64,000 nucleotides of DNA from a bacterium A37T11 (GTDB lineage: Bacteria > Bacteroidota > Bacteroidia > Sphingobacteriales > Sphingobacteriaceae): contig FOBR01000007.1 in NCBI GenBank assembly GCA_900109895.1, positions 62,001-126,000 on the forward strand, in the 5' to 3' direction. The first letter of the stretch is position 1; the number at the start of each line of letters is the position of its first letter. Shown here in pieces: positions 1 to 64,000 of this stretch. A program made the position numbers and the translations under genes. The notes under the pieces are model-generated. The model made no database searches and had not been told where the DNA came from. It worked only from the letters and a program-made list of their open reading frames with translations.

Positions 1-80
1 ATAATGGGTTGATAAAAAAACCCAAATGAATTGTTATGCCTGTGCTTTTTTCGGAATTAATCTAATCGTTAAAAAATTAA

Positions 81-2375
81 ATGAACTTTCATATAAAGTG
101 GCTGTTATGCTTTGTCATAGCGGCACAAATGGCTTTTGGCCAATCAAAAATGACTGGAAGGGTGCTGGATAATGCCACCCAGAGGCCGCTAGAAGGAGCG
201 ACCGTGCGCCAGGGTGACCTGATGGTGACAACCGACGGGAATGGGCGTTTTGTCTTGGCTGCGCAAGATGACCATCAACCAATTACGGTGAAATACATTG
301 GGTATAAAGAAGTAACAGTGTTAATAAAAGGACAATCAGAGCTGAACATTGCGCTGGAACCCAATAATCAAAGCCTGAACGAGATCATTGTGACTGGATA
401 TGCTAGTGAAAAGCGGTTACAGGATGTGCCTGGATCCGCGGGCCTTCTCACCGAAAAAGATTTCAAAAGAGGCAATTCGTTTTCCCTACAGCCAGTGCTG
501 AATACCATACCGGGGGTACAGGTAGATCAGAGCAATCTGGCCGAAACCCGCATCTCCATTAGAGGGGTCGGCGTACGGGCATCATACGGCAACCGTAACT
601 TGAAATTTTATATCAACGATATCCCCATCACTGAAGCAGACGGTTTTACCAGGATAGAAGGGATTGATGTAGCTACACTGGGCAGGGCAGAAGTGATCAA
701 AGGACCGGCCTCCAGTATTTATGGGTTTGGCACAGGCGGTGTATTGAATTTTGAAGTACAAAAATCGGCATATAATGAAATGAGCCTGGGGGCGGAAGCT
801 ATGGTAGGGTCCTATGGTTTTAACCGCCTATCTTCAACGTTTCGCGCAGGAAGTGATAAAATGAATATCGCAGCGACGTATGGTTATCAGCAATACGATG
901 GTTACCGCGACCATAATAAGGATATGCGACGATTCCTGACTACAAGTGCCCAATTTTATCCGTCAGAAAAACAAACGGTGTCCATCTTTATCAACCGTAC
1001 CACCCAGTTTGCAGATATTCCCGGAGCATTGACGGCCGAGCAGGTTGCTGAAGATCGTAAACAAGCCAATGCAACTAACCTGAAGGTCAAAGCCGGCAGG
1101 TACCAGACCTGGACGCGTATTGGCTTATCGCACACTTACGCCATATTACCCAATTTTAAAAACATCAGCAGTGTGTTTATGTCCACCTACAACCTCAATC
1201 ATCCCTTGCCTTATGCCTATCTTCGAGGGGTGTACCAGAGTTATGGTGGTAGAACCCGATTGGTGTATGATGCGCCATTTGCTATATTGCCTACCCGATT
1301 TACCGTAGGAGGTGAATTTCTGAATGGATTTAATCGAGGACAACAATATGTCAACGAAGAAGGAAAAGAGGGGGCATTAAAATCAAACACCGATCAAGAC
1401 AATACCCAGTACAGTATATTTTATTACTCAGAAACCAAACTGGCTGCCAAGTGGATGCTGACCCTGGGAGCCAGCTATAACAAGATGCGGTATGACGGCA
1501 AGGACTACTTGAAACCTGATAGGACCGGGGTGAAGGACTTTGATGCACAAGTGACGCCCCGGGTGGCGTTGTCCTATTTTATGCACCCAAATCATTCCAT
1601 CCATGCGAGTATGAGCTATGGGTTTGCACCACCATCCTCTTCAGAAGTAAGCAATGCTGATGGCAGTATCAACCAGGCCATCCGTCCTGAAAAAGGCGTA
1701 AACTATGAGTTAGACGTTAAAGGAAGTTTTTTGGATAAGCGGTTGTCCTATGACCTATCGCTCTATCGGTTTAATTTAAAGGATGAATTGATACCCCAAA
1801 CGGTGTCTCAGGGAGTCACCATTTATAACAACGCAGGTCGCACGCGAAGGAACGGGGCAGAGCTAGGCTTGTATTACAGCGTACCGCTACCAGCTGCCGG
1901 CTGGCTAACAGAGATCAGGCCCTTTGCGACGGTGAACTATTCGGATTTCAGTTTTCAGCAGTATCAAATCCAGAATGCAGAAAACGAGGTGACGGCAGAC
2001 TACTCGGGTAATGACCTGACAGGCATCATGCGCTGGGCAGGATCGATGGGACTGGATGTGACCACTCAGGCGGGAATCTACGTGTATGTCACGTACTATT
2101 TATACGACAAATTGCCGATGAATGATGCCAACACGGCTTATAATCCGGGATATCAGGTGATGAATGCCAAGGTGGGCTATCAGAAAAGTTTTGCCCGGCG
2201 TTGGGAGGCCAATCTTTCCATTGGGGCAGACAACTTGCTGAATGAAAAATATAGTTCAAGCATCGCGCTGAATGCAGTTTCTTATACCTCGGGGGTGACA
2301 CCCGCCTATTTCAATCCTTCTCCAGAGCGGATGTGGTATGGCAACCTCAGCCTGAAATATTATTTCACCAAATAA
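81..2375 (+). CDS. TonB-dependent outer-membrane receptor with carboxypeptidase-like N-terminal domain
   Basis: Outer-membrane active transporter, 764 aa. A signal peptide covers about residues 1-20 (ending AFGQ). A CarboxypepD-regulatory-like beta-sandwich follows (about 24-90, from MTGRVLDNATQRPLEGA). A TonB-box-like stretch NEIIVTGY starts the plug (about 100-215, with the plug signature IKGPASSIYGFGTGGVLNF), and the rest is beta-barrel ending in aromatic YYFTK. The length is that of FecA/siderophore-type receptors rather than the longer SusC, and no SusD partner follows. The next gene encodes a PepSY membrane protein 7 bases downstream, a common pairing in iron or siderophore uptake. A metal chelate is therefore the likely substrate, but this is inferred from context only. 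Confidence 0.93.
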   Translation: MNFHIKWLLCFVIAAQMAFGQSKMTGRVLDNATQRPLEGATVRQGDLMVTTDGNGRFVLAAQDDHQPITVKYIGYKEVTVLIKGQSELNIALEPNNQSLNEIIVTGYASEKRLQDVPGSAGLLTEKDFKRGNSFSLQPVLNTIPGVQVDQSNLAETRISIRGVGVRASYGNRNLKFYINDIPITEADGFTRIEGIDVATLGRAEVIKGPASSIYGFGTGGVLNFEVQKSAYNEMSLGAEAMVGSYGFNRLSSTFRAGSDKMNIAATYGYQQYDGYRDHNKDMRRFLTTSAQFYPSEKQTVSIFINRTTQFADIPGALTAEQVAEDRKQANATNLKVKAGRYQTWTRIGLSHTYAILPNFKNISSVFMSTYNLNHPLPYAYLRGVYQSYGGRTRLVYDAPFAILPTRFTVGGEFLNGFNRGQQYVNEEGKEGALKSNTDQDNTQYSIFYYSETKLAAKWMLTLGASYNKMRYDGKDYLKPDRTGVKDFDAQVTPRVALSYFMHPNHSIHASMSYGFAPPSSSEVSNADGSINQAIRPEKGVNYELDVKGSFLDKRLSYDLSLYRFNLKDELIPQTVSQGVTIYNNAGRTRRNGAELGLYYSVPLPAAGWLTEIRPFATVNYSDFSFQQYQIQNAENEVTADYSGNDLTGIMRWAGSMGLDVTTQAGIYVYVTYYLYDKLPMNDANTAYNPGYQVMNAKVGYQKSFARRWEANLSIGADNLLNEKYSSSIALNAVSYTSGVTPAYFNPSPERMWYGNLSLKYYFTK

Positions 2376-2382
2376 ACAGGCG

Positions 2383-3831
2383 ATGACATCAGCAAATAAG
2401 AAACGATGGTACACGTGGCACCGGTGGATGGGGATAACGGCACTCATTCCAGTAATCTTTTGGACATTAAGTGGGATCATGCATCCCTTAATGTCCAATT
2501 GGTTCAGGCCCGTTCTCGCTCATCAAATGCTCATGCCAACCGTGGTGGATTCGACCAAGGTAAGGCTGAATATCCGTGATGTGATGGCCATGAACCATAT
2601 AAGCGAGGTTAGTAATGTCAGGATCGTACAGGTCGATTCGGCCTATTTTTATCAGGTAGACCTGGGAACCCCGGTATTGCGCTATTTTGATGCTCAAAAC
2701 GGTAAAGAATTAAATCATGGTGATGCGCTTTATGCCACTCAATTGGCGCGTTATTTTAGTGGTTTTGAGAAAGATAATATTAGTAAGCTACAAATGCTTA
2801 CAAACTTTGACGACGAATACCGCGATGTGAACCGCCTGCTGCCGGCTTACTGCGTGACCTTTGCCAAACCACACAACGTAGATGTGTATGTAGATACCCG
2901 GTCAGACCGGCTGGCTACCTATAATACACCCCCGAAAAGAGCCTTTATACATATCTTTAACAACTTACATAATTGGTTGTTTATAAGATCACTATTAGGA
3001 GAAACCATAAGAAAAATGGTGATGACCACTATGCTAATTATAATTTTCTTGTCAGCATTCAGTGGCTTGGTGGTTTATGGAGTCATGTGGAACAAGTTTA
3101 AAAAACAGGGAGCACCCAAGTCAGGAAAAGGGTGGCTACGAAAGTATCATCGGCAGATTGGCCTGATCGTGTCGTTGCTCATGTTTACTTTCGCAGGCAG
3201 TGGGGCCTTTCATTTGCTGGTAGGAAAGGAAAGTGCCGATCCTGATACCTATCAACATGTGCAACACATTCGATCAGAAGAATTGCAGCTCACGGCCGAT
3301 TCATTATTCAGGCGTTTCCCTAAATTGATCCAACTATCCTTAGCACAGAAAGACGGAACTTGCTTTTACCAGGTATATTCATTGGATAGTATGGATGTGC
3401 TCCCACAGGTTTACATGCTCGATAGTAAAACGGGTGAAGTTTGGGCAGATGGAAATAAATCCTATGCGCGGTATCTGGCGGATGCAGTGCGCAGCAAAGA
3501 AAGTATTGAGCTTGCAGGCAGTGTTGAGCCGACCATCACGCCTGTGATAAATTTTTATGCCGAATATGGTTTTATCAATAAACGCTTGCCGGTATTCAAG
3601 GTATCTTATGGTGGTGATAGCAATTATTTTGTAGAAACCTCTACCGGTGTGCTAGCTCAGAAAACAACTTCGGCCAGCATCATGGAGGGATATTCCTTTG
3701 CGATTTTGCACAAATACTACCTGCTTGGCCCCCTTGTGGGGATGGATATACGCGATGCCCTGCTGGTGCTATCAGCGTTGATCATCAACATACTTTCAAT
3801 ATTGGGCCTTATCGTATTTTTGCGTAAATAA
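2383..3831 (+). CDS. PepSY-associated transmembrane protein
   Basis: Inner-membrane protein of 482 aa. TM segments are visible near residues 15-35 (WMGITALIPVIFWTLSGIMHPL), about 208-232, about 258-280 and at the C-terminus (about 455-480), with large periplasmic loops between them. This is the layout of the PepSY_TM family, members of which include ferrisiderophore reductases and flavin- or heme-linked membrane proteins. Conserved His residues sit in the TM segments (WHRWMG, HRQIGL, GAFHLLVG) and could ligate heme. It is translated 7 bases after the TonB receptor and so very likely co-transcribed. A role in reducing or processing the imported metal complex is an inference. Confidence 0.85.
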   Translation: MTSANKKRWYTWHRWMGITALIPVIFWTLSGIMHPLMSNWFRPVLAHQMLMPTVVDSTKVRLNIRDVMAMNHISEVSNVRIVQVDSAYFYQVDLGTPVLRYFDAQNGKELNHGDALYATQLARYFSGFEKDNISKLQMLTNFDDEYRDVNRLLPAYCVTFAKPHNVDVYVDTRSDRLATYNTPPKRAFIHIFNNLHNWLFIRSLLGETIRKMVMTTMLIIIFLSAFSGLVVYGVMWNKFKKQGAPKSGKGWLRKYHRQIGLIVSLLMFTFAGSGAFHLLVGKESADPDTYQHVQHIRSEELQLTADSLFRRFPKLIQLSLAQKDGTCFYQVYSLDSMDVLPQVYMLDSKTGEVWADGNKSYARYLADAVRSKESIELAGSVEPTITPVINFYAEYGFINKRLPVFKVSYGGDSNYFVETSTGVLAQKTTSASIMEGYSFAILHKYYLLGPLVGMDIRDALLVLSALIINILSILGLIVFLRK

Positions 3832-3875
3832 ACAAAATACATTTTAAAAATGTATTTTAGCCCAATATATATGAT

Positions 3876-4784
3876 ATGGCAGACCGCTTTATACAGTTTG
3901 TTTTCTTTGGAAATATATTTGTGGGGTTGCTGGCTGTGGCCTTGTCCATTGAAACTTCCGTACAACTGGATGAGCCCTTAAACAACCCGGCCTGCTATCT
4001 GTTGCTGTTTTTTGTCACCATGGCCTACTATACCTACGCTTATCAGCATGTTCCCGTAAGTGAACACCACCATAATCCGCGTACCAAATGGTACGGGCGA
4101 AACCGTGTTTTTGTGATGTGGAATATGCGGGTCTCGGTACTGATGAGTGGGATTATAGTGCTGTTCCTGCTTTACACAAATCTATCGGGTTTTCTCGGCC
4201 TTCCCATAGGATATTGGTTTTTTGCCACATTAGTTGTGATAGCGGTTATCCTTTACTATGGATTATTGCCGCGATCCTACCTAAAACTCAACCTTCGGGA
4301 CACGGCATTTTTAAAAGCATTTATCATTGGGTTTGTATGGGCCAGCTGCGTAAACATTTTTCCGCTGGTCATGCTACGGATACAAGGCGGGGTGGCTTTT
4401 TCTGATTTTTCGCTCGTCGTCTGGCTATTTATTAAAACGTTTATGTTCTGTACAGTAAATGCCATCATGTTTGACATCAAAGACTATGCGGAAGATGCTA
4501 ACCGGCATCTCAAAACCTTTGTGGTGCGCTTTGGGCTAAGAAGAACTATTTTTCAAATCCTGATCCCCCTGCTGATGGTAGGGGTTATTTCTTTCCTGAT
4601 ATTCGGGTATCACCGCCATTTTGGCTTTGTATCTATTTTGATCAATTTGGTGCCTTTCGCAGCGTCACTGGCAGTGGCCTATTCTTTGCATAAACGTCAA
4701 AATATTCTGTACTATCTGGTCGTAATCGATGGGTTACTATTGCTCAAGGCATTTTGTGGGATACTGGCTAAGCAGTTTATTTGA
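3876..4784 (+). CDS. UbiA-like prenyltransferase-family membrane protein
   Basis: Polytopic membrane protein of 302 aa with about eight or nine hydrophobic segments. The second Asp-rich UbiA motif is recognisable near residues 200-206 (DIKDYAED, followed by LKTFVVRFG). The first motif (NxxxDxxxD) is not obvious: the matching loop reads HNPRTKWYGRN, so catalytic activity is uncertain. It lies 44 bases after the PepSY gene and is followed 4 bases later by a methyltransferase. A UbiA-like plus a UbiE-like protein together would suit modification of an isoprenoid or quinone-type molecule. It could also be a non-enzymatic paralogue. Confidence 0.65.
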   Translation: MADRFIQFVFFGNIFVGLLAVALSIETSVQLDEPLNNPACYLLLFFVTMAYYTYAYQHVPVSEHHHNPRTKWYGRNRVFVMWNMRVSVLMSGIIVLFLLYTNLSGFLGLPIGYWFFATLVVIAVILYYGLLPRSYLKLNLRDTAFLKAFIIGFVWASCVNIFPLVMLRIQGGVAFSDFSLVVWLFIKTFMFCTVNAIMFDIKDYAEDANRHLKTFVVRFGLRRTIFQILIPLLMVGVISFLIFGYHRHFGFVSILINLVPFAASLAVAYSLHKRQNILYYLVVIDGLLLLKAFCGILAKQFI

Positions 4785-4788
4785 AGTT

Positions 4789-5430
4789 ATGGGCAACAAT
4801 TACAATAAGGTCGCTCCAGTCTATGACTTGTTGAGTCGCCTGGTATTTGGAAAGGCCCAAGTCGAGCTGCAATTGGACATGTTGGCGTACATTCCTGCAA
4901 CAAGCCGGATACTTATCGTAGGAGGAGGCACTGGTTGGATACTAGAAGCATTGGCAGCTCGTTATCCGGATGGACTAGACATCACTTACCTGGAAATATC
5001 TGAAAAAATGCTTGAACTGTCTCAAAAGCGGGATTGCGGAAAGAATACGGTCCGGTTTGTGCATCAGGCGATAGAGACCTATGATCTGGCATACGACCGT
5101 TATGATGTGATCTTCACGCCATTTTTATTTGATAATTTCCAAGAAAAGAAGGCAGCAACCGTATTTGGCAAACTAGATGATGCGCTGCAACCATCTGGCT
5201 ACTGGCTTTACGCAGATTTTTACCTGGATCCCCAACGAAAAGAGAAATGGAAAAAGGCCATGCTGGCACTTATGTATGCCTTTTTTAGCATAGTGAGCAA
5301 CGTGGAGACCCGTCACCTGCCACACATGGAGCCTACATTTGCAAGGCTAAACTACCAGGAATGTTATCATTCCTTGCGTTATTTCGGATTTTTGAAAGGG
5401 GTTGTTTATAGAAAAAATCAGGCTGTATGA
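4789..5430 (+). CDS. SAM-dependent class I methyltransferase
   Basis: Cytoplasmic methyltransferase of 213 aa. An in-frame extension to 4729 overlaps the preceding gene. The ATG at 4789 (MGNNYNKVAPVYDLLSRL) is preferred because it follows the upstream stop by 4 bases and matches the UbiE-like N-terminus NxxAPxYD. Motif I is ILIVGGGTGWILEAL, the acidic motif II is ITYLEISEKML, and IFTPFLFDNF follows. The C-terminal half contains FYADFYLDP-type motifs. The substrate is unknown. The position after a UbiA-like gene suggests a quinone or aromatic lipid. It ends 4 bases before the convergent YjjG gene. Confidence 0.82.
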   Translation: MGNNYNKVAPVYDLLSRLVFGKAQVELQLDMLAYIPATSRILIVGGGTGWILEALAARYPDGLDITYLEISEKMLELSQKRDCGKNTVRFVHQAIETYDLAYDRYDVIFTPFLFDNFQEKKAATVFGKLDDALQPSGYWLYADFYLDPQRKEKWKKAMLALMYAFFSIVSNVETRHLPHMEPTFARLNYQECYHSLRYFGFLKGVVYRKNQAV

Positions 5431-5434
5431 TCAG

Positions 5435-6136
5435 CTAAAAAAGCAAGGTGAGTTCTTTTAGTTCCCGAATACTTTGAGTGACATCGGAAGGCACTGCATC
5501 ATCATTCGGGTTGAAAAAGATGGCGTCGATGCCAAAATCTAGCGCCCCACGAACGTCTGCATCGAGGCTGTCGCCTATCATGATACTTTCCTGTTTGGTT
5601 GCGTCTGCTCCATTAAGCGCATACATAAATATGCCAGGATGGGGTTTGCGGATGCCAATATCATCGGATATGACGATGGTTTGAAAATGACGTCTCAGGC
5701 CGGAGGTATGAAGTTTTGTCTCTGCCCCTTCTTTGAAACCATTGGAAATAAGATGCAGGTTGTATGCCTGTCCGAGGTAGTCCAATGTTTCATGGGCATG
5801 CGGAAATAAGTGAGTTTTCTGAGGACAGATGCGGATGTAGTCCTCTTCAAACTGTTGTGGAAAGAGGGTCGGCTCGATGCCCAGATCGGCAAAGGTTTGC
5901 TGAAAGCGGGTGGTCCTTAACGTCTCCCGGTCTATCTTGCCGTGGTGGTAAAGCGCCCACAATCGGTGGTTATTGCGGGTATACGATTCGATGAAGGCAT
6001 CAGCACTACCTAATCCCAGTTGATCAAACCGGTACGATTCATAGAGTTCCTTCAACGTTTCCTCTGCATTCTTGTCAAAGTCCCACAAGGTGTGGTCAAG
6101 GTCAAAAAATAAATGTCTCTTGTGCGCAAATGCCAT
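5435..6136 (-). CDS. yjjG: HAD-superfamily nucleotidase, YjjG type
   Basis: HAD hydrolase of 233 aa resembling YjjG, the 5'-nucleotidase that removes phosphate from non-canonical pyrimidine nucleotides. Motif I is FFDLDHTLWDFD (residues 10-21) with both catalytic Asp residues. Motif II is LISNGF. The Lys motif is GIRKPHPGIF, and motif IV is MIGDSLDADVRGA. The helical cap lies between motifs I and II, as in subfamily I. The gene is convergent with the methyltransferase, and no partner is evident. Confidence 0.88.
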   Translation of the reverse strand: MAFAHKRHLFFDLDHTLWDFDKNAEETLKELYESYRFDQLGLGSADAFIESYTRNNHRLWALYHHGKIDRETLRTTRFQQTFADLGIEPTLFPQQFEEDYIRICPQKTHLFPHAHETLDYLGQAYNLHLISNGFKEGAETKLHTSGLRRHFQTIVISDDIGIRKPHPGIFMYALNGADATKQESIMIGDSLDADVRGALDFGIDAIFFNPNDDAVPSDVTQSIRELKELTLLF

Positions 6137-6166
6137 TCAACAAAGGTAGTTATTATAGGCCTTTTG

Positions 6167-6199
6167 CCAAAAAAAAAGGCCTGCCGTAAAAGGCAGGCC
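6167..6199 (-). terminator. Rho-independent terminator of the Dps gene
   Basis: Perfect 8-bp stem GGCCTGCC/GGCAGGCC (6178-6185 and 6192-6199) with a 6-base loop. Read on the minus strand it is followed by a run of T (the A-tract at about 6169-6177). It lies 22 bases past the Dps stop codon. Confidence 0.9.
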
Positions 6200-6220
6200 A
6201 GCGGCCATTATAGTCAGACG

Positions 6221-6694
6221 CTATTTTAAGTGAGACCGGAGCATCCATGCAATCTTCTCATGTTTTTCCATGAGGCCGGTCACAAAATCGGCAGTACCTT
6301 CATCGTTATATTTTTCTGAAAAATCAGTGATGTTTCCGCGAATAAACTCGATAATGCTGTCATGGTCCTGTACCAGTTCAGCGATAAAACCAAGGCTTGT
6401 GTTACCTTTTGCTGACAACTCAGTTAAGTGAGTTAACTCTAAAAAACTTTTCAGCGAGGCAGGGGCATAATGTCCTAATTGGCGGATACGCTCTGCCACT
6501 TCATCTACCAGCTCAGCTTGCTGGTTGTAAAGTTCTTCAAAATAAATATGAACGGAGTGGAAATCCGGGCCTTCTACATTCCAGTGGGCATTCCTGGTTT
6601 TGGTATACAATACAGATTCATCTGCTAACAATTTACTGAGGGCTTCAGCAACAGCAGCCCTGTCTGCTTCCTTTATTCCTATTTTTGTTTTCAT
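6221..6694 (-). CDS. dps: Dps-family DNA-protection ferritin
   Basis: Protein of 157 aa, normal for Dps, which oxidises and stores iron and protects DNA in starvation or oxidative stress as a dodecamer. The ferroxidase signature is visible: NAHWNVEG (His near residue 38), DFHSVHIYFEELY (second His), then the Asp/Glu helix QQAELVDEVAERI. The N-terminus is short (MKTKIGIKEADRAAVAEAL), so no long DNA-binding tail is present. It is a single-gene unit with its own strong terminator, divergent from the trans-sulfuration gene. Confidence 0.95.
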   Translation of the reverse strand: MKTKIGIKEADRAAVAEALSKLLADESVLYTKTRNAHWNVEGPDFHSVHIYFEELYNQQAELVDEVAERIRQLGHYAPASLKSFLELTHLTELSAKGNTSLGFIAELVQDHDSIIEFIRGNITDFSEKYNDEGTADFVTGLMEKHEKIAWMLRSHLK

Positions 6695-6769
6695 TATATC
6701 TTAATTTATGATAGACAAATATGCTGAAAATTTGAATTATAAACAATGATCTTAATCACCATTTTTAGT

Positions 6770-6789
6770 ACAAGTTGCCTAAAACTTGT
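6770..6789. promoter_or_regulatory. Inverted repeat between dps and the trans-sulfuration gene
   Basis: ACAAGTT-N6-AACTTGT, a perfect 7-bp inverted repeat, lies in the 132-bp divergent intergenic region, 37 bases before the + strand start codon. It could be an operator or a small leader hairpin. Nothing in the window identifies the regulator. Confidence 0.4.
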
Positions 6790-6826
6790 TTAAAATGCGT
6801 TCTTTTGCATAAAGAGATTTAATGCA

Positions 6827-8017
6827 ATGTACAAACCGGAAACAGGCCTGATACATACGGGTAATGAATGGAATGAGACCCGTGCTGTGGTGCCACCCAT
6901 CTTTCAGACTTCCACATATTATGCACCCGATGATCCTGCAGATTATAGCAAGGATTCTGTAACGCCCAATGCACCTTTTTTCTACCAGCGCCACGGAAAC
7001 CCTGTGACCAATCAAGCAGCCGCAATCATAGCCGAGCTTGAAAAAACTGAGGCAGCGTTGTTAGGGTCTACCGGGATGGCAGCGATCAGTACGGCAGTTT
7101 TAGCACATGTGAAAGCCGGGGATCATGTCATCGCACAAAACATCCATTACTCTGCAGTCAATATGTTGTTTAATGAGATGCTGCCCGCTTTTGGGGTGGA
7201 GGTCACGCGGGTGGATCAGATCAATAATGCCGCTTTTGAACAGGCTGTACGGCCCAATACAACACTTATCTATGTAGAAACACCATCTAACCCTACCCTG
7301 GAAATCACTGACCTGGCATTCATTGGGGCTCTGGGCAAAAAATATGGGGCAATAACCATGTGCGACAATACTTTTTCAAGCCCGCTTAACCAGCGGCCAC
7401 ATGAACTGGGAATTGATGTTGTGTTGCACAGCGCTACCAAATATCTTGGTGGTCATAGTGACTTAACTGCAGGGGCCATATGCGCCAGTAAGGATTTTAT
7501 AGAAAAAGCCTGGAAGAAATTGATCATTTTGGGAGGAGCCCTTGCCCCAATGGATGCCTGGCTTCTTTTGAAAGGTTTGCGTACGCTTTCGCTGCGCATG
7601 GCACAAATTAACAGTAATGCGCTGGCCTTGGCTACCTGGTTTGAATCACAAAAAGGAATAAAAAAAGTGCTATATGCCGGACTACCATCCCATCCTCAAT
7701 TTAAGCTGGCCCAACGACAAATGACAGGCTTTGGTGGCATGTTATGTATAGAAGTAGTGGGAGATACCGAAGATGAGCAGTTTGAACATGCACAGGCCGT
7801 GCTGCGGCAACTCCACTTATTTTCCAATGCGGCGAGCCTGGGAGGGGTAGAATCGTTGGCCGTGCATCCAACAAGCATGTGGGGCATCAGGCATAACCAA
7901 GAACGCAAGGCGCAGACAGGCATGAACGATGGAATGATCCGCATATCAGTCGGCATTGAGCACAGTGATGACCTCATTGCCGATTTTCAGCAGGCGCTAA
8001 GTACCATAGCTATTTGA
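6827..8017 (+). CDS. PLP-dependent trans-sulfuration enzyme (Cys/Met metabolism family)
   Basis: Enzyme of 396 aa in the cystathionine gamma-synthase / cystathionine gamma-lyase / methionine gamma-lyase family. The PLP lysine is in HSATKYLGGHSDLTAG (Lys near residue 206), the PLP-ring Asp in TMCDNTFSSP, and the substrate-end signature ESLAVHPTSMW near the C-terminus. Family members share these motifs, so reaction and direction cannot be fixed from sequence. It is followed 39 bases later by metF, which favours a role in methionine or cysteine supply. Confidence 0.9.
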   Translation: MYKPETGLIHTGNEWNETRAVVPPIFQTSTYYAPDDPADYSKDSVTPNAPFFYQRHGNPVTNQAAAIIAELEKTEAALLGSTGMAAISTAVLAHVKAGDHVIAQNIHYSAVNMLFNEMLPAFGVEVTRVDQINNAAFEQAVRPNTTLIYVETPSNPTLEITDLAFIGALGKKYGAITMCDNTFSSPLNQRPHELGIDVVLHSATKYLGGHSDLTAGAICASKDFIEKAWKKLIILGGALAPMDAWLLLKGLRTLSLRMAQINSNALALATWFESQKGIKKVLYAGLPSHPQFKLAQRQMTGFGGMLCIEVVGDTEDEQFEHAQAVLRQLHLFSNAASLGGVESLAVHPTSMWGIRHNQERKAQTGMNDGMIRISVGIEHSDDLIADFQQALSTIAI

Positions 8018-8056
8018 TATCAGTAAAATTATGCAGACATTTGGCGGGCTTAATCA

Positions 8057-9013
8057 ATGAAGATCACAGAACATATTGCTAATGCGAAGGGCAAGACCCT
8101 CTATTCTTTTGAAATATTGCCACCCATCAAAGGTCAGGGCATTCAGGCTATTTTTGATGCGATCGATCCATTGATGGAATTTAACCCTCCTTTTATAGAT
8201 GTCACTTATCTGCGGGAAGATTATATTTATAAACAGCATGCCAATGGCCTGCTTGAAAAAGTTGCCTACCGTAAACGACCCAGTACCGTAGCAACCTGTG
8301 CGGCCATCATGAATAAATATAAGGTGGATGCGGTACCACACCTCATCTGCGGCGGATTTACCAAAGAAGAGACTGAAAACGCATTAATAGATCTTCAATT
8401 CTTAGGAATTGATAATGTATTGGTTTTGCGAGGGGATGCCCGCAAGAGCGATGCTTCGTTTATTCCAACACCTGGAGGACATGCGTATGCATCCGATTTG
8501 TTGCAACATGTGGTCAATATGAACAGCGGCAGATACTTGCATGAGGATATGGAAAATTCAGAAAAAACTAATTTTTGTATTGGCGTAGCTGGATATCCTG
8601 AAAAGCATTTTGAATCGCCTAATTTGGATACAGATTTTGGTTATTTGAAAAAAAAGGTTGCATTGGGAGCTGATTTTATTGTTACCCAGATGTTTTTTGA
8701 TAATTCTAAATTTAAGGCATTTGTTGATAAGTGCCGGGCCAATGGTATTACTATCCCAATCATTCCAGGTCTTAAGCCTCTTACAAGCCGCAAACAGCTT
8801 GTTGGATTGCCTAAGATTTTCCATTTAGATATTCCTCTTGCACTTAGTGAGGCTGTGCAGGCCTGTAAAACCGATCAGAATGTACGGGAAGTAGGAATCG
8901 AGTGGATGATACAGCAATGTAAGGAATTAAAAGAAATGGATGCTCCTGTTTTGCATTTTTATACGATGGGAAACCCAAATCCAACCAAACGGATTATAAA
9001 GGCGGTTTTTTAG
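8057..9013 (+). CDS. metF: Methylenetetrahydrofolate reductase
   Basis: Flavoprotein of 318 aa that reduces 5,10-methylene-THF to 5-methyl-THF, the methyl donor for methionine synthase. Family marks: YSFEILPP at the first strand, VTYLRED, LVLRGD (the conserved RGD loop), [10 protein letters not shown] (the TQ(M/L)FFD signature) and IIPGLKPL. Length is normal. It forms a two-gene methionine unit with the preceding trans-sulfuration gene. Confidence 0.95.
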
Positions 9014-9036
9014 CCTCATTATTCAGATTTTTTATT

Positions 9037-10173
9037 ATGAAAAAAGCATTAATAACGGGGATAACTGGACAAGATGGAGCTTATTTGGCTGAGTTCCTAC
9101 TTAAAAAAGGCTATCAGGTTCACGGTTTAAAACGTCGTAGCTCTTTATTTAATACAGATCGCATTGATCATTTGTACCAGGATCCGCACGATAGCAATCA
9201 ACATTTTACGCTGCACTATGGTGATTTGACTGATTCTACTAACCTCATTCGACTAATTCAGGAAATAAGGCCGGATGAAATATACAACCTAGCGGCCCAA
9301 AGCCATGTGAAAGTAAGTTTTGATACACCCGAATATACGGCCAATGCGGATGGCTTGGGTGCACTGCGTATTCTTGAAGCGGTGCGCCTATTGGATTTGG
9401 GTAATATATGCCGCGTGTATCAGGCCTCTACGTCTGAGCTTTATGGGCTGGTGCAATCCGTACCTCAGAGTGAAAGCACCCCTTTTTATCCGCGATCACC
9501 TTATGCAGTAGCCAAATTGTATGGCTACTGGATAACGGTAAATTACCGGGAGGCTTATCATCTTTTCGCTTGTAATGGTATTCTTTTTAATCACGAAAGC
9601 CCCATTCGGGGAGAAACTTTTGTGACAAGGAAAATAACACGGGCTGCGGCGCGGATGGCATTGGGATTACAGGACTGTTTATTTTTGGGAAATCTTTCGG
9701 CTCAGCGCGATTGGGGTCATGCGAAGGACTATGTGGAAGCCATGTGGCTTATTTTGCAACAGGATAAGGCAGAAGATTATGTGATTGCTACCGGGGTAAC
9801 CACTTCTGTGCGTGAATTTGTTCGGATAGCCTTTGCTGAACTAGGGCTTGAAGTGGAATTTAGTGGTAAAGACGCGCATGAAAAGGGTGTCATTATCGAT
9901 GTGGATGCTGAAAGGATGCTGGCATTGGGTATAGATCCCTCTGCTATAAAGTTTGGACAAACGGTGGTTAAGGTTGATGAGCGCTATTATCGACCGACCG
10001 AAGTAGATTTGTTGATAGGAGATCCTTCAAAAGCGCATAAACAGTTGGGTTGGAAACCAAAGTATGATTTGAAGGCCTTAGTAAATGATATGGTAATGGC
10101 TGACTTACAATTAATGCGAAAGGAGGAATACCTGCGCAAGGGGGGCTTTACGACTCTCAATTACTTTGAATAG
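9037..10173 (+). CDS. gmd: GDP-mannose 4,6-dehydratase
   Basis: Short-chain-type NDP-sugar dehydratase of 378 aa that turns GDP-mannose into GDP-4-keto-6-deoxymannose, the precursor of GDP-fucose and related sugars. The Rossmann motif is [15 protein letters not shown] at residues 8-22. [22 protein letters not shown] and the Ser-Tyr-Lys site ([19 protein letters not shown]) follow, then [14 protein letters not shown], typical of Gmd. No GDP-fucose synthase lies beside it here. It abuts the convergent rpiB gene with no spacer. Confidence 0.96.
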
Positions 10174-10617
10174 TTAGCCGCAGGATATCTTATTGACGCG
10201 TTTAGCGTGCCTACCACCTTCAAATGTACTGTTAAGGAAGGCTTGGGTGATGTCGCGGGCATCTTCGATGGCTATGAAACGGGCGGGAAGACACAATACA
10301 TTGGCATTATTGTGTTGCCGGGCCAATGTGGCAATTTCTGGTAACCAGCATATGGCTGCTCTAATGCCCTGATGCTTATTGGCCGTAATGGCTACACCAT
10401 TGGCACTACCGCAAATCAGAATCCCCAGCGAATACTCGCCCGATTCCACGGCACTAGAAAGTGGATGCGCAAAGTCAGGATAATCTACTGATGCTTCGCT
10501 ATGTGGCCCAAAATCTTTTATCTTATATCCGTCACCTTCTAAAAAATCGATCAGTTGCAGTTTATACGAAAACCCGGCATGGTCACCACCAATGGCAATA
10601 GATAATTTTCTTTCCAT
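10174..10617 (-). CDS. rpiB: Ribose-5-phosphate isomerase B
   Basis: RpiB/LacA/LacB-family isomerase of 147 aa linking ribose 5-phosphate and ribulose 5-phosphate in the pentose phosphate pathway. Seen: IAIGGDHAGFSYK at the N-terminus, the catalytic Cys in LGILICGSANGVAITANKH, the HNNANVLCLPAR motif, and DITQAFLNSTFEGGRHAKRV at the C-terminus. It lies 34 bases after tatC on the same strand and may be co-transcribed. Confidence 0.95.
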   Translation of the reverse strand: MERKLSIAIGGDHAGFSYKLQLIDFLEGDGYKIKDFGPHSEASVDYPDFAHPLSSAVESGEYSLGILICGSANGVAITANKHQGIRAAICWLPEIATLARQHNNANVLCLPARFIAIEDARDITQAFLNSTFEGGRHAKRVNKISCG

Positions 10618-10651
10618 TTATGTTTATTCTTTCTGATTTAAGCTTTCCGCT

Positions 10652-11533
10652 TTAACTTTTCCTGTAAAAATCAAGTTCGGCTTTCATTTTCTTTTTATAA
10701 ACCTTGGCAGCTATGACAATGCTTAACTCATATAATAGAAATAAAGGTGCACTCACAGTAAGCATGGTCAGAATATCGGGGGTAGGGGTAATGACTGCTG
10801 CAATGATTAGGATGATAACCACCGCATACCTTCTGGAAGATCGCATGAACTGTGGGGTCATGATCCCAATTTTTGAAAGTATAAAAATCACAATGGGCAA
10901 TTCAAAGATAATTCCACTGCCCAGTGACAATGTTGCTACAGAAGATAAATAGGAATCTATGGTGATGGTATTTTCAATTTCAGGACTTACCGTATAGTTA
11001 GCTAAGAAGTTAATTGATAGTGGGGAGACAATGTAGTAACCGAATAGTACGCCTAGGGCAAATAAAAGGGTGGCATAAAAAACAAAACCACTGGCTGATT
11101 TCCTTTCAATTTCGGTAAGAGCTGGTTTCACGAATCGCCAGATTTCATATAACAAATAGGGAAACCCCAAGATTAGGGCAATAAGCAAGGCGGAATTGAT
11201 CTGAAGGGTAAATTGTCCAGCCATTTCTGTGTTGATGATCCGGATAGGAATCTTAGTAACACAGAAATCGGCTCCTAAATTAAATTTGTTTCCGATTGTG
11301 CACATCATACGGTAGGTCCAAAAATCTGGTTTTTTTGGTCCCATGATGATGGTATCAAAGATAAAATCATAATAAGTAAATGCCAGACTCATAAAGATCA
11401 CGATGGCAATGGCTGAACGGATGAGATGCCAGCGCAAGACTTCCAAATGGTCGAAAAATGACATTTCAGCCTCCAGATTCTTCCCTTTGTTCTTAATGCT
11501 GTCTACGATACTCTTTCCCGTTATTTTACGCAT
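10652..11533 (-). CDS. tatC: Sec-independent protein translocase subunit TatC
   Basis: Inner-membrane TatC, the receptor for twin-arginine signal peptides, 293 aa with about six TM segments. The N-terminal signature MSFFDHLEVLRWHLIRS (from residue 24) and the conserved FGYYIVSPLSINFLANY region are present. It is somewhat longer than E. coli TatC because of an N-terminal extension (residues 1-23) and an enlarged first periplasmic loop, both usual in Bacteroidota. TatA/B genes are not next to it. Confidence 0.95.
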   Translation of the reverse strand: MRKITGKSIVDSIKNKGKNLEAEMSFFDHLEVLRWHLIRSAIAIVIFMSLAFTYYDFIFDTIIMGPKKPDFWTYRMMCTIGNKFNLGADFCVTKIPIRIINTEMAGQFTLQINSALLIALILGFPYLLYEIWRFVKPALTEIERKSASGFVFYATLLFALGVLFGYYIVSPLSINFLANYTVSPEIENTITIDSYLSSVATLSLGSGIIFELPIVIFILSKIGIMTPQFMRSSRRYAVVIILIIAAVITPTPDILTMLTVSAPLFLLYELSIVIAAKVYKKKMKAELDFYRKS

Positions 11534-11574
11534 GATGGTTTTAAAAAGTACATTTGAGCGCGAGATTCTTATAC

Positions 11575-12915
11575 TTATTCGCTAAGGTCAAAGGTCTCCA
11601 TAAATTTAGTGGTAAAATTTCCTGCACGGAAGTTTGGATCTCGCATGAGGCGCAGGTGAAGCGGTATGGTGGTCTTAATGCCCTCAATGACAAATTCACT
11701 GAGCGCGCGCTCCATGGTTGAAATGGCCTCTTCACGGGTTTGCGCCACACAAATAAGTTTGGCGATCATCGAATCGTAATTAGAAGGAATTTGATAACCG
11801 GCATAGACATGCGTATCAACGCGCACGCCATGACCACCCGGCGAATGAAATCCCGTTATCCTACCTGGTGAGGGCCGAAAGTTATTGAACGGGTCTTCTG
11901 CATTGATGCGACACTCGATCGCATGCATGGTGGGTTCATAATTCCTTCCGGATATGGGCACACCGGCGGCAACCTTAATCTGTTCTTTGATTAGATCGAA
12001 GTTGATAACTTCTTCAGTGACGGGATGTTCTACCTGTATCCTGGTATTCATCTCCATAAAATAGAAATTACGGTGTTTGTCAACCAGGAATTCAATGGTG
12101 CCAGCGCCTTCATAGTTTACGGCTTTGGCACCGGCAATAGCGGCTTCACCCATTTTCATACGAAGTTCAGGCGTGATAAAGGGTGATGGGGCCTCTTCCA
12201 CTAACTTCTGATGACGGCGCTGAATGGAGCAATCACGTTCAGATAAGTGACATACAGTACCATACTGGTCTCCCACGATCTGCATCTCAATATGGCGGGG
12301 GTCTTCTACGTATTTTTCCAGGTAGATACCGTCGTTACCAAAGGCAGCCCCAGCTTCCTGGCGGGCTGAGTCCCAGGCGGCTTCAAAATCGGAATCTTTC
12401 CACACAATTCGCATACCCCTACCACCGCCACCAGCAGTGGCTTTCAAAATGACTGGATACCCGATTTCGTTAGCTATTAAAACCCCTTCTTTGATGTCTT
12501 TTATTAATCCATCAGAACCGGGAATGGTTGGTACCCCAGATCTTTTCATCGTTTCTTTGGCCGAGGCTTTGTCTCCCATGGCATTGATCTGCTCAGGGGT
12601 AGCTCCAATAAACTTGATGCCGTAGTCTCGGCATACGGATGAAAATTTAGCGTTTTCAGACAAAAAGCCATAGCCAGGATGAATTGCATCGGCATTGGTA
12701 ATCTCTGCGGCTGATATAATGTTGGGGATGTTTAGATATGAATCTTTACTGGCAGGGGGGCCGATGCAGATGGCTTCATCGGCAAACCGTACGTGCAAGC
12801 TGTCACGATCTGCCGTTGAATAAACGGCAACACTTTTGATGCCCATTTCCCTGCAGGTGCGGATAATGCGCAAGGCTATTTCACCGCGGTTTGCTATTAA
12901 TATTTTTTTAAACAT
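11575..12915 (-). CDS. accC: Acetyl-CoA carboxylase, biotin carboxylase subunit
   Basis: Biotin carboxylase of 446 aa that carboxylates the biotin on AccB using ATP and bicarbonate. N-terminal signature [21 protein letters not shown], Gly-rich ATP-grasp loop [12 protein letters not shown] (about residue 160), [31 protein letters not shown], and the C-terminal YDSMIAKLI block. It follows accB by 27 bases in the fatty-acid operon. Confidence 0.97.
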
Positions 12916-12942
12916 ATGTTTTCCAATTAGCCAAAAGCCAAT

Positions 12943-13419
12943 TTAATTGGGTTCAACTAAAAATAACGGTTGGTCGTATTCCACAGGCTGCGCATTTTCA
13001 ACCAATATCTTCACAATCTTGCCGGAAACTTCGGATTCTATTTCGTTAAATAGTTTCATAGCTTCTACAATGCACACAACTTGGCCTGCGGTAATTTCGT
13101 CACCAACATTGACAAAGGACGGCTTGTCAGGGCTTGACGAGCGATAGAAGGTGCCAATCATAGGCGATTTGACCGTTACATACTTGGAGGAATCTGCCAC
13201 TTCTGCCTTTTCAGCAACCACCTGAGGGGCAGTAACGGCTGCCGGAGCGGGTTGAGCTGCAGCGGGCAGAGGTGTTGGAACCGTTGCGGTAACGTAGGTG
13301 GGTTCCTGATTGGTCTTGATCGTGATCTTAAAGTCTTTTTCTTCGATAGACACTTCATTCACGCCTGACTTGGCAACAAATTTGATCAGGTCCTGAATTT
13401 GTTTAATATCCATGCTCAT
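12943..13419 (-). CDS. accB: Acetyl-CoA carboxylase, biotin carboxyl carrier protein
   Basis: BCCP of 158 aa. The N-terminal part (MDIKQIQDLIKFVAKSGVNEVSIEE) is the conserved oligomerisation/AccC-binding segment. A Pro/Ala-rich flexible linker covers about residues 43-72, and the biotinyl domain covers about 80-157. The biotin-accepting Lys sits in VEAMKLFNEIES. It pairs with accC downstream. Confidence 0.96.
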   Translation of the reverse strand: MSMDIKQIQDLIKFVAKSGVNEVSIEEKDFKITIKTNQEPTYVTATVPTPLPAAAQPAPAAVTAPQVVAEKAEVADSSKYVTVKSPMIGTFYRSSSPDKPSFVNVGDEITAGQVVCIVEAMKLFNEIESEVSGKIVKILVENAQPVEYDQPLFLVEPN

Positions 13420-13482
13420 GCTAATGGGTTTTGAGAATAATGTTCAAAAGTATAATCTAATATGCTATTTGCAAAGTTATTT

Positions 13483-14472
13483 TTAATAAGCCCAGGTTAA
13501 ATAAATGGAACCCCAGGTAAATCCGCCTCCAAAGGCGGCTAAAATAAGCTTATCTCCTTTTTTTAATTGTTTTTCCCATTCCCACAAACAAAGGGGGATG
13601 GTACCACTAGTGGTATTACCATACCGTTGGATGTTGATCATCACTTTTTCTTGGCTAATACCCATGCGTTCGGCGGTGGCATCAATAATGCGTTTGTTAG
13701 CCTGGTGAGGTACAAGCCAGGCAATATCGCTAGCTGTAAGTTCATTACGCTCCATAATTTCTGCCGCAACATTTGCCATGTTTGTGACCGCAAATTTAAA
13801 GACGGTTTTCCCTTCCTGAAAGGCATAGTGGTAACCCAAATCGACAGTTTCATGGGTGGCAGGATGCAGTGAACCGCCACCTTTAATATTTAGATATGGG
13901 GAGCCAGAACCATCTGTTTTTAAAATGGAATCTATCAAACCCAATCCTTCTTCATTTGGCTCAAGCAATACGGCTCCGCAACCGTCCCCAAAAATGATAC
14001 AGGTGCTGCGATCGGTATAGTTGATAACTGACGACATCTTGTCGCCCCCCACCACCAGCACTTTCTTGTGACGGCCCGACTCAATAAACTGCGCTCCAGT
14101 GGTTATTCCGAAAAGGAAACCTGAACAGGCTGCCTGAAGGTCGTAACCCCAGGCATTGACAGCGCCAATCTTATCAGCCAATATATTTGCCGTTGCCGGA
14201 AAAAGCATATCGGGGGTACTGGTACAAAAAATGATCAGTTCTAGCTCATCCGCACCAATTCCTCTCTTCTCAAGAAGGCCTTTAACGGCCGGAACCGCCA
14301 TATCAGAGGTAGCTAATCCTTCCCCTTTTAATATACGCCGTTCTTTAATACCTGTTCTGCTGGTGATCCATTCGTCATTGGTATCAACCATTGATTCCAA
14401 TTCAGCATTGGTCAAAATATAGTCAGGCACGTATCCGTTAACTGCTGTGATGGCAGCGTGTATTTTTGACAT
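13483..14472 (-). CDS. fabH: Beta-ketoacyl-ACP synthase III
   Basis: KAS III of 329 aa, which starts fatty-acid synthesis by condensing an acyl-CoA with malonyl-ACP. The catalytic triad is visible: Cys in [10 protein letters not shown] (about 115), His in [12 protein letters not shown], and Asn in [12 protein letters not shown]. The N-terminal [15 protein letters not shown] is typical. It lies 15 bases after plsX in the same operon. Confidence 0.97.
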
Positions 14473-14487
14473 TGTTTATTCGTTCAA

Positions 14488-15426
14488 TTAGTTAAAGGCG
14501 GCTTTGATTTTTTTCGTAATATTTGATCTGATCATGTTAGCCGATAAATGGATCATATTTTTGATGGCTTCAGGATTGGAAATACCATGACCTATAATGA
14601 CGGGTGCATTAACTCCGAGTATTGGACTGCCACCATACTGCTCATAATTAAAACGGGAAAAAAAGTCGTCTTTAAACCCTTTTTTAACAGTTAATCCGTA
14701 AAAAGATTCTGCCAGCTTAAGCACAACATTTCCTGTAAAACCATCACATACGATTACGTCAACCCGGTCATCAAAAAGATCCCGGCCCTCAATGTTCCCA
14801 ATAAAATTGTATAGTGATGAATCTTTCATTAACCCATGGGCCGCCTGCGTAAGTACATTTCCTTTTTCTTCTTCTTCGCCGATATTTAGTAAGGCAACTG
14901 CAGGATTTTTTAAACCGTAAACATGTTGTGAAAATAAGCTTCCCAATAATCCAAATTGATGCAGTAGTTCAGGTTTACAATCAGCATTTGCACCCACGTC
15001 CAACATAATGCTAAAACCGCTACCTAACCTGGGAACATTTGTGCCGATAGCGGGCCGCATAACACCAGAAATGGTTTTAACACTTAGCACTGCGCCCACT
15101 AACATAGCGCCGGTATTACCTGCTGAGGCAAAGGAGTCAATTTTTCCTTCTTTTAGTAGGTTAAATCCGATACTTATGCTCGAATTGGGTTTTTGAGAGA
15201 TGGCTTTGGTAGCGTGTTCGCTCATGCCAATAGCCTCGGTGGTATGGATAAGTTCAAAAGAGGCAGGGTCAAGACCAGAAGATGCTATTATGGGCAACGC
15301 TTCGTCCTTATTGCCTATAAGGACGATTGTATGGTCATCTGACAGCTCTTTCGCAGCGGCGATTGCTCCCAAAACGGTCGCTTTTGGCGCATAATCACCA
15401 CCCATGATGTCTAAACCAATCTTCAT
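14488..15426 (-). CDS. plsX: Phosphate acyltransferase PlsX
   Basis: Peripheral membrane enzyme of 312 aa that makes acyl-phosphate from acyl-ACP for phospholipid synthesis. Starts KIGLDIMGGDYAPKATVLGA, contains GNTGAMLVGA and DVGANADCKPE, and CDGFTGNVVLK near residue 225: all PlsX signatures. The order rpmF-plsX-fabH is widely conserved in bacteria. Confidence 0.97.
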   Translation of the reverse strand: MKIGLDIMGGDYAPKATVLGAIAAAKELSDDHTIVLIGNKDEALPIIASSGLDPASFELIHTTEAIGMSEHATKAISQKPNSSISIGFNLLKEGKIDSFASAGNTGAMLVGAVLSVKTISGVMRPAIGTNVPRLGSGFSIMLDVGANADCKPELLHQFGLLGSLFSQHVYGLKNPAVALLNIGEEEEKGNVLTQAAHGLMKDSSLYNFIGNIEGRDLFDDRVDVIVCDGFTGNVVLKLAESFYGLTVKKGFKDDFFSRFNYEQYGGSPILGVNAPVIIGHGISNPEAIKNMIHLSANMIRSNITKKIKAAFN

Positions 15427-15534
15427 GACTGACGTATTTTAATTTTCATGTAATACTTAAAAACATCCCAAAGTAACGTAAAATATATTATTTCACGCTC
15501 CTTGGAATGTTTTTAACCGATTGAAAAAATCAAC

Positions 15535-15726
15535 TTATGCGATCGCAGTATTTTCAACGACTAACTTGCCATTATAATACAAGTTACCATCTACATTATA
15601 TGCGCGGTGTGGTAAATGGACGGCGCCGGTTTCTTGACAGGTGGTTAATGAAGGCGCTTCAGCCTTATAATGAGTTCTTCTTTTATCTCTTCTAGATTTT
15701 GAAATTTTCCGTTTTGGATGTGCCAT
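15535..15726 (-). CDS. rpmF: 50S ribosomal protein L32
   Basis: Basic 63-aa protein. N-terminus [21 protein letters not shown] is the L32 signature, followed by a single Cys ([15 protein letters not shown]) rather than the zinc-binding Cys pairs of some bacterial L32 proteins. It sits 19 bases after the DUF177 gene, the usual order. Confidence 0.97.
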
Positions 15727-15745
15727 TTCTTTTTATAAAATTAAA

Positions 15746-16282
15746 TTATTGTTTGTATATCCGTTTTAATGCATCCCACCTGGGATCCATTTCTTGTTTA
15801 TTTTCTTGTTGATCCTGACTTGACAGTGTGTCGATAAATTTCAACATACTTGCATCACATGCGCTGTTCCCTTGTTCGGTGCAGCGCTTGTAGAAAGGCA
15901 CTGCTAAATTAATATATTCATAAATAGGTTCAGCCATGTCAATTTCAACCACATTTTTTGTCAACACGACAATCTCTTCAGATGCATCAGCCAATTCTTC
16001 ATCGGCAGTATATTTAAAGATTAACCGTTCGTCAATCGCTGTAGCTGCTTCAAATTCATTGAGGCAAACGTCGCAAGTAAGCGCCACCGTGCCTTCAATG
16101 TGTGTCCAAGCAATGATCAATGTTTCCTGCTTTTCAAGAATCACCGCAACTTTAAGTCTTCCTTTTTTAACAATTGAGTGTTCATATGCGTCAAAAAAAC
16201 GATCATCTACATCAAAATCGAAATGATGTTTCCCTGGCTTTAAACCAGTGAATGGGATACGATATTGTTGTAAAACTTTCAA
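15746..16282 (-). CDS. DUF177 (YceD-family) protein
   Basis: Protein of 178 aa. The DUF177 mark LTCDVCLNEFEAA (Cys-x-x-Cys) lies near residues 75-85, followed by an acidic region and YEYINLAVPFYKRC. The family is almost always encoded just upstream of rpmF. In other bacteria YceD homologues affect 23S rRNA or ribosome assembly, so a ribosome-linked role is reasonable but not visible in the sequence. It is the first gene of the fatty-acid operon, with a candidate promoter just upstream. Confidence 0.9.
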   Translation of the reverse strand: MKVLQQYRIPFTGLKPGKHHFDFDVDDRFFDAYEHSIVKKGRLKVAVILEKQETLIIAWTHIEGTVALTCDVCLNEFEAATAIDERLIFKYTADEELADASEEIVVLTKNVVEIDMAEPIYEYINLAVPFYKRCTEQGNSACDASMLKFIDTLSSQDQQENKQEMDPRWDALKRIYKQ

Positions 16283-16301
16283 AGCACGACAATTGAGCCT
16301 G

Positions 16302-16332
16302 CAAATCTAGGAATAAATCGGGAAGTTTGAAA
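16302..16332 (-). promoter_or_regulatory. Candidate promoter for DUF177-rpmF-plsX-fabH-accBC
   Basis: On the minus strand TAGATTTG (16302-16309) matches the Bacteroidota -7 element TAnnTTTG. TTTC at 16329-16332 lies at the -33 position with a 19-bp spacer. The -7 element is 19 bases before the DUF177 start codon. Confidence 0.65.
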
Positions 16333-16339
16333 GTTTTTT

Positions 16340-17395
16340 TTAATCGCGGTCTCTTGATAGCTTTCGTGTTTTAAGCGGATTGGAGGAAAGTTCTGCCTGT
16401 TCGCGGCGCCGCTTTACAATGTGGATTGCTGCAAAGAGTGCCTCGCGGAAGGAGGTTTCAGAAGCCAAATTTTTGCCGGCTATGTCATATCCGGTTCCGT
16501 GATCAGGAGAAGTGCGCACTACCGGTAGACCGGCTGTAAAGTTGACGCCGTTATGAAAGGCAATGTGTTTAAACGGAATTAAGCCCTGATCATGGTACAT
16601 TGCTAAAACAGCATCAAATTTCAAATAGGTTTTATCTGCAAAATAGCCATCGGCCGGATAAGGACCAAAACAAAAAATACCTTGCTGATTAGCTTTTTCT
16701 AATGCTGGCTTAATAATGTCTAAGTCTTCACGCCCAATTAAACCTTCGTCGCCCGCATGTGGATTGAGTCCTAACACCGCTATTTTTGGTTTTTGAATCC
16801 AAAAATCAGTTTTTAAACTGCTATTTATAAGTTGAAGTTTTGACAGGATGGCTTGGATGGTTATGCGCTCTGGAATTTCTTTAACCGGAATGTGACCGGT
16901 AACTACACCAACCCTTAAATTTTCGCTGATCATGAACATGAGCGAATCTGTTGCACCTGTTATATGCTGAATATATTCCGTGTGTCCGGCAAAACGAAAA
17001 TCGTCTTGTTGGATGTTATGTTTGTTAATGGGGGCAGTAACCAAGGCATCAATACTCCCTTCATGAAGGTCCTGAACGGCCCGCTGAAGGGATAAAAAAG
17101 CATATTTACCGCCTATTTCGTTGTCTTCTCCTAAGCTAATTTTTACATCTTCCTGCCAACAATTGATCATATTTGCTCTTTTGTCAACGGCTTGTGATGG
17201 GTGTTGCACAACTTGGAAGTTAAATTCGGGAAGACCCAAGTTTTTCCGATGAAACGAGGCTACTTTGGTGTTTCCATATACCACAGGGGTGCAAAAATCA
17301 AGCATGCGGGTGTCAGCAAGAGTTTTAATTATAATTTCAAAACCAATGCCATTGACATCGCCAACAGAAATACCAATTTTCAATTTTTCACTCAT
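16340..17395 (-). CDS. pdxA: 4-hydroxythreonine-4-phosphate dehydrogenase
   Basis: PdxA (351 aa) of the DXP-dependent vitamin B6 pathway. It oxidises 4-phosphohydroxy-threonine using NAD(P). The ATG at 17395 (MSEKLKIGISVGDVNGIG) is preferred: a longer frame to 17500 would run into the porin gene and adds 35 residues unlike the family. Metal-binding His motifs: FAGHTEYI, LNPHAGDEGLIG and AMYHDQGLIPFK. TSPDHGTGYDIAG near the C-terminus is diagnostic. Confidence 0.94.
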   Translation of the reverse strand: MSEKLKIGISVGDVNGIGFEIIIKTLADTRMLDFCTPVVYGNTKVASFHRKNLGLPEFNFQVVQHPSQAVDKRANMINCWQEDVKISLGEDNEIGGKYAFLSLQRAVQDLHEGSIDALVTAPINKHNIQQDDFRFAGHTEYIQHITGATDSLMFMISENLRVGVVTGHIPVKEIPERITIQAILSKLQLINSSLKTDFWIQKPKIAVLGLNPHAGDEGLIGREDLDIIKPALEKANQQGIFCFGPYPADGYFADKTYLKFDAVLAMYHDQGLIPFKHIAFHNGVNFTAGLPVVRTSPDHGTGYDIAGKNLASETSFREALFAAIHIVKRRREQAELSSNPLKTRKLSRDRD

Positions 17396-17453
17396 AATGA
17401 TACTTAACGACCAAAAGTAATAAAAAATAGGGAAGCTGTGGTTGCTTCGACAG

Positions 17454-19442
17454 CTATTTGTCGTAAAAATTCCAAGAAACTCCAAACCTGAAACTGGCAT
17501 TATTCATTGGATATCTTCTTACCGTATAATATCCTTGAGAAAACAGGCCCTGGTTTGCATAGTCATAGCGGAGAAAAAAATTTGTTTTTTTGAGGGTTGC
17601 TGTTAGCCAAAAATCAACTATTGGATAGCTGGAAAACTCGGTGCCTACATTGTCATTATAAAATTGATTGGCATCTATTGCATAAGATGGGGCTACAAAG
17701 GGCTTGTTGAAATGGACATCAAAGCCGATGTTGTAATTAATGATCTGAACGAGAATGTTGGTGTAATAGAAACTGTGCCACGTATAGATTTCGGGGGTTC
17801 GCAATACCGCCATTTCGTTTGATTTTTGGTATACCAACATATTATTAAAACTAAAGCGGCCAAATTTAACGAGCTGCCCTACGGTCAGTTTGAGCATATT
17901 GATGCTGCTGCCAAATTGGGTTGGTTCAATAAGGCGCATCAGCAGCGGATCATGGTCCGGGTTATCAACTTCTTTATAATATAAATAATTATTGACTAGA
18001 TAATATTCTGCCTTGCCACTAAATCCTATTTTCGGATTTTCGTAACTGAAAGACATATTGGTCGTTTTTGTCTTGTCGAGCTCACGGTTCCACTGATGAT
18101 AGGTATAATTGATATTTTCCATCAGGTATTCGGGCGATTTGTTTTGGGTATATGCGCCAAGCACTATATTGCCTATCTTATTTCCCAAAAGAATATTGGC
18201 GTTAGCCTCATACATATAATCGCCAAAATTGCGCCCAGTTACGATCTGGTCCACGTTCAGGTTAAAGTTAATGCGGTCACTAAATTTATATCCGGCTCCT
18301 CCTTTTATCGTAATATTCTGAAACGACTTTTTATCCGTCATTTGCCGGTACCAATAAAGGTCGTGTTCCAATCCCAGGTCAAGCTTTACTTCATTTTTAA
18401 TAAATGAAAGGGAATTGCCCCTTAAGTAAAAGCTATAACCAAATTCATTGCTAATGGTGGTAAGGTGGGTAGAATCTTGCGTAAGTACACTTTGACCAAA
18501 AGGGAACGCCCCGTTTTCGTCACTTTCATTTTTATAGAACTTAAATTGCTGTTGCCTGATGCGCAAGGTGTGAGCCACCCGGTTGGTGGGTAAGATAATC
18601 TGGTCTTCTTTGCGGGCATTTAGCGTATCAATACGTCCAAGAAAATAAGTTTGTTTCATAAAAAAACTATTGTCTTTCCAAGCATTCCTAGGCCTGTCAT
18701 CACGAGCCCCCGTAAGCCTCACATACTCTGATGCACTGGCATCGCGGTCCTTATTCCTGAAAAGGGTATCGTTCAATACAGAGCCATTTTCAGTTGCAAC
18801 CAGGCTATTGAAAACCACATTAGTTAATAAATTGTAGCGGTGATTGGCTGATTCGTACCAGGAATTTATGGCAGCGCGGTAATCATTATAGCGTTGATTT
18901 TGATAACTACCGTTAGCAACAGACGCGTTAAATTCAGCTCCAATGCTGAGCCGCTCATGAATGTTTTGAGCAAGGGCCGCCCTGAAAATGGAAGGGGCAG
19001 TCACATAATATAGCTCGGAAAACCGCGCCCTGGCTCGGTAATACTTGGTGGAATCTGGATTCAGGAGGTAGCGATCTAGGCTATGAAAACCGGGGTCAAA
19101 ACCAATCTTCTTAGAAGGATTGAACAGCAGATCACGCGTTGCAAGTCCATAATTACCCAAATTTATGGAAGGATTCCATGGGTCATTTTGAGGATTGAAG
19201 TACTGAAAGTTTCGAAGACTTGTATCAATCCCTACTGTGTATGTTCCCTCTTTCATCCTGTCAAGGGTAGTATACCGAATAAATTTAGCCGTAAATATAA
19301 TAGAATCTTCCTTGTTATCCTCTGCTTTACGCATGGAGTCAAGATCTGTACTCCATTCTCCCTCCTCTATTTGAGCTAGTGCCGGTAACGCGGTAAACGC
19401 GATCAATAAACAAAAAAGTATGGCACGCAAATGCTTCCTCAT
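17454..19442 (-). CDS. Putative outer-membrane porin (beta-barrel)
   Basis: Protein of 662 aa with a signal peptide (about residues 1-23, ending ALPALAQ). It has many alternating aromatic/polar strands and a short C-terminal end FGVSWNFYDK, as in outer-membrane barrels. The early motif DTSLRNFQYFNPQNDPW and a Tyr-rich body resemble the 'putative porin' family common in Sphingobacteriales and Cytophagales. There is no plug or TonB box. Substrate unknown. It lies upstream of pdxA on the same strand, separated by 58 bases. Confidence 0.75.
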   Translation of the reverse strand: MRKHLRAILFCLLIAFTALPALAQIEEGEWSTDLDSMRKAEDNKEDSIIFTAKFIRYTTLDRMKEGTYTVGIDTSLRNFQYFNPQNDPWNPSINLGNYGLATRDLLFNPSKKIGFDPGFHSLDRYLLNPDSTKYYRARARFSELYYVTAPSIFRAALAQNIHERLSIGAEFNASVANGSYQNQRYNDYRAAINSWYESANHRYNLLTNVVFNSLVATENGSVLNDTLFRNKDRDASASEYVRLTGARDDRPRNAWKDNSFFMKQTYFLGRIDTLNARKEDQIILPTNRVAHTLRIRQQQFKFYKNESDENGAFPFGQSVLTQDSTHLTTISNEFGYSFYLRGNSLSFIKNEVKLDLGLEHDLYWYRQMTDKKSFQNITIKGGAGYKFSDRINFNLNVDQIVTGRNFGDYMYEANANILLGNKIGNIVLGAYTQNKSPEYLMENINYTYHQWNRELDKTKTTNMSFSYENPKIGFSGKAEYYLVNNYLYYKEVDNPDHDPLLMRLIEPTQFGSSINMLKLTVGQLVKFGRFSFNNMLVYQKSNEMAVLRTPEIYTWHSFYYTNILVQIINYNIGFDVHFNKPFVAPSYAIDANQFYNDNVGTEFSSYPIVDFWLTATLKKTNFFLRYDYANQGLFSQGYYTVRRYPMNNASFRFGVSWNFYDK

Positions 19443-19537
19443 GTCCCCAAAGCTATCAATTCTTTACAATATGCTAGACCTGCAGATTTAAAATTTACGG
19501 ATTTTAACATTTAATGGTGTATTTAAAATAGAAGGTT

Positions 19538-20590
19538 CTACGCATGTTGTTTACAAAAGTTAACGATAAGCCCTGCTAGGTGCCGTCCATCTGCCTCATC
19601 AAATACAGTGCAAACATCGATGTAATAAATTGGGATAGTTGTTAATAGGCGCAGCATAGAAGGCTCCCTCAAACGTTGTGCATCCTTTTCCGTGGTAATA
19701 ATGATTTTGTTTGCAAAACCAATTTCTTGAAAGCGACAAATGATTTGTTGAATGTCTTTTTCTTTGAACGGATGGTGGTCAGGAAATCTTAACTGTTCTA
19801 CGCTGGCTGCTTGTTGTTTCAAATGCTGAAATAATGGTTCAGGATGCGAAATTCCAGTTACTAATAAAATATGCATGCCATTTAGTAAAACTTCATGTTC
19901 CAAATTTTCAGTCTTTTGAAGGGGGTATGGATTTGAATAAGTTAATGAAGAAAGAAAAATGGGCTGTGCAGTTGGTTTCCCAATTAGCTGGCGAACTTCC
20001 CAACGCATGGAGTCTGTAAATGGAGATGTTATTTTAGTAACAATAATTATATCGGCACGTTTCCTCTCAGAAAATAGATCACGGTAAGGACCTGCAGGTA
20101 ATAACCACCTGGGTTTTTTAAGGGAAGGATAATCAAATAATAGCAGACTTAGGCCCGGTGTTAACCAGCGATGCTGGTAAGCATCATCTAATAATACTAC
20201 ATCATGATTTCTTAATAAAAGTTTTACACCCATTACCCTATTTTCACAAACGGCAACAGTTATAGCTGGAAATTTGTGTTTAAACTGCAAAGGCTCGTCG
20301 CCAACTTGGCTTGCTGTATGACTTAAACTCACTTTGTAAAATCCCTTCGTTTTGCGGCCGTAGCCACGACTTAATGTGGCGATGCGGTAATGGGGGCTTA
20401 ATAGTTTAATCAAATATTCAGTCATCGGGGTTTTTCCAGTGCCGCCTGCTAGCAAATTGCCTATCACAATAACGGGCTGATTAAAGCGGGTACTTTTAAG
20501 TAAATGGTAGTCAAATAAACGGTTTCGAACCCATATTATTAACGTATATAAGAAGGAAATGGGAAGTAATAACAAACGTGCAATCTTCAT
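19538..20590 (-). CDS. lpxK: Tetraacyldisaccharide 4'-kinase
   Basis: LpxK (350 aa from the ATG at 20590), the lipid A kinase acting at the inner leaflet of the inner membrane. An N-terminal membrane anchor (LLLLPISFLYTLIIWVRN) precedes the P-loop GNLLAGGTGKTPM (about residues 44-56), and LLDDAYQHRW is the family's DDxxQHR-like motif. A start 4 codons upstream (20602) is possible, but family alignments favour MKIARLLLLP. Shows that the cell makes lipid A. Confidence 0.94.
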   Translation of the reverse strand: MKIARLLLLPISFLYTLIIWVRNRLFDYHLLKSTRFNQPVIVIGNLLAGGTGKTPMTEYLIKLLSPHYRIATLSRGYGRKTKGFYKVSLSHTASQVGDEPLQFKHKFPAITVAVCENRVMGVKLLLRNHDVVLLDDAYQHRWLTPGLSLLLFDYPSLKKPRWLLPAGPYRDLFSERKRADIIIVTKITSPFTDSMRWEVRQLIGKPTAQPIFLSSLTYSNPYPLQKTENLEHEVLLNGMHILLVTGISHPEPLFQHLKQQAASVEQLRFPDHHPFKEKDIQQIICRFQEIGFANKIIITTEKDAQRLREPSMLRLLTTIPIYYIDVCTVFDEADGRHLAGLIVNFCKQHA

Positions 20591-20878
20591 TGCTGCAAAC
20601 ATAAATAATTTTATTTACAGCCTGTGTGTTTGGCATCCGAAAGAAGTGTATAGCAATCCCTACAAAATTTTGGATTAACCTACATTCCATGTATTAAACA
20701 AGAAATGAGAGTTAAAGTTTCGTATTTTAAAAGTCTTTTATTTCAAGGGTAGTTTTATAATTTATTAAATAAATTAATCTATAAGATAATATATATTTAA
20801 AATAGGATAAAATTGGCATATTTGCACGGTTATTGTTTTATAATGTTTCGAAAATGATAGTAATTATTGTTAAACCGG

Positions 20879-21451
20879 ATGATGGGATATAGTCCATCAT
20901 TCAAAACCTTAGACAGCATGACAAAGATAGAATTTGACACCCTGGTTTCACAACAGGCAGAATCATTGAAGGCTTATGCACTTCACTTTACCCATGATGA
21001 CGAAGATGCAAATGATTTGGTGCAGGATACCGTCCTTAAAGCAATAACCTATTATAATAAGTTTAGAGAAGGGACTAATTTAAAAGGCTGGTTATATACC
21101 ATTATGAAAAATACCTTCATTAACAACTATCGACGTTTTATCAAGATGAGTTCATTTGTGACCAAATCTGATGAAATTTCTTCGGCTAACCTGGCTTATA
21201 GCGCTACGAATAACCAAGGAGAGAACAAATTTGTAATGGATGACATAAAACATGCATTAAGCAATTTGTCAGAGGAATATTATGTGCCCTTTACTATGTA
21301 TTTTGAAGGCTATAAATATCATGAAATTGCCGATTATCTGGATATTCCGATCGGTACCGTCAAAACCCGCATTCACGTGGCACGTAAGATGCTGAAAAAA
21401 TCCCTAAAGTCTTACGAGGAAGTTTACAGCAGTAACTGGGGGTTCGCCTAG
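20879..21451 (+). CDS. RNA polymerase sigma factor, ECF (sigma-70 region 2/4)
   Basis: About 190 aa. Region 2 (about residues 18-85): DDEDANDLVQDTVLKA, GWLYTIMKNTFINNYRR. Region 4 (about 125-180): YHEIADYLDIPIGTVKTRIHVARKML, the helix-turn-helix that reads the -35 element. The frame opens with TTG at 20867. ATG 20879 or 20882 is more likely, and MTKIEFDTL (20918) is also possible. No anti-sigma factor is adjacent. Close relatives are one of the generally conserved, stand-alone Bacteroidota ECF factors. The 288-bp AT-rich region upstream has a near-match to TAnnTTTG (CATATTTG at 20817-20824). Confidence 0.9.
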   Translation: MMGYSPSFKTLDSMTKIEFDTLVSQQAESLKAYALHFTHDDEDANDLVQDTVLKAITYYNKFREGTNLKGWLYTIMKNTFINNYRRFIKMSSFVTKSDEISSANLAYSATNNQGENKFVMDDIKHALSNLSEEYYVPFTMYFEGYKYHEIADYLDIPIGTVKTRIHVARKMLKKSLKSYEEVYSSNWGFA

Positions 21452-22362
21452 AGGGTGAATCTGGTAAGTTCTGAAAATTTCTCGATACGTTCTTGAATGG
21501 CCGAGGTATCCAGGTCTGAAATTCGGTGTACACCAAATTTTTCAACACAGAATGAGGCCAGGGTTGAACCATAAATAATGGCATTCCGCATGTGTTCGAA
21601 ATTAACTATTCCATGCTTTGCTAAATAGCCAATAAAACCTCCGGCAAAACTATCACCGGCACCGGTTGGGTCAAATACTTCTGCAAGTGGCAGGGCAGGG
21701 GCTGCAAATATTTTACCTTCTCCAAAAAGAAGTGCACCGTGTTCCCCTTTTTTAACAATTAGGTATTTGGGGCCCATTTTGAGTATCTTTTCTGCCGCTT
21801 TTACTAATGAATATTCGCCGGATAGCTGACGGGCTTCTTCATCATTGATGGTCAATACATCTATTTTCCTTAAAACGTGCAGTAAGTCATCCAGCGCTAT
21901 ATCCATCCAAAAATTCATAGTATCGAGAACTATTAACTTAGGATTACCCTTTAATCGCTCAAGCGCAATAAGTTGTACTTGTGGCGTTAGGTTTCCCAAT
22001 AGCAGATATTCACAATCCAGATAACTATCTGGGATGACCGGATTAAAATTGGCTAGTACGTTCAGGTCGGTTATGAGGGTGTCACGCCGGTTCAGGTCTT
22101 CATGGTACTTTCCCGACCAGAAAAATGATTTCTCACCTGGTTTAATTTGTATGCCGGAAATATCTATTCCCCTGGAGGTAAAAAGGGCCAAATTATCTGC
22201 TCCGAAATCATCACCTACCACACTAACTATACGAATTGGATGATAAATATAACTTGCAGCAATGCCGGCATAGGTAGCCGCACCTCCAACAATTTTATCT
22301 GTTTTTCCGTAAGGTGTTTCGATCGCGTCGTAGGCAACTGAACCAACGATTACTAAACTCAT
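21448..22362 (-). CDS. PfkB-family sugar/nucleoside kinase
   Basis: Ribokinase-fold kinase of 304 aa. N-terminal SVAYDAIETP and GGAATYAGIAASY form the substrate site. The C-terminal signature with catalytic Asp is DPTGAGDSFAGGFIGYL (about residues 227-243). LTINDEEARQLSG is also typical. Substrate cannot be assigned (adenosine, ribose or another sugar). Its 3' end overlaps the sigma-factor 3' end by 4 bases in convergent orientation. Confidence 0.9.
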   Translation of the reverse strand: MSLVIVGSVAYDAIETPYGKTDKIVGGAATYAGIAASYIYHPIRIVSVVGDDFGADNLALFTSRGIDISGIQIKPGEKSFFWSGKYHEDLNRRDTLITDLNVLANFNPVIPDSYLDCEYLLLGNLTPQVQLIALERLKGNPKLIVLDTMNFWMDIALDDLLHVLRKIDVLTINDEEARQLSGEYSLVKAAEKILKMGPKYLIVKKGEHGALLFGEGKIFAAPALPLAEVFDPTGAGDSFAGGFIGYLAKHGIVNFEHMRNAIIYGSTLASFCVEKFGVHRISDLDTSAIQERIEKFSELTRFTL

Positions 22363-22388
22363 GCTATATACAATTTTTAAATTGTGCG

Positions 22389-22419
22389 CAAAGGTAAGCT
22401 TATAATTTGATCCCCCAAA
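22389..22419 (-). promoter_or_regulatory. Promoter of the PfkB kinase gene
   Basis: On the minus strand TTTG (22416-22419), a 19-bp spacer and TACCTTTG (22389-22396) match the Bacteroidota -33/-7 consensus exactly. It lies 27 bases before the kinase start codon and just after the end of the RND operon. Confidence 0.8.
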
Positions 22420-22428
22420 TGTGCAAAA

Positions 22429-23532
22429 TTATTTTGAAGTTATTATCAATTCTTCGCCATCACGCAATTCTTCATTTACAGTTGTTAAAAGTACATCGCC
22501 TTCTACTACCTTCCCATAGATCTCCGTTTTTCCGCCGCTGCTGTTTCCGGTGCGCACCGGTATCCATTTGGCTTTGTGGTTGTCCACTTTAATTACAAAA
22601 ACACCGGTCGTACTATTAAGAATGGCTGTATTTGGAACAATAAAAGCTTTAGGGCGCCCTACCAACGGGATTTGCACTTCTGCTACAGTACCTGGTAAAA
22701 GCCTCTGGTCGTTGTTATCAACGTCCATTTCGGTATGCTGTGAGCGCAATCGGCTATCCAGTGCTCCAGCCAGACGCACGACTTTAGCGGAAAAAACTTC
22801 GCCAGGGAAAGAGCCGACAGTAAATTGTACTTCACTGCCTTTTTTTAGGTAGCTGGTATAGGCTTCTGGAATGCTAACTACCAGCCTTAATTTTTTCTGC
22901 TCTTGCAAGGTAAAAATTGGCAAGTCAGAACCTTTACCGGCTGGCCCAACATAAGCCCCGGCGCTCACATTGCGAGCAGAAATAACACCGCTAAAGGGGG
23001 CGCGTATTTCTAAATAATTGCGTGTGTCTTTAATTTCCCCCTGGGCAGCACGAGCGGCTTCAAGTCCCGCCTTATCCGCGTTTTGTTTGGCAAAGGCTAC
23101 ATCCAGGTCATTTTGGGAAACTGTTCCGGGGGTTTTACTGGTGGCTAGCAAACGGTCGTAGGTAGCCTTACTTGACAGGTAAGTAGCTTCCTGTGCTTTG
23201 AGCCTTGATTCTGCCCCCAATAGTTGTGAACTTAGTTCGGGAGCTTCAAGGGTAGCTAAAAGCTGACCTGTTTGTACTTCACTACCAACGTCGGCATACA
23301 ATTTTTTAATAAAACTACTTACTTTTCCATACAGATCCACCTGCTGGTAGGCAATCAATTCGCCGGGCATTTTGATTGATGATGTCAGCGACTGAGGGGT
23401 TAATGTGAAAGTATCTATTGGGGCGGGTGCGTCAGCAGCTTTTTTAGACTCCTCCTTTGCAGTAGAGTGACATCCTTGCCAAACATAGGCCCCGCAAAGA
23501 AAAGAAATAGCCAATATTATTGTCCTTTTCAT
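22429..23532 (-). CDS. RND efflux periplasmic adaptor (membrane fusion) lipoprotein
   Basis: Adaptor of 367 aa that bridges the pump and the TolC channel. The signal peptide ends with the lipobox VWQGC (Cys near residue 20), so it is probably a lipoprotein. The first biotinyl-lipoyl half is VDLYGKVSSFIKKLYADVG. The alpha-hairpin coiled coil (about 100-165) follows, then the second lipoyl half IRAPFSGVISARNV and beta-barrel domains. Third gene of the TolC-pump-adaptor operon, an order opposite to the common adaptor-first layout. Confidence 0.93.
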   Translation of the reverse strand: MKRTIILAISFLCGAYVWQGCHSTAKEESKKAADAPAPIDTFTLTPQSLTSSIKMPGELIAYQQVDLYGKVSSFIKKLYADVGSEVQTGQLLATLEAPELSSQLLGAESRLKAQEATYLSSKATYDRLLATSKTPGTVSQNDLDVAFAKQNADKAGLEAARAAQGEIKDTRNYLEIRAPFSGVISARNVSAGAYVGPAGKGSDLPIFTLQEQKKLRLVVSIPEAYTSYLKKGSEVQFTVGSFPGEVFSAKVVRLAGALDSRLRSQHTEMDVDNNDQRLLPGTVAEVQIPLVGRPKAFIVPNTAILNSTTGVFVIKVDNHKAKWIPVRTGNSSGGKTEIYGKVVEGDVLLTTVNEELRDGEELIITSK

Positions 23533-23568
23533 ATATATAATTCTGTTTCTTGATCTGTTTAATGTTTT

Positions 23569-26500
23569 TTAACTTAATTGCGCTATCGGCTTAATATAGT
23601 GTTTACTTTCTTCATCTTCCGGATCCAGCGATACACTTTCGATACTTACACCGCCCTGCCCCCAACCGAATACCAGCGGCAGAATAAATAATGCGGCAAA
23701 GGTTGAAGCGATCAATCCACCGATTACTGCCCTACCCAAAGGTGATGACTGATCTCCGGCTTCGCCGAGACCGCTGGCCATGGGTATCATGCCAACCACC
23801 ATGGCCAAGGCAGTCATCAGGATTGGACGCATGCGTAATGCGGCTGCTTCTTTAGCAGCGAGAATTGCATTTCCATGGTGCATCCTAATTTGCTCAGCAT
23901 TAGTAATGAGTAATACCGCATTGGAGATGGATACTCCGACCGACATGATCATACCCATATAAGATTGTAGGTTGAGCGTCGATCCACACAGCAGCAGTAA
24001 TGCAAGGGAGCCAAAAAGCACCGCAGGCACAGTAGCCAGCACTACTGCCGATACTTTGAACGATTGAAAATTGGCAGCCAGCATTAGGAAAATAACCACA
24101 ATAGCTATAAGTAAACCGCTTTGTAGACTATCAAGTGTGTCAGTTAGCGTATTACTTAACCCTATCAGTTCAACGCTGAGCCCCCTTGGGATTTCACCTA
24201 ATGATTGTATAGCCTTTTGTACATCACCAGCTGCTGTACCCAGGTCTTTATGATACAAATTAGCCGTGACTGTTAAGATGGGCATAGCGCCTAGGTTATC
24301 ATTTTCACCATAAGTGGTGGTGGGTGTAATGGTCGCAATGTCTCCCAGCACTGGCCGGGGGGTATTTTTTAATAGTGGTATTTCTGAAATATCATCTGCA
24401 CTACCCATTTTGCCCTCTGGGACCTGCACCTGTACGTTATAACTTTGGTTTGCACTTTGATCAACCCATATGTTTTTTTCTGTGAGGCGCGAGGATGAAG
24501 TTGAAGCAATAAGCGACCTTGTCACATCTGTCATGTCAATACCCAACTGTGCGGCCCTTATACGGTCTATATTGATATTAAGCGCCGGATATTTAGTAGA
24601 TTGGCCTAGCTGCACATCCCGCAAATAAGGAATTTGTTTTAACTTATCGATTATGAGGTTTGCATATTTTTCATTCAGAGCCTTATTTCGACCCGCAAAG
24701 CGCACTTCGATGGGTGTAGGAGAACCTTGGCTGAGGATTTTATCCGTCAGCTCGATGGGTTCAAAAGATAATTGCATCTGATCATCTATCTGCTTGGCAC
24801 GCTTACGTATTTTATCTTTTAAGTCGTCCAAATTGGTTTTATAGTCTTCTTTTAAGGCAACTTGTAAGACTGCTTCATGTGGTCCGGCCATCCAAAGGAA
24901 AATGGGCGCTGTTGAAAAAAGTTGTGGGTGCATACCCACAAAGGCCGAAGTGATGGATACATTATCTTTGCCTACAATGTCGTTTACGGCATTAATAAGT
25001 TTCACCGTCTGAAGTTCGGTCTTTTCTATGCGAGTTCCTTCAGGCTCACGCAATCGTACCTGAAATTGACTGCCGTTAACGGTAGGCAATACATCCCTGC
25101 CAATGGTATTAAGCATAAACACTACAAAGAGACAGACGGCTATTAAGTATGTGCTTACAATGATTTTTCTGAACGGCATCATCCGATCCAGAAAACGCAG
25201 GTATCTTATCCGTAGTTTTTCAAAACCACTCACCTTATTATTATGGTTGCTTTCTGATCGTTCTATTAATACCGTTTTTTGATCCCAAGTGTCTTTTTCG
25301 CTTTCAGTGGATAGACCTGACCGTTTAAATTCTTCTGTATCCGTCAATTCGGTACCATCCTTTTTGTGGTGATGTTTTACTTTCATGAGCCAGTTAGCCA
25401 TAACCGGTACAAAGGTCTGAGCTAGGAAATAAGATATCACCATGCTAAAGCCAATGGCTAATGCAAGCGGAAGGAATAAAGAGCCGGGTATACCTCCCAT
25501 GGTAAAGGCCGGGGCAAACACTGCCAGAATACAAAACAGGATCAGCAATTTTGGAAAGGCAATTTCCTTACATGCATCCCAGATGGCCAATGCCTTGGGT
25601 TTTCCCATGTCAAAGTGCTGGTGTATATTTTCGATGGTCACGGTACTTTCATCTACGAGTATGCCGATAGCTAGGGCCAGCCCGCTAAGGGTCATAATAT
25701 TAATTGTTTGACCAAAGAGATTTAAAAAAAGTACGGCCGAAATAATAGATGTTGGGATGGTCAGAATAACAATGAGCGCCCCACGCGGATCTCCTAGAAA
25801 AAGTAAGACCATCAAGCCCGTTAAAATGGCCCCGATTGCCCCTTCGGTAAGTAGGCTTTTAACGGAGTTAATAACGTACACCGACTGGTCAAACTCATAC
25901 GTTAGTTTTACGTCATCTGGAAGTTGTGCCTGCATCTTAGGTATTGCCTTCTTTAGGTTCTGCACAACTTCCCAGGTGGAAGCATCGGCACCTTTTGCGA
26001 TATCAAGATATACAGACCGCTTCCCATTTACGAGCGCATAACTCGTGGACACGTCCGCGCCGTCTTCAACCTTTGCTACATCTTTTAAATATAGGTTTTG
26101 CACCCCATTCTTGAATAAAGGAATGTTTTCGAAATCTTTGATCTTTTCAATCGTTGTGTTGGTCGGTGTAATGTAGTTTTTATCGCCAATCCTTACATTT
26201 CCAGAAGGTGCTACTTGATTGTTGAGCCGCATGGCTTCTACCAACTGGTCAGGAGTCATGTTGTGCGATCGCAGTAATTCAGGATCTGCCTTAATCACAA
26301 CTGTACGTATATTACCACCAAAAGGGGTAGACCCAACCAATCCAGGTACTGAAGTAAATGCTGAACGTACGTACAAATTGGCCATGTCAAGCAACTCATT
26401 ATTGCTTCTGGTTTTGCTGCTAAGTATTAATTGCCCTACCGGAAGGGTAGATGCATCAAACCGGATAATGAAGGGCGGGTTGGATCCAGCAGGAAATATA

Positions 26501-26850
26501 GCTTGCGCCCTGTTTGAAAAGGCGCTCACCTCCGCTGCGGCCTGGGCCATATTGGTGCCTGGATAAAAGTTGATCTTCAGCAGGGATAGCCCTGATATAT
26601 TTTTGGTTTCAATGCTTTTGATTCCATTTACATATAGCAGGATATTGATGTATTGTTTGGCAAAAAATGCTTCCATCTGGGTGGAAGTATAACCACCAAA
26701 AGGGTGTGAAATATAAATAACAGGCATATCCAGTTTCGGGAAGATGTCAATCTTAATGGTATTGACAGCCTTTATACCGAAAAAGAATAAGCCGGCAACG
26801 ATCACTAGGATGGTAATGGGCTTTCTTAGAGCAAATCGGATTAAATTCAT
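23569..26850 (-). CDS. RND efflux pump permease subunit
   Basis: Inner-membrane proton-driven exporter of 1093 aa, AcrB/MexB-like or related HAE family. TM1 is near residues 12-30. Two large periplasmic loops (about 35-330 and 600-890) and TM blocks follow. LVDESTVTIENIHQH is the TM4 region, where HAE1 pumps have paired Asp residues. Here only one acidic pair Asp-Glu (VDES) is seen, so coupling residues deserve an alignment. A basic and acidic insert (about 500-560, with HHHKKDGTELTDTEEF) extends the central cytoplasmic loop. Substrate unknown. Confidence 0.93.
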   Translation of the reverse strand: MNLIRFALRKPITILVIVAGLFFFGIKAVNTIKIDIFPKLDMPVIYISHPFGGYTSTQMEAFFAKQYINILLYVNGIKSIETKNISGLSLLKINFYPGTNMAQAAAEVSAFSNRAQAIFPAGSNPPFIIRFDASTLPVGQLILSSKTRSNNELLDMANLYVRSAFTSVPGLVGSTPFGGNIRTVVIKADPELLRSHNMTPDQLVEAMRLNNQVAPSGNVRIGDKNYITPTNTTIEKIKDFENIPLFKNGVQNLYLKDVAKVEDGADVSTSYALVNGKRSVYLDIAKGADASTWEVVQNLKKAIPKMQAQLPDDVKLTYEFDQSVYVINSVKSLLTEGAIGAILTGLMVLLFLGDPRGALIVILTIPTSIISAVLFLNLFGQTINIMTLSGLALAIGILVDESTVTIENIHQHFDMGKPKALAIWDACKEIAFPKLLILFCILAVFAPAFTMGGIPGSLFLPLALAIGFSMVISYFLAQTFVPVMANWLMKVKHHHKKDGTELTDTEEFKRSGLSTESEKDTWDQKTVLIERSESNHNNKVSGFEKLRIRYLRFLDRMMPFRKIIVSTYLIAVCLFVVFMLNTIGRDVLPTVNGSQFQVRLREPEGTRIEKTELQTVKLINAVNDIVGKDNVSITSAFVGMHPQLFSTAPIFLWMAGPHEAVLQVALKEDYKTNLDDLKDKIRKRAKQIDDQMQLSFEPIELTDKILSQGSPTPIEVRFAGRNKALNEKYANLIIDKLKQIPYLRDVQLGQSTKYPALNINIDRIRAAQLGIDMTDVTRSLIASTSSSRLTEKNIWVDQSANQSYNVQVQVPEGKMGSADDISEIPLLKNTPRPVLGDIATITPTTTYGENDNLGAMPILTVTANLYHKDLGTAAGDVQKAIQSLGEIPRGLSVELIGLSNTLTDTLDSLQSGLLIAIVVIFLMLAANFQSFKVSAVVLATVPAVLFGSLALLLLCGSTLNLQSYMGMIMSVGVSISNAVLLITNAEQIRMHHGNAILAAKEAAALRMRPILMTALAMVVGMIPMASGLGEAGDQSSPLGRAVIGGLIASTFAALFILPLVFGWGQGGVSIESVSLDPEDEESKHYIKPIAQLS

Positions 26851-26905
26851 TTTATGGTGTGAAAGTTGAAAATAGTTATATTAAAAACGCGCGCGGAGGT
26901 CCATG

Positions 26906-28312
26906 TTATAATTCATTAATAAATAACCCGAAATCGCCGGAAGCGGCAGCTTTAAGCAGCAACGCCTGCCAAACGTTATTATATGCAATGTCCCGGTCAG
27001 TCTCTGCCCTGATTAGGGCATAAAGTGTTTGCGTCACATCTACTAAATTGGTGAGTCCATTTTTGTAAAGTACACTTTTCTGAAGATACGCGTCTGATGC
27101 GGCTTTGACCTGTATTGGCACTTCATTATAGTTATCAAGCGCATTTCTAATTTTCTGGTCAGCCAATTGCAATTGTGCCGATAGTTCTTGGTTGGCCTGC
27201 TCATATTCTGCTTGCAGCCCAGTGCTAATAAACCGTTGTTGCCGTACTTGTGGGCTGATGCGCAAAGCTTGTGTTATATTCCAGGTTAAGCCAATGCCAA
27301 ACAGGTAATTGCTCCTGGTAGGCTTAACACCATCAGTATAACTGTGAGTAAACGCTTGCTGATCCATGGTATACCCAGAATCAAAACCCGATCCCCTGGT
27401 TTGAAATACTCCCACCAGCGAAAATGCCGGATATTTTAAAGAGCTCAAATAATGTGTTTGTTGCTCACTTACCGCAATGCGGCTTTTGTACCACTGCAAT
27501 TCAGGATGCAAGTCCAGATTTATGGGAGCTTGAGGTGACGTGAGTGCTGCAGGTACCCGGCTAATAAACATACTATCCAATACAAAATCTGACGAATTCA
27601 CTCCCATCAGGATGGCCAGTCGGTTGGCCTGTTCCTGTTCAGTGTCCTTTGCTTTTATCCAAGCCGTCCGCGCGCTTGAAACTTCGGCATTGGCCTGTGA
27701 AGAATCCACACCCGCAATCAGTCCGTTTATAGCCCGTGTCACTACCACTTTGCGCAGCGTGTTAGCCCTATCAAAGTTTTTCTGATAAGAAAGAGTGAGC
27801 CTTTGGGCAGCAAGCAAATTAAGGTAGGCCGCACTTACCTTAACGCGTTGTTTAAATCGTTCCTGTTCCAGGTCATCTTGATCACGGATTGCGGCAGCTT
27901 TAGCTGATTTTACCCGGTTTTCATATTTACCAAAAGCAAAAAACTCCCAATTTAAATTAGTTAGGTATAACGCTCCAAAAGCGGCATTCCAGTTTTGTTC
28001 CGGCAAGGAGGGGCCAGAAGAACCCACACCCAGGCCCCCAAATCCATAAATAGGACCGTTCTGCCCATTCACTGTTCCATAGTCCTGTTGAGCCGATAAG
28101 TTCAGGTTAGGGAGGTATTCACGTTTAGCTTGTGTCACACCTTCATTAGCAGCCTTGGCATACGCATCTTTTGCGCGTATGCTGCCATAATTTTGCATGG
28201 CACTATCAATAGCGGCTTTAAGTGTCAGCGGTTGTTGCGCCAGCAGTTTAGTTTGAAATGTCCCGGAAATAATAATTAATAAGAACAGACAGTTGCGTTT
28301 TGGCACGGGCAT
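26906..28312 (-). CDS. TolC-family outer-membrane efflux protein
   Basis: Outer-membrane channel of 468 aa with a signal peptide (about 1-25, ending KLLAQ). Two repeated outer-membrane-factor halves with long amphipathic helices rich in Ala, Gln and Arg (AALDSAMQ-like start; SYQKNFDRANTLRKVVV; LQLADQKIRNALDNYNEV). First gene of the three-gene efflux operon, followed 55 bases later by the pump. The two-component genes lie upstream on the same strand and are the likely regulators. Confidence 0.93.
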   Translation of the reverse strand: MPVPKRNCLFLLIIISGTFQTKLLAQQPLTLKAAIDSAMQNYGSIRAKDAYAKAANEGVTQAKREYLPNLNLSAQQDYGTVNGQNGPIYGFGGLGVGSSGPSLPEQNWNAAFGALYLTNLNWEFFAFGKYENRVKSAKAAAIRDQDDLEQERFKQRVKVSAAYLNLLAAQRLTLSYQKNFDRANTLRKVVVTRAINGLIAGVDSSQANAEVSSARTAWIKAKDTEQEQANRLAILMGVNSSDFVLDSMFISRVPAALTSPQAPINLDLHPELQWYKSRIAVSEQQTHYLSSLKYPAFSLVGVFQTRGSGFDSGYTMDQQAFTHSYTDGVKPTRSNYLFGIGLTWNITQALRISPQVRQQRFISTGLQAEYEQANQELSAQLQLADQKIRNALDNYNEVPIQVKAASDAYLQKSVLYKNGLTNLVDVTQTLYALIRAETDRDIAYNNVWQALLLKAAASGDFGLFINEL

Positions 28313-28472
28313 CTTAACAATGATTTTTGTAACGTTTAAGTATCGTGCGCAAATTACGGCAAATAGTTTGAAGAAATTTTGAAGAATAACTCCAATTTGT
28401 GGTGATTTGGTAACAAAATTATTGAAATTTATAATTTTTTTTATTGGTTAAAGGTAATCATTTAAAATTTGG

Positions 28473-29777
28473 CTATTGTAGAACTGACAATTCAGCGGCA
28501 GGTTCAGTCAAAACACGCCGGTCATTGAAAACTACACATACGATGTGCCAATCGTCTTTATAAGTATATTGAACCGAAAATCCACTAATTGTGCAGATCT
28601 GTTTAACAATAGCTAACCCTAAACCAATACCTTCACTGCTTTGGTTCCCTTTTTTGAACCGCTGGAAAAGTTCATCGGTAGGAATTTTGGGCGGGATACC
28701 TGTATTTCTAACAATAAGTTTTTTGGCATTAAGCTCCACTTGAATGTGGCCATTTTGTAGGTTATGGCGAATGGCATTGCTGATTAGGTTTCCCACCAAC
28801 ATTTCTGCCAGTACGGGATGCAACTTAATCAAAATGTGCTTGTCCACTTTTTTGCTGACTTGAATAGATTTTAGTTTGATTAATTCCTGATAAATGCTGA
28901 GTGTATGATTAGTCACTGTGCAGAACCTAATTTGATCCTTGTGTTCAAATTCATGGTTTTCTAATTTTGTGAGCAGAAGTAGGTACCTGTTAATACGCGA
29001 TAACTTCTCCACAGCATCCTGCATATCGGCAACCAAACCAGCCTGGTCTTCTTGAATAGGTGTATTTGCCAGCAGATCGAGCTTACTACGAATTACAGCG
29101 AGCGGCGTTTGTAATTCGTGCGACGCATTTTCACTAAATTCTTTGAGCGAGCGGTAATCTTCGCTCAATTTGTCGGTCATTAGCTGCACAAATTCGTTCA
29201 GTTTTCTAAACTCCCGCGTTGACGTACGCGGGAAATATATTTTTTCCTGCCGCTTCAAACTAAATGATTGGATGCTTTTCAGTGTTTGATAAAAAGGGGC
29301 CATAACGTATTTAGAAACAATACCAGCAGTAATAGCCATAGCTAAGGTAATTAATATAATTTTCCAAATCACACCACGCATCATACCGCTTAGTATCTCA
29401 TCCGCTTTGACGATGTAATCGTAAGATGAAATCTGATAATTTTGACTATTGATATGGTAATAAGAGGTTACGGTAAGGCGGCAATCCTGCCGATTCAGGT
29501 CTTTATTAAAAAACGAAGACCTTTCTGTTTGTTTAAGAGCGGCAGGTAATGGCCCCTTAAACCGACGAATGTTCACTGGGCGGCCTAAAGTATAGGCTGC
29601 AGGTTTAAAGCCATTCTTTACCTGGCTTGCTACTAAATCATTTATGGTTTGCAGTCGTTCTGTTTCAGCCTGGTCAATCTTTTGGTGAATATAATAATAT
29701 CCGATGGTAATCGTAATGGGGGTAATCAAAATTAAAATTCCCAAAAACCACAAAGTAAATTTACTGGCTAATTTCAT
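28473..29777 (-). CDS. Sensor histidine kinase
   Basis: Membrane kinase of about 434 aa. The start at 29777 (MKLASKFTLWFLG) overlaps the response-regulator end by 17 bases. ATG 29789 is an alternative. Two TM segments (about 7-28 and 138-158) flank a periplasmic sensor of about 105 residues. A HAMP-like linker follows, then the H-box FSENASHELQTPLAVIRSKL, N-box NLISNAIRHN and G-box SEGIGLGLAIVKQI. Forms a classical pair with the OmpR-type regulator upstream. Confidence 0.92.
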   Translation of the reverse strand: MKLASKFTLWFLGILILITPITITIGYYYIHQKIDQAETERLQTINDLVASQVKNGFKPAAYTLGRPVNIRRFKGPLPAALKQTERSSFFNKDLNRQDCRLTVTSYYHINSQNYQISSYDYIVKADEILSGMMRGVIWKIILITLAMAITAGIVSKYVMAPFYQTLKSIQSFSLKRQEKIYFPRTSTREFRKLNEFVQLMTDKLSEDYRSLKEFSENASHELQTPLAVIRSKLDLLANTPIQEDQAGLVADMQDAVEKLSRINRYLLLLTKLENHEFEHKDQIRFCTVTNHTLSIYQELIKLKSIQVSKKVDKHILIKLHPVLAEMLVGNLISNAIRHNLQNGHIQVELNAKKLIVRNTGIPPKIPTDELFQRFKKGNQSSEGIGLGLAIVKQICTISGFSVQYTYKDDWHIVCVVFNDRRVLTEPAAELSVLQ

Positions 29778-30456
29778 ACTTATCGCCATTAAATTTATAT
29801 CCCAGTCCGTATACCGTATCGATATAATCCTTCCCTCCTGCAGCACTTATTTTTTTACGCAAGTTTTTAATATGCTGATAGACAAAATCAAAATTGGGTT
29901 GATTATCAATATAATCACCCCAAAGATGAATGGCAATGGCCTGCCTCGAAATCACCCTATTTTTATTTACTACCAAATATAAAAGAAGCTCAAACTCTTT
30001 ACGGGTTATATCCAGCAGGGTTGAATGAACCTTTGCTTCAAAAGAAACGGTGTTAATGCTGATTTCTTGATGAATGATCAGCGTGTTGCCGCCTAGCTGT
30101 TTCCGCCGATAAATAGCACGTAACCTTGCATTCAGCTCTGAAAGGTGAAAGGGCTTGGTTAAATAATCATCTGCGCCATCATCAAGTGCCTTAATTTTAT
30201 CGTCCAAGGCATTTTTAGCCGAAATGATTAATATTCCACAATTCATGTGCTGCAACTTAACTTGCGTCAACAATTCCATACCATTTCCGTCGGGAAGCAT
30301 AATGTCAAGTAAAATACAATCGTATGAAAACAACAATAATTTTTGACAAGCGTCAGATAAACTATCTGCCACTTCACAGATATAGCCCTCTTGGGCAGAC
30401 AAGCTGTAAATACTGTCAGCTAACTCCCTGTTATCTTCAACTAAAAGGATCTTCAT
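29761..30456 (-). CDS. OmpR/PhoB-family response regulator
   Basis: Regulator of about 231 aa. The start at 30456 (MKILLVEDNRELADSI) fits the receiver fold better than the upstream ATG at 30465. The receiver domain (1-115) has phospho-acceptor Asp in CILLDIMLPDGNGMEL and Lys in DYLTKPFHLSEL. The winged-helix DNA-binding domain (about 130-225) contains TRKEFELLLYLVVNKNRVISR and VYQHIKNLRKKI. Next to the RND operon, so it probably controls efflux. Confidence 0.94.
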   Translation of the reverse strand: MKILLVEDNRELADSIYSLSAQEGYICEVADSLSDACQKLLLFSYDCILLDIMLPDGNGMELLTQVKLQHMNCGILIISAKNALDDKIKALDDGADDYLTKPFHLSELNARLRAIYRRKQLGGNTLIIHQEISINTVSFEAKVHSTLLDITRKEFELLLYLVVNKNRVISRQAIAIHLWGDYIDNQPNFDFVYQHIKNLRKKISAAGGKDYIDTVYGLGYKFNGDKYEISQ

Positions 30457-30465
30457 GATGAACAA

Positions 30466-30885
30466 ATATAGGAATGAAATCGGATAAAGGTCGCTATGTA
30501 TAAATTAATATGTTTACAGCTTGGAATAGTGCAAACAAAATAGTAGATCGGCTCCTTCTTTAGAAGCTTAACTTTAATTAGGGTAGCACATGCATTACAA
30601 AAGAGGCAATAATCTTATCGGTTGGTGTTATTTTACACTAGCAACCGAAATTTACCCTCCTGACCCTCGAGCCAACAGTCCGTTTTTATGATTACGGGCG
30701 AATTTATACGCTGCCATTGCCAATACAAAACCCAATCTGGAAGGACGTAGCATGTACCAGGGCATGCAATTTCTCACAGTCATGCGGCAGTCGGGGAAGG
30801 AATTGGGCGCATTTATAAAGTGAAAATTTGGTAGGCTAACTGCGGGTTAAGCGGATAGCCTACTAAAAAAATAATTAGAGTACGC
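30466..30885. other. 420-bp intergenic region, possible coding relic
   Basis: No intact ORF. On the + strand two short open stretches read like protein remnants in different frames: about 30643-30720 (LEPTVRFYDYGRIY) and about 30701-30820 (AAIANTKPNLEGRSMYQGM then FLTVMRQSGKELGAFIK and a stop). I cannot assign them to a family. No RNA gene is apparent. Confidence 0.35.
30831..30863. repeat. Inverted repeat downstream of tonB
   Basis: GTAGGCTA (30831-30838) and TAGCCTAC (30856-30863) form a perfect 8-bp stem around a 17-base loop, 22 bases past the end of the minus-strand TonB gene. It may act as a weak terminator, though no clean T-run follows on that strand. Confidence 0.4.
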
Positions 30886-31719
30886 CTACTTAAGCGACAC
30901 ATCCAAACTGATCGGCAGGGTATAGGTTACTCTAACCGGCCGGCCATTTTGAATGCCGGGTTTCCATTTAGGGGAAGCTTTGAGGATACGGATAGCCTCT
31001 AGGCCGGTCCCATATCCTAAATCACGCAGTATTTTGATGTCAGTAAGGCTGCCGTCACGTTCCACCACGAACTGCATCAATACCTTCCCTCGAATACCTT
31101 GGTCAACTGCCTGGCTGGGGTAGTTAAAATTCTGACCTATGTATTCACCAAATTTAGCCATACCACCAGGAAACTCAGGTTTCACTTCTACTGCTTCAAA
31201 CGATGTAGTTACATGACTCCCGCGTTCAGTAATCTGGCTGTCTTTATCACCTTTGCCTAATGGAGCATCAATGCGTATATCGGCATCAATGTTGCCATCG
31301 ATCGTTTCTGGGCCCGGATCGGCCTTTTTCAGAATGTCAACGGTAGGTGGTTCTTCTGAAACTTGATTTTCAGGAACAATTTCAAAGGGCGGCATCCGAA
31401 CAATGTCTCTGCTTGGAGGGGGCGGGGCAACAGCGGGTGGAGGGGGTGTTGCGGGGTCCACCGCAGGGGGCGGGAGGAGATCTACAATCGTGGTAAAGTC
31501 TTTATCGACAGGATCAGTCAGCTCAGGCCTTTTAAAATACCGGGCTATTGCCGGTAAAAGTACCGTTAAAATTAATAAGCCAATTCCCAAAAGCAGCGCT
31601 TTGTTAATGGTAGTTGAAGCTTCCTTGCGTAACATGTAAGCACCGTAATGCTGATTACGCCCGGCAAAAACCAAATCCAGCCATTCATGACCAAAAATGT
31701 CATTTTTTGAATGAAACAT
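30886..31719 (-). CDS. tonB: TonB-family energy transducer
   Basis: Protein of 277 aa that passes proton-motive force from ExbB/D to outer-membrane receptors. A cytoplasmic N-terminus of about 35 residues includes GRNQHYGAYMLRKEA, characteristic of Bacteroidota TonB. One TM follows (about 41-60, LLGIGLLILTVLLPAIARYF), then a Pro-rich periplasmic spacer (about 84-130) and the TonB_C domain (about 185-277: FPGGMAKF, IRGKVLMQFVVERDGSL, KWKPGIQNGRPV). No exbB/exbD are nearby. Confidence 0.94.
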   Translation of the reverse strand: MFHSKNDIFGHEWLDLVFAGRNQHYGAYMLRKEASTTINKALLLGIGLLILTVLLPAIARYFKRPELTDPVDKDFTTIVDLLPPPAVDPATPPPPAVAPPPPSRDIVRMPPFEIVPENQVSEEPPTVDILKKADPGPETIDGNIDADIRIDAPLGKGDKDSQITERGSHVTTSFEAVEVKPEFPGGMAKFGEYIGQNFNYPSQAVDQGIRGKVLMQFVVERDGSLTDIKILRDLGYGTGLEAIRILKASPKWKPGIQNGRPVRVTYTLPISLDVSLK

Positions 31720-31853
31720 CGTTATAATGATTAATTAAAAAATTAGTTATAGCACCGGTGCGTTTATACCTAAGATTAAAAAAACTGAGATATTCCATAA
31801 ATCATCCAATAGAAAATCTTTATCTTTCCGGCATATTTAATGAGTGGTACTAA

Positions 31854-33401
31854 ATGGATAAAAAAGCTAGTTTTATAGAAAAGGTCACAGCTTCCTACAA
31901 TCCCAAGGGGCCTTTTATCTTTCTTGGCGCTGGGCTGCTTGATGGTGAACCCATTGCGGCGGCTAAGGTAAATCTGTCATTAAAGATGATGAACCGGCAC
32001 GGGTTAATAGCCGGCGCAACCGGAACCGGGAAAACTCGCACCCTGCAGCTCATCGCTGAGCAATTATCCGATGCGGATGTGCCGGTTTTTATGCTGGATG
32101 TAAAAGGAGATCTTTCTGGTCTGAATCAACCTGGCGCCAGCAACCCGGCACTGGAAGAGCGTGGCAAGGTGCTGGAATGGCCTTTTGAACCTTCCGGATT
32201 TCCCGTGGAACTGTATTCCCTAACCGGGAAACTCGGGGCGCCCATGCGCATCACGGTCACTAATTTTGGACCAGTGCTGTTAGGACGTATATTGGAACTT
32301 AACGATACCCAAACTGGGGTATTGGCCGCCATCTTTAAATATGCAGAAGACAAACAACTGCCCATAATTGATTTGAACGACCTTAAGAAACTGCTGAGTT
32401 ATTTGTCAGAAGGGGCAGGAGCGGCCGAAATAAAAGAAACGTATGGCCGTATAAGTAGCAGCACGTCGGGCACCCTACTGCGCAAAATAGTAGCGCTGGA
32501 ACAGCAAGGGATAGCGGGCATATTCGGCGAGCCGGCCTTTGACATTCAAGACCTGTTTGAAAAGGTTGATGGCAAAGGCGTGATCAGCCTGCTCAATATT
32601 TCGGATGTGCAGGACCAGCCCATCCTTTACTCAACCTTTTTGCTTAGCTTGTTGGCACAATTGTTCAGGAATCTGCCCGAAGTGGGTGATCCGGATAAGC
32701 CCAAACTGATCTTCTTTTTTGACGAAGCTCACTTGCTGTTCAATGGGGCTTCAAAAGCATTTTTAACACAGGTAGAGCAAATTGTCCGGCTCATCCGGTC
32801 AAAAGGGGTAGGCGTATTTTTCTGCACTCAAGCAGCTACTGATATTCCCGAAAGTGTTTTGGGGCAGTTAGGTAACCGCGTTCAGCACGCGCTACGCGCA
32901 TTTACACCCAATGATGCCGAGGACTTACGTAAAACCGTGAAAACTTACCCGCATTCTGACTTTTATGAGATAGATAAAGTGCTTACCGGCCTTGGCACCG
33001 GGCAGGCACTGATCACCGTGCTCAACGATAAAGGCATTCCAACCGAAGTGGTAGCAACCCACCTTATACCACCCCGTGCCATTATGGGCCCCCTTGATAG
33101 CAATGCCTACACGCAATTAGTCAATAGCTCCCCAATATATGCCAAATACCAACGGCAGGTGAACAGCCAAAGTGCGGAGGAAATGCTAGACCAGCACATT
33201 AAAAACCAGGAAGACCAAGCCGCAGCCGTGAAAGAAGCAACCGATAGAAGCAAAAGCACAGGCTCCCGGCAAGCGCAAACCCCGCTTGAAGCAGCCCAAA
33301 AGGCAGCAACCACTACGCTGGCCCGTGAAGGGGCCAAATTGCTTGGCAAGCTAGCAACCGGCCTATTGACAGCATTTTTTAGTAATAAGAAAAGAAAATA
33401 A
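31854..33401 (+). CDS. HerA-like/DUF853 P-loop ATPase
   Basis: ATPase of 515 aa. Walker A GATGTGKTRTLQLIAEQL (about residues 56-73), Walker B LIFFFDEAHLLFNG (about 285-298), and an arginine-rich sensor region LIRSKGVGVFFCTQAATDIP, all typical of the DUF853 branch of HerA/FtsK ATPases. The C-terminal tail (about 440-515) is Ala/Lys/Gln-rich. Without a NurA or SIR2 neighbour it is not an obvious defence gene. The exact role of this family is not well established. Confidence 0.9.
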   Translation: MDKKASFIEKVTASYNPKGPFIFLGAGLLDGEPIAAAKVNLSLKMMNRHGLIAGATGTGKTRTLQLIAEQLSDADVPVFMLDVKGDLSGLNQPGASNPALEERGKVLEWPFEPSGFPVELYSLTGKLGAPMRITVTNFGPVLLGRILELNDTQTGVLAAIFKYAEDKQLPIIDLNDLKKLLSYLSEGAGAAEIKETYGRISSSTSGTLLRKIVALEQQGIAGIFGEPAFDIQDLFEKVDGKGVISLLNISDVQDQPILYSTFLLSLLAQLFRNLPEVGDPDKPKLIFFFDEAHLLFNGASKAFLTQVEQIVRLIRSKGVGVFFCTQAATDIPESVLGQLGNRVQHALRAFTPNDAEDLRKTVKTYPHSDFYEIDKVLTGLGTGQALITVLNDKGIPTEVVATHLIPPRAIMGPLDSNAYTQLVNSSPIYAKYQRQVNSQSAEEMLDQHIKNQEDQAAAVKEATDRSKSTGSRQAQTPLEAAQKAATTTLAREGAKLLGKLATGLLTAFFSNKKRK

Positions 33402-33415
33402 CCTAAAACACCTAT

Positions 33416-34867
33416 ATGAGGCTTATCATTGAAAGAAAACCAGTCAAAGTATATCCAGATCCGAGGCGTGTTATAGCTCGTTTCTTCTTTAATAGTGAAG
33501 AACGGGCTATAGAAGTTGTAAGGCAAGTTCTCACACTTAAGAAACAAGAAGTATTTGACCTGATATCCCCTTTATTACAGGAATATTCAAAACGGCACCG
33601 CAATATTACCAAGATCCTGAGCCGGCATTGCAAAAAACTTAAGAAATATATTCAAGATGCTGGATCAGATTATGAAAAACTGGATCAATATAAGCGGTTG
33701 CTGATTGGAGCGTATTTTACGCACGAATATTCCATAGAATCAGCTGCTTTTTTTAATCCGTCTGTTGTGCCTGACCCGGATCAAAGCGATTTGGAAGAGG
33801 GTGAATTGCGGGTTATCCTCAGCTTTCGGGCGGTAGGAGAGGGTCACATTTCCTCCTTGGTGTTCAGGCGGGCCCTCATTAACCGTAACAATGATATCAC
33901 GGTATTGCCGGCTGGCAATTATGTCGATGAAGCTGATTCCATCAGAAATGTCATTTATAACAAGCAATTATTTTTAAAAAAGGCTACTGAGGCTGGTGTA
34001 AGCCAATCATTGGTTAAGGTAATTGATGAAAAACTAGGTGAACGATTTGAGTACTCAAATCTGCGAGATGCCATTATATCAACACCGCTGAAAGATTCTG
34101 TAGAGGCTAATCGTATGATGTCTCTCTCTGATAGTTACCGTGAGATTAGTTTTTCCCTGGATACAGATATCAGCGATCGGGTCATATTTCCGATTTCTGA
34201 ATTTGAACGAAAGGGTATTGAGGATGCTCGTTTTGTACGCTTCACCAAAGACAACGGCGATATTATTTATTACGCCACCTATACCGCTTTTGACGGTGAA
34301 CAGATCATGCCAAAGCTTTTGCAAACAGAAGATTTTATTACATTTAAAGTAAGTCCTTTGCATGGTGAAGGAGCTAGTAATAAAAACCTGGCCTTGTTTC
34401 CCCGTAAAATAAATGGAAAATTTGCCATGATGTCGCGTATTGACGGCTGGAATAATTACCTAATGTATTCTGAAAAGATTAACGTGTGGGAAAATCCAGT
34501 TAAAATACAATCACCAGTATACCCTTGGGAATTTGTACAGATTGGCAATTGCGGTTCGCCCATTGAAACGGAATTTGGATGGCTCGTCATCACTCATGCC
34601 GTAGGGCCCATGCGCCGATATTGTATCAGCGCAGCATTATTGGATATTAACCACCCTGAAAAGGAAATTGGCCGTTTACAAGAACCCCTGCTCATCCCAA
34701 ATATGGATGAGCGTGAAGGCTATGTACCGAATGTATTGTATTCCTGTGGATCCATCATCAACAATGGTGAGCTTATTATACCCTATGGGCTTTCAGATCA
34801 CAGCTCCTCTTTTGCCACTGTAAACCTGGGTTTGTTGCTTGACAGGTTAAAGGCAGAAGTGGTCTGA
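33416..34867 (+). CDS. Glycoside hydrolase family 130 phosphorylase-like protein
   Basis: Protein of 483 aa. The C-terminal five-bladed propeller (about 170-480) has GH130 marks: ISSLVFRRALI, EDARFVRF, GNCGSPIETEFGWLVITHAVGPMRRY, SAALLDINHP and GLSDHSSSFATVNL. GH130 enzymes phosphorolyse or hydrolyse beta-mannosides. The extra helical N-terminal 150 residues mark the long subgroup often encoded beside a GT4 protein in Bacteroidota. It lies 14 bases after the HerA-like gene, and its last 70 bases overlap the convergent glycosyltransferase gene. Confidence 0.88.
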   Translation: MRLIIERKPVKVYPDPRRVIARFFFNSEERAIEVVRQVLTLKKQEVFDLISPLLQEYSKRHRNITKILSRHCKKLKKYIQDAGSDYEKLDQYKRLLIGAYFTHEYSIESAAFFNPSVVPDPDQSDLEEGELRVILSFRAVGEGHISSLVFRRALINRNNDITVLPAGNYVDEADSIRNVIYNKQLFLKKATEAGVSQSLVKVIDEKLGERFEYSNLRDAIISTPLKDSVEANRMMSLSDSYREISFSLDTDISDRVIFPISEFERKGIEDARFVRFTKDNGDIIYYATYTAFDGEQIMPKLLQTEDFITFKVSPLHGEGASNKNLALFPRKINGKFAMMSRIDGWNNYLMYSEKINVWENPVKIQSPVYPWEFVQIGNCGSPIETEFGWLVITHAVGPMRRYCISAALLDINHPEKEIGRLQEPLLIPNMDEREGYVPNVLYSCGSIINNGELIIPYGLSDHSSSFATVNLGLLLDRLKAEVV

Positions 34868-37149
34868 ATGCGTTTAATGGGTATGCTAAAGACCGGTTTT
34901 TGTTCTCCAGTCTGTTTGTCAGAATCTTCAATGACTTCCGCATTTGCTGCCAAAACCGTTAAATGTGAAATGAGGTAAGCCAAAGAGCTTTCAGCACCTT
35001 GATTACGGTTTACCCCATTTACCTGCAAACCATCGCAGCAACCGCCGGTTTCTTCGTCATAAAGTGGCATGTGCAGGCTGTTGTTTCCCAGGAACCACTG
35101 GTAGCAGGTATACATCTGCAAAATGTAGTTGTTGTCGCCTGTAATTTCCCAAGCCTTTGAATATAGTAATACCATGGCCATAGTTTCAATAGCCTGCTGG
35201 TCATAAACCGCCATGTCGCCATCCTTATTAAGCCAGCCATTATTTCCTACGGGGGTTAAAACGCCATTTTTTAACGTTTTTGAAGTTAAAAAATCAGTGC
35301 TTTCCATGGCGATGGCATAAGCTTGCTGGTCGCCGGTGGTTTCATAAAAACAAAGCAAAGCAAGTGGTAAAATTGCATTGTCATAGGTCATCTTCTCTTC
35401 AAACCAATGCCAATCTCGGTCGCGGTTCTGTTCATAAGATTTCATTAATACAGTAGCCAGCTCCCGGCTTTGGGCCAAAATTTCTTTATCGTGTTTATTT
35501 ACCTGCAGGTAATGATGCAGGCCGATCAGGGTATCGGCAATGCCCCGCAAATGAACCAACTTTTTAAAATGAGGCACCGAGTACCTAAACAACTCGTAAG
35601 CAAATTCACGGTATGAATTATTAGGGGCATGATGAATGAGATAGCCTAATGACCAAATGGTACGACCGAATGAATCTTCAGAACCAACTTCATCCAGATA
35701 TTCACGTTTAAAGCTCAGAAAATTGCGGAAATTTCCATCTTCGCGTTGCATATATTGGATAAAACTGAGATAAATGGGCAGCAATTTTAGTCCCTCTGTG
35801 TTCTTATCCTGATTATAAACCATCAGCACGGCAATGAGTGCACGGGCGTTGTCGTCCATGCAATAGCCTTCCTTCAAGTTAGGGATGCCATATTTGGCAT
35901 GTTGAATAATACCTGTGTCGTCGGTAAGCCTGAATACATGATCCAAGGTAAAAAGGGGCATTTCTTCCAAATTAATAACCGGAACCCGTTGTTTTAAGGT
36001 ATGCTTCTGCTGAATCACCGCATCAGCCAGAATTTTTAAATACTGCTTACCAATTTGTGGCCAGCGTAAATTCAATCCATAATTAAAGGCCTTGTTTTTA
36101 AGCGAATTTAGCTTTGCAGTATTAGAGAGCAATACATTTACTTTATTGGCCAAGCTAACACTGTCTTTAAAGCCAAATAATTCCCCCCGCCCGTCAGCCA
36201 ATAACTCCTGGGCATGCCAATAAGGAGTAGAAATGACCGCAGCGCCAGCACCAATAGCATAGGAGAGTGTGCCACTTGTAATCTGGGCTTCATCCAAATA
36301 GGGCGTTATGTAAAGCGTGCACCAACTCAGGTAGCTAAACAACTCTTTCTCGGATAAAAACTTATTAATAAAAGTTACATGTGCCGAAACCTCCAGGTCT
36401 ACAGCCAGACCCTCTAAAAATTCGCGGTATTCTTCGCCTGAATGCTTTATAACATCTGGATGCGTATTGCCAACTATATAATACATCACATCCGGATGTT
36501 CTTTGACAATTTCAGGCAGTGCCCTTATAACCGTTTCCAAACCCTTGTTACGACCGATAAGCCCAAAAGTCAATAGTGCACGGTGACCAGGGGAATACGG
36601 GTTTTTGCCCTTTGCGATACCAGGATCCAGGTCAGGCACTCCATGCTCAATAAGCTGCGTTTTTTCAGGGCTCACCTGATAAATGGATGCTAAAAATCCA
36701 ATCGCTTTTTTGCTCATCACAACCACGCTGGCCGATTTACGGGCAATTTCACGAATAATATTGAGCTGAATATACGAAGGCTCACGTAGCACGGTATGTA
36801 AAATACTAATACAGGGTATGGAAAGCTGATTAATTAAAGAAAGGATATATAGGCCATTGTCTCCACCATAAATTCCATATTCATGCTGAATAATGCACGT
36901 TTCAGCCCCACTTTTGTTAATAAATTCTGAAGCATTCAAATAATCCTGTTGCTCGTGCTGCCTTATCACCTGCTTTACTTCAGGAGGATAATAACCTTTT
37001 TCTGGCACACCTGAAGCATGTATGGCCACCACAAAACTGCCTGAATCACGTTGTGCCGGATCTGAAGCAATCGCTTCAAACAAGTTGGCATTAAATGTGG
37101 CTATGCCACACGCACGGGGAGGGTAGGTTGACAAATATGCTATCTTCAT
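34798..37149 (-). CDS. GT4 glycosyltransferase fused to a C-terminal helical domain
   Basis: Large 783-aa protein. The N-terminal half (1 to about 385) is a GT-B fold: MKIAYLSTYPPRACGIATFN, TFGLIGRNKGLETVIRALPEI and the E-rich donor site ITPYLDEAQITSGTLSYAIGAG. The C-terminal half (about 400-750) is an all-helical region rich in Trp and Tyr (MDDNARALIAVL, GSEDSFGRTIWSLGYLIHH, YDNAILPLALLC), like an (alpha/alpha)6 glycosidase/epimerase barrel. The pairing with GH130 suggests synthesis or turnover of a mannose-containing oligosaccharide. This is inference. Confidence 0.87.
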   Translation of the reverse strand: MKIAYLSTYPPRACGIATFNANLFEAIASDPAQRDSGSFVVAIHASGVPEKGYYPPEVKQVIRQHEQQDYLNASEFINKSGAETCIIQHEYGIYGGDNGLYILSLINQLSIPCISILHTVLREPSYIQLNIIREIARKSASVVVMSKKAIGFLASIYQVSPEKTQLIEHGVPDLDPGIAKGKNPYSPGHRALLTFGLIGRNKGLETVIRALPEIVKEHPDVMYYIVGNTHPDVIKHSGEEYREFLEGLAVDLEVSAHVTFINKFLSEKELFSYLSWCTLYITPYLDEAQITSGTLSYAIGAGAAVISTPYWHAQELLADGRGELFGFKDSVSLANKVNVLLSNTAKLNSLKNKAFNYGLNLRWPQIGKQYLKILADAVIQQKHTLKQRVPVINLEEMPLFTLDHVFRLTDDTGIIQHAKYGIPNLKEGYCMDDNARALIAVLMVYNQDKNTEGLKLLPIYLSFIQYMQREDGNFRNFLSFKREYLDEVGSEDSFGRTIWSLGYLIHHAPNNSYREFAYELFRYSVPHFKKLVHLRGIADTLIGLHHYLQVNKHDKEILAQSRELATVLMKSYEQNRDRDWHWFEEKMTYDNAILPLALLCFYETTGDQQAYAIAMESTDFLTSKTLKNGVLTPVGNNGWLNKDGDMAVYDQQAIETMAMVLLYSKAWEITGDNNYILQMYTCYQWFLGNNSLHMPLYDEETGGCCDGLQVNGVNRNQGAESSLAYLISHLTVLAANAEVIEDSDKQTGEQKPVFSIPIKRIQTTSAFNLSSNKPRFTVAKEEL

Positions 37150-37296
37150 ATTTCAGCAAGTAATTAATATTTTAACTAATGATATTAAGCCTCCAAAGCA
37201 CAAAAGTGGGAATGATTTTCCATTGTGCGAGGCCTTTGATATTAGTAAAACAAACTAGCTTAGGAAATGTTTTTGGAAGAAAGAATATTGCTTAGC

Positions 37297-39546
37297 TTAG
37301 AAAGATCTTGCAGCACTTAATTTTTGAAGATAAAGCTGTCCAATACGGATATCGCTGTAATTATAGTGCTCGCCAAGTATCTTTTTAACTTCACTGGTAG
37401 GTTTATCGGTATGTTTTTGAAGTATTTTAACCAAATGATCCAACTTATCCGGAGGCATGAGTTCAGTAGCCAGCACTTCGCCCGTTGGAATAAATGAAGC
37501 GAGGTGCCCAATAATAGTACTCAGAGCCAAATCGCGGTCTTTGGCAATCTGCTCAATAGTGCTACCGGCCAGGTAACGTTCTAACGAAATGCGTTTCGTT
37601 TCGCCTTTGGGCGGTTTAGACGGAATGACCTCTTTGGTATCCACCAGTTCCTGCAGCCTAATTTCAATGCTGTTTAGTTTCTTGGTTTGTTCCATAACGT
37701 CTTGCAATGACCGGCCATTTGCCAGGGCATCCGTAATGATCACACACTGGGATACCTGCTCATTTTTGCGTTTCAAGTCAAGCAAAAGGCTGGTAAGCTC
37801 CTCCACATATTTTTTCGATCGTTTCTTTATTTTCCATTCCTCCATATGCGTTATCAACGGGTCGATGCATTGCTTTACAATACGCTCGCCAAACCATATA
37901 GTTGCTTTAAGCGTGCGTTCATGCACCTTAACGTAATCGGTAGCATCCGGATGCTGGAGTAAGCCATTCAATTGGTTCCTGAATTTATTAGCCACCTCAC
38001 GCATCGCATCCAGTGCCAGGCAATGGTTTTTAAGAAATCGGTAGGCCGTGGGCTGGTCGGCCATATTGCGTTCCTCCAGCGAATCGCGCAGGCTGCCGGC
38101 CTGGTCTACCAATTTATCCCATGAAAATGTTTTTAAAAGGATACTTCCCAAATAATTTCGTTGAGAGGCCTCCAACAAAACAGGGATGGCCTCATCCGGC
38201 AAGGTGTTTTGCGCAAACGCTACCACCAAATGGTCAGTCCGGATACTTGTTGGCGTAATCGGTGATTTCAACACCAGGCCACCCAGCGTTCGCAATCGGC
38301 TCAAAGCTACATACACCTGCCCGGCGGCAAATGAAGCGCCCGCGTCAATTATGGCCCGGTCAAAAGTAAGCCCCTGGCTTTTATGGATGGTAACCGCCCA
38401 TGCCAGGCGTAGCGGGAATTGCGTAAAAGTACCCATGGTTTCCTCCCGGATGCTGTCTTTTACCTTGTCGTAATTATAACGGATGTTTCGCCATTCCTCT
38501 TTTTTAATCACAATCGCATCGCCACCTTCCGGAAAAACCACGGTGAGCTCATCACCACTTTTGCTGATGTGCTTCACATGGCCAATTTTTCCATTATAAA
38601 AACGGCGGTCATCGCCTTTATCATTTTTAATGAACATAACCTGGGCGCCTTCCTTAAGCTCCAACCGTGATTCAGCAGGGAAAGCACTTTCCACAAACTC
38701 CCCCTTCACCGTCGCATCAAACGCCACTGATTTTCCGGGAAGCAGGGCCAGCTCCCGTTGGTTGATGATTTGTGCTAAAGCATTGTGAGAGGTTAGCGTA
38801 ATATACGATTCATTGGCCGAAGCCATAAAATCGGGCTGGTAAAAACTATTTAGCAACTTTAACTGCTCGTCGGTACAGCAATCGTTTCGAATATTGTTTA
38901 ATAAACCAATAAACTGTTCGTCCTTTTGCCGATACACCTTTTTCAACTCCAGGAATACCGGTTTAGCTTCCTGCATCACCAAGGCATCAAAAAAGAACGG
39001 ACTACGGTAATATTGACGCATTAACTCCCATTCCTGCTGTTTCACCACGGGTGGCAACTGGTACATATCCCCTATAAACAATACCTGCAAACCCCCAAAA
39101 GGACGCGCATCCCGCCGCACATTTTTCAAGATCGCATCAATGGCGTCCAGCATATCTGCCCGCAGCATGGACACTTCGTCTATCACCAGCAAATCTATTT
39201 CCTGCAGCAATGCACGCCGCTCATGGCCCAGTTTCGCTTTGCTAAACAATCGCTGGCGATTATAAACAAACTGGTCATCCTCATTCCACACTAAAGGAAA
39301 GTCGGCCAGGTAGGTGCCAAAAGGCAGGTGAAACAACGAATGGAGGGTGGTACCCCCCGCATTGATAGCCGCCACACCAGTAGGGGCAGCTACGGCCATT
39401 TTTTTATGACTATGAGCCTTTATATATCGCAAAAAAGTTGTCTTACCGGTACCGGCCTTTCCGGTCAGAAATATATGGCGGTTCGTTTGGTTAACAAATG
39501 AAACCGCATGGTTAAACGCTAAATTGTGTATTTCGGTATTATCCAT
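37297..39546 (-). CDS. Pif1/RecD-type DNA helicase with C-terminal helix-turn-helix
   Basis: Superfamily 1B helicase of 749 aa from ATG 39546 (MDNTEIHNLAFNH). A 16-residue longer frame has no support. Walker A IFLTGKAGTGKTTFLRYI, motif Ia APTGVAAINAGGTT, Walker B LLVIDEVSMLRADMLDAI, motif III LFIGDMYQLPPV, and motif VI WAVTIHKSQGLTFDRAIID. After about residue 520 comes a helical region, with a helicase-C HTH_40-like domain near 660-720 (ISLERYLAGSTIEQIAKDRDL). It probably works in DNA replication or repair. Confidence 0.92.
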   Translation of the reverse strand: MDNTEIHNLAFNHAVSFVNQTNRHIFLTGKAGTGKTTFLRYIKAHSHKKMAVAAPTGVAAINAGGTTLHSLFHLPFGTYLADFPLVWNEDDQFVYNRQRLFSKAKLGHERRALLQEIDLLVIDEVSMLRADMLDAIDAILKNVRRDARPFGGLQVLFIGDMYQLPPVVKQQEWELMRQYYRSPFFFDALVMQEAKPVFLELKKVYRQKDEQFIGLLNNIRNDCCTDEQLKLLNSFYQPDFMASANESYITLTSHNALAQIINQRELALLPGKSVAFDATVKGEFVESAFPAESRLELKEGAQVMFIKNDKGDDRRFYNGKIGHVKHISKSGDELTVVFPEGGDAIVIKKEEWRNIRYNYDKVKDSIREETMGTFTQFPLRLAWAVTIHKSQGLTFDRAIIDAGASFAAGQVYVALSRLRTLGGLVLKSPITPTSIRTDHLVVAFAQNTLPDEAIPVLLEASQRNYLGSILLKTFSWDKLVDQAGSLRDSLEERNMADQPTAYRFLKNHCLALDAMREVANKFRNQLNGLLQHPDATDYVKVHERTLKATIWFGERIVKQCIDPLITHMEEWKIKKRSKKYVEELTSLLLDLKRKNEQVSQCVIITDALANGRSLQDVMEQTKKLNSIEIRLQELVDTKEVIPSKPPKGETKRISLERYLAGSTIEQIAKDRDLALSTIIGHLASFIPTGEVLATELMPPDKLDHLVKILQKHTDKPTSEVKKILGEHYNYSDIRIGQLYLQKLSAARSF

Positions 39547-39631
39547 AACAGGCGTCGGGCCGTAAACTTGCCACAAATATCGTATAAAAGCCAATAATCT
39601 CTTATATTAGCGGCTCAAATAAGAATATATT

Positions 39632-40132
39632 ATGTCAGCATTACAAAAGCAGGAAGTTTTTTCAGAAGTTGAAAATAAGCTCCAATCGCAGGGATTCAGG
39701 ATAGAAACACAAGATCAAACACGGCCCTGGGGCGGTTTCTTCGTGATCGATGAAAGCCAGGCACAAGACTTTGCCAATACCTATTTTAACGGTATTGACG
39801 TGCAGGAACTTAAAATAGCAGGAAAACTAAGTCCAAAAATATTAGTTGTGGCACCTGGCAAGCGGCTTTCATGGCAATATCATCACCGCCGTGCAGAAAT
39901 ATGGCAAGTAGTAAAAGGCACTGTGGGCGTTGTGACCAGTGATACGGACGAAGAAAACCCGCTCGTGAAGTATAATCCTGGTGACGTGATCAAGTTACAG
40001 CGTGGCGAGCGCCACCGTTTGATTGGGCTGGAAGAATGGGGGGTATTGGCCGAAATATGGCAACACACAGACAGCGCTAACCCTTCTGACGAAAATGATA
40101 TTGTACGTGTTCAAGACGATTTTGGCAGATAA
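39632..40132 (+). CDS. Cupin-domain protein (mannose-6-phosphate isomerase type II-like)
   Basis: Single-domain cupin of 166 aa. RPWGGFFVIDE and the cupin motifs PGKRLSWQYHHRRAEIWQVV (His, His, Glu metal ligands) and YNPGDVIKLQRGERHRLIG (His) are clear. Similar proteins are often labelled phosphoheptose isomerase or mannose-6-phosphate isomerase, but activity is unproven. The gene ends 2 bases before the epimerase and probably starts that operon. Confidence 0.8.
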   Translation: MSALQKQEVFSEVENKLQSQGFRIETQDQTRPWGGFFVIDESQAQDFANTYFNGIDVQELKIAGKLSPKILVVAPGKRLSWQYHHRRAEIWQVVKGTVGVVTSDTDEENPLVKYNPGDVIKLQRGERHRLIGLEEWGVLAEIWQHTDSANPSDENDIVRVQDDFGR

Positions 40133-40134
40133 TC

Positions 40135-41178
40135 ATGTTAAAATTGTCATTTAAGCCCTATGATCTTCGGTTAAATCATGTTTTTCGTATTTCAAGGGGG
40201 GCTCGGAGCAATGCTCCCATTATTCTTACGCGACTTACCTACGAAGGTGTGGAAGGTTTCGGTGAAGGATCTATGCCGCCACTGTATGGCGAAACGCCAG
40301 CTTCTGCCGTTCAATTTTTGTCAAAAGTAGATTTATCCGGTTTTAAAACACCTTTTGATGCCGAAGAGATCTTGGGTTATATCGACGCCTTGGCACCGGG
40401 CAATGCCGCAGCCAAGGCTTCGGTTGACATTGCCTTGCATGATCTGATTGGAAAACTGCTTCACCTGCCAGTTCATCAGTATTTCGGTCTGCCAGCGGCA
40501 AAACATCATACATCCATGACGGTGACTATTGATAGCCCTGAAGCGATGGCAAAACGGGCCCAAGAATTTGCAGCGTTCAAATACCTCAAGATTAAATTGG
40601 GCACCGCTAACGACCGGCAAATCATTGAAGCCATACGTACCGTAAGTAGCCAGCCTTTTTTTATCGATGCCAATCAGGGATGGAACCAAAAGGAAGATGC
40701 ACTTGATTTTATACATTGGCTCAAAGAACAAAATACCGTATTTATTGAGCAACCAATGCTCAAAGAAGATAAAGACGGTCAAGCCTGGCTTGCGGCTCGC
40801 AGCCCACTCCCCATCATTGGTGATGAAGGCGTGCAGCGCCTGGAAAGCATCAAAGAAGCGGCCAACTTATATCACGGCATTAATATAAAGCTAGTAAAAT
40901 CCACGGGGCTGCGCGAAGGGCTTAAAATGGCCATTACCGCCAAGGCCCTGGGCATGAAAGTAATGCTGGGCTGCATGTCTGAAACCTCCTGCGGCATCTC
41001 TGCCGCCGCGCAGCTGGGCGCTCTGGCAGATTGGGTAGATTTAGATGGAAATTTGGACACCTCCAATGATCCCTACCAAGGTGTCACCGTTAATCAGGGG
41101 TTATTAGCGCTTACCGGCCTTCCCGGTATCGGCTTAACCCATGCTGATTGGGACGAAATTCAATCCATCGCCCCATGA
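40135..41178 (+). CDS. Dipeptide epimerase (L-Ala-D/L-Glu epimerase type)
   Basis: Enolase-superfamily enzyme of 347 aa. Catalytic Lys pair: KYLKIKLG (KxK-type) and NIKLVKSTGL. Metal ligands: FIDANQGW (Asp), VFIEQPM (Glu) and IIGDEGV (Asp). MTVTIDSPEAM and GCMSETSCGISAAAQLG are typical of muconate-lactonising subgroup dipeptide epimerases. The usual substrate is L-Ala-D-Glu from peptidoglycan recycling. Its stop overlaps the next start (ATGA at 41175-41178), showing translational coupling to the DUF819 transporter. Confidence 0.9.
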   Translation: MLKLSFKPYDLRLNHVFRISRGARSNAPIILTRLTYEGVEGFGEGSMPPLYGETPASAVQFLSKVDLSGFKTPFDAEEILGYIDALAPGNAAAKASVDIALHDLIGKLLHLPVHQYFGLPAAKHHTSMTVTIDSPEAMAKRAQEFAAFKYLKIKLGTANDRQIIEAIRTVSSQPFFIDANQGWNQKEDALDFIHWLKEQNTVFIEQPMLKEDKDGQAWLAARSPLPIIGDEGVQRLESIKEAANLYHGINIKLVKSTGLREGLKMAITAKALGMKVMLGCMSETSCGISAAAQLGALADWVDLDGNLDTSNDPYQGVTVNQGLLALTGLPGIGLTHADWDEIQSIAP

Positions 41179-42437
41179 TGATCCCGGCAATAGAAAAAGT
41201 ACCCGTGATCAGTGACGACGCTGTAGTATTCGGGTTGCTCATGGCGGTTGTAGCCCTTGTATTTTACACCTCATCGCTTCAAAGTAAATTCTTCAAAAAC
41301 CTATACACCATACTACCACCGTTGTTGCTTTGCTATTTTATACCCGGCCTATTCAATTCGGCTGGGCTCATATCAGGCACGAAGTCTAAACTGTATGACG
41401 TTAGTTCAAACTACCTGTTGCCGGCTTGCCTGGTACTATTCACGCTAAGCCTGGACCTACCCGAACTCTGGAAGCTGCGTAAAAAGGCCGGCGTCATGTT
41501 TCTGGCTACGGTGATAAGCATCATGCTGGGAGGTCCTTTCGCCGTTTGGATTGTCGCACAATTTGCACCTGACATTGTGAGTGGGCAGGGGTCTGATGCT
41601 GTTTGGAAAGGTTTAGCAACCCTGGCGGGCACCTGGATTGGCGGGGCAGCCAACCAGGCAGCTTTGTATCGCATCTTCCAACCGTCGCCCCAAATCTTTT
41701 CGGCCACCATTACAGTGGATGTCTTTGTCTGTTATGGCTACATGGCCCTGTTACTATTCGGCGCCAGCAAAAAAGATGCCCTTAATCGGTTTTTTAAAGC
41801 AGATGACCGCGACGTAACAGCGTTAACCGGGCGCATGGAAAAGTATAGCCTTGACAATACTCGTATAGCCACCACGCCTGACTATATTTATATGCTTGGG
41901 CTAGCCTTTGGCACGTGCGGCATTGCCCATTTGGCCGGATCCTCTATTGCTGGCTGGATTCAGGATAAATTCCCGGACCTGGCCAAATTCAGCCTTACAT
42001 CTAGCTTCTTCTGGATTATCCTAATTGCTACTGTGATTGGTATCAGCCTATCTTTTACCAAAGCACGCAAGCTTGAAGGGGCTGGCGCATCTAAGCTAGG
42101 TACCGTATTACTATATGTGCTAATTGCCACCATTGGCACCCAAATGAACATCCTGTCCATTTTGGACCATCCCGGGCTTATTTTGGTGGGGTTCATCTGG
42201 CTCCTTTTTCACCTCATTATCCTTACCATCGTCGGTCGTTTAATCAAAGCCCCTTTCTTTTTCTTTGCCGTATCAAGCATGTCAAACATGGGCGGCGTAG
42301 CTTCCGCATCCGCCACAGCGGCAGCCTTCCATCCATCGTTAGTGCCAGTGGGCGTTATCCTGTCTGTTTGCGCTTACACCATTGGGACTTATGCGGGCTA
42401 TATGTGTGGTATATTGATGCAATGGGTGTCACCATAA
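41175..42437 (+). CDS. DUF819-family integral membrane protein
   Basis: About 420 aa and 10-11 TM segments. The start is placed at ATG 41175 (MMIPAIEKVPVISDD) because it forms an ATGA overlap with the epimerase stop. Conserved features include LPACLVLFTLSLDLPEL, GTWIGGAANQAALY and FFAVSSMSNMGGVASASATAAAFHP, which show an internal repeat of Gly-rich re-entrant-like loops as in 2-hydroxycarboxylate or arsenite-type carriers. The coupling to the epimerase suggests transport of muropeptide products or glutamate-like compounds (inference). Confidence 0.85.
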   Translation: MMIPAIEKVPVISDDAVVFGLLMAVVALVFYTSSLQSKFFKNLYTILPPLLLCYFIPGLFNSAGLISGTKSKLYDVSSNYLLPACLVLFTLSLDLPELWKLRKKAGVMFLATVISIMLGGPFAVWIVAQFAPDIVSGQGSDAVWKGLATLAGTWIGGAANQAALYRIFQPSPQIFSATITVDVFVCYGYMALLLFGASKKDALNRFFKADDRDVTALTGRMEKYSLDNTRIATTPDYIYMLGLAFGTCGIAHLAGSSIAGWIQDKFPDLAKFSLTSSFFWIILIATVIGISLSFTKARKLEGAGASKLGTVLLYVLIATIGTQMNILSILDHPGLILVGFIWLLFHLIILTIVGRLIKAPFFFFAVSSMSNMGGVASASATAAAFHPSLVPVGVILSVCAYTIGTYAGYMCGILMQWVSP

Positions 42438-42448
42438 TTATTGAAACT

Positions 42449-43372
42449 ATGCGCCGTTGGTGTGATGAGCTGTTTGGCTTTAGCCGCAAAGAATTGCAAG
42501 GTTTATTGGTATTAGTGCTGGTATTGATTTTAACCGTAGTAGGGCCACCCCTGTACCGGTGGCTAGTGCCACCCGAAACGATCGATATGGCCATTTATGA
42601 CCAGGAAATCACGCAATTTCTGGCCTCTGCTGACAGTACCACTAGGTACAGTCCTGCCACCCAACAGGAGGCGTTGCCTAAGCCCGCCTATTTTGTGTTT
42701 AACCCCAACCAATTACCAATTTCTGCTTGGAAACGCCTTGGTCTTTCAGACCGGCAGATCAAAAACATTAAAAATTACGAGGCCAAAGGAGGCGTTTTTC
42801 GCCGAAAGGATGACTTAAAAAAGATTTACAGCTTAACGGAAGCAGACTTTGCACACTTGGAACCTTATATACAGATCCCAGAGAAAACAGCCACCCATCC
42901 TGCTGACAAATCCAGCTGGCAACCATCAGCCCGCTGGCAGCAACCAACCCACTTGCAAACCAAGGCAAAGGACATCCCCATCCTGGAAATTAACAGCGCC
43001 GATTCACTATCCCTCCAGGCCTTGCCCGGTATCGGCCCCGTATTTGCTGCCAGAATTTCCAAGTTTCGTGATCGCCTGGGCGGATTTTATGCCCTACCAC
43101 AATTACTCAGCGTATATGGTATGGACAGCATCCGCTACGCAGGAATAGCTGCGCACCTCCATGTTGACAGTAGCCTGGTCAAAAAAATTAACATCAATGA
43201 GGCCACTTATGAAGAACTGAATGCCCATCCGTTCATTAGCCCTAAGCAAGCCAATGCCATTGTGCAGTATCGTAAGCAACATGGCATTTTCCGGCATTTA
43301 AAAGACTTGAAGAACATTGTGGTCATTGATCAGGAATTTATGGAAAAAGCCGCACCTTATTTAAAAAAATAA
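42449..43372 (+). CDS. Membrane-anchored helix-hairpin-helix (ComEA-like) protein
   Basis: About 307 aa from ATG 42449 (MRRWCDELFGFSRKELQGLL). ATG 42422 would overlap the previous gene by 16 bases. One TM (LLVLVLVLILTVVGPPLY) is followed by three ComEA-type HhH units: NQLPISAWKRLGLSDRQIKNIKNYEAKGGVFR, INSADSLSLQALPGIGPVFAARI and ININEATYEELNAHPFISPKQANAIVQYR (quoted in parts). This domain binds DNA in competence protein ComEA. The cellular role here is unknown. Confidence 0.85.
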   Translation: MRRWCDELFGFSRKELQGLLVLVLVLILTVVGPPLYRWLVPPETIDMAIYDQEITQFLASADSTTRYSPATQQEALPKPAYFVFNPNQLPISAWKRLGLSDRQIKNIKNYEAKGGVFRRKDDLKKIYSLTEADFAHLEPYIQIPEKTATHPADKSSWQPSARWQQPTHLQTKAKDIPILEINSADSLSLQALPGIGPVFAARISKFRDRLGGFYALPQLLSVYGMDSIRYAGIAAHLHVDSSLVKKININEATYEELNAHPFISPKQANAIVQYRKQHGIFRHLKDLKNIVVIDQEFMEKAAPYLKK

Positions 43373-43550
43373 ATAATTTGGTTAATATCATCCCCAGCAC
43401 TTATTGTGTTATTACATTAAGCCAAAATGTTATCTCAATATACAATTCAATTCGTGTTTTGTAGTATGGGCGTAAAATAATTAGAACGATTTTAAATTTA
43501 GGCCAATAAAATAAGGAATTCATGATTATTTTTGCTTGAATTGTTATAAA

Positions 43551-45071
43551 ATGGCAAAAGAAACTAAAAATAAGGTTGAGGAGATCGATGCTGTGCTCAT
43601 TGGAGCAGGCATCATGAGCGCTACCCTAAGCGTATTTCTTAAACAATTGAATCCGGCACTCCATATGGAAGTATTGGAACGTTTGGATGAAGTGGCTGCA
43701 GAAAGTTCTGATGCCTGGAATAATGCCGGAACAGGACATTCAGCCCTTTGCGAATTAAATTATACCCCCCAATTGCCCGACGGCAGTGTAGATATAAAAA
43801 AGGCTATTAGCATTGCCGAGCAATTTGAAATATCCAAAGAGTTTTGGGCGTACCTGGTAGAAACAGGCCTTATTAAGGACCCTACCGCCTTTATCCGCAA
43901 TATTCCGCACATGAGCTTTGTGTTTGGTGAAGATAATGTTGCCTATTTAAAGAAACGTTATGAGGCCATGAAAGTGCACCATTTATTTCGTGGGATGCAG
44001 TACACGGAAGATCATGAGCTTTTGAAAAAATGGATCCCGCTGGTCATGGAAGGCCGTAATCCCCATGAAAAGGTTGCCGCAACGCGTATGGATATTGGTA
44101 CCGATGTTAATTTTGGGGCGCTTACCCGCACGCTTTTCAGGCATTTGGTGGTGCAACCAAACTTTAAATTAAGGCGGGCACATGAAGTTAGAGACATTGA
44201 ACGTACCCAAGATGGCCGCTGGCGCATTTCCGTCAAAAACCTGACTACCGATAAAAAAAGGGAGATATTAGCCAAATTCGTATTTATTGGCGCTGGTGGC
44301 GGCTCATTACCGCTCCTTGAAAAATCAAACATTCCCGAAGGCAAAGGATTCGGTGGATTTCCGGTTAGTGGGCAGTGGCTTAAATGCACCAACCCAGCAG
44401 TTATCGCCAATCACCATGCAAAGGTTTATGGTAAAGCTGCGGTGGGTTCGCCCCCAATGTCAGTACCTCACCTTGACACCCGGGTCATCGATGGTAAGCA
44501 AGCATTGCTGTTTGGGCCATACGCTGGTTTCTCTACCAAATTTTTGAAAAATGGTTCGTGGTTGGATCTCCCAGCTTCTATTAAGGTTAATAATATCCGG
44601 CCTATGCTGGCTGCTGGCTTGGATAACATTCCCCTTACCAAATACCTCATTAATCAGGTTAGGCAGTCGCCAGATGATCGTATTGCTGCATTGAAGGAAT
44701 ACGTTCCCTTGGCCAAAAAGGAAGATTGGGAATTGGCTATTGCCGGTCAGCGCGTACAGGTAATTAAAAAGGATGAGAAGCATGGCGGCATACTCGAATT
44801 TGGTACTGAGGTGGTCACCAGTGCAGATGGGTCTATCTCGGCTTTGCTGGGTGCTTCACCCGGGGCTTCCACCTCCGTGGCCATCATGCTTAACTTGCTT
44901 AAGAAGTGTTTTCCGGAAGAAATGCGGTCAGCTGATTGGATTACCCAGCTTAAAAAGATTATTCCCTCATATGGTCAATCGTTGGCAGAGAATGAAGCCC
45001 TTGCGTTGGAAACCCGTACAAAAACGGCCAAAGCACTGCAGTTAAAGCAAAATGATCCTGTTCTCATATAA
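43551..45071 (+). CDS. mqo: Malate:quinone oxidoreductase
   Basis: Peripheral membrane FAD enzyme of 506 aa that oxidises malate to oxaloacetate and passes electrons to quinone. The frame opens at a TTG (43536), but ATG 43551 (MAKETKNKVEEIDAVLIGAG) is the sensible start. The FAD motif is DAVLIGAGIMSATLSVFL. WNNAGTGHSALCELNYTPQ, VFGEDNVAYLKKRYEAM and LLGASPGASTSVAIML are Mqo signatures. The tRNA array promoter begins 15 bases after the stop. Confidence 0.96.
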   Translation: MAKETKNKVEEIDAVLIGAGIMSATLSVFLKQLNPALHMEVLERLDEVAAESSDAWNNAGTGHSALCELNYTPQLPDGSVDIKKAISIAEQFEISKEFWAYLVETGLIKDPTAFIRNIPHMSFVFGEDNVAYLKKRYEAMKVHHLFRGMQYTEDHELLKKWIPLVMEGRNPHEKVAATRMDIGTDVNFGALTRTLFRHLVVQPNFKLRRAHEVRDIERTQDGRWRISVKNLTTDKKREILAKFVFIGAGGGSLPLLEKSNIPEGKGFGGFPVSGQWLKCTNPAVIANHHAKVYGKAAVGSPPMSVPHLDTRVIDGKQALLFGPYAGFSTKFLKNGSWLDLPASIKVNNIRPMLAAGLDNIPLTKYLINQVRQSPDDRIAALKEYVPLAKKEDWELAIAGQRVQVIKKDEKHGGILEFGTEVVTSADGSISALLGASPGASTSVAIMLNLLKKCFPEEMRSADWITQLKKIIPSYGQSLAENEALALETRTKTAKALQLKQNDPVLI

Positions 45072-45086
45072 AAGTTTTCATTCAGG

Positions 45087-45117
45087 TTTGCATAAGTACA
45101 CATAATCTGTATCTTTG
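45087..45117 (+). promoter_or_regulatory. Promoter driving the tRNA-Ala array
   Basis: TTTG (45087-45090), a 19-bp spacer and TATCTTTG (45110-45117) match the Bacteroidota -33/-7 consensus exactly. The first tRNA-like unit begins 12 bases after the -7 element, the normal place for a tRNA 5' end. The intact tRNA is 460 bases further on, and I see no other promoter between. Confidence 0.85.
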
Positions 45118-45129
45118 CAAACCTAAAAC

Positions 45130-45577
45130 GGGGGATTAGCTCATCCCGATATGCATCGGGAGGCTAGCGCGTTTGCAGTCCCGACATATGTCGGGAAAAA
45201 GGTCATCGGTTCGACTCCGATAGAAGTTCTTTAAAATAAATGGGGGATTAGCTCATCCCGATATGCATCGGGAGGCTAGCGCGTTTGCAGTCCCGACATA
45301 TGTCGGGAAAAAGGTCATCGGTTCGACTCCGATAGAAGTTCTTTAAAATAAATGGGGGATTAGCTCATCCCGATATGCATCGGGAGGCTAGCGCGTTTGC
45401 AGTCCCGACATATGTCGGGAAAAAGGTCATCGGTTCGACTCCGATAGAAGTTCTTTAAAATAAATGGGGGATTAGCTCATCCCGATATGCATCGGGAGGC
45501 TAGCGCGTTTGCAGTCCCGACATATGTCGGGAAAAAGGTCATCGGTTCGACTCCGATAGAAGTTCTTTAAAATAAAT
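45130..45577 (+). repeat. Four perfect 112-bp tandem repeats of a palindrome-interrupted tRNA-Ala
   Basis: Units start at 45130, 45242, 45354 and 45466, appear identical, and each begins with the tRNA-Ala 5' end GGGGGATTAGCTCA. In each, the D-loop GCT is replaced by TCCCGATATGCATCGGGA (45144-45161 in unit 1) and the anticodon region TGGCATGC by G plus the perfect palindrome TCCCGACATATGTCGGGA (45179-45196). The T-arm ATCGGTTCGACTCCGAT is intact. The 3' acceptor strand is replaced by AGAAGTTCTTT, so it cannot pair with GGGGGAT. D-stem base A is changed to C (AGCGCG instead of AGAGCG). The units cannot encode working tRNA. A co-transcript with the real tRNA is expected. Confidence 0.92.
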
Positions 45578-45651
45578 GGGGGATTAGCTCAGCTGGCTAG
45601 AGCGTTTGCATGGCATGCAAAAGGTCATCGGTTCGACTCCGATATTCTCCA
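45578..45651 (+). tRNA. tRNA-Ala (anticodon GGC)
   Basis: 74-nt cloverleaf. Acceptor GGGGGAT pairs with ATTCTCC (two G-U pairs), discriminator A at 45651. D-stem GCTC/GAGC, anticodon stem TTTGC/GCAAA with loop ATGGCAT (anticodon GGC), T-arm ATCGG/CCGAT with loop TTCGACT. CCA is not encoded. It is the fifth member of the 112-bp array and the only intact one. Confidence 0.95.
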
Positions 45652-45655
45652 CTCA

Positions 45656-45682
45656 AAATCCCGCAACAGCGGGATTTTTTTT
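45656..45682 (+). terminator. Terminator after tRNA-Ala
   Basis: ATCCCGC (45658-45664), loop AACA, GCGGGAT (45669-45675) and eight T (45675-45682). Strong Rho-independent terminator 4 bases after the tRNA. The nuclease ATG begins only 4 bases after the T-run. Confidence 0.93.
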
Positions 45683-45686
45683 GCTT

Positions 45687-45935
45687 ATGTATACTTGTTA
45701 TATCCTATACTCTATAAAGCTTGATAAGTATTATATCGGATATACCGTTGATATGAATGTCAGGCTGATTCAGCATAATACAGGCTTATCTAAATTTACC
45801 GCGAGGGCAAACGATTGGGCTGTTAAATTTTGTAAAATATTTCCAGATCGGGAAAGTGCGCACGCCTATGAATTGTCTCTCAAGCGCAAAAAGAGCAGAA
45901 AATATATTGAATGGTTGATAGCAACTGATAGCTGA
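45687..45935 (+). CDS. GIY-YIG nuclease, copy 1
   Basis: Protein of 82 aa consisting only of a GIY-YIG domain: CYILYS (GIY equivalent) and YYIGYT (YIG), conserved Arg in NVRLIQHN, and catalytic Glu in AYELSLKRKKSRKYIEWL. A frame extending to 45606 runs back through the tRNA and is rejected. ATG 45687 (MYTCYILYS) is the family start. No Shine-Dalgarno site is possible, because the terminator T-run lies directly upstream. Small GIY-YIG proteins of this type are abundant in Bacteroidota and have no defined function. The gene lies between two copies of the tRNA-Ala 3' end. Confidence 0.9.
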   Translation: MYTCYILYSIKLDKYYIGYTVDMNVRLIQHNTGLSKFTARANDWAVKFCKIFPDRESAHAYELSLKRKKSRKYIEWLIATDS

Positions 45936-45956
45936 TTATTCCCAATTTCACCGGAA

Positions 45957-46025
45957 GGCTAGCGCGTTTGCAAGTCCCGGCGGATGCCGGGAAAGAGGTC
46001 ATCGGTTCGACTCCGATATTCTCCA
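45957..46025 (+). pseudogene. tRNA-Ala 3' fragment with palindrome in the anticodon loop (copy 1)
   Basis: Starts GGCTAGCGCGTTTGCA, the same altered D-stem base as the 112-bp units. TCCCGGCGGATGCCGGGA (45975-45992) occupies the anticodon position. A normal T-arm and the correct acceptor strand ATTCTCC plus A follow. The 5' acceptor strand and first half of the D-arm are missing. The preceding bases TTCCCAATTTCACCGGAA look like a decayed D-loop palindrome. Confidence 0.88.
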
Positions 46026-46029
46026 CTTA

Positions 46030-46056
46030 AAATCCCGCAACAGCGGGATTTTTTTT
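46030..46056 (+). terminator. Terminator after tRNA-Ala fragment 1
   Basis: Second copy of the ATCCCGC-AACA-GCGGGAT hairpin with an eight-T run, again 4 bases before a nuclease start codon. Confidence 0.92.
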
Positions 46057-46060
46057 GCTT

Positions 46061-46336
46061 ATGTATACTTGTTATATCCTATACTCTATAAAGCTTGATA
46101 AGTATTATATCGGATATACCGTTGATATGAATGTCAGGCTGATTCAGCATAATACAGGCTTATCTAAATTTACCGCGAGGGCAAACGATTGGGCTGTTAA
46201 ATTTTGTAAAATATTTCCAGATCGGGAAAGTGCGCACGCCTATGAATTGTCTCTCAAGCGCAAAAAGAGCAGAAAATATATTGAATGGTTGATAGCAACT
46301 GATAGCGGATCATTCCCAATTTCACCGGAAGGCTAG
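46061..46336 (+). CDS. GIY-YIG nuclease, copy 2
   Basis: Identical to copy 1 over its 82 residues. A T-to-G change turns the stop codon TGA into GGA, so this copy reads on for 9 residues (GSFPISPEG) and stops at the TAG inside the tRNA fragment (GGCTAG). It therefore has 91 residues from ATG 46061 and overlaps the tRNA fragment by 6 bases. The catalytic residues are kept. Confidence 0.9.
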   Translation: MYTCYILYSIKLDKYYIGYTVDMNVRLIQHNTGLSKFTARANDWAVKFCKIFPDRESAHAYELSLKRKKSRKYIEWLIATDSGSFPISPEG

Positions 46337-46399
46337 CGCGTTTGCAAGTCCCGGCGGATGCCGGGAAAGAGGTCATCGGTTCGACTCCGATATTCTCCA
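46331..46399 (+). pseudogene. tRNA-Ala 3' fragment with palindrome (copy 2)
   Basis: Exact copy of the fragment at 45957, 374 bases downstream, with the palindrome at 46349-46366. It is the last tRNA-derived sequence of the locus. Confidence 0.88.
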
Positions 46400-46403
46400 C
46401 TTA

Positions 46404-46429
46404 AAATCCCGCAACAGCGGGATTTTTTT
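46404..46429 (+). terminator. Terminator at the end of the tRNA-Ala/GIY-YIG locus
   Basis: Third copy of the ATCCCGC-AACA-GCGGGAT hairpin, here with seven T. No nuclease gene follows. The sequence then diverges and the convergent oxidoreductase gene ends 27 bases on. Confidence 0.9.
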
Positions 46430-46455
46430 ATTCAAACGGCATATTTCGATCGGAC

Positions 46456-47559
46456 TTAACCCTCCAAATGAATCACTTTCTCTTCTGAATGACTTTGTTT
46501 GATGGCTTCCAGTAACTGGTGTATGTGCACGCCGTCTTCAAATGTGGGTACATGAGCGGTGTTGTTTTTAAGGTCAGCCAATAGCGCCTTGTAGGCATAG
46601 TATAGGCCATATATGGGCTGTGCAGGAACGGTGGTTTCTAGAGATAGAAATGCTGCGGGTACTTCCAATGGCTGTAATTTTTCTCCAGTTGGGGCATAAT
46701 GGAGTTGGGTACCAACCATCTGGTAATGGCCACTGGGACCCGTAACCACGATATCTCCTTTGGTCCCGTTAATTTCCCATAAAAACGTGGTTCCGGTAGA
46801 AAAGCCACTGCGGTAATGGATGTTTGAAACGATCCCATCTTTCAGAATTCCCGATACCGCAATCTGATCATTACTGAGTTGAGGAACGAGTGTGTTTGAT
46901 GAAAGCAGTGGTACTTCTTTCCTGCGGCGTGCGAGTGTGGCGCTAATGGTCTTAAAATCCCCTAAAATTCGGGCATAAGCAGCAACTGTATGTCCAAAAG
47001 GAATGTCCAGCATCGTAGCTCCGTTAGCTGGGTCAAGCAAATACCGTTTTTCCTCCGTGGCGGCACTTACCCATCCGCCCGCTGAGGCCAAAATGGATGA
47101 AGAAAGAACTTCACCAATGAGGCCTTCCCCAACGATTTGTTTCATAAAGGCCGTTTCTGGCAAGGATACAGCCTGCAATCCCACAAAATGACGAATGCCT
47201 TTAGCTTTAGCCAGTGATAAAAGTTCTTTGGCTTCCTGAAGCCCATTTCCCAGTGGCCATTCACAATAAATCATTTTACCATTTGCGATCGCAGCTTTAG
47301 CCAGCTCATAATGGTAGGGCACTTTTACAGCAATGATCACCAGATCGACATCCGGACAGCTCACCAGGTCTTGCTCGTTGTCAAACGCATGCTTTGCGCC
47401 AAATTTTTCAGCAGCTTCCCTGGCTGAACTCAAGTTGGTAGTACTAACAGCCGTTAATTCAAATTCAGGAAGAAGCTTTAATGCCGGTATATGAGATATA
47501 GATGCCCAGCCGGAGGTACTGGCTCCGACGATACCTATTCTGATTTTTGTAAAGTCCAT
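46456..47559 (-). CDS. Gfo/Idh/MocA-family oxidoreductase
   Basis: NAD(P)-dependent oxidoreductase of 367 aa from ATG 47559 (MDFTKIRIGIVGAS). The frame upstream to 47649 is unlike the family. The Rossmann motif is RIGIVGASTSGWAS. DVDLVIIAVKVPYHYELAKAAI and YCEWPLGNGLQEAKEL follow; in the latter the usual EKP is replaced by EWP, as in galactose 1-dehydrogenase/Gal80-like members. The usual catalytic His region is present as IPFGHTVAAYARILG. Substrate is probably a sugar or polyol, not identifiable. Confidence 0.85.
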   Translation of the reverse strand: MDFTKIRIGIVGASTSGWASISHIPALKLLPEFELTAVSTTNLSSAREAAEKFGAKHAFDNEQDLVSCPDVDLVIIAVKVPYHYELAKAAIANGKMIYCEWPLGNGLQEAKELLSLAKAKGIRHFVGLQAVSLPETAFMKQIVGEGLIGEVLSSSILASAGGWVSAATEEKRYLLDPANGATMLDIPFGHTVAAYARILGDFKTISATLARRRKEVPLLSSNTLVPQLSNDQIAVSGILKDGIVSNIHYRSGFSTGTTFLWEINGTKGDIVVTGPSGHYQMVGTQLHYAPTGEKLQPLEVPAAFLSLETTVPAQPIYGLYYAYKALLADLKNNTAHVPTFEDGVHIHQLLEAIKQSHSEEKVIHLEG

Positions 47560-47702
47560 GTTTATTATTTTTATCAAAGTTAAAAAAAATAAATTTAGAC
47601 TTACCCGAGACAACAATAGATTACAAAACTCAAACCATCCGGTTGTCAAAATTAAATCCCAACAGATGCTGCTTTTAACATTAGTTAAGTACCAGATATT
47701 TT

Positions 47703-48200
47703 TTAATATTTCTTGAAGGTGATAGTAATGGTATACACGGTTCCATCTGCCTGGGTGATGGGGTAGGAGAGGAACAGTTGATTACTGGTGGAAGATACGA
47801 CATCCATGATGGCAGGGTCTTCTCCTGTTTCGGTCATCGTGAGCTTGTGGGTAGATTCATTATAGCTCCATATCCCGGTGATTTCTTCCTGAGGCTCGTT
47901 GGCTTCGCACTTGATGCTACCGGTATTGTTTACCATGTTTCCATCTCCTTTATAGACGGTGTAGTCATCCAGATCACATTCGTTGTAGGTACTTTTAATG
48001 TCGGTCTCTTTTTGACCATCTCCATCCAGATCTAAAGCTGGCGATACTTGCGCTTTGTCTATTATCCACTTTTTGTCTTTAAACCCGGTGTCATTGCTTT
48101 CTTCTTTTTTGTCATTAAACTTACTACATGCTGCACCTGCCAGGCAGATAGCTAGGTAAAGGTGAACGGATTGCTTACTTGTACTGAAAAATTTTTTCAT
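47703..48200 (-). CDS. Lipocalin-like lipoprotein, hypothetical
   Basis: Protein of 165 aa from ATG 48200 (MKKFFSTSKQSVHLYLAICLAG). The lipobox LAGAAC (Cys near 25) predicts a lipoprotein. The mature part has alternating beta strands with W-x-I, EITGIWSYNESTHKLTMTE and TYTITITFKKY at the end, a pattern of Bacteroidota lipocalin-like domain proteins. Asp-rich DLDGDGQKETD resembles a Ca-binding loop. Function unknown. Confidence 0.75.
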   Translation of the reverse strand: MKKFFSTSKQSVHLYLAICLAGAACSKFNDKKEESNDTGFKDKKWIIDKAQVSPALDLDGDGQKETDIKSTYNECDLDDYTVYKGDGNMVNNTGSIKCEANEPQEEITGIWSYNESTHKLTMTETGEDPAIMDVVSSTSNQLFLSYPITQADGTVYTITITFKKY

Positions 48201-48342
48201 ATATTTAATTGTTATTAAATAATGGGGCAATAATCGGTATAAGAATGAGATACTCCTTGCTTTTTCGACGGATGTATCAGTAAGTCAGATAAACAGCTTT
48301 TTTGGGGTGACGTATGGTTAAAGACTGACACTTTTCCCCGCA

Positions 48343-48373
48343 TTTTTTTAGATGCGCTAAATGAGTACATTTG
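48343..48373 (+). promoter_or_regulatory. Candidate promoter of the GDSL hydrolase operon
   Basis: TTTT (48343-48346), 19-bp spacer and TACATTTG (48366-48373). The -7 element matches exactly and the -33 differs by one base. The -7 element lies 35 bases before the start codon. Confidence 0.6.
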
Positions 48374-48408
48374 TTGAGATAAAGGATCGTTGAATTAAAG
48401 GATACAAC

Positions 48409-49014
48409 ATGCAGTGGTATGAAGATGAGGTAAAGAATTTGGAAAATAAAGGCTTGCTACATGGTTATGAGGCGGAGAGTTTATTTTACGGTAGTTCTTC
48501 CATCCGTTTATGGGATAGCCTTGATCGCGATTTTGAGGGTTTTAAACCGTTAAACCTGGGTTTTGGTGGGTCTACGCTGGCGGCCTGTGATTGGTTTTTT
48601 GAGCGTATTATGTTGGGCTATCATCCAAAACGCCTGGTGGTGTACGCCGGGGATAACGATTTGGGCGATGGAAGGCACCCGGAGGAGGTGTTTATTTTTT
48701 TTCAGCAATTGGCTCTTCGCGTTCATGAACGTTTTGGGGATTTGCCCTGTTATTTTATCTCATTAAAACCTAGCTTAAGCCGTTGGCACATATTAGGACA
48801 GTTTAAATATGCAAACCAGTTAATAGCCGGCGAGATTGAAAAGAATTTGCCCCACTGGAAATACGTGGATGTTTTTAGCCACATGCTGGATGCTTCCGGC
48901 CGCCCTGTGCATGCCTATTTTATAGATGATGGATTGCATTTGAGCGAAGAAGGCTATAAAGTATGGACAAATATTATAAAAGTTGAAATAACAGAAGAGC
49001 AATTGATTATTTAG
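48409..49014 (+). CDS. GDSL/SGNH-family hydrolase
   Basis: Esterase-type protein of 201 aa without a signal peptide. Block I LFYGSSSIRLWDSL carries the nucleophile Ser in a GSSS context. The Gly block is NLGFGGSTLAACDWFF, the Asn block is YAGDNDLGDG, and DDGLHLSEEGY carries the catalytic Asp and His. Resembles acylhydrolases of the lysophospholipase L1 group. It lies 15 bases before another esterase gene and may share its substrate. Confidence 0.88.
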   Translation: MQWYEDEVKNLENKGLLHGYEAESLFYGSSSIRLWDSLDRDFEGFKPLNLGFGGSTLAACDWFFERIMLGYHPKRLVVYAGDNDLGDGRHPEEVFIFFQQLALRVHERFGDLPCYFISLKPSLSRWHILGQFKYANQLIAGEIEKNLPHWKYVDVFSHMLDASGRPVHAYFIDDGLHLSEEGYKVWTNIIKVEITEEQLII

Positions 49015-49029
49015 GTAGTTGCGTGCCAA

Positions 49030-49758
49030 ATGGAAAGGGAATATTATAAAGCGTATAGTAATAGTCTGGGTAGGGAAATGGAGCTGCTGGTTTTTGGCTA
49101 CCGAGGGCGTGCGGTATTGTTCTTTCCAACCCGGATGGCACATTTTTATGACTATGAAGACTGGGGGCTGGTAGCAGCCGTGGAGGACCGAATTGATAGG
49201 GGCGAACTACAGCTGTTTTGTGTGGACAGTGTGGATGCGGATAGTTTTTATAATGCCAAAATTCATCCTTCGGAACGCATAAAGCGCTATTTACATTATG
49301 AGCAATACATACTTGAGGAGGTTATTCCCTTGATAAGATCTAAAAACAACTCGGGTTTTTTGGAGGTAGCGGGATGCAGCATGGGTGCTTACCACGCGGC
49401 CAATATAGCGTTGAAACACCCGTTGTTATTTAACAAGATGGTTTGCATGAGCGGCCGGTTTGACCTTACCCGGCAGATACTAACGTTTAAAGACCTGTTT
49501 GAGGGTTTTTTCAATGACGATATTTATTTCAATACGCCTCGGCGGTTTATGGCAAACCTGCAGGATGAAGCGATTTTATCGGCCATACGCCGTATGGAGA
49601 TCATTATTGCCGTGGGTGAAACCGATCCGTTTTTACCAGATAATCGGGAATTTAGCCAAATTCTAAAAGATAAAGCGATAGACCATCAATTGATTGTTTG
49701 GGAAGGTTTTGCACATAGGCCACGTTATTGGCAGCAAATGCTGCGGTTGTACCTTTAA
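49030..49758 (+). CDS. Alpha/beta-hydrolase, esterase-D-like
   Basis: Protein of 242 aa, cytoplasmic. Nucleophile elbow EVAGCSMGAYHAANIAL (GxSxG, Ser near 117), acid in AVGETDPFLPDN, and likely catalytic His in WEGFAHRPRYW near the C-terminus. It matches the putative esterase family (PF00756-like). Substrate unknown. Second gene of a small operon after the GDSL hydrolase. Confidence 0.85.
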   Translation: MEREYYKAYSNSLGREMELLVFGYRGRAVLFFPTRMAHFYDYEDWGLVAAVEDRIDRGELQLFCVDSVDADSFYNAKIHPSERIKRYLHYEQYILEEVIPLIRSKNNSGFLEVAGCSMGAYHAANIALKHPLLFNKMVCMSGRFDLTRQILTFKDLFEGFFNDDIYFNTPRRFMANLQDEAILSAIRRMEIIIAVGETDPFLPDNREFSQILKDKAIDHQLIVWEGFAHRPRYWQQMLRLYL

Positions 49759-49783
49759 TGTTATACTTAGTAATGTTTTAACA

Positions 49784-51982
49784 ATGAATAGATATATTTT
49801 ACGTTTTTTCCAAATTTCATTCGTCTGGCTCATGCCGTCATTTTTGAGCGGCGGCGCCTTGGTAGCACAAATTATTCCGATACAAACCGCAAAGCAGGCC
49901 TTGGTGCTGCAGGTTAATACCAACAAGAACCTGGGCATTATTTATTTTGGAAAGCGGCTTGGCAATGAGGCTGAATATGCGTTGGCTTCAACCCAATATA
50001 AGCAGGCAGGTGACTATACGGGTATCTACAATTCGGCTTATACGCCGGCAGGCTCGCGCAACTTGCTTGAACCGGCCATCAGCGTGACCCATGCGGATGG
50101 GAATAATTCGCTTGACCTGGTGTATGTGAGCCATGGTCAGAAAAAAGTTGCGGAAGAAGTGACATTGGATAGCATTCTTTTGAAAGATCCGGTCTATCAA
50201 TTTGACGTTACCTTATATTATAAAAGCTATTATAACGAGGATGTGGTGGAGCAATGGAGTGCCATTAGCCAGCATGAAAAGGGGCCAGTTCAGCTGCATA
50301 AATTTGCGTCTGCCAACCTTTATTTGAAGGCAGGTTCGTTTTGGTTGCGCCAGTATCACGGCGACTGGGCTCGTGAAATGCAGCCTGAGGAGGCTAAGTT
50401 AACCCACGGTATTAAAACGCTTGACACAAAACTGGGCACCCGGGCTAATTTGTTTCAGCCTTCGGTATTTATGGTGTCGCTGGATAAGCCTGCCACTGAA
50501 GATGAAGGGCAGGTGCTGTTTGCAGGCACGGAATGGAGCGGTAATTTTCGCACGGATCTGGAACTGGACCCGCAGAATAACCTGCGCATCCTCTCGGGCA
50601 TTAATAACTATGCCTCCACCTATTCGTTAAAACCAGGCGAAATATTTGTCACCCCTGCATTTTGGTATTCCTTTTCGGCGGACGGAAAAGGGCAGGCCAG
50701 CCGTAATGTGCAAAACTGGGCGCGCAATTATAAATTACTGGATGGAAAAGGCGATCGCCTTACTTTACTGAATAACTGGGAGTCTACATTTTTTGATTTC
50801 AATGAACAGAAGTTGAAGGAACTTCTTCAGGATACCAAGAAATTGGGTGTGGATCTTTTCCTGCTGGACGATGGTTGGTTTGCCAATAAATACCCAAGAA
50901 ATGACGATCACGCAGGGCTGGGTGACTGGGACGAGAACAAGGCCAAATTGCCAAACGGCATCGGTACGCTTGTGAAAGAGGCGACGGACAATGGGGTTAA
51001 GTTTGGTATTTGGATTGAGCCTGAAATGGTGAATCCCAAAAGTGAGCTGTATGAAAAACACCCGGACTGGGTAATTAAACAGCCCAAACGTGATGAATAT
51101 TATTTCCGTAACCAGCTGGTGCTGGACTTGAGCAATCCCGACGTGCAGAACTATGTTTATGGGATCGTGGATCATTTATTTATTAAAAACCCCCAGCTGG
51201 CCTATATTAAGTGGGACTGCAATGCCGTAATTTATAACGCTTACTCGGCTCACCTTAAAAATCAGTCGGCATTATATATTGACTATGTGCGGGGATTATA
51301 TGAGGTGCTGAAGAGGATTAGGGCTAAGTATCCTGCTGTGCCCATGATGCTTTGCTCGGGTGGTGGGGGCCGCGTTGACTATGGCGCCTTGCAGTATTTT
51401 ACCGAGTATTGGCCCAGTGACAATACTGACCCGATGGAGCGGATCTTTATACAATGGGAATATTCTTATTTTTACCCTGCTATTGCCAGTTCAAACCATG
51501 TGACCGATTGGGGCAAGCAATCCATCAAGTTCCGCACGGATGTGGCCATGATGGGAAAATTGGGTTTTGACATTGTTGTAGACCATTTGGGCGAAAAAGA
51601 CCTGGCGTTTTGCCAGCAGGCCGTAAAGCAGTACAACGGCATGAAGCAAACCATTTGGCACGGTGATCAATATCGGTTGAGCAGCCCTTGGGAGGCATCA
51701 GTGGCGTCGATGCTTTATGTAGCTGCCAATAAGGGGGTGGCCTACCAGTTCAATTACTTGGTGAATAACCGCTATGATGAGGGCAGCAAGCTGCCCATCC
51801 GGCTAAAGGGGTTGGATTCTTCCCGAAACTACCGCATCAGTGAAGTGAATTTATATCCGGGTGTGCAGTCTTCGGTAGCGGGTGACAAGATATATTCGGG
51901 CGATTTTTTGATGAACATAGGTTTTAATCCCGACGTAAGAAAAGGCCGGGAGAGTGTCATCCTGAAAATAGAAGCCCAATAA
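49784..51982 (+). CDS. Alpha-galactosidase, GH36
   Basis: Secreted enzyme of 732 aa from ATG 49784 (MNRYILRFF), with a signal peptide to about residue 29 (ALVAQ). A frame from 49694 would overlap the esterase. N-terminal beta-sandwich, then a TIM barrel with LFLLDDGWFANKY, GIWIEPEMVNP, the nucleophile Asp in YIKWDCN and the acid/base Asp in EYWPSDNTDP. GH36 enzymes release alpha-1,6-galactose from raffinose- or galactomannan-type sugars. No SusCD is beside it. Confidence 0.94.
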   Translation: MNRYILRFFQISFVWLMPSFLSGGALVAQIIPIQTAKQALVLQVNTNKNLGIIYFGKRLGNEAEYALASTQYKQAGDYTGIYNSAYTPAGSRNLLEPAISVTHADGNNSLDLVYVSHGQKKVAEEVTLDSILLKDPVYQFDVTLYYKSYYNEDVVEQWSAISQHEKGPVQLHKFASANLYLKAGSFWLRQYHGDWAREMQPEEAKLTHGIKTLDTKLGTRANLFQPSVFMVSLDKPATEDEGQVLFAGTEWSGNFRTDLELDPQNNLRILSGINNYASTYSLKPGEIFVTPAFWYSFSADGKGQASRNVQNWARNYKLLDGKGDRLTLLNNWESTFFDFNEQKLKELLQDTKKLGVDLFLLDDGWFANKYPRNDDHAGLGDWDENKAKLPNGIGTLVKEATDNGVKFGIWIEPEMVNPKSELYEKHPDWVIKQPKRDEYYFRNQLVLDLSNPDVQNYVYGIVDHLFIKNPQLAYIKWDCNAVIYNAYSAHLKNQSALYIDYVRGLYEVLKRIRAKYPAVPMMLCSGGGGRVDYGALQYFTEYWPSDNTDPMERIFIQWEYSYFYPAIASSNHVTDWGKQSIKFRTDVAMMGKLGFDIVVDHLGEKDLAFCQQAVKQYNGMKQTIWHGDQYRLSSPWEASVASMLYVAANKGVAYQFNYLVNNRYDEGSKLPIRLKGLDSSRNYRISEVNLYPGVQSSVAGDKIYSGDFLMNIGFNPDVRKGRESVILKIEAQ

Positions 51983-52008
51983 GGCGGCGTTTTGTATTTT
52001 TTGGGGAG

Positions 52009-52638
52009 TTATTCTTTATCGTAGATCTTGATGGGTACCTGGTCAAAATTGCCGGCCACATCATGTGGTTTGCTTTCGTCAATATTTTTGGCCGCAAATG
52101 TAAATGTGCCCGAAATGGAACCCAGGATATAACCTGGTTTTCCTTTTACGGTATTTTCCTGATGCGGCCCCTTATCAAGTTTGCTGATTGTGAGCTGTCC
52201 TTTGCCTACTGAATTATAGGTTAACACGAAATTATCTGTAGCCCTTAAAGCGCCACTGGCCACTTGGTTGCAACTATCTGCTCTTTTTCCGGCCAGGCAC
52301 AGTGCAAGGTCTCCGCTATTGATAATAGGGTAGGAGCCTTCTTTAAGATCACCTTCCGTGATCATTTCAAGCATGAGGGCATTGACCGATTGTTTGGGAA
52401 GCTTTTTGTTAATACCTTGGATGATGAGCGTACTGTATTTTTTGGATTCCTTGACGTAGTTGAAGTAAGCCGTATTGGAACTGGAATCGCAGTTAATTTT
52501 TTGCCCCAGCCAGGTAAAACCGATGGACCCATGGTTGCTAGGCTCTTTTGTTTCTGAACCAGTACGGCCTCCATTCCCTGTACAGGCATGGAACAATGGG
52601 CTAAGTATTATTAGGCTGATGATATGGATTCTCTTCAT
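52009..52638 (-). CDS. Lipoprotein, hypothetical
   Basis: Protein of 209 aa from ATG 52638 (MKRIHIISLIILSPL). Lipobox LFHAC puts the lipid-modified Cys near residue 19. The mature part is a beta-rich domain with two internal Cys (CLAGKRADSCNQ) that may form a disulfide, and it ends GTFTFAAKNIDES...VPIKIYDKE. I do not recognise a named family. It resembles other small Bacteroidota surface lipoproteins. Confidence 0.75.
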   Translation of the reverse strand: MKRIHIISLIILSPLFHACTGNGGRTGSETKEPSNHGSIGFTWLGQKINCDSSSNTAYFNYVKESKKYSTLIIQGINKKLPKQSVNALMLEMITEGDLKEGSYPIINSGDLALCLAGKRADSCNQVASGALRATDNFVLTYNSVGKGQLTISKLDKGPHQENTVKGKPGYILGSISGTFTFAAKNIDESKPHDVAGNFDQVPIKIYDKE

Positions 52639-52821
52639 GAATAATGTTGTGTTTGTATATTTTAAATCAGCCATAAGCCTTTTTATTTCCGGTTCAAAAA
52701 TAGAAATTTCTTTTGGGACTTGAATTCATCTTCTAACTAGCCCTGACTTTTTCTTTTGGTTAGTCAGTAAATGCCCTTGGCAGGGTTTTTAAAGCACATG
52801 ATTAAAAAAAAATAAAATAAT

Positions 52822-52852
52822 TTTTTTAATCCCGGATACTACGCTATATTTG
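52822..52852 (+). promoter_or_regulatory. Promoter of tRNA-Val
   Basis: TTTT (52822-52825), 19-bp spacer, TATATTTG (52845-52852). The -7 element is exact and the -33 is one base off. The tRNA begins 18 bases downstream. Confidence 0.75.
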
Positions 52853-52870
52853 CACACCCAAACGGGAAAA

Positions 52871-52945
52871 GGGAGCTTAGCTCAGCTGGTTCAGAGCATC
52901 TGCCTTACAAGCAGAGGGTCACTGGTTCGAACCCAGTAGCTCCCA
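52871..52945 (+). tRNA. tRNA-Val (anticodon TAC)
   Basis: 75-nt cloverleaf: acceptor GGGAGCT/AGCTCCC, discriminator A, D-stem GCTC/GAGC, anticodon stem TCTGC/GCAGA with loop CTTACAA (anticodon TAC), and T-arm with TTCGAAC. CCA not encoded. A broken recombinase gene starts 65 bases after it. Confidence 0.97.
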
Positions 52946-52951
52946 CAACGT

Positions 52952-52987
52952 AAAAAGGGCCTTTTTGATAGCAAAAAGGCCCTTTTT
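52952..52987 (+). terminator. Terminator after tRNA-Val
   Basis: AAAAAGGGCC...GGCCCTTTTT: a GC core flanked by A and T runs (AAAAAGGGCCTTTTT then GCAAAAAGGCCCTTTTT), effective in either direction. Confidence 0.85.
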
Positions 52988-53010
52988 CGTTTCCAATCTT
53001 TTGCTGACTT

Positions 53011-53625
53011 ATGGCCACCGTACAGGCAGTGGTTTTGAATCAGAAACTGAACTAAACCTACAATGTAATATACCGGGTGAATCACAAAGGGATTAGTCGG
53101 TACATCGACTCTGAGCACTATGTAGTCGATAAACAATTAGACAAAAACAAACACATTAAGGATGGATTTGTGCTAGACATCCTGGACAAAACTTTAAGAT
53201 CTTACCGGTATCTTATTTCGAAACTGGACAGCAAAATTGACCCGATGACGGCTGACAGTATAAAGGAGTATTTGCTAGAACAGAACGGCGAGATCGATTT
53301 TATCAAATTTGTCCGGGAAGTGATCGCTCAACTGAAGCAGGAAGCGGAAGTGACGGGTGAGCATGGAAAACGGGCCACGGCTGCCATGTATCAAACGGCG
53401 ATCTATAGCCAAAACCAGTATGAAATGGATTCGGCATACCTTTGCCTCGATTGCCCGTAACAAGGCCCGCCAAAGCAAAGACGATGTGGCCATGGCCTTG
53501 AATCATGTGGATAATGCGCGAAAAACAACCGACATTTATATTGAAAAGGATTGGAGTATCCTGGATGACTTGCAGGAAGTGGTGTTGAAACTGGTTGGAT
53601 TGTGGATTCGGCCTGATGCCCCGTA
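53011..53625 (+). pseudogene. Tyrosine recombinase (integrase) remnant at tRNA-Val
   Basis: Starts ATG at 53011 (MATVQAVVLNQKLN), then an in-frame TAA at 53053. The same frame continues with the N-terminal arm and core-binding region (VNHKGISRYIDSEHYVVDKQ; IDFIKFVREVIAQLKQEA). At about 53400-53430 the frame shifts and the text jumps to the C-terminal box WIRHTFASIARNKARQ, ALNHVD and the tyrosine region DIYIEKDWSIL. The central catalytic part with the first Arg is missing, so the gene is dead through a stop, a deletion and a frameshift. Bacteroidota mobile elements often place such a gene beside the tRNA they used. Confidence 0.85.
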
Positions 53626-53693
53626 ACGCAAGGTAGCGGTTAATTATATCTTTGATTACATTTTGCTGAAGCCAATGGTAGCGTGATCACCTA

Positions 53694-53963
53694 TTAGAAC
53701 CAATATCTTAGGCAGATAGACCGCCAGATGGATTGGGCAAAATCAGTATCCAGTCCGTCTGGCATTTTTTCGAAGTGCCAGCGGTTCCCTTCCCGGATCA
53801 TCGTTTGTACCTGGCCATCCAGGTAGAGGTCGATGCGGTCAGTGTCGCGGTTAAGCTGATCGGGGTCCAGCAATTGAAAGTAATAATCCATATTTTTATA
53901 GGTGACCCGAAATGGCTGTCCCTGGGCGGCGTATGTACTGGATGAGAATGGTGGAGGCTCCAT
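53694..53963 (-). CDS. Hypothetical protein
   Basis: Protein of 89 aa with no family I recognise. It has an N-terminal Pro/Ser patch and predicted beta strands (FRVTYKNMDYYFQLLD, IDLYLDGQVQTMIR, WHFEKMP), and it ends near IWRSICLRYWF. It lies 33 bases downstream of the pentapeptide-repeat gene on the same strand and may be co-expressed. Confidence 0.55.
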   Translation of the reverse strand: MEPPPFSSSTYAAQGQPFRVTYKNMDYYFQLLDPDQLNRDTDRIDLYLDGQVQTMIREGNRWHFEKMPDGLDTDFAQSIWRSICLRYWF

Positions 53964-53996
53964 AAGTGTCGTCGTTAGCTTTTATTCATTATAGAT

Positions 53997-54563
53997 CTAC
54001 GATACCGATATTCCATATTTTCCCAATAAACCCGGGAGCCCTTCCAGAGAAAAATGTGCTTTACGGATGCGGTTGTTTTCAGGGTCTATGGCATAATTGA
54101 ATGCTGTCCTAAAATCGGCCTTCTCCAATACAGACCTTTCAAAATGGGCTCGGTTGAGGTCAGTCCCGTCGAAAATGGAACCGGTCAGATCCGCTTCTGT
54201 AAAATCCGTTTCGGACAGATTACATTGTATAAAGGATGTGTTTTTAAGTTTTAGTTTATAAAAATGACTCATGTTTAATTGGCAGTTTTTAAACGACAGT
54301 TCCAACAACATGGCGTCGCATTGATCGAACCGGATGCCAAGCATTTTGCAACCTTCGAAAGAGACATCCTGAAAGGCCGTTTTGACTACGTTGGCCGCGG
54401 TCAGGTTGCAATCCGTGAAGGTGCAACCGGCAAAGCGCAAGCCGGATAGCTGTTCTAATCCCGAACCGATACCTAGGAACTGGCAATGATCGTACTCTCC
54501 CCTGGGTAGTCCTGTATTTGACAAGTCGGAGGGCCTGAATATCCGATCTTCAAAATATTCCAT
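53997..54563 (-). CDS. Pentapeptide-repeat protein
   Basis: Protein of 188 aa built of A(D/N)LxX-type pentapeptides over most of its length: LSGLRFAGCTFTDCNLTAAN, FQDVSFEGCKML, LSFKNCQLNMSHF, TSFIQCNLSETDFTEADL and FDGTDLNRAHFERSVL. The fold is a right-handed quadrilateral beta-helix. The best-known relatives (Qnr, MfpA) bind DNA gyrase and mimic DNA, and similarity in length and Cys-rich repeats fits that group, but other pentapeptide proteins are structural. The C-terminal IRKAHFSLEGLPGLLGKYGI resembles the Qnr/Mcb tail. Confidence 0.85.
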   Translation of the reverse strand: MEYFEDRIFRPSDLSNTGLPRGEYDHCQFLGIGSGLEQLSGLRFAGCTFTDCNLTAANVVKTAFQDVSFEGCKMLGIRFDQCDAMLLELSFKNCQLNMSHFYKLKLKNTSFIQCNLSETDFTEADLTGSIFDGTDLNRAHFERSVLEKADFRTAFNYAIDPENNRIRKAHFSLEGLPGLLGKYGISVS

Positions 54564-54700
54564 AAACGCGGGTGTTGCTTAGATCTTCCATGCCGGAATA
54601 CCAATAAATATCATGCCGGACAATGTATATTTATATAAGGTATGGCTTGTTTTTCTCCACAGATATTCGGAACTTTCCTGTCTAAAAACCATCCACGATC

Positions 54701-55096
54701 ATGGCACGGAAAATTACCGATGGGAATATCCGCAATAAAGAACGCACCAAGCTAAAATTACTGGATGCGGTAGGGGAGATCATCCAAACTGAAGGATACA
54801 CTAAATTGGGTATAAATCACATTGCCCAGGTGGCGGGTGTGCATAAAAAATTGGTCTACCGTTACTTTGGGACGGTGAATAACCTGATTGAAACCTACGT
54901 CCGGATCAAGGATTACTGGCTGAGCCTTCGGTATGAGGCTGATCGGATATTGGACGCAGGAAAGGACGATTGCGGAAGGGCCGTTGCCCCGAAGATCCTG
55001 GAGAACCTGATGTCCTACCTGAATGGTTCCCCCGAAATGCAAAAAATCATCCTATGGGAGATCAGCGAGAAAAGCAAGCTCATGCGTGTAATATAG
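54701..55096 (+). CDS. TetR/AcrR-family regulator, truncated
   Basis: 131 aa. The N-terminal DNA-binding domain is complete: LKLLDAVGEIIQTEGYTKLGINHIAQVAGVHKKLVYRYFGTVNNLIETYV (in parts, residues about 18-68). TetR proteins are usually about 190-220 aa, and this one stops at TAG just after WEISEKSKLMRVI, within the ligand-binding domain. It could bind DNA but would lack most of the effector domain. The downstream 110 bases show no continuation I recognise. Confidence 0.7.
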   Translation: MARKITDGNIRNKERTKLKLLDAVGEIIQTEGYTKLGINHIAQVAGVHKKLVYRYFGTVNNLIETYVRIKDYWLSLRYEADRILDAGKDDCGRAVAPKILENLMSYLNGSPEMQKIILWEISEKSKLMRVI

Positions 55097-55210
55097 AAGG
55101 CATCAATAATTTTCCCAAAGTTAACAATTCATCGTCATTTCAAATTCCTTGTAATTTGGATACTTGCCGCCAAATATAAATAGCAAATATATTGGCGAAC
55201 TTAAGGAGTT

Positions 55211-56215
55211 TCAATGAGGCTCATACTGTATCAGCTCTTCCAAGTCAGCTGCTATTTTTTCATAAGGATATTTGTGCACCAAAAAATAATGTCCAGCATG
55301 GTCATCCGGATCCCAACTATCACTTCCGTCGGGATGGATTATAAATTTACCGGGTCCAATGACATAAAAATAAGTTTCCGGATCGCGAACTGCACAAATT
55401 ACTGCCGTGGGATCCCACGATGGACGGTTTGCTTCGCCCTTTTCCGTATAGGTGCGCAGATTATAGCGATAACCCCATGCTACCGGATTTTGGGCGGACC
55501 CTTCTGTTGCTATACGGCCTCCTGTGTAGATATGTTGCCCTATTTCAAATCCACTAAATAAAATAGGTGTAGGCCATTTTTTAAATACGTCATAGGAGGC
55601 TACCGAATCCTCCGTAACATTGAATTCTTTGCCTTGCGGAAAAGTTCCGGCCATGGCTACCCAATTTTTAACTTTAAGCTTGACGAGTGCGTCGCCAGAC
55701 AATGGTGAATACAGGTCGGCTTTAGAGCGTAAAAGTTCCCGCAAATTAGAAACAAAGCCTACGGTAACAATCGTGACACTGTGATCAGCTTGCTTTGCCA
55801 GCACTTGCCTATATATGTCAACGGCCTTTGGATATGATTTTTTGGCGAGGTCGGGAGCGAAATTGCGGACAATAGAGTCATTCCAACCATTCTTAGCTGT
55901 ACAAGCCGGAGCGCCCTTGGTTGTCATCCCAACCGGGATACCTGGCTTTTTAAAATAGGCATTGAACATTGCTATAGTTGGTGCAATGGATGGATGGGCA
56001 TCACATGCAACGGTAGCTAAAATCTTACACTCTCCTTTTGCCGCCAGGGCATGAAGTATGGCAATGGCGCCAATGTCGTCATAGTCCGGCCCCATGTCGG
56101 TGTCGAAGATTATTTTTGGATGCTGTGCATGACTCCATTGCGCTTGACTATTAATAGGCGTGATAGCTAAAATAATGACTGCAAAGAGCGTTAAATTAAA
56201 TTTTAATGGTTTCAT
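55211..56215 (-). CDS. Nucleoside hydrolase (inosine-uridine type), exported
   Basis: Protein of 334 aa with a signal peptide (about 1-25, ending NSQAQ). The Ca-binding signature IIFDTDMGPDYDDIGAIAIL (DTDxGxDxDD) lies at about residues 35-54. ATVACDAHPSIAPTI and AGTFPQGKEFNVTEDSVASYDVF are also typical. It should split ribonucleosides into base and ribose in the periplasm. The genes that would take the products further (permease, ribokinase) are present upstream only as remnants. Confidence 0.9.
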   Translation of the reverse strand: MKPLKFNLTLFAVIILAITPINSQAQWSHAQHPKIIFDTDMGPDYDDIGAIAILHALAAKGECKILATVACDAHPSIAPTIAMFNAYFKKPGIPVGMTTKGAPACTAKNGWNDSIVRNFAPDLAKKSYPKAVDIYRQVLAKQADHSVTIVTVGFVSNLRELLRSKADLYSPLSGDALVKLKVKNWVAMAGTFPQGKEFNVTEDSVASYDVFKKWPTPILFSGFEIGQHIYTGGRIATEGSAQNPVAWGYRYNLRTYTEKGEANRPSWDPTAVICAVRDPETYFYVIGPGKFIIHPDGSDSWDPDDHAGHYFLVHKYPYEKIAADLEELIQYEPH

Positions 56216-56226
56216 AATGATTTTAA

Positions 56227-56310
56227 TTAGTTGAATTTCCCCGCCGCGATCACCAGTCCCAAGCCGGCGATAAACATTACAAACATGGCGGTGATGAGGT
56301 ATCCCACCTT
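56227..56310 (-). pseudogene. C-terminal remnant of a sugar/nucleoside permease
   Basis: 27 residues on the minus strand, KVGYLITAMFVMFIAGLGLV then IAAGKFN and a stop, form a single hydrophobic helix typical of the end of a transporter. In frame upstream there is a stop codon, so nothing more remains. It sits between the ribokinase relic and nucleoside hydrolase. Confidence 0.55.
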
Positions 56311-56325
56311 TTGCTAATAGATTGC

Positions 56326-56765
56326 CTACTCCCCATATACGATTTCCCTGCGATAAGGAATTGAATACCTCGCTCCCATTCTTTTCACTGCAATTGCGGA
56401 TGCCTGGCAGGCAAATGATACCGCATCTTTTAATGTTTTTCCCTCTTCTACTGCTACTTCAAGAGCACCATTGAATACATCACCTGCTGCGGGAGCCCCC
56501 TCGTCCGCTATGATACCACCTATTTCTACGCCTTCTTCGTCGAATAATTGGGATGATTGTTTGCTGAAGATGTCATCTCCTATTTTGCCGATGAAAGCCA
56601 CATCTCCACCAAGCCTGGCAACTGCCACGGCCTGATTAGCGCCCTTACCTCCAGGATTCATAATAAGGTACCACCTAATACGGTTTCGCCTGGTTTTGGA
56701 ATATGGCTGGTCTTAACAACCATATCCATGTTCATGCTTCCTATAACAATGATCTTACTGGACAT
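56326..56765 (-). pseudogene. rbsK: Ribokinase (rbsK) relic
   Basis: Reads MSSKIIVIGSMNMDMVVKTS and IPKPGETVLGG, then a one-base frameshift near 56660-56670, then MNPGGKGANQAVAVARLGG...IGDDIFS. After EEGVEIGGIIADEG the text jumps to APAAGDVFNGALEVAVEEGK and MGARYSIPYRREI. The middle third, about 150 residues including substrate and ATP segments, is deleted. Full-length ribokinase is about 300 aa. Confidence 0.85.
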
Positions 56766-56864
56766 AAACTATTCGTACTGTTTTAGTATTTAATGATGTT
56801 TCAAATATAGGCAGATATTCTGCCAATAACTGGACTGTTGAATATCTTTCTGCTCTTGGTGTAA

Positions 56865-57420
56865 TTACCCCAACCTGCATATAGCATCGTCGTCCAGGTG
56901 TCCGAAATATTTTGCTCCACCTCCCTTAATAGAACGGAGCCTTGGTTTGGGCGTGTCCAATTCAGTTTCTTGTAAAACCTCATCCCATGTATCCACTTTC
57001 ACCGGATCGACGCCATCGAGCGATCCATTAAAAAACTCCACCACCTGCCGCAAATTAGCCATTCCATATACCTTTAATTGATTAACCATCCCAGCTTCAG
57101 GTGCATTTTGCGGAGAAACCAGCATTCCGGCAAACCCGAGTTCACTGGCATTAATCGCCATTGTCAAGGTGCCTCTGATAGTTTAATACTGTTTTCGGTT
57201 GCTTGATTTGTCCAGATGCTGCCAGGATAGCGACCGCCATGGGCAGGTCAAATCCTGAACCGGTCTTGGGCATAAATGCCGGTGAAAGATTGATAACAAT
57301 GTGTTGCCTGGGCATCCGAAGGCCCACATGCCAGATAGCCATCTCCACCCGCTTGATACTTTCTTTAACAGCGGCATCGGCCAGACCGATAAATGGTTTT
57401 AACCCAGGAAAATGCCGTCA
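56865..57420 (-). pseudogene. ComM/YifB N-terminal relic
   Basis: Two fragments in different frames: FPGLKPFIGLADAAVKESIK...LRMPRQHIVINLSPA...GFDLPMAVAILAASGQ (about 57190-57420) and ELGFAGMLVSPQNAPEAGMVNQLKVYG...VVEFFNG (56865-57167). Both match the N-terminal fold of the Mg-chelatase-like ComM/YifB protein. The segment between them and the whole AAA+ and C-terminal domains are missing. The start codon is also gone. Confidence 0.8.
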
Positions 57421-57424
57421 AGTG

Positions 57425-57843
57425 TTAAATATCTATTAAAGCTACTGCCTCAGACGGGCTAAGTAATGGTAAAAAAGAACGTTTGAAATCTTTGTCTTTC
57501 CGGGTGACAATAGCGTCAATTGTATCCAGCGAACGTGCGCTTTGATACTGAATAGCATCTTCGAAGTCGTTAAATCCGGTGACGAGGGCTTTTTGCAATA
57601 CGGGACCAGTTAGTTCTGCAACTTCTGTCATTTCCATCAGGTCCGTTAATAAAGATAATGTTTGGGCGTGCCCCAGCGTTTTGCGGAGGACATAATAAAT
57701 GTTGTTATAAGAGATGTCCGCCACATGCAATTTTACCTTTCCTTCAATGGAGGCGTCAAATAAGATAGCTGCCTGTTCAGAAATGGCTTCCGGTCACTGA
57801 GGAAGTCAATGATAATGTTCGTGTCCAGGAAATAGTTGATCAT
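57425..57843 (-). pseudogene. PIN-domain toxin (VapC-like), frameshifted
   Basis: ATG at 57843 overlaps the antitoxin stop (ATGA). It reads MINYFLDTNIIIDFLSDRKPF and then loses frame at about 57781-57784, where three A (plus strand) seem to replace four. In the other frame it continues EQAAILFDASIEGKVKL...ISYNNIYYVLRK...ALVTGFNDFEDAIQYQSA...AIVTRKDKDFK to the stop at 57425. The acidic PIN residues (DTN, DFEDAIQ, TRKDKDF) are all there apart from the frame. A single-base sequencing error in a homopolymer would also explain it. Confidence 0.8.
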
Positions 57844-58094
57844 TTGCCGTAATTATCTGTTAAGGCTGAGCCCAATTCCGTTTTATAGTCGAAATCATCC
57901 GGGAGTTTCACCGATCCCATTAATCTGCGCACTTTGGGGGACAATGTTGCCGGTCGTTCTGTGTCAGATTGGTCAGATACCAACTTCAGGTAGTTCTCCA
58001 CCAAGGAGGACAGCCTTTTTCCCTTTCCCTCGGTATATTCTTTTGAAGCATCAATTACTTTGGGATCGATGGTCAGTGTGAGCTTTGTGTTTAT
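57840..58094 (-). pseudogene. DUF6364-type antitoxin with lost start codon
   Basis: 84 codons: NTKLTLTIDPKVIDASKEYT then GKRLSSLVENYLKLVSDQ, a ribbon-helix-helix-like antitoxin, ending NYGK and TGA. At the expected start codon the sequence is ATA (58092-58094), with an in-frame TAG shortly upstream and no ATG/GTG/TTG in a plausible place. The stop overlaps the toxin ATG, the usual arrangement. ATA initiation is rare, so translation is probably lost or weak. Confidence 0.7.
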
Positions 58095-58114
58095 GATACG
58101 TATTAATATCTATA

Positions 58115-58144
58115 CAAAGATACGTGTATTTTAACAAAAACAAC
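58115..58144 (-). promoter_or_regulatory. Candidate promoter of the toxin-antitoxin pair
   Basis: TATCTTTG on the minus strand (58115-58122) is an exact -7 element. GTTG at 58141-58144 is a partial -33 with an 18-bp spacer. Confidence 0.55.
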
Positions 58145-58163
58145 GTCTGCAATGGAATAATAA

Positions 58164-59021
58164 CTATCCGGGGTTATATCTATATTCTAAATAAGTCGCA
58201 AAAAATGCCTTCATATCGTTCCAGGATGCTGTGTCGGCAGCGGCATTATAAGATATGGGAAGATTAAATTTTTTGCCCGTGGCTGTGGCTGCAGGATTGG
58301 TAAATGCATGGGTTGCGCCTGGATAGGCTTTGAATGTATAATTTGCCCCAATGGCGTCCAATTCTTTTCGGAATTGTTGCACATCTGCTTCAGGAATATT
58401 TTTATCTGCTGCGCCATGACAAATGAGAATTGGGGCGCTCAGCAGTTCCTTTTTTGCAGGTACTCCTTTTAGACCGCCGTGAAAACTAACTACGGCTTGG
58501 AGCTTATCACCTAATTTGGCTGCGTTTAATACCATGCTGCCTCCAAAACAATAACCAATAGCGGCTATCTTGGTACTGTCTACTTCCGGAAGGGATTTAA
58601 GTTGTGCCAGCGCTGCGTCAAAACGCTCTTTGGCTAGTTGCGGGTTCTGGTAGTTGGGGCCAGCCAAGGCCATGGCTTCAGTTGGGTTAGCCGCAGTTTT
58701 ACCATGACCATACATATCCACCGCAAGGGCTACATAACCCAAATCTGCCAATTGCTCTACACGGTGGCGGGTGTAATCGTCCAGTCCCCACCATTCATGG
58801 ACAACCAATACGCCCGGTTTTTTAGTGTTAGCGGTATTGTTGTGATAAGCCAGGTAACCTTGCATTGTATCACCCGCTGCGGTATATTTAATCGGTTTTT
58901 TAACCAGGGAATCTGTTCTTTCAACGGTTTCTTGTTGGCTTTCGTTTGCTTTTTTAGCTGTGTTGCCACAAGACCATGTTCCAATGGATACGATAATACT
59001 TATTAAGATCATTGCTTTCAT
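58164..59021 (-). CDS. Dienelactone-hydrolase-family lipoprotein
   Basis: 285 aa from ATG 59021 (MKAMILISIIVSIGTWSCGN). The lipobox TWSC gives a lipid-anchored protein; the longer frame to 59084 would hide the signal. Catalytic residues of the family: Glu in VVHEWWGLDDY, nucleophile Cys in IGYCFGGSMVL, Asp in HGAADKNIPE-like region and His in PGATHAFTNP. Family members hydrolyse lactones or esters. The substrate is not known. Confidence 0.88.
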   Translation of the reverse strand: MKAMILISIIVSIGTWSCGNTAKKANESQQETVERTDSLVKKPIKYTAAGDTMQGYLAYHNNTANTKKPGVLVVHEWWGLDDYTRHRVEQLADLGYVALAVDMYGHGKTAANPTEAMALAGPNYQNPQLAKERFDAALAQLKSLPEVDSTKIAAIGYCFGGSMVLNAAKLGDKLQAVVSFHGGLKGVPAKKELLSAPILICHGAADKNIPEADVQQFRKELDAIGANYTFKAYPGATHAFTNPAATATGKKFNLPISYNAAADTASWNDMKAFFATYLEYRYNPG

Positions 59022-59172
59022 GCTTATATTAAGTTTATTTACGAAGTTACTATTTTTGGGGATAATAAGCAGATTTTCGGCCATAATACATTATAATCAA
59101 CAAATGGATATGGATGTTCAACATATTTGTAAGTGTAATTGAGGGCGTCTAAAGAGAAATAAAGCCATTAAC

Positions 59173-59799
59173 TCATAGATTTTTTTGTCCAAAAACCTTA
59201 TTTAGCGCTTCCGTTCGGTTTTGAACATGCAGCCTATCATAAATATGGTGAATATGCTGGCGTACAGTGCCGGTGCTTATAAAAAGCTTTTCGGCTATTT
59301 CTTTATAAAGCAAACCTTTAGAGAGCAGCTGCAGCACTTCCATTTCGCGAGGGGATAGCGGTGAAGGGCCAGGTACATGATGAAAGGAAGAAACCACTTT
59401 GCGGGCGATGCTGATACTCATGGGCGAGCCGCCTTGGCTCAGTTCCCTAAGCCCCTCCAAAATCTTTTCTGGCGCATCATCTTTAAGTAAATAACCGTTA
59501 GCCCCGGCAGCAAGTGCTTCAAATACTTGCTCGCTGCTTTCAAAAATTGTAAACACCATAAACTGTATTTTGCTGCCCGATTCCCGTAACTTTCGGATAC
59601 AAGAAACACCATTATCGCCCGGTAGGGCAATGTCTATGATCGCAATATGAGGTGGTCTTTTGCTTAGCCCTTTAAATGCTTCCTCGGCATTTTCATAGGT
59701 GTCCAGACACTCAAATCCAGGTGTTTGTTCCAAAAGCATACGCATTCCGTCACGTATGTCGGAGATATCTTCAACGATACTTACTAGAATAGTTTCCAT
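59173..59799 (-). CDS. NarL/FixJ-family response regulator
   Basis: 208 aa. Receiver domain (1-120) with Asp in IAIIDIALPGDNGV and Lys in GYLLKDDAPEKIL. The LuxR-type HTH (about 145-205) contains PLSPREMEVLQLLSKGLLYKEIAEKLFISTGTVRQHIHHIYDRL (in parts). It lies 46 bases after the TPR kinase gene and is its likely partner. Confidence 0.94.
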   Translation of the reverse strand: METILVSIVEDISDIRDGMRMLLEQTPGFECLDTYENAEEAFKGLSKRPPHIAIIDIALPGDNGVSCIRKLRESGSKIQFMVFTIFESSEQVFEALAAGANGYLLKDDAPEKILEGLRELSQGGSPMSISIARKVVSSFHHVPGPSPLSPREMEVLQLLSKGLLYKEIAEKLFISTGTVRQHIHHIYDRLHVQNRTEALNKVFGQKNL

Positions 59800-59845
59800 G
59801 CGCTAAAATTGCCACTTATTTTTCAGGCTTGCCATATAACAAATG

Positions 59846-61801
59846 TTATAAATTGAGCGGAGCGGTAAACCTTACCACCGTACCGTTAACGTTATCAGAC
59901 TTTATGGCAAACCGCCCTTCTATTTGTGCCATGCGGTGTTTTAGGTTGTTTAATCCATTGCCAAAGCGGTGAATATTGCGCTGGTCAAACCCTTTACCAT
60001 TATCTTTAATGTTAATTTCCAGCTGAGAATTTATCGTTGCCGTAATAAAGACGTCCGTTGCCTCGGCATGCTTCAATACATTATTTATGACCTCTGCCGT
60101 AGCGAGGTAAAAATTGCGCCGGTATTGCTGACTAACGAAAATATTGGGCAAATTTTCAGGAAAATCAAAATGATAACTCATCCCCGCGTTTTCCAGCAGC
60201 TCTACCAAGTTCAAACGCATATAGGCCAGTAAGCTGTCTAAGGTGTCTTGGGAGGCGTTCAGCGTCCAGATGATCTCATTCATTTTTCGTAAAAGACCTT
60301 TTGCGGCGAGATGTAGTTTTTGGGCTATGGGGGCTGGTTCTTTCACCATCCGGCTCATGAACATAACCGAAGTGAGCCCTGAACCCATATCATCGTGTAT
60401 CTCCTGGCTTATGCGCTGTCTCTCCTGTTCCTGTCCTTCCAACTGCGCTTTAAGGCGCACATTTTCCTGCTCTGCCTGAAGGGTGGCTAACTCTTTTTGT
60501 TGCAGCTGCTGGCGGTGACGGTAATAGCGATAGCCGAAATAGAGTAACAGGGCCAGGATAAGTATGCCGGCACACGCTAATAGGAGCCCAATACGCTGGC
60601 GCAATGCAGCCTGTTTGCCTTGTGCCAGGAGTAAATCTTTTTGCAACAGCTCTTGTTTACGCTTCTGGACATCATACTTGGTTTCTAATTCCTGGATATT
60701 TTTTAACATTCCTTCATTCACTATAGCCATTTGCAGCGAATCATATGCGTTACGGAAGGATACAGATTTCTTGGAATTTCCTTTGGCAATTTGAATGTCA
60801 GACATCAGTAACAGCATCATTTTGGCGGTATTCCGCTGGTTATTTTTTAGCGCAAAGGTAATGGTCGTATCCAGCGTGGTTTGTGCGGCATCGTACTGTT
60901 GTAACCAATATAGTGCTTCAGCAATACCTTTTAAGGCCAGCGTTTCACTGGTTATGTCCTCCAATGACCTGGCTAGCGGCAGTACTTCCCGATAGATAGG
61001 TAAGTAGGCTGAGGCCTCAGAAGAACGATCATAGGTATTGGCAATGTTAATGAGTGAGGTTTCCATCAGCGCGAGGTCTCCCGCATTTTTGCTTAGGCGG
61101 TAGGCTTTTCTTAAGTAGCTGAGAGCCTCAGGACGCTGCCCGATGTTATTTAATACATTTCCCAAATTAATGCATGCCGATGATAGGGTTAAGGCATCTT
61201 GCGTTTTTTCTGCCCACGCTACAGACTGGCGTCCATAACCCAACGCTTTGTTATAACGCTCAAGGTCGCGGTACAATCCACAAATATTACCATAAATCAA
61301 TGATACTTGACTGTTGCTTCCCCATTTTTCTGCCATAGGCAAAGAGGCTAAGTAATAAGAAGCAGCCTTTTCATACTCCTGTTTATATTGGTAAAGTGAC
61401 CCTATATTTAACAGCACCTTCCAAATTTGTCCATCTAAATGGTGCTGCACGCAAGTGTCCCTGGCTTTTTGCAACAACGTTAAAGATTGATCATATTTAG
61501 CCTGCATGTTCAGGATGGCGGTATAGTTGTTTACATACCTAACAAAACCATCCGGATAGTTCAGCCTTTTGCTAAGCTTGTGCACCTGCTCATAGTAGTA
61601 GATAGCAGAATCCGGCAAGTTATTTTCATACTGTTGGCCAATTGTGATCAATGTAAGCACCTTGTTGGTATCGGCCGGCATGGTGCGGAGTTGCAAAAGC
61701 AAACTGTCACGATATAAACCCGCATCGTTTTGAGCTCGGGCGGAAAATGTCACCGAAACCAAATAAATAACCATGCGTGAAAAAACACCTGACAATCTCA
61801 T
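59846..61801 (-). CDS. TPR-containing sensor histidine kinase (HisKA_3)
   Basis: 651 aa from ATG 61801 (the TTG at 61810 is less likely), with a signal peptide ending SARAQ. About seven tetratricopeptide repeats (residues about 35-330) lie in the periplasm. One TM (LLLACAGILILALLLYFGYRYY, about 408-430) and a coiled coil (QQKELATLQAEQENVRLKAQLE) lead to the HisKA_3 box RISQEIHDDMGSGLTSVMFMSR and the ATPase EVINNVLKHAEAT and NGKGFDQ. The extracellular ligand is unknown. Confidence 0.93.
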   Translation of the reverse strand: MRLSGVFSRMVIYLVSVTFSARAQNDAGLYRDSLLLQLRTMPADTNKVLTLITIGQQYENNLPDSAIYYYEQVHKLSKRLNYPDGFVRYVNNYTAILNMQAKYDQSLTLLQKARDTCVQHHLDGQIWKVLLNIGSLYQYKQEYEKAASYYLASLPMAEKWGSNSQVSLIYGNICGLYRDLERYNKALGYGRQSVAWAEKTQDALTLSSACINLGNVLNNIGQRPEALSYLRKAYRLSKNAGDLALMETSLINIANTYDRSSEASAYLPIYREVLPLARSLEDITSETLALKGIAEALYWLQQYDAAQTTLDTTITFALKNNQRNTAKMMLLLMSDIQIAKGNSKKSVSFRNAYDSLQMAIVNEGMLKNIQELETKYDVQKRKQELLQKDLLLAQGKQAALRQRIGLLLACAGILILALLLYFGYRYYRHRQQLQQKELATLQAEQENVRLKAQLEGQEQERQRISQEIHDDMGSGLTSVMFMSRMVKEPAPIAQKLHLAAKGLLRKMNEIIWTLNASQDTLDSLLAYMRLNLVELLENAGMSYHFDFPENLPNIFVSQQYRRNFYLATAEVINNVLKHAEATDVFITATINSQLEINIKDNGKGFDQRNIHRFGNGLNNLKHRMAQIEGRFAIKSDNVNGTVVRFTAPLNL

Positions 61802-61889
61802 GACTGTCAAATATAAACAATCCCTTGAATTTTGTTAATACAATTGCAATTTGTACTAAGAAAGCAAAAGTATCTGTTTAGTAGGGGTA

Positions 61890-62711
61890 TTAAAAGGTAA
61901 TATTATCCGGATCAGAACCCAGCCGCAGATTTTTATTCAGTGCCGTGATCTTTTTTAGGTCCTCTTCGCCCAAGTTTACGTTGAGTGCTTCTAGATTTTC
62001 TTCCTGGCGTTGGCGGTGTACGGATTTAGGGATCACCACCAAACCGCGCTGTATATTCCATCCCAATACAATCTGGGCGGGCGTTTTAGCATATTTTTTG
62101 GCCAATTCCACAATGACTGGGTTAACCAGCACATCTGATTTGCCCGCACCTAATGGGCCCCAAGCCTCCGGAACAATTCCTTTAGACAAGCAATAGTCAA
62201 CCAGCTCCTGTTGGGCCAGATACGGATAACATTCTATTTGGTTAACCACTGGTACTGTACCTGTTTCCTTTAACAGATCTTCCAGATGGTGGATGTTGTA
62301 GTTGCTCACCCCGATCGCTTTTGCGAGGCCTTCCCTATAAACCTTTTCCATCGCTTTCCAGATGGTCACGTACGTTTCTTTTACAGGCCAGTGCACCAAA
62401 TATAAGTCTACATAATCGGTGCCCAGCTTTTTTAGGCTTAACTTTATTGCTTCTTCAACTGTACCCTTCCGCTGGTCATCATTCCAAAGTTTGGTGGTTA
62501 AGAAAATTTCTTCCCGCGGAACCCCCGAATCCAGGATGGCTTTACCTACAGACTCTTCATTGCCATAGATCATGGCCGTATCAATGTGGCGATACCCTAC
62601 TGAAAGGGCTGATTTGACCGTGTCATAGGCAATAGCTGCATCCTCTACCCGAAATACCCCTATACCCACCGATGGAATGCTTAATCCACTATTTAACTTA
62701 TAAGCTTTCAT
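61890..62711 (-). CDS. Aldo/keto reductase
   Basis: NADPH-dependent (alpha/beta)8-barrel reductase of 273 aa. Catalytic tetrad: Asp and Tyr in HIDTAMIYGNEESVG, Lys in FLTTKLWN and His in YLVHWPVK. GVSNYNIHHLEDLL and VIPKSVHRQRQEENLEAL are the NADPH-site motifs. Similar to 2,5-diketo-D-gluconate reductase-type AKRs (AKR5), substrate broad or unknown. It is divergent from the DUF4143 ATPase. Confidence 0.93.
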   Translation of the reverse strand: MKAYKLNSGLSIPSVGIGVFRVEDAAIAYDTVKSALSVGYRHIDTAMIYGNEESVGKAILDSGVPREEIFLTTKLWNDDQRKGTVEEAIKLSLKKLGTDYVDLYLVHWPVKETYVTIWKAMEKVYREGLAKAIGVSNYNIHHLEDLLKETGTVPVVNQIECYPYLAQQELVDYCLSKGIVPEAWGPLGAGKSDVLVNPVIVELAKKYAKTPAQIVLGWNIQRGLVVIPKSVHRQRQEENLEALNVNLGEEDLKKITALNKNLRLGSDPDNITF

Positions 62712-62892
62712 ATTTTTTTTATTAAACTAAACCCACAAAACAGTAACATTTTCTCCAGCAGAATGTTTGCCATGCTGGCCATGAAGCATACGGTGATCCT
62801 CAATCAGCTACTTTAGCTACTATTTCCTCGGATCGGCGCATCTTAGTTTTAAAAGTATACTATTTTTTTAAAAATTGGTTAAGCTCACATAT

Positions 62893-62932
62893 AAGTGCCA
62901 ATTATGTGATATTTTACACATTTAGGGCACTT
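62893..62932. promoter_or_regulatory. Palindrome 1 upstream of the DUF4143 ATPase
   Basis: AAGTGCC (62893-62899) and GGCACTT (62926-62932) enclose ATTATGTG-ATATTTTA-CACATTTA, an imperfect dyad with inner core TGTG-N8-CACA. It ends 20 bases before a perfect -7 element TATCTTTG (62952-62959), so it would cover the -33 region. Confidence 0.7.
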
Positions 62933-62951
62933 AATATTGGAAAAATCTTCC

Positions 62952-62959
62952 TATCTTTG
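62952..62959 (+). promoter_or_regulatory. -7 promoter element of the DUF4143 ATPase
   Basis: TATCTTTG, an exact match to TAnnTTTG, located 68 bases before the start codon. The -33 position reads ACTT and lies within palindrome 1, so the -33 match is poor. The promoter may need an activator. Confidence 0.6.
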
Positions 62960-62970
62960 TCCGAATTAAC

Positions 62971-63004
62971 TGCCAAAAATGTGAAATAAAACACATTTTT
63001 GGCA
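62971..63004. promoter_or_regulatory. Palindrome 2 upstream of the DUF4143 ATPase
   Basis: TGCCAAAAATGTG (62971-62983), 8-base centre AAATAAAA, CACATTTTTGGCA (62992-63004): a perfect 13-bp inverted repeat sharing the TGTG-N8-CACA core with palindrome 1. A further half site TTGCCAAAA lies at 63012-63020, touching the start codon. Located downstream of the likely transcription start. Confidence 0.75.
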
Positions 63005-63019
63005 TCTATTATTGCCAAA

Positions 63020-64000
63020 ATGGATATCAGAAGAGGGATAGCAAAAAAACTTATTGAATGGAAAAATGCGGATGGGCGCAAACCACTCATCCTTCAAGGT
63101 GCGCGGCAAGTAGGAAAAACCTGGTTGTTAAAAGATTTAGGCAAAACAAACTTTGAAGATACTGCATACTTTAATTTTGAAGAACAACCCGACCTTAAGC
63201 AATTCTTCGAAAAGACAAAAGATGTACACCGCATTATCCAAAACCTGACCTTGGCCCACGGACGCCCCATCAATCCGCATCACACCCTCATCATATTTGA
63301 TGAGATACAAGAATGTAATGATGCACTTAATACCCTCAAATATTTTTGCGAAAATGCACCTGAATATGCTATAGCCAGCGCCGGTTCATTATTAGGAGTA
63401 GCTATGTCAAGAGGAAATTCATTCCCCGTGGGCAAGGTAGATTTTTTAGAGGTTCACCCCATTTGCTTTGCTGAATTTTTGTCTATAGCAGATCCTAAAT
63501 TATTCGCCTTTTTAGAAAGTTTAGATGAAATTGTCCCTTTGCCTGACCTGTTTTTTAATCCGCTAGTTGACCAGTTAAAAGCCTATTTCATAGCTGGCGG
63601 TCTGCCAGAAGCCGTTGTTGCCTTGCTGGAAGGCAGAGATGTGTCACGTGTACAACAGGTGCAACAAAATATTTTGAACGCTTATGCCCTTGATTTTTCC
63701 AAACACAGCGAAAATAAAGACATCCCAAAAATAAATCATATCTGGACGTCCATCCCTTCACAATTGGCACGCGAAAATAAAAAATTCTTGTACCAAACAG
63801 CCCGAGAAGGGGCACGAGCACGGGACTATGAAGATGCCTTGCTGTGGCTGTCTCATGCCGGACTGGTACACCGCGTTTTCCGCAGCAACAAGCCAGGCTT
63901 ACCTCTTTCGGCCTATGATGACCTGTCTGCCTTCAAGTTATACCTGCTTGATACCGGATTGTTGCGTCGCTTATCCCTGCTTGACCCCATTGCCATAACG
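63020..64000 (+). CDS. AAA ATPase with DUF4143, cut by window end
   Basis: Reads open from ATG 63020 (MDIRRGIAKKLIEWKN) to the window end, 327 codons visible. Walker A LILQGARQVGKTWLLKDL (about residues 23-40), Walker B LIIFDEIQECNDAL (about 93-106), sensor-like AIASAGSLLGVAM, then AYFIAGGLPEAVVALLEG, the junction to the DUF4143 region (from about 225). Proteins of this family are common in Bacteroidota in variable copy number. Function is not settled; ATP-dependent DNA or toxin-like activities have been suggested. The remaining C-terminal part is outside the window. Confidence 0.88.
   Translation, partial: MDIRRGIAKKLIEWKNADGRKPLILQGARQVGKTWLLKDLGKTNFEDTAYFNFEEQPDLKQFFEKTKDVHRIIQNLTLAHGRPINPHHTLIIFDEIQECNDALNTLKYFCENAPEYAIASAGSLLGVAMSRGNSFPVGKVDFLEVHPICFAEFLSIADPKLFAFLESLDEIVPLPDLFFNPLVDQLKAYFIAGGLPEAVVALLEGRDVSRVQQVQQNILNAYALDFSKHSENKDIPKINHIWTSIPSQLARENKKFLYQTAREGARARDYEDALLWLSHAGLVHRVFRSNKPGLPLSAYDDLSAFKLYLLDTGLLRRLSLLDPIAIT

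Follow-up and report, generated by a model that had tools for sequence, protein, structure and literature searches.

Layout of the tRNA-Ala locus

The window, i.e. the whole stretch of 64,000 nt analysed here (contig FOBR01000007.1 of bacterium A37T11, GCA_900109895.1, positions 62,001-126,000 of the forward strand), contains an array of tRNA-derived repeats flanked by an mqo-like and an oxidoreductase gene. A promoter-like motif is followed by four pseudo-tRNA-Ala units, an intact tRNA-Ala(GGC), and a 374-bp tandem repeat. The features, in window coordinates, are as follows.

43536..45071, + strand: malate:quinone oxidoreductase-like gene (mqo), the upstream anchor (ORF; presumptive name)
45087..45117, + strand: promoter-like motif TTTG-N19-TANNTTTG, ahead of the whole array (sequence; putative function)
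45130..45241, + strand: pseudo-tRNA unit 1, 5'-type, no nuclease gene (repeat and sequence reading)
45242..45353, + strand: pseudo-tRNA unit 2, identical to unit 1 (sequence identity)
45354..45465, + strand: pseudo-tRNA unit 3, identical to unit 1 (sequence identity)
45466..45577, + strand: pseudo-tRNA unit 4, identical to unit 1 (sequence identity)
45144..45161, again at 45256, 45368 and 45480, + strand: D-loop palindrome TCCCGATATGCATCGGGA (palindrome search)
45179..45196, again at 45291, 45403 and 45515, + strand: anticodon-arm palindrome TCCCGACATATGTCGGGA (palindrome search)
45578..45652, + strand: intact tRNA-Ala(GGC) (ARAGORN; Rfam RF00005, 62 bits)
45659..45683, again at ~46033 and ~46407, + strand: intrinsic-terminator-like hairpin TCCCGCAACAGCGGGA and T run (sequence; 374-bp repeat)
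45687..45935, + strand: GIY-YIG nuclease gene copy 1, 82 aa (PF01541, E 5.6e-15)
45957..46026, + strand: 3'-type pseudo-tRNA 1, with D-arm remnant GGCTAGCGCG, palindrome, T-arm and acceptor 3' strand
45975..45992, + strand: palindrome TCCCGGCGGATGCCGGGA, anticodon arm of 3'-type unit 1 (palindrome search)
46061..46336, + strand: GIY-YIG nuclease gene copy 2, 91 aa (PF01541 profile)
46331..46400, + strand: 3'-type pseudo-tRNA 2, identical to 3'-type pseudo-tRNA 1 (sequence identity)
46349..46366, + strand: palindrome TCCCGGCGGATGCCGGGA of 3'-type unit 2 (palindrome search)

The motif TTTG-N19-TANNTTTG resembles the Bacteroidota-type promoter consensus, and it may serve as a promoter. Unit 1 consists of the 5' half of tRNA-Ala, a D-loop palindrome, an anticodon-arm palindrome, the T-arm, and filler. 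Letter-for-letter comparison verified that the four 112-bp units at 45130-45577 are identical, as an earlier note on this DNA had stated, and TRF reported 4.2 copies, in agreement with the tandem amplification proposed there. The units have a T-arm and no anticodon, and their acceptor is unpaired, the 3' strand AGAAGTTC being incompatible with GGGGGAT; all three points had likewise been read correctly. The palindromes do lie in the two hairpins, at the D-loop and the anticodon arm, but they are substitutions rather than the pure insertions that had been assumed: compared with the intact tRNA, the D-loop palindrome stands in for GCT, and the anticodon palindrome replaces the loop and most of the 3' strand of the stem while the 5' strand, TTTGC, is kept. 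The predicted RNA fold of unit 4 has a z score of -2.98 and is dominated by the two palindrome hairpins.

The earlier note did not include the intact tRNA-Ala(GGC) abutting the array, at 45578-45652, which is the sole tRNA called there by ARAGORN and Rfam, or the 374-bp tandem with its two GIY-YIG genes and two palindromic pseudo-tRNAs. This tandem (45622-46429) comprises 2.2 copies, and its two full copies differ at three sites. Each copy holds a terminator hairpin, a small GIY-YIG gene, and the 3' half of a pseudo-tRNA with TCCCGGCGGATGCCGGGA; the C-terminus of nuclease copy 2 is longer than that of copy 1 through a TGA to GGA change. Ten TCCCGN8CGGGA sites were observed in the window, against 0.03 expected. 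The D-arm sequence AGAGCG of the intact tRNA-Ala is AGCGCG in the upstream and downstream pseudo-tRNAs alike, and therefore the two groups probably share an origin.

Elsewhere in the same genome, a pseudo-tRNA-Leu with TCCCGATTATAATCGGGA as its anticodon arm lies between tRNA-Gly and an intact tRNA-Leu(TAA) (contig C48, L026:1700-1800). On contig C50 (L027:3099-3116), an open frame of 248 aa contains a TCCCG palindrome that is read in frame, with another, imperfect palindrome (TCTC...GAGA) beside it.

Recurrence, arm replacement, and filled and empty sites

The window's order of palindromic pseudo-tRNA, tRNA-Ala, GIY-YIG gene and palindromic pseudo-tRNA recurs in a genome of another family (G073, L032), and the same arrangement was found in other families at tRNA-Arg, tRNA-Met, tRNA-Leu and tRNA-Ala. 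When the genomes of 84,980 species were scanned for a D-arm with a subsequent TCCCGN8CGGGA, at least 116 loci were detected. Nearly all of the matches listed are from Bacteroidota (Algoriphagus, Niastella, Pontibacter, Flavobacterium, Chryseobacterium, Marinirhabdus, Prolixibacter and others); a few are on MAG contigs classified as Patescibacteria, Verrucomicrobia or Kiritimatiellae. Most of these units are followed, 70-110 bp downstream, by an intact tRNA with the same identity. The pseudo-tRNA units on MAG contigs L142, L157, L166, L178 and L180 from the latter three groups may reflect transfer or mis-binning. The strict pattern undercounts, matching 3 of 395 genomes and missing the window itself, while a control palindrome of the same composition gave no match in those 395; prevalence is better judged from the nuclease.

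Of 121 units from other genomes, each compared with the intact tRNA beside it, 107 have a palindrome that starts exactly where the anticodon arm does, and in 97 the tRNA sequence resumes at the base just past the arm, a border that is independent of the search pattern. This placement on the anticodon-arm borders upholds the earlier proposal of a process directed at RNA arms. In upstream (5'-type) units, the acceptor 5' strand is preserved at 93-99% per base, whereas the 3' half is gone within ~20 nt; the reverse holds for the downstream (3'-type) units, in which the 3' side is kept and the 5' end lost. The window belongs with L032 and L153 to a minor subtype that retains the anticodon stem's 5' strand, and the D-loop palindrome is an extra of the window's 5'-type units that was not seen in the other units examined. 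Identical inserts at random sites would have spoken against arm-directed placement; palindromes do occur elsewhere too, but their placement at tRNA arms is far beyond chance.

The 8-nt palindrome core is more similar to its own tRNA's anticodon loop than to those of other tRNAs: the longest shared string averages 3.08 nt, compared with 2.51 +/- 0.08 for other tRNAs (80 distinct pairs; 0 of 5000 shuffles as high). The nuclease-linked palindromes gave 2.74 versus 2.35 (3/5000) and the protein-selected subset alone a weaker result (109/5000), all of these being statistical figures that shared ancestry may inflate. Examples are the Lys core ATTTTNAT and the Ala core ATGGCAAT, both in one strain, Algoriphagus sp. 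A40. In G108 and G112 (L220-L235), ~50-65 dispersed TCCCGAANGCNTTCGGGA palindromes were seen, many within other intergenic repeats, and their core is the same as in the tRNA arrays of those genomes.

Comparison of sister genomes revealed the insert itself. G430 (genus g66) carries a 5'-type unit, an intact tRNA-Ala, a GIY-YIG gene and a 3'-type pseudo-tRNA, and its sisters G117 (88%) and G542 (87%) align to it on both flanks. Where the sisters have 18 bp, within a single tRNA-Ala with its anticodon arm, G430 has a composite insert of ~440-445 bp whose borders fall at the anticodon arm; presence and absence at an orthologous target with precise borders is the pattern of a homing element. The arm is removed in the extra copy, and the intact tRNA keeps its own. 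At this tRNA-Ala locus, 14 of 30 congeners are filled, with 0-3 units upstream and 0-2 downstream, and 16 are empty; the two states change 11 times on the flank tree, at least nine of them on well-supported branches, which is not fewer than with shuffled labels. The window has a counterpart in a genome of the same family, in which an mqo gene of 70% identity is followed directly by a single tRNA-Ala. The anticodon stem reads CTTGC in G430 and CTACG in G117 and G542, suggestive of a resistant arm brought by the insert; the association was non-significant over the 30 congeners, which include too few independent pairs.

The linked GIY-YIG nuclease and its relatives

The window protein belongs to the GIY-YIG superfamily, as indicated by the PF01541 match and the catalytic Tyr, Tyr, Arg and Glu; Y5, Y16, R26, H30 and E62 are invariant among 19 relatives. 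The dN/dS ratios of resolvable nuclease pairs (0.09-0.20) indicate that the nuclease is under purifying selection. The pattern-scan loci contain small GIY-YIG genes inside the arrays, many of which end in a tRNA D-arm, so that the C-terminus SAG/SVG is encoded by TCAGCTGGTTAG. Among the listed scan loci, the palindrome lies at one fixed offset past the stop codon in 31 of 89 nuclease genes, and the nuclease domain lies a median of 56 nt from the 3' end of the tRNA.

A protein-only search of 395 Bacteroidota genomes, meant to escape the selection bias of the pattern scan, gave matches at E <= 1e-12 in 217 of them, often in tandem arrays of 315-416 bp; the matches need not be tRNA-linked in all 217. 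An intact tRNA adjoins 28 of the best 30 protein-selected loci, and 26 of these 30 have the palindrome. Twenty mid-score loci have a tRNA upstream in 14 cases and a palindrome in 12; three of the remaining six have the intact tRNA on the other side, e.g. tRNA-Pro in L312, and these three are nuclease-bearing 5'-type elements. In total, 45 of the 50 protein-selected loci are at intact tRNA genes, compared with a rough chance expectation of a few percent (~50 tRNA genes in 4 Mb), CCCG/CGGG palindromes lie near 38, and about five have no tRNA nearby. The other small GIY-YIG gene of the window's genome (contig C31, L020) has neither a tRNA nor a palindrome nearby; it lies beside a dispersed repeat, CGTCATGTTGAGCGGAACGCAGTGTAGTCGAAACATCT, present in several copies (L020:1100-1410).

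On a nuclease tree with one sequence per locus, whose resolution is limited by the shortness of the proteins, tRNA identity changes 18 times, compared with 33.9 times after shuffling (0/200). A tRNA-Lys clade spans Cyclobacteriaceae and Saprospiraceae, Algoriphagus being joined with a Saprospiraceae MAG. The nuclease is specialised to particular tRNAs, and its branching goes by the identity of the tRNA even where host families differ.

By profile, the nearest solved relatives of the window protein are the UPF0213/COG2827 and SLX1 GIY-YIG nucleases (1zg2, E 7e-12; SLX1, a structure-specific nuclease, E 1e-5), which are not known to be linked to tRNA genes. With SLX1 among the nearest relatives, cruciform recognition is possible by analogy.

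The closest analogue is phage SegB (Brok-Volchanskaya 2008, as cited in PMC13096335). According to the part of the account available in PMC13096335, SegB is a free-standing GIY-YIG homing endonuclease of phage T4/T6 tRNA clusters that cuts inside tRNA genes and drives tandem amplification of tRNA and nuclease genes by recombination; it is a tested precedent for GIY-YIG cutting in tRNA genes, and it shares with the window element a GIY-YIG nuclease beside tRNA genes. A TCCCG palindrome, arm replacement, half-tRNA regeneration and nuclease-less units are not described for SegB in that part of the source (PMC13096335). SegB is phage-borne, whereas the window element is chromosomal; the window protein had no tblastn match in 50,697 phage records and no match in the plasmid records, and neither a phage location nor a phage or plasmid carrier was found.

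Group I introns in tRNA anticodon loops may encode GIY-YIG endonucleases (I-TevI family) and so have both target and enzyme in common with the window element. However, the inserted copy here is a pseudogene and the intact tRNA is continuous: no group I intron was matched by Rfam in the window, and ARAGORN reported an uninterrupted tRNA-Ala. Integrative elements that target tRNA genes restore the tRNA 3' end, and both systems insert into a tRNA gene and regenerate an intact one; unlike these integrative elements, the window element has no tyrosine recombinase, measures 70-440 bp per unit, swaps the whole anticodon arm for a palindrome, and occurs in 5'- and 3'-restoring types. REP/RAYT palindromes and the Rickettsia palindromic elements are short palindromes, some dispersed or within genes; the window element differs from them in that its genome has no Y1 transposase and its placement is tied to anticodon arms and a GIY-YIG gene.

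Interpretation of the array

We favour, with a probability of about 0.72, the reading that the locus consists of small mobile elements arrayed in the tRNA-Ala anticodon arm, their autonomous form encoding a free-standing GIY-YIG endonuclease. Insertion is precise to the arm, the palindrome takes the arm's place, copies lie in tandem, and sister sites are filled or empty. The insert brings a second tRNA 5' half (5'-type) or a 3' half with a terminator (3'-type), and therefore one intact tRNA remains. The nuclease would cut in or close to the anticodon arm of naive tRNA genes, and repair would copy the element into the cut site, i.e. homing. Units would pile up in tandem either because the regenerated tRNA still offers a target or because the repeats recombine. 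The palindrome is predicted to be, probably, the element's own end or binding site, and it may shield the copy from cutting, its core acting like a non-cleaved mimic of the cognate anticodon loop. The four upstream window units would be nuclease-less 5'-type derivatives carried by related nucleases, and the two 374-bp units would be nuclease-bearing 3'-type copies. The suggestion in the earlier note that the array is a by-product of a palindrome mobiliser was close, since a GIY-YIG nuclease is genetically linked to the palindromes.

Some observations weigh against this reading of mobile elements. The intact tRNA keeps its anticodon arm, and therefore insertion appears to spare the classical homing site. 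Palindromes also lie at non-tRNA sites, so that palindrome and nuclease may be partly separate. The roughly five in 50 nuclease loci with no tRNA nearby, the weaker loop likeness in the protein-selected subset and the non-significant resistant-arm association count on this side as well. The 3'-type terminators appear to resemble local host sequence, which would fit duplication too. Local tandem duplication of the tRNA by slippage or recombination, followed by decay, with palindromes arising by template switching at a hairpin and the GIY-YIG gene swept along, would also explain why the units are tandem and identical, why terminators and tRNA halves match the local host copy, and why one insert contains local-looking sequence. 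It is nevertheless unlikely, given the same TCCCG palindrome with the same borders at many tRNA types in many families, the tRNA position of 45/50 protein-selected nuclease loci, and the absence of matches to the control palindrome, even though the strict true pattern itself matched only 3/395 genomes. That the array is an assembly artefact is conceivable for a draft genome of 60 contigs with perfect repeats, but is extremely improbable, since the same architecture recurs in many independent assemblies, among them G381 and G223, both single-contig genomes, where 3-5 nuclease units lie in tandem.

A host-useful RNA, in which the pseudo-tRNAs are transcribed with the tRNA as decoys or as processing or regulatory hairpins, e.g. 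against anticodon nucleases, would suit the promoter-like motif ahead of the array, the stable fold, and the likeness of the core to the cognate anticodon loop. We regard it as quite unlikely: 5'-type units occur without 3' halves and 3'-type units without 5' ends, no unit is present at the locus in 16 of 30 congeners, and filled and empty states are no better conserved than shuffled labels. The structured decoy RNA of the earlier note is thus not borne out, the linked nuclease giving a better account of the pattern. A hairpin-recognising Y1 (RAYT/TnpA-REP) transposase acting on REP-like palindromes, with the GIY-YIG gene incidental, would agree with the dispersal of TCCCG palindromes in some genomes (66 in G108, compared with one control match) and with the Y1 genes of many such genomes. 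However, no PF01797 match was found in the window's genome, where RAYT is hence rejected as the mobiliser, or in palindrome-rich G100, G110, G304 and G367, and the neighbour of the palindromes in tRNA arrays is the nuclease rather than a Y1 gene, making this origin decidedly improbable. Tyrosine-integrase islands often use tRNA genes, and an integrase-like gene follows tRNA-Ala in G240 (L086); even so, it is very improbable that the array is attachment-site debris or a landing array of such islands. Inspection of the ORFs at 40-55 kb revealed no recombinase beside the window tRNA, the whole arm is swapped for a palindrome on both strands rather than forming a hybrid att site, the units are 70-400 bp, and in the comparison of G430 with G117 and G542 the insert is the unit itself. 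Attachment debris was rejected on the ORF inspection and this comparison, and the earlier idea of a landing array is likewise unsupported.

The mobile elements appear to form a widespread, previously undescribed Bacteroidota family of tiny elements built around a small nuclease; no earlier description was found in the open-access papers searched. More tentatively, and with somewhat less than even confidence, they may represent a new class of mobile element in which the nuclease reads the cruciform or hairpin of anticodon arms and swaps in a loop-imitating palindrome, with phylum-wide spread and nuclease-less passengers. On the favoured reading, this would be a widespread, natural and very small system, chromosomal rather than phage-borne, that invades essential tRNA genes without killing them. 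It offers defined filled and empty sites and a small nuclease whose predicted target is the anticodon arm; its tRNA-specialised lineages are ready material on how nucleases change target. In Bacteroidota it would also account for many pseudo-tRNAs that lack annotation and for many small genes labelled 'GIY-YIG nuclease family', and it may lead tRNA annotation and assembly astray.

Several arrangements were noted besides. In G240 (L086:1700-2450), the tyrosine-integrase-like gene lies directly 3' of a tRNA-Ala with two palindromic pseudo-tRNA units upstream. A second palindrome family, CCTGCC...GGCAGG-like, occurs near some TCCCG palindromes (L005, L125), and variant elements with CCCCG...CGGGG ~20 nt past the nuclease stop codon lie at tRNA-Gly and tRNA-Phe (L309, L327). 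In G158 (L091:1415-2450), tandem 403-bp units at tRNA-Met have their own GIY-YIG genes interrupted by TCCCGATAGCTATCGGGA.
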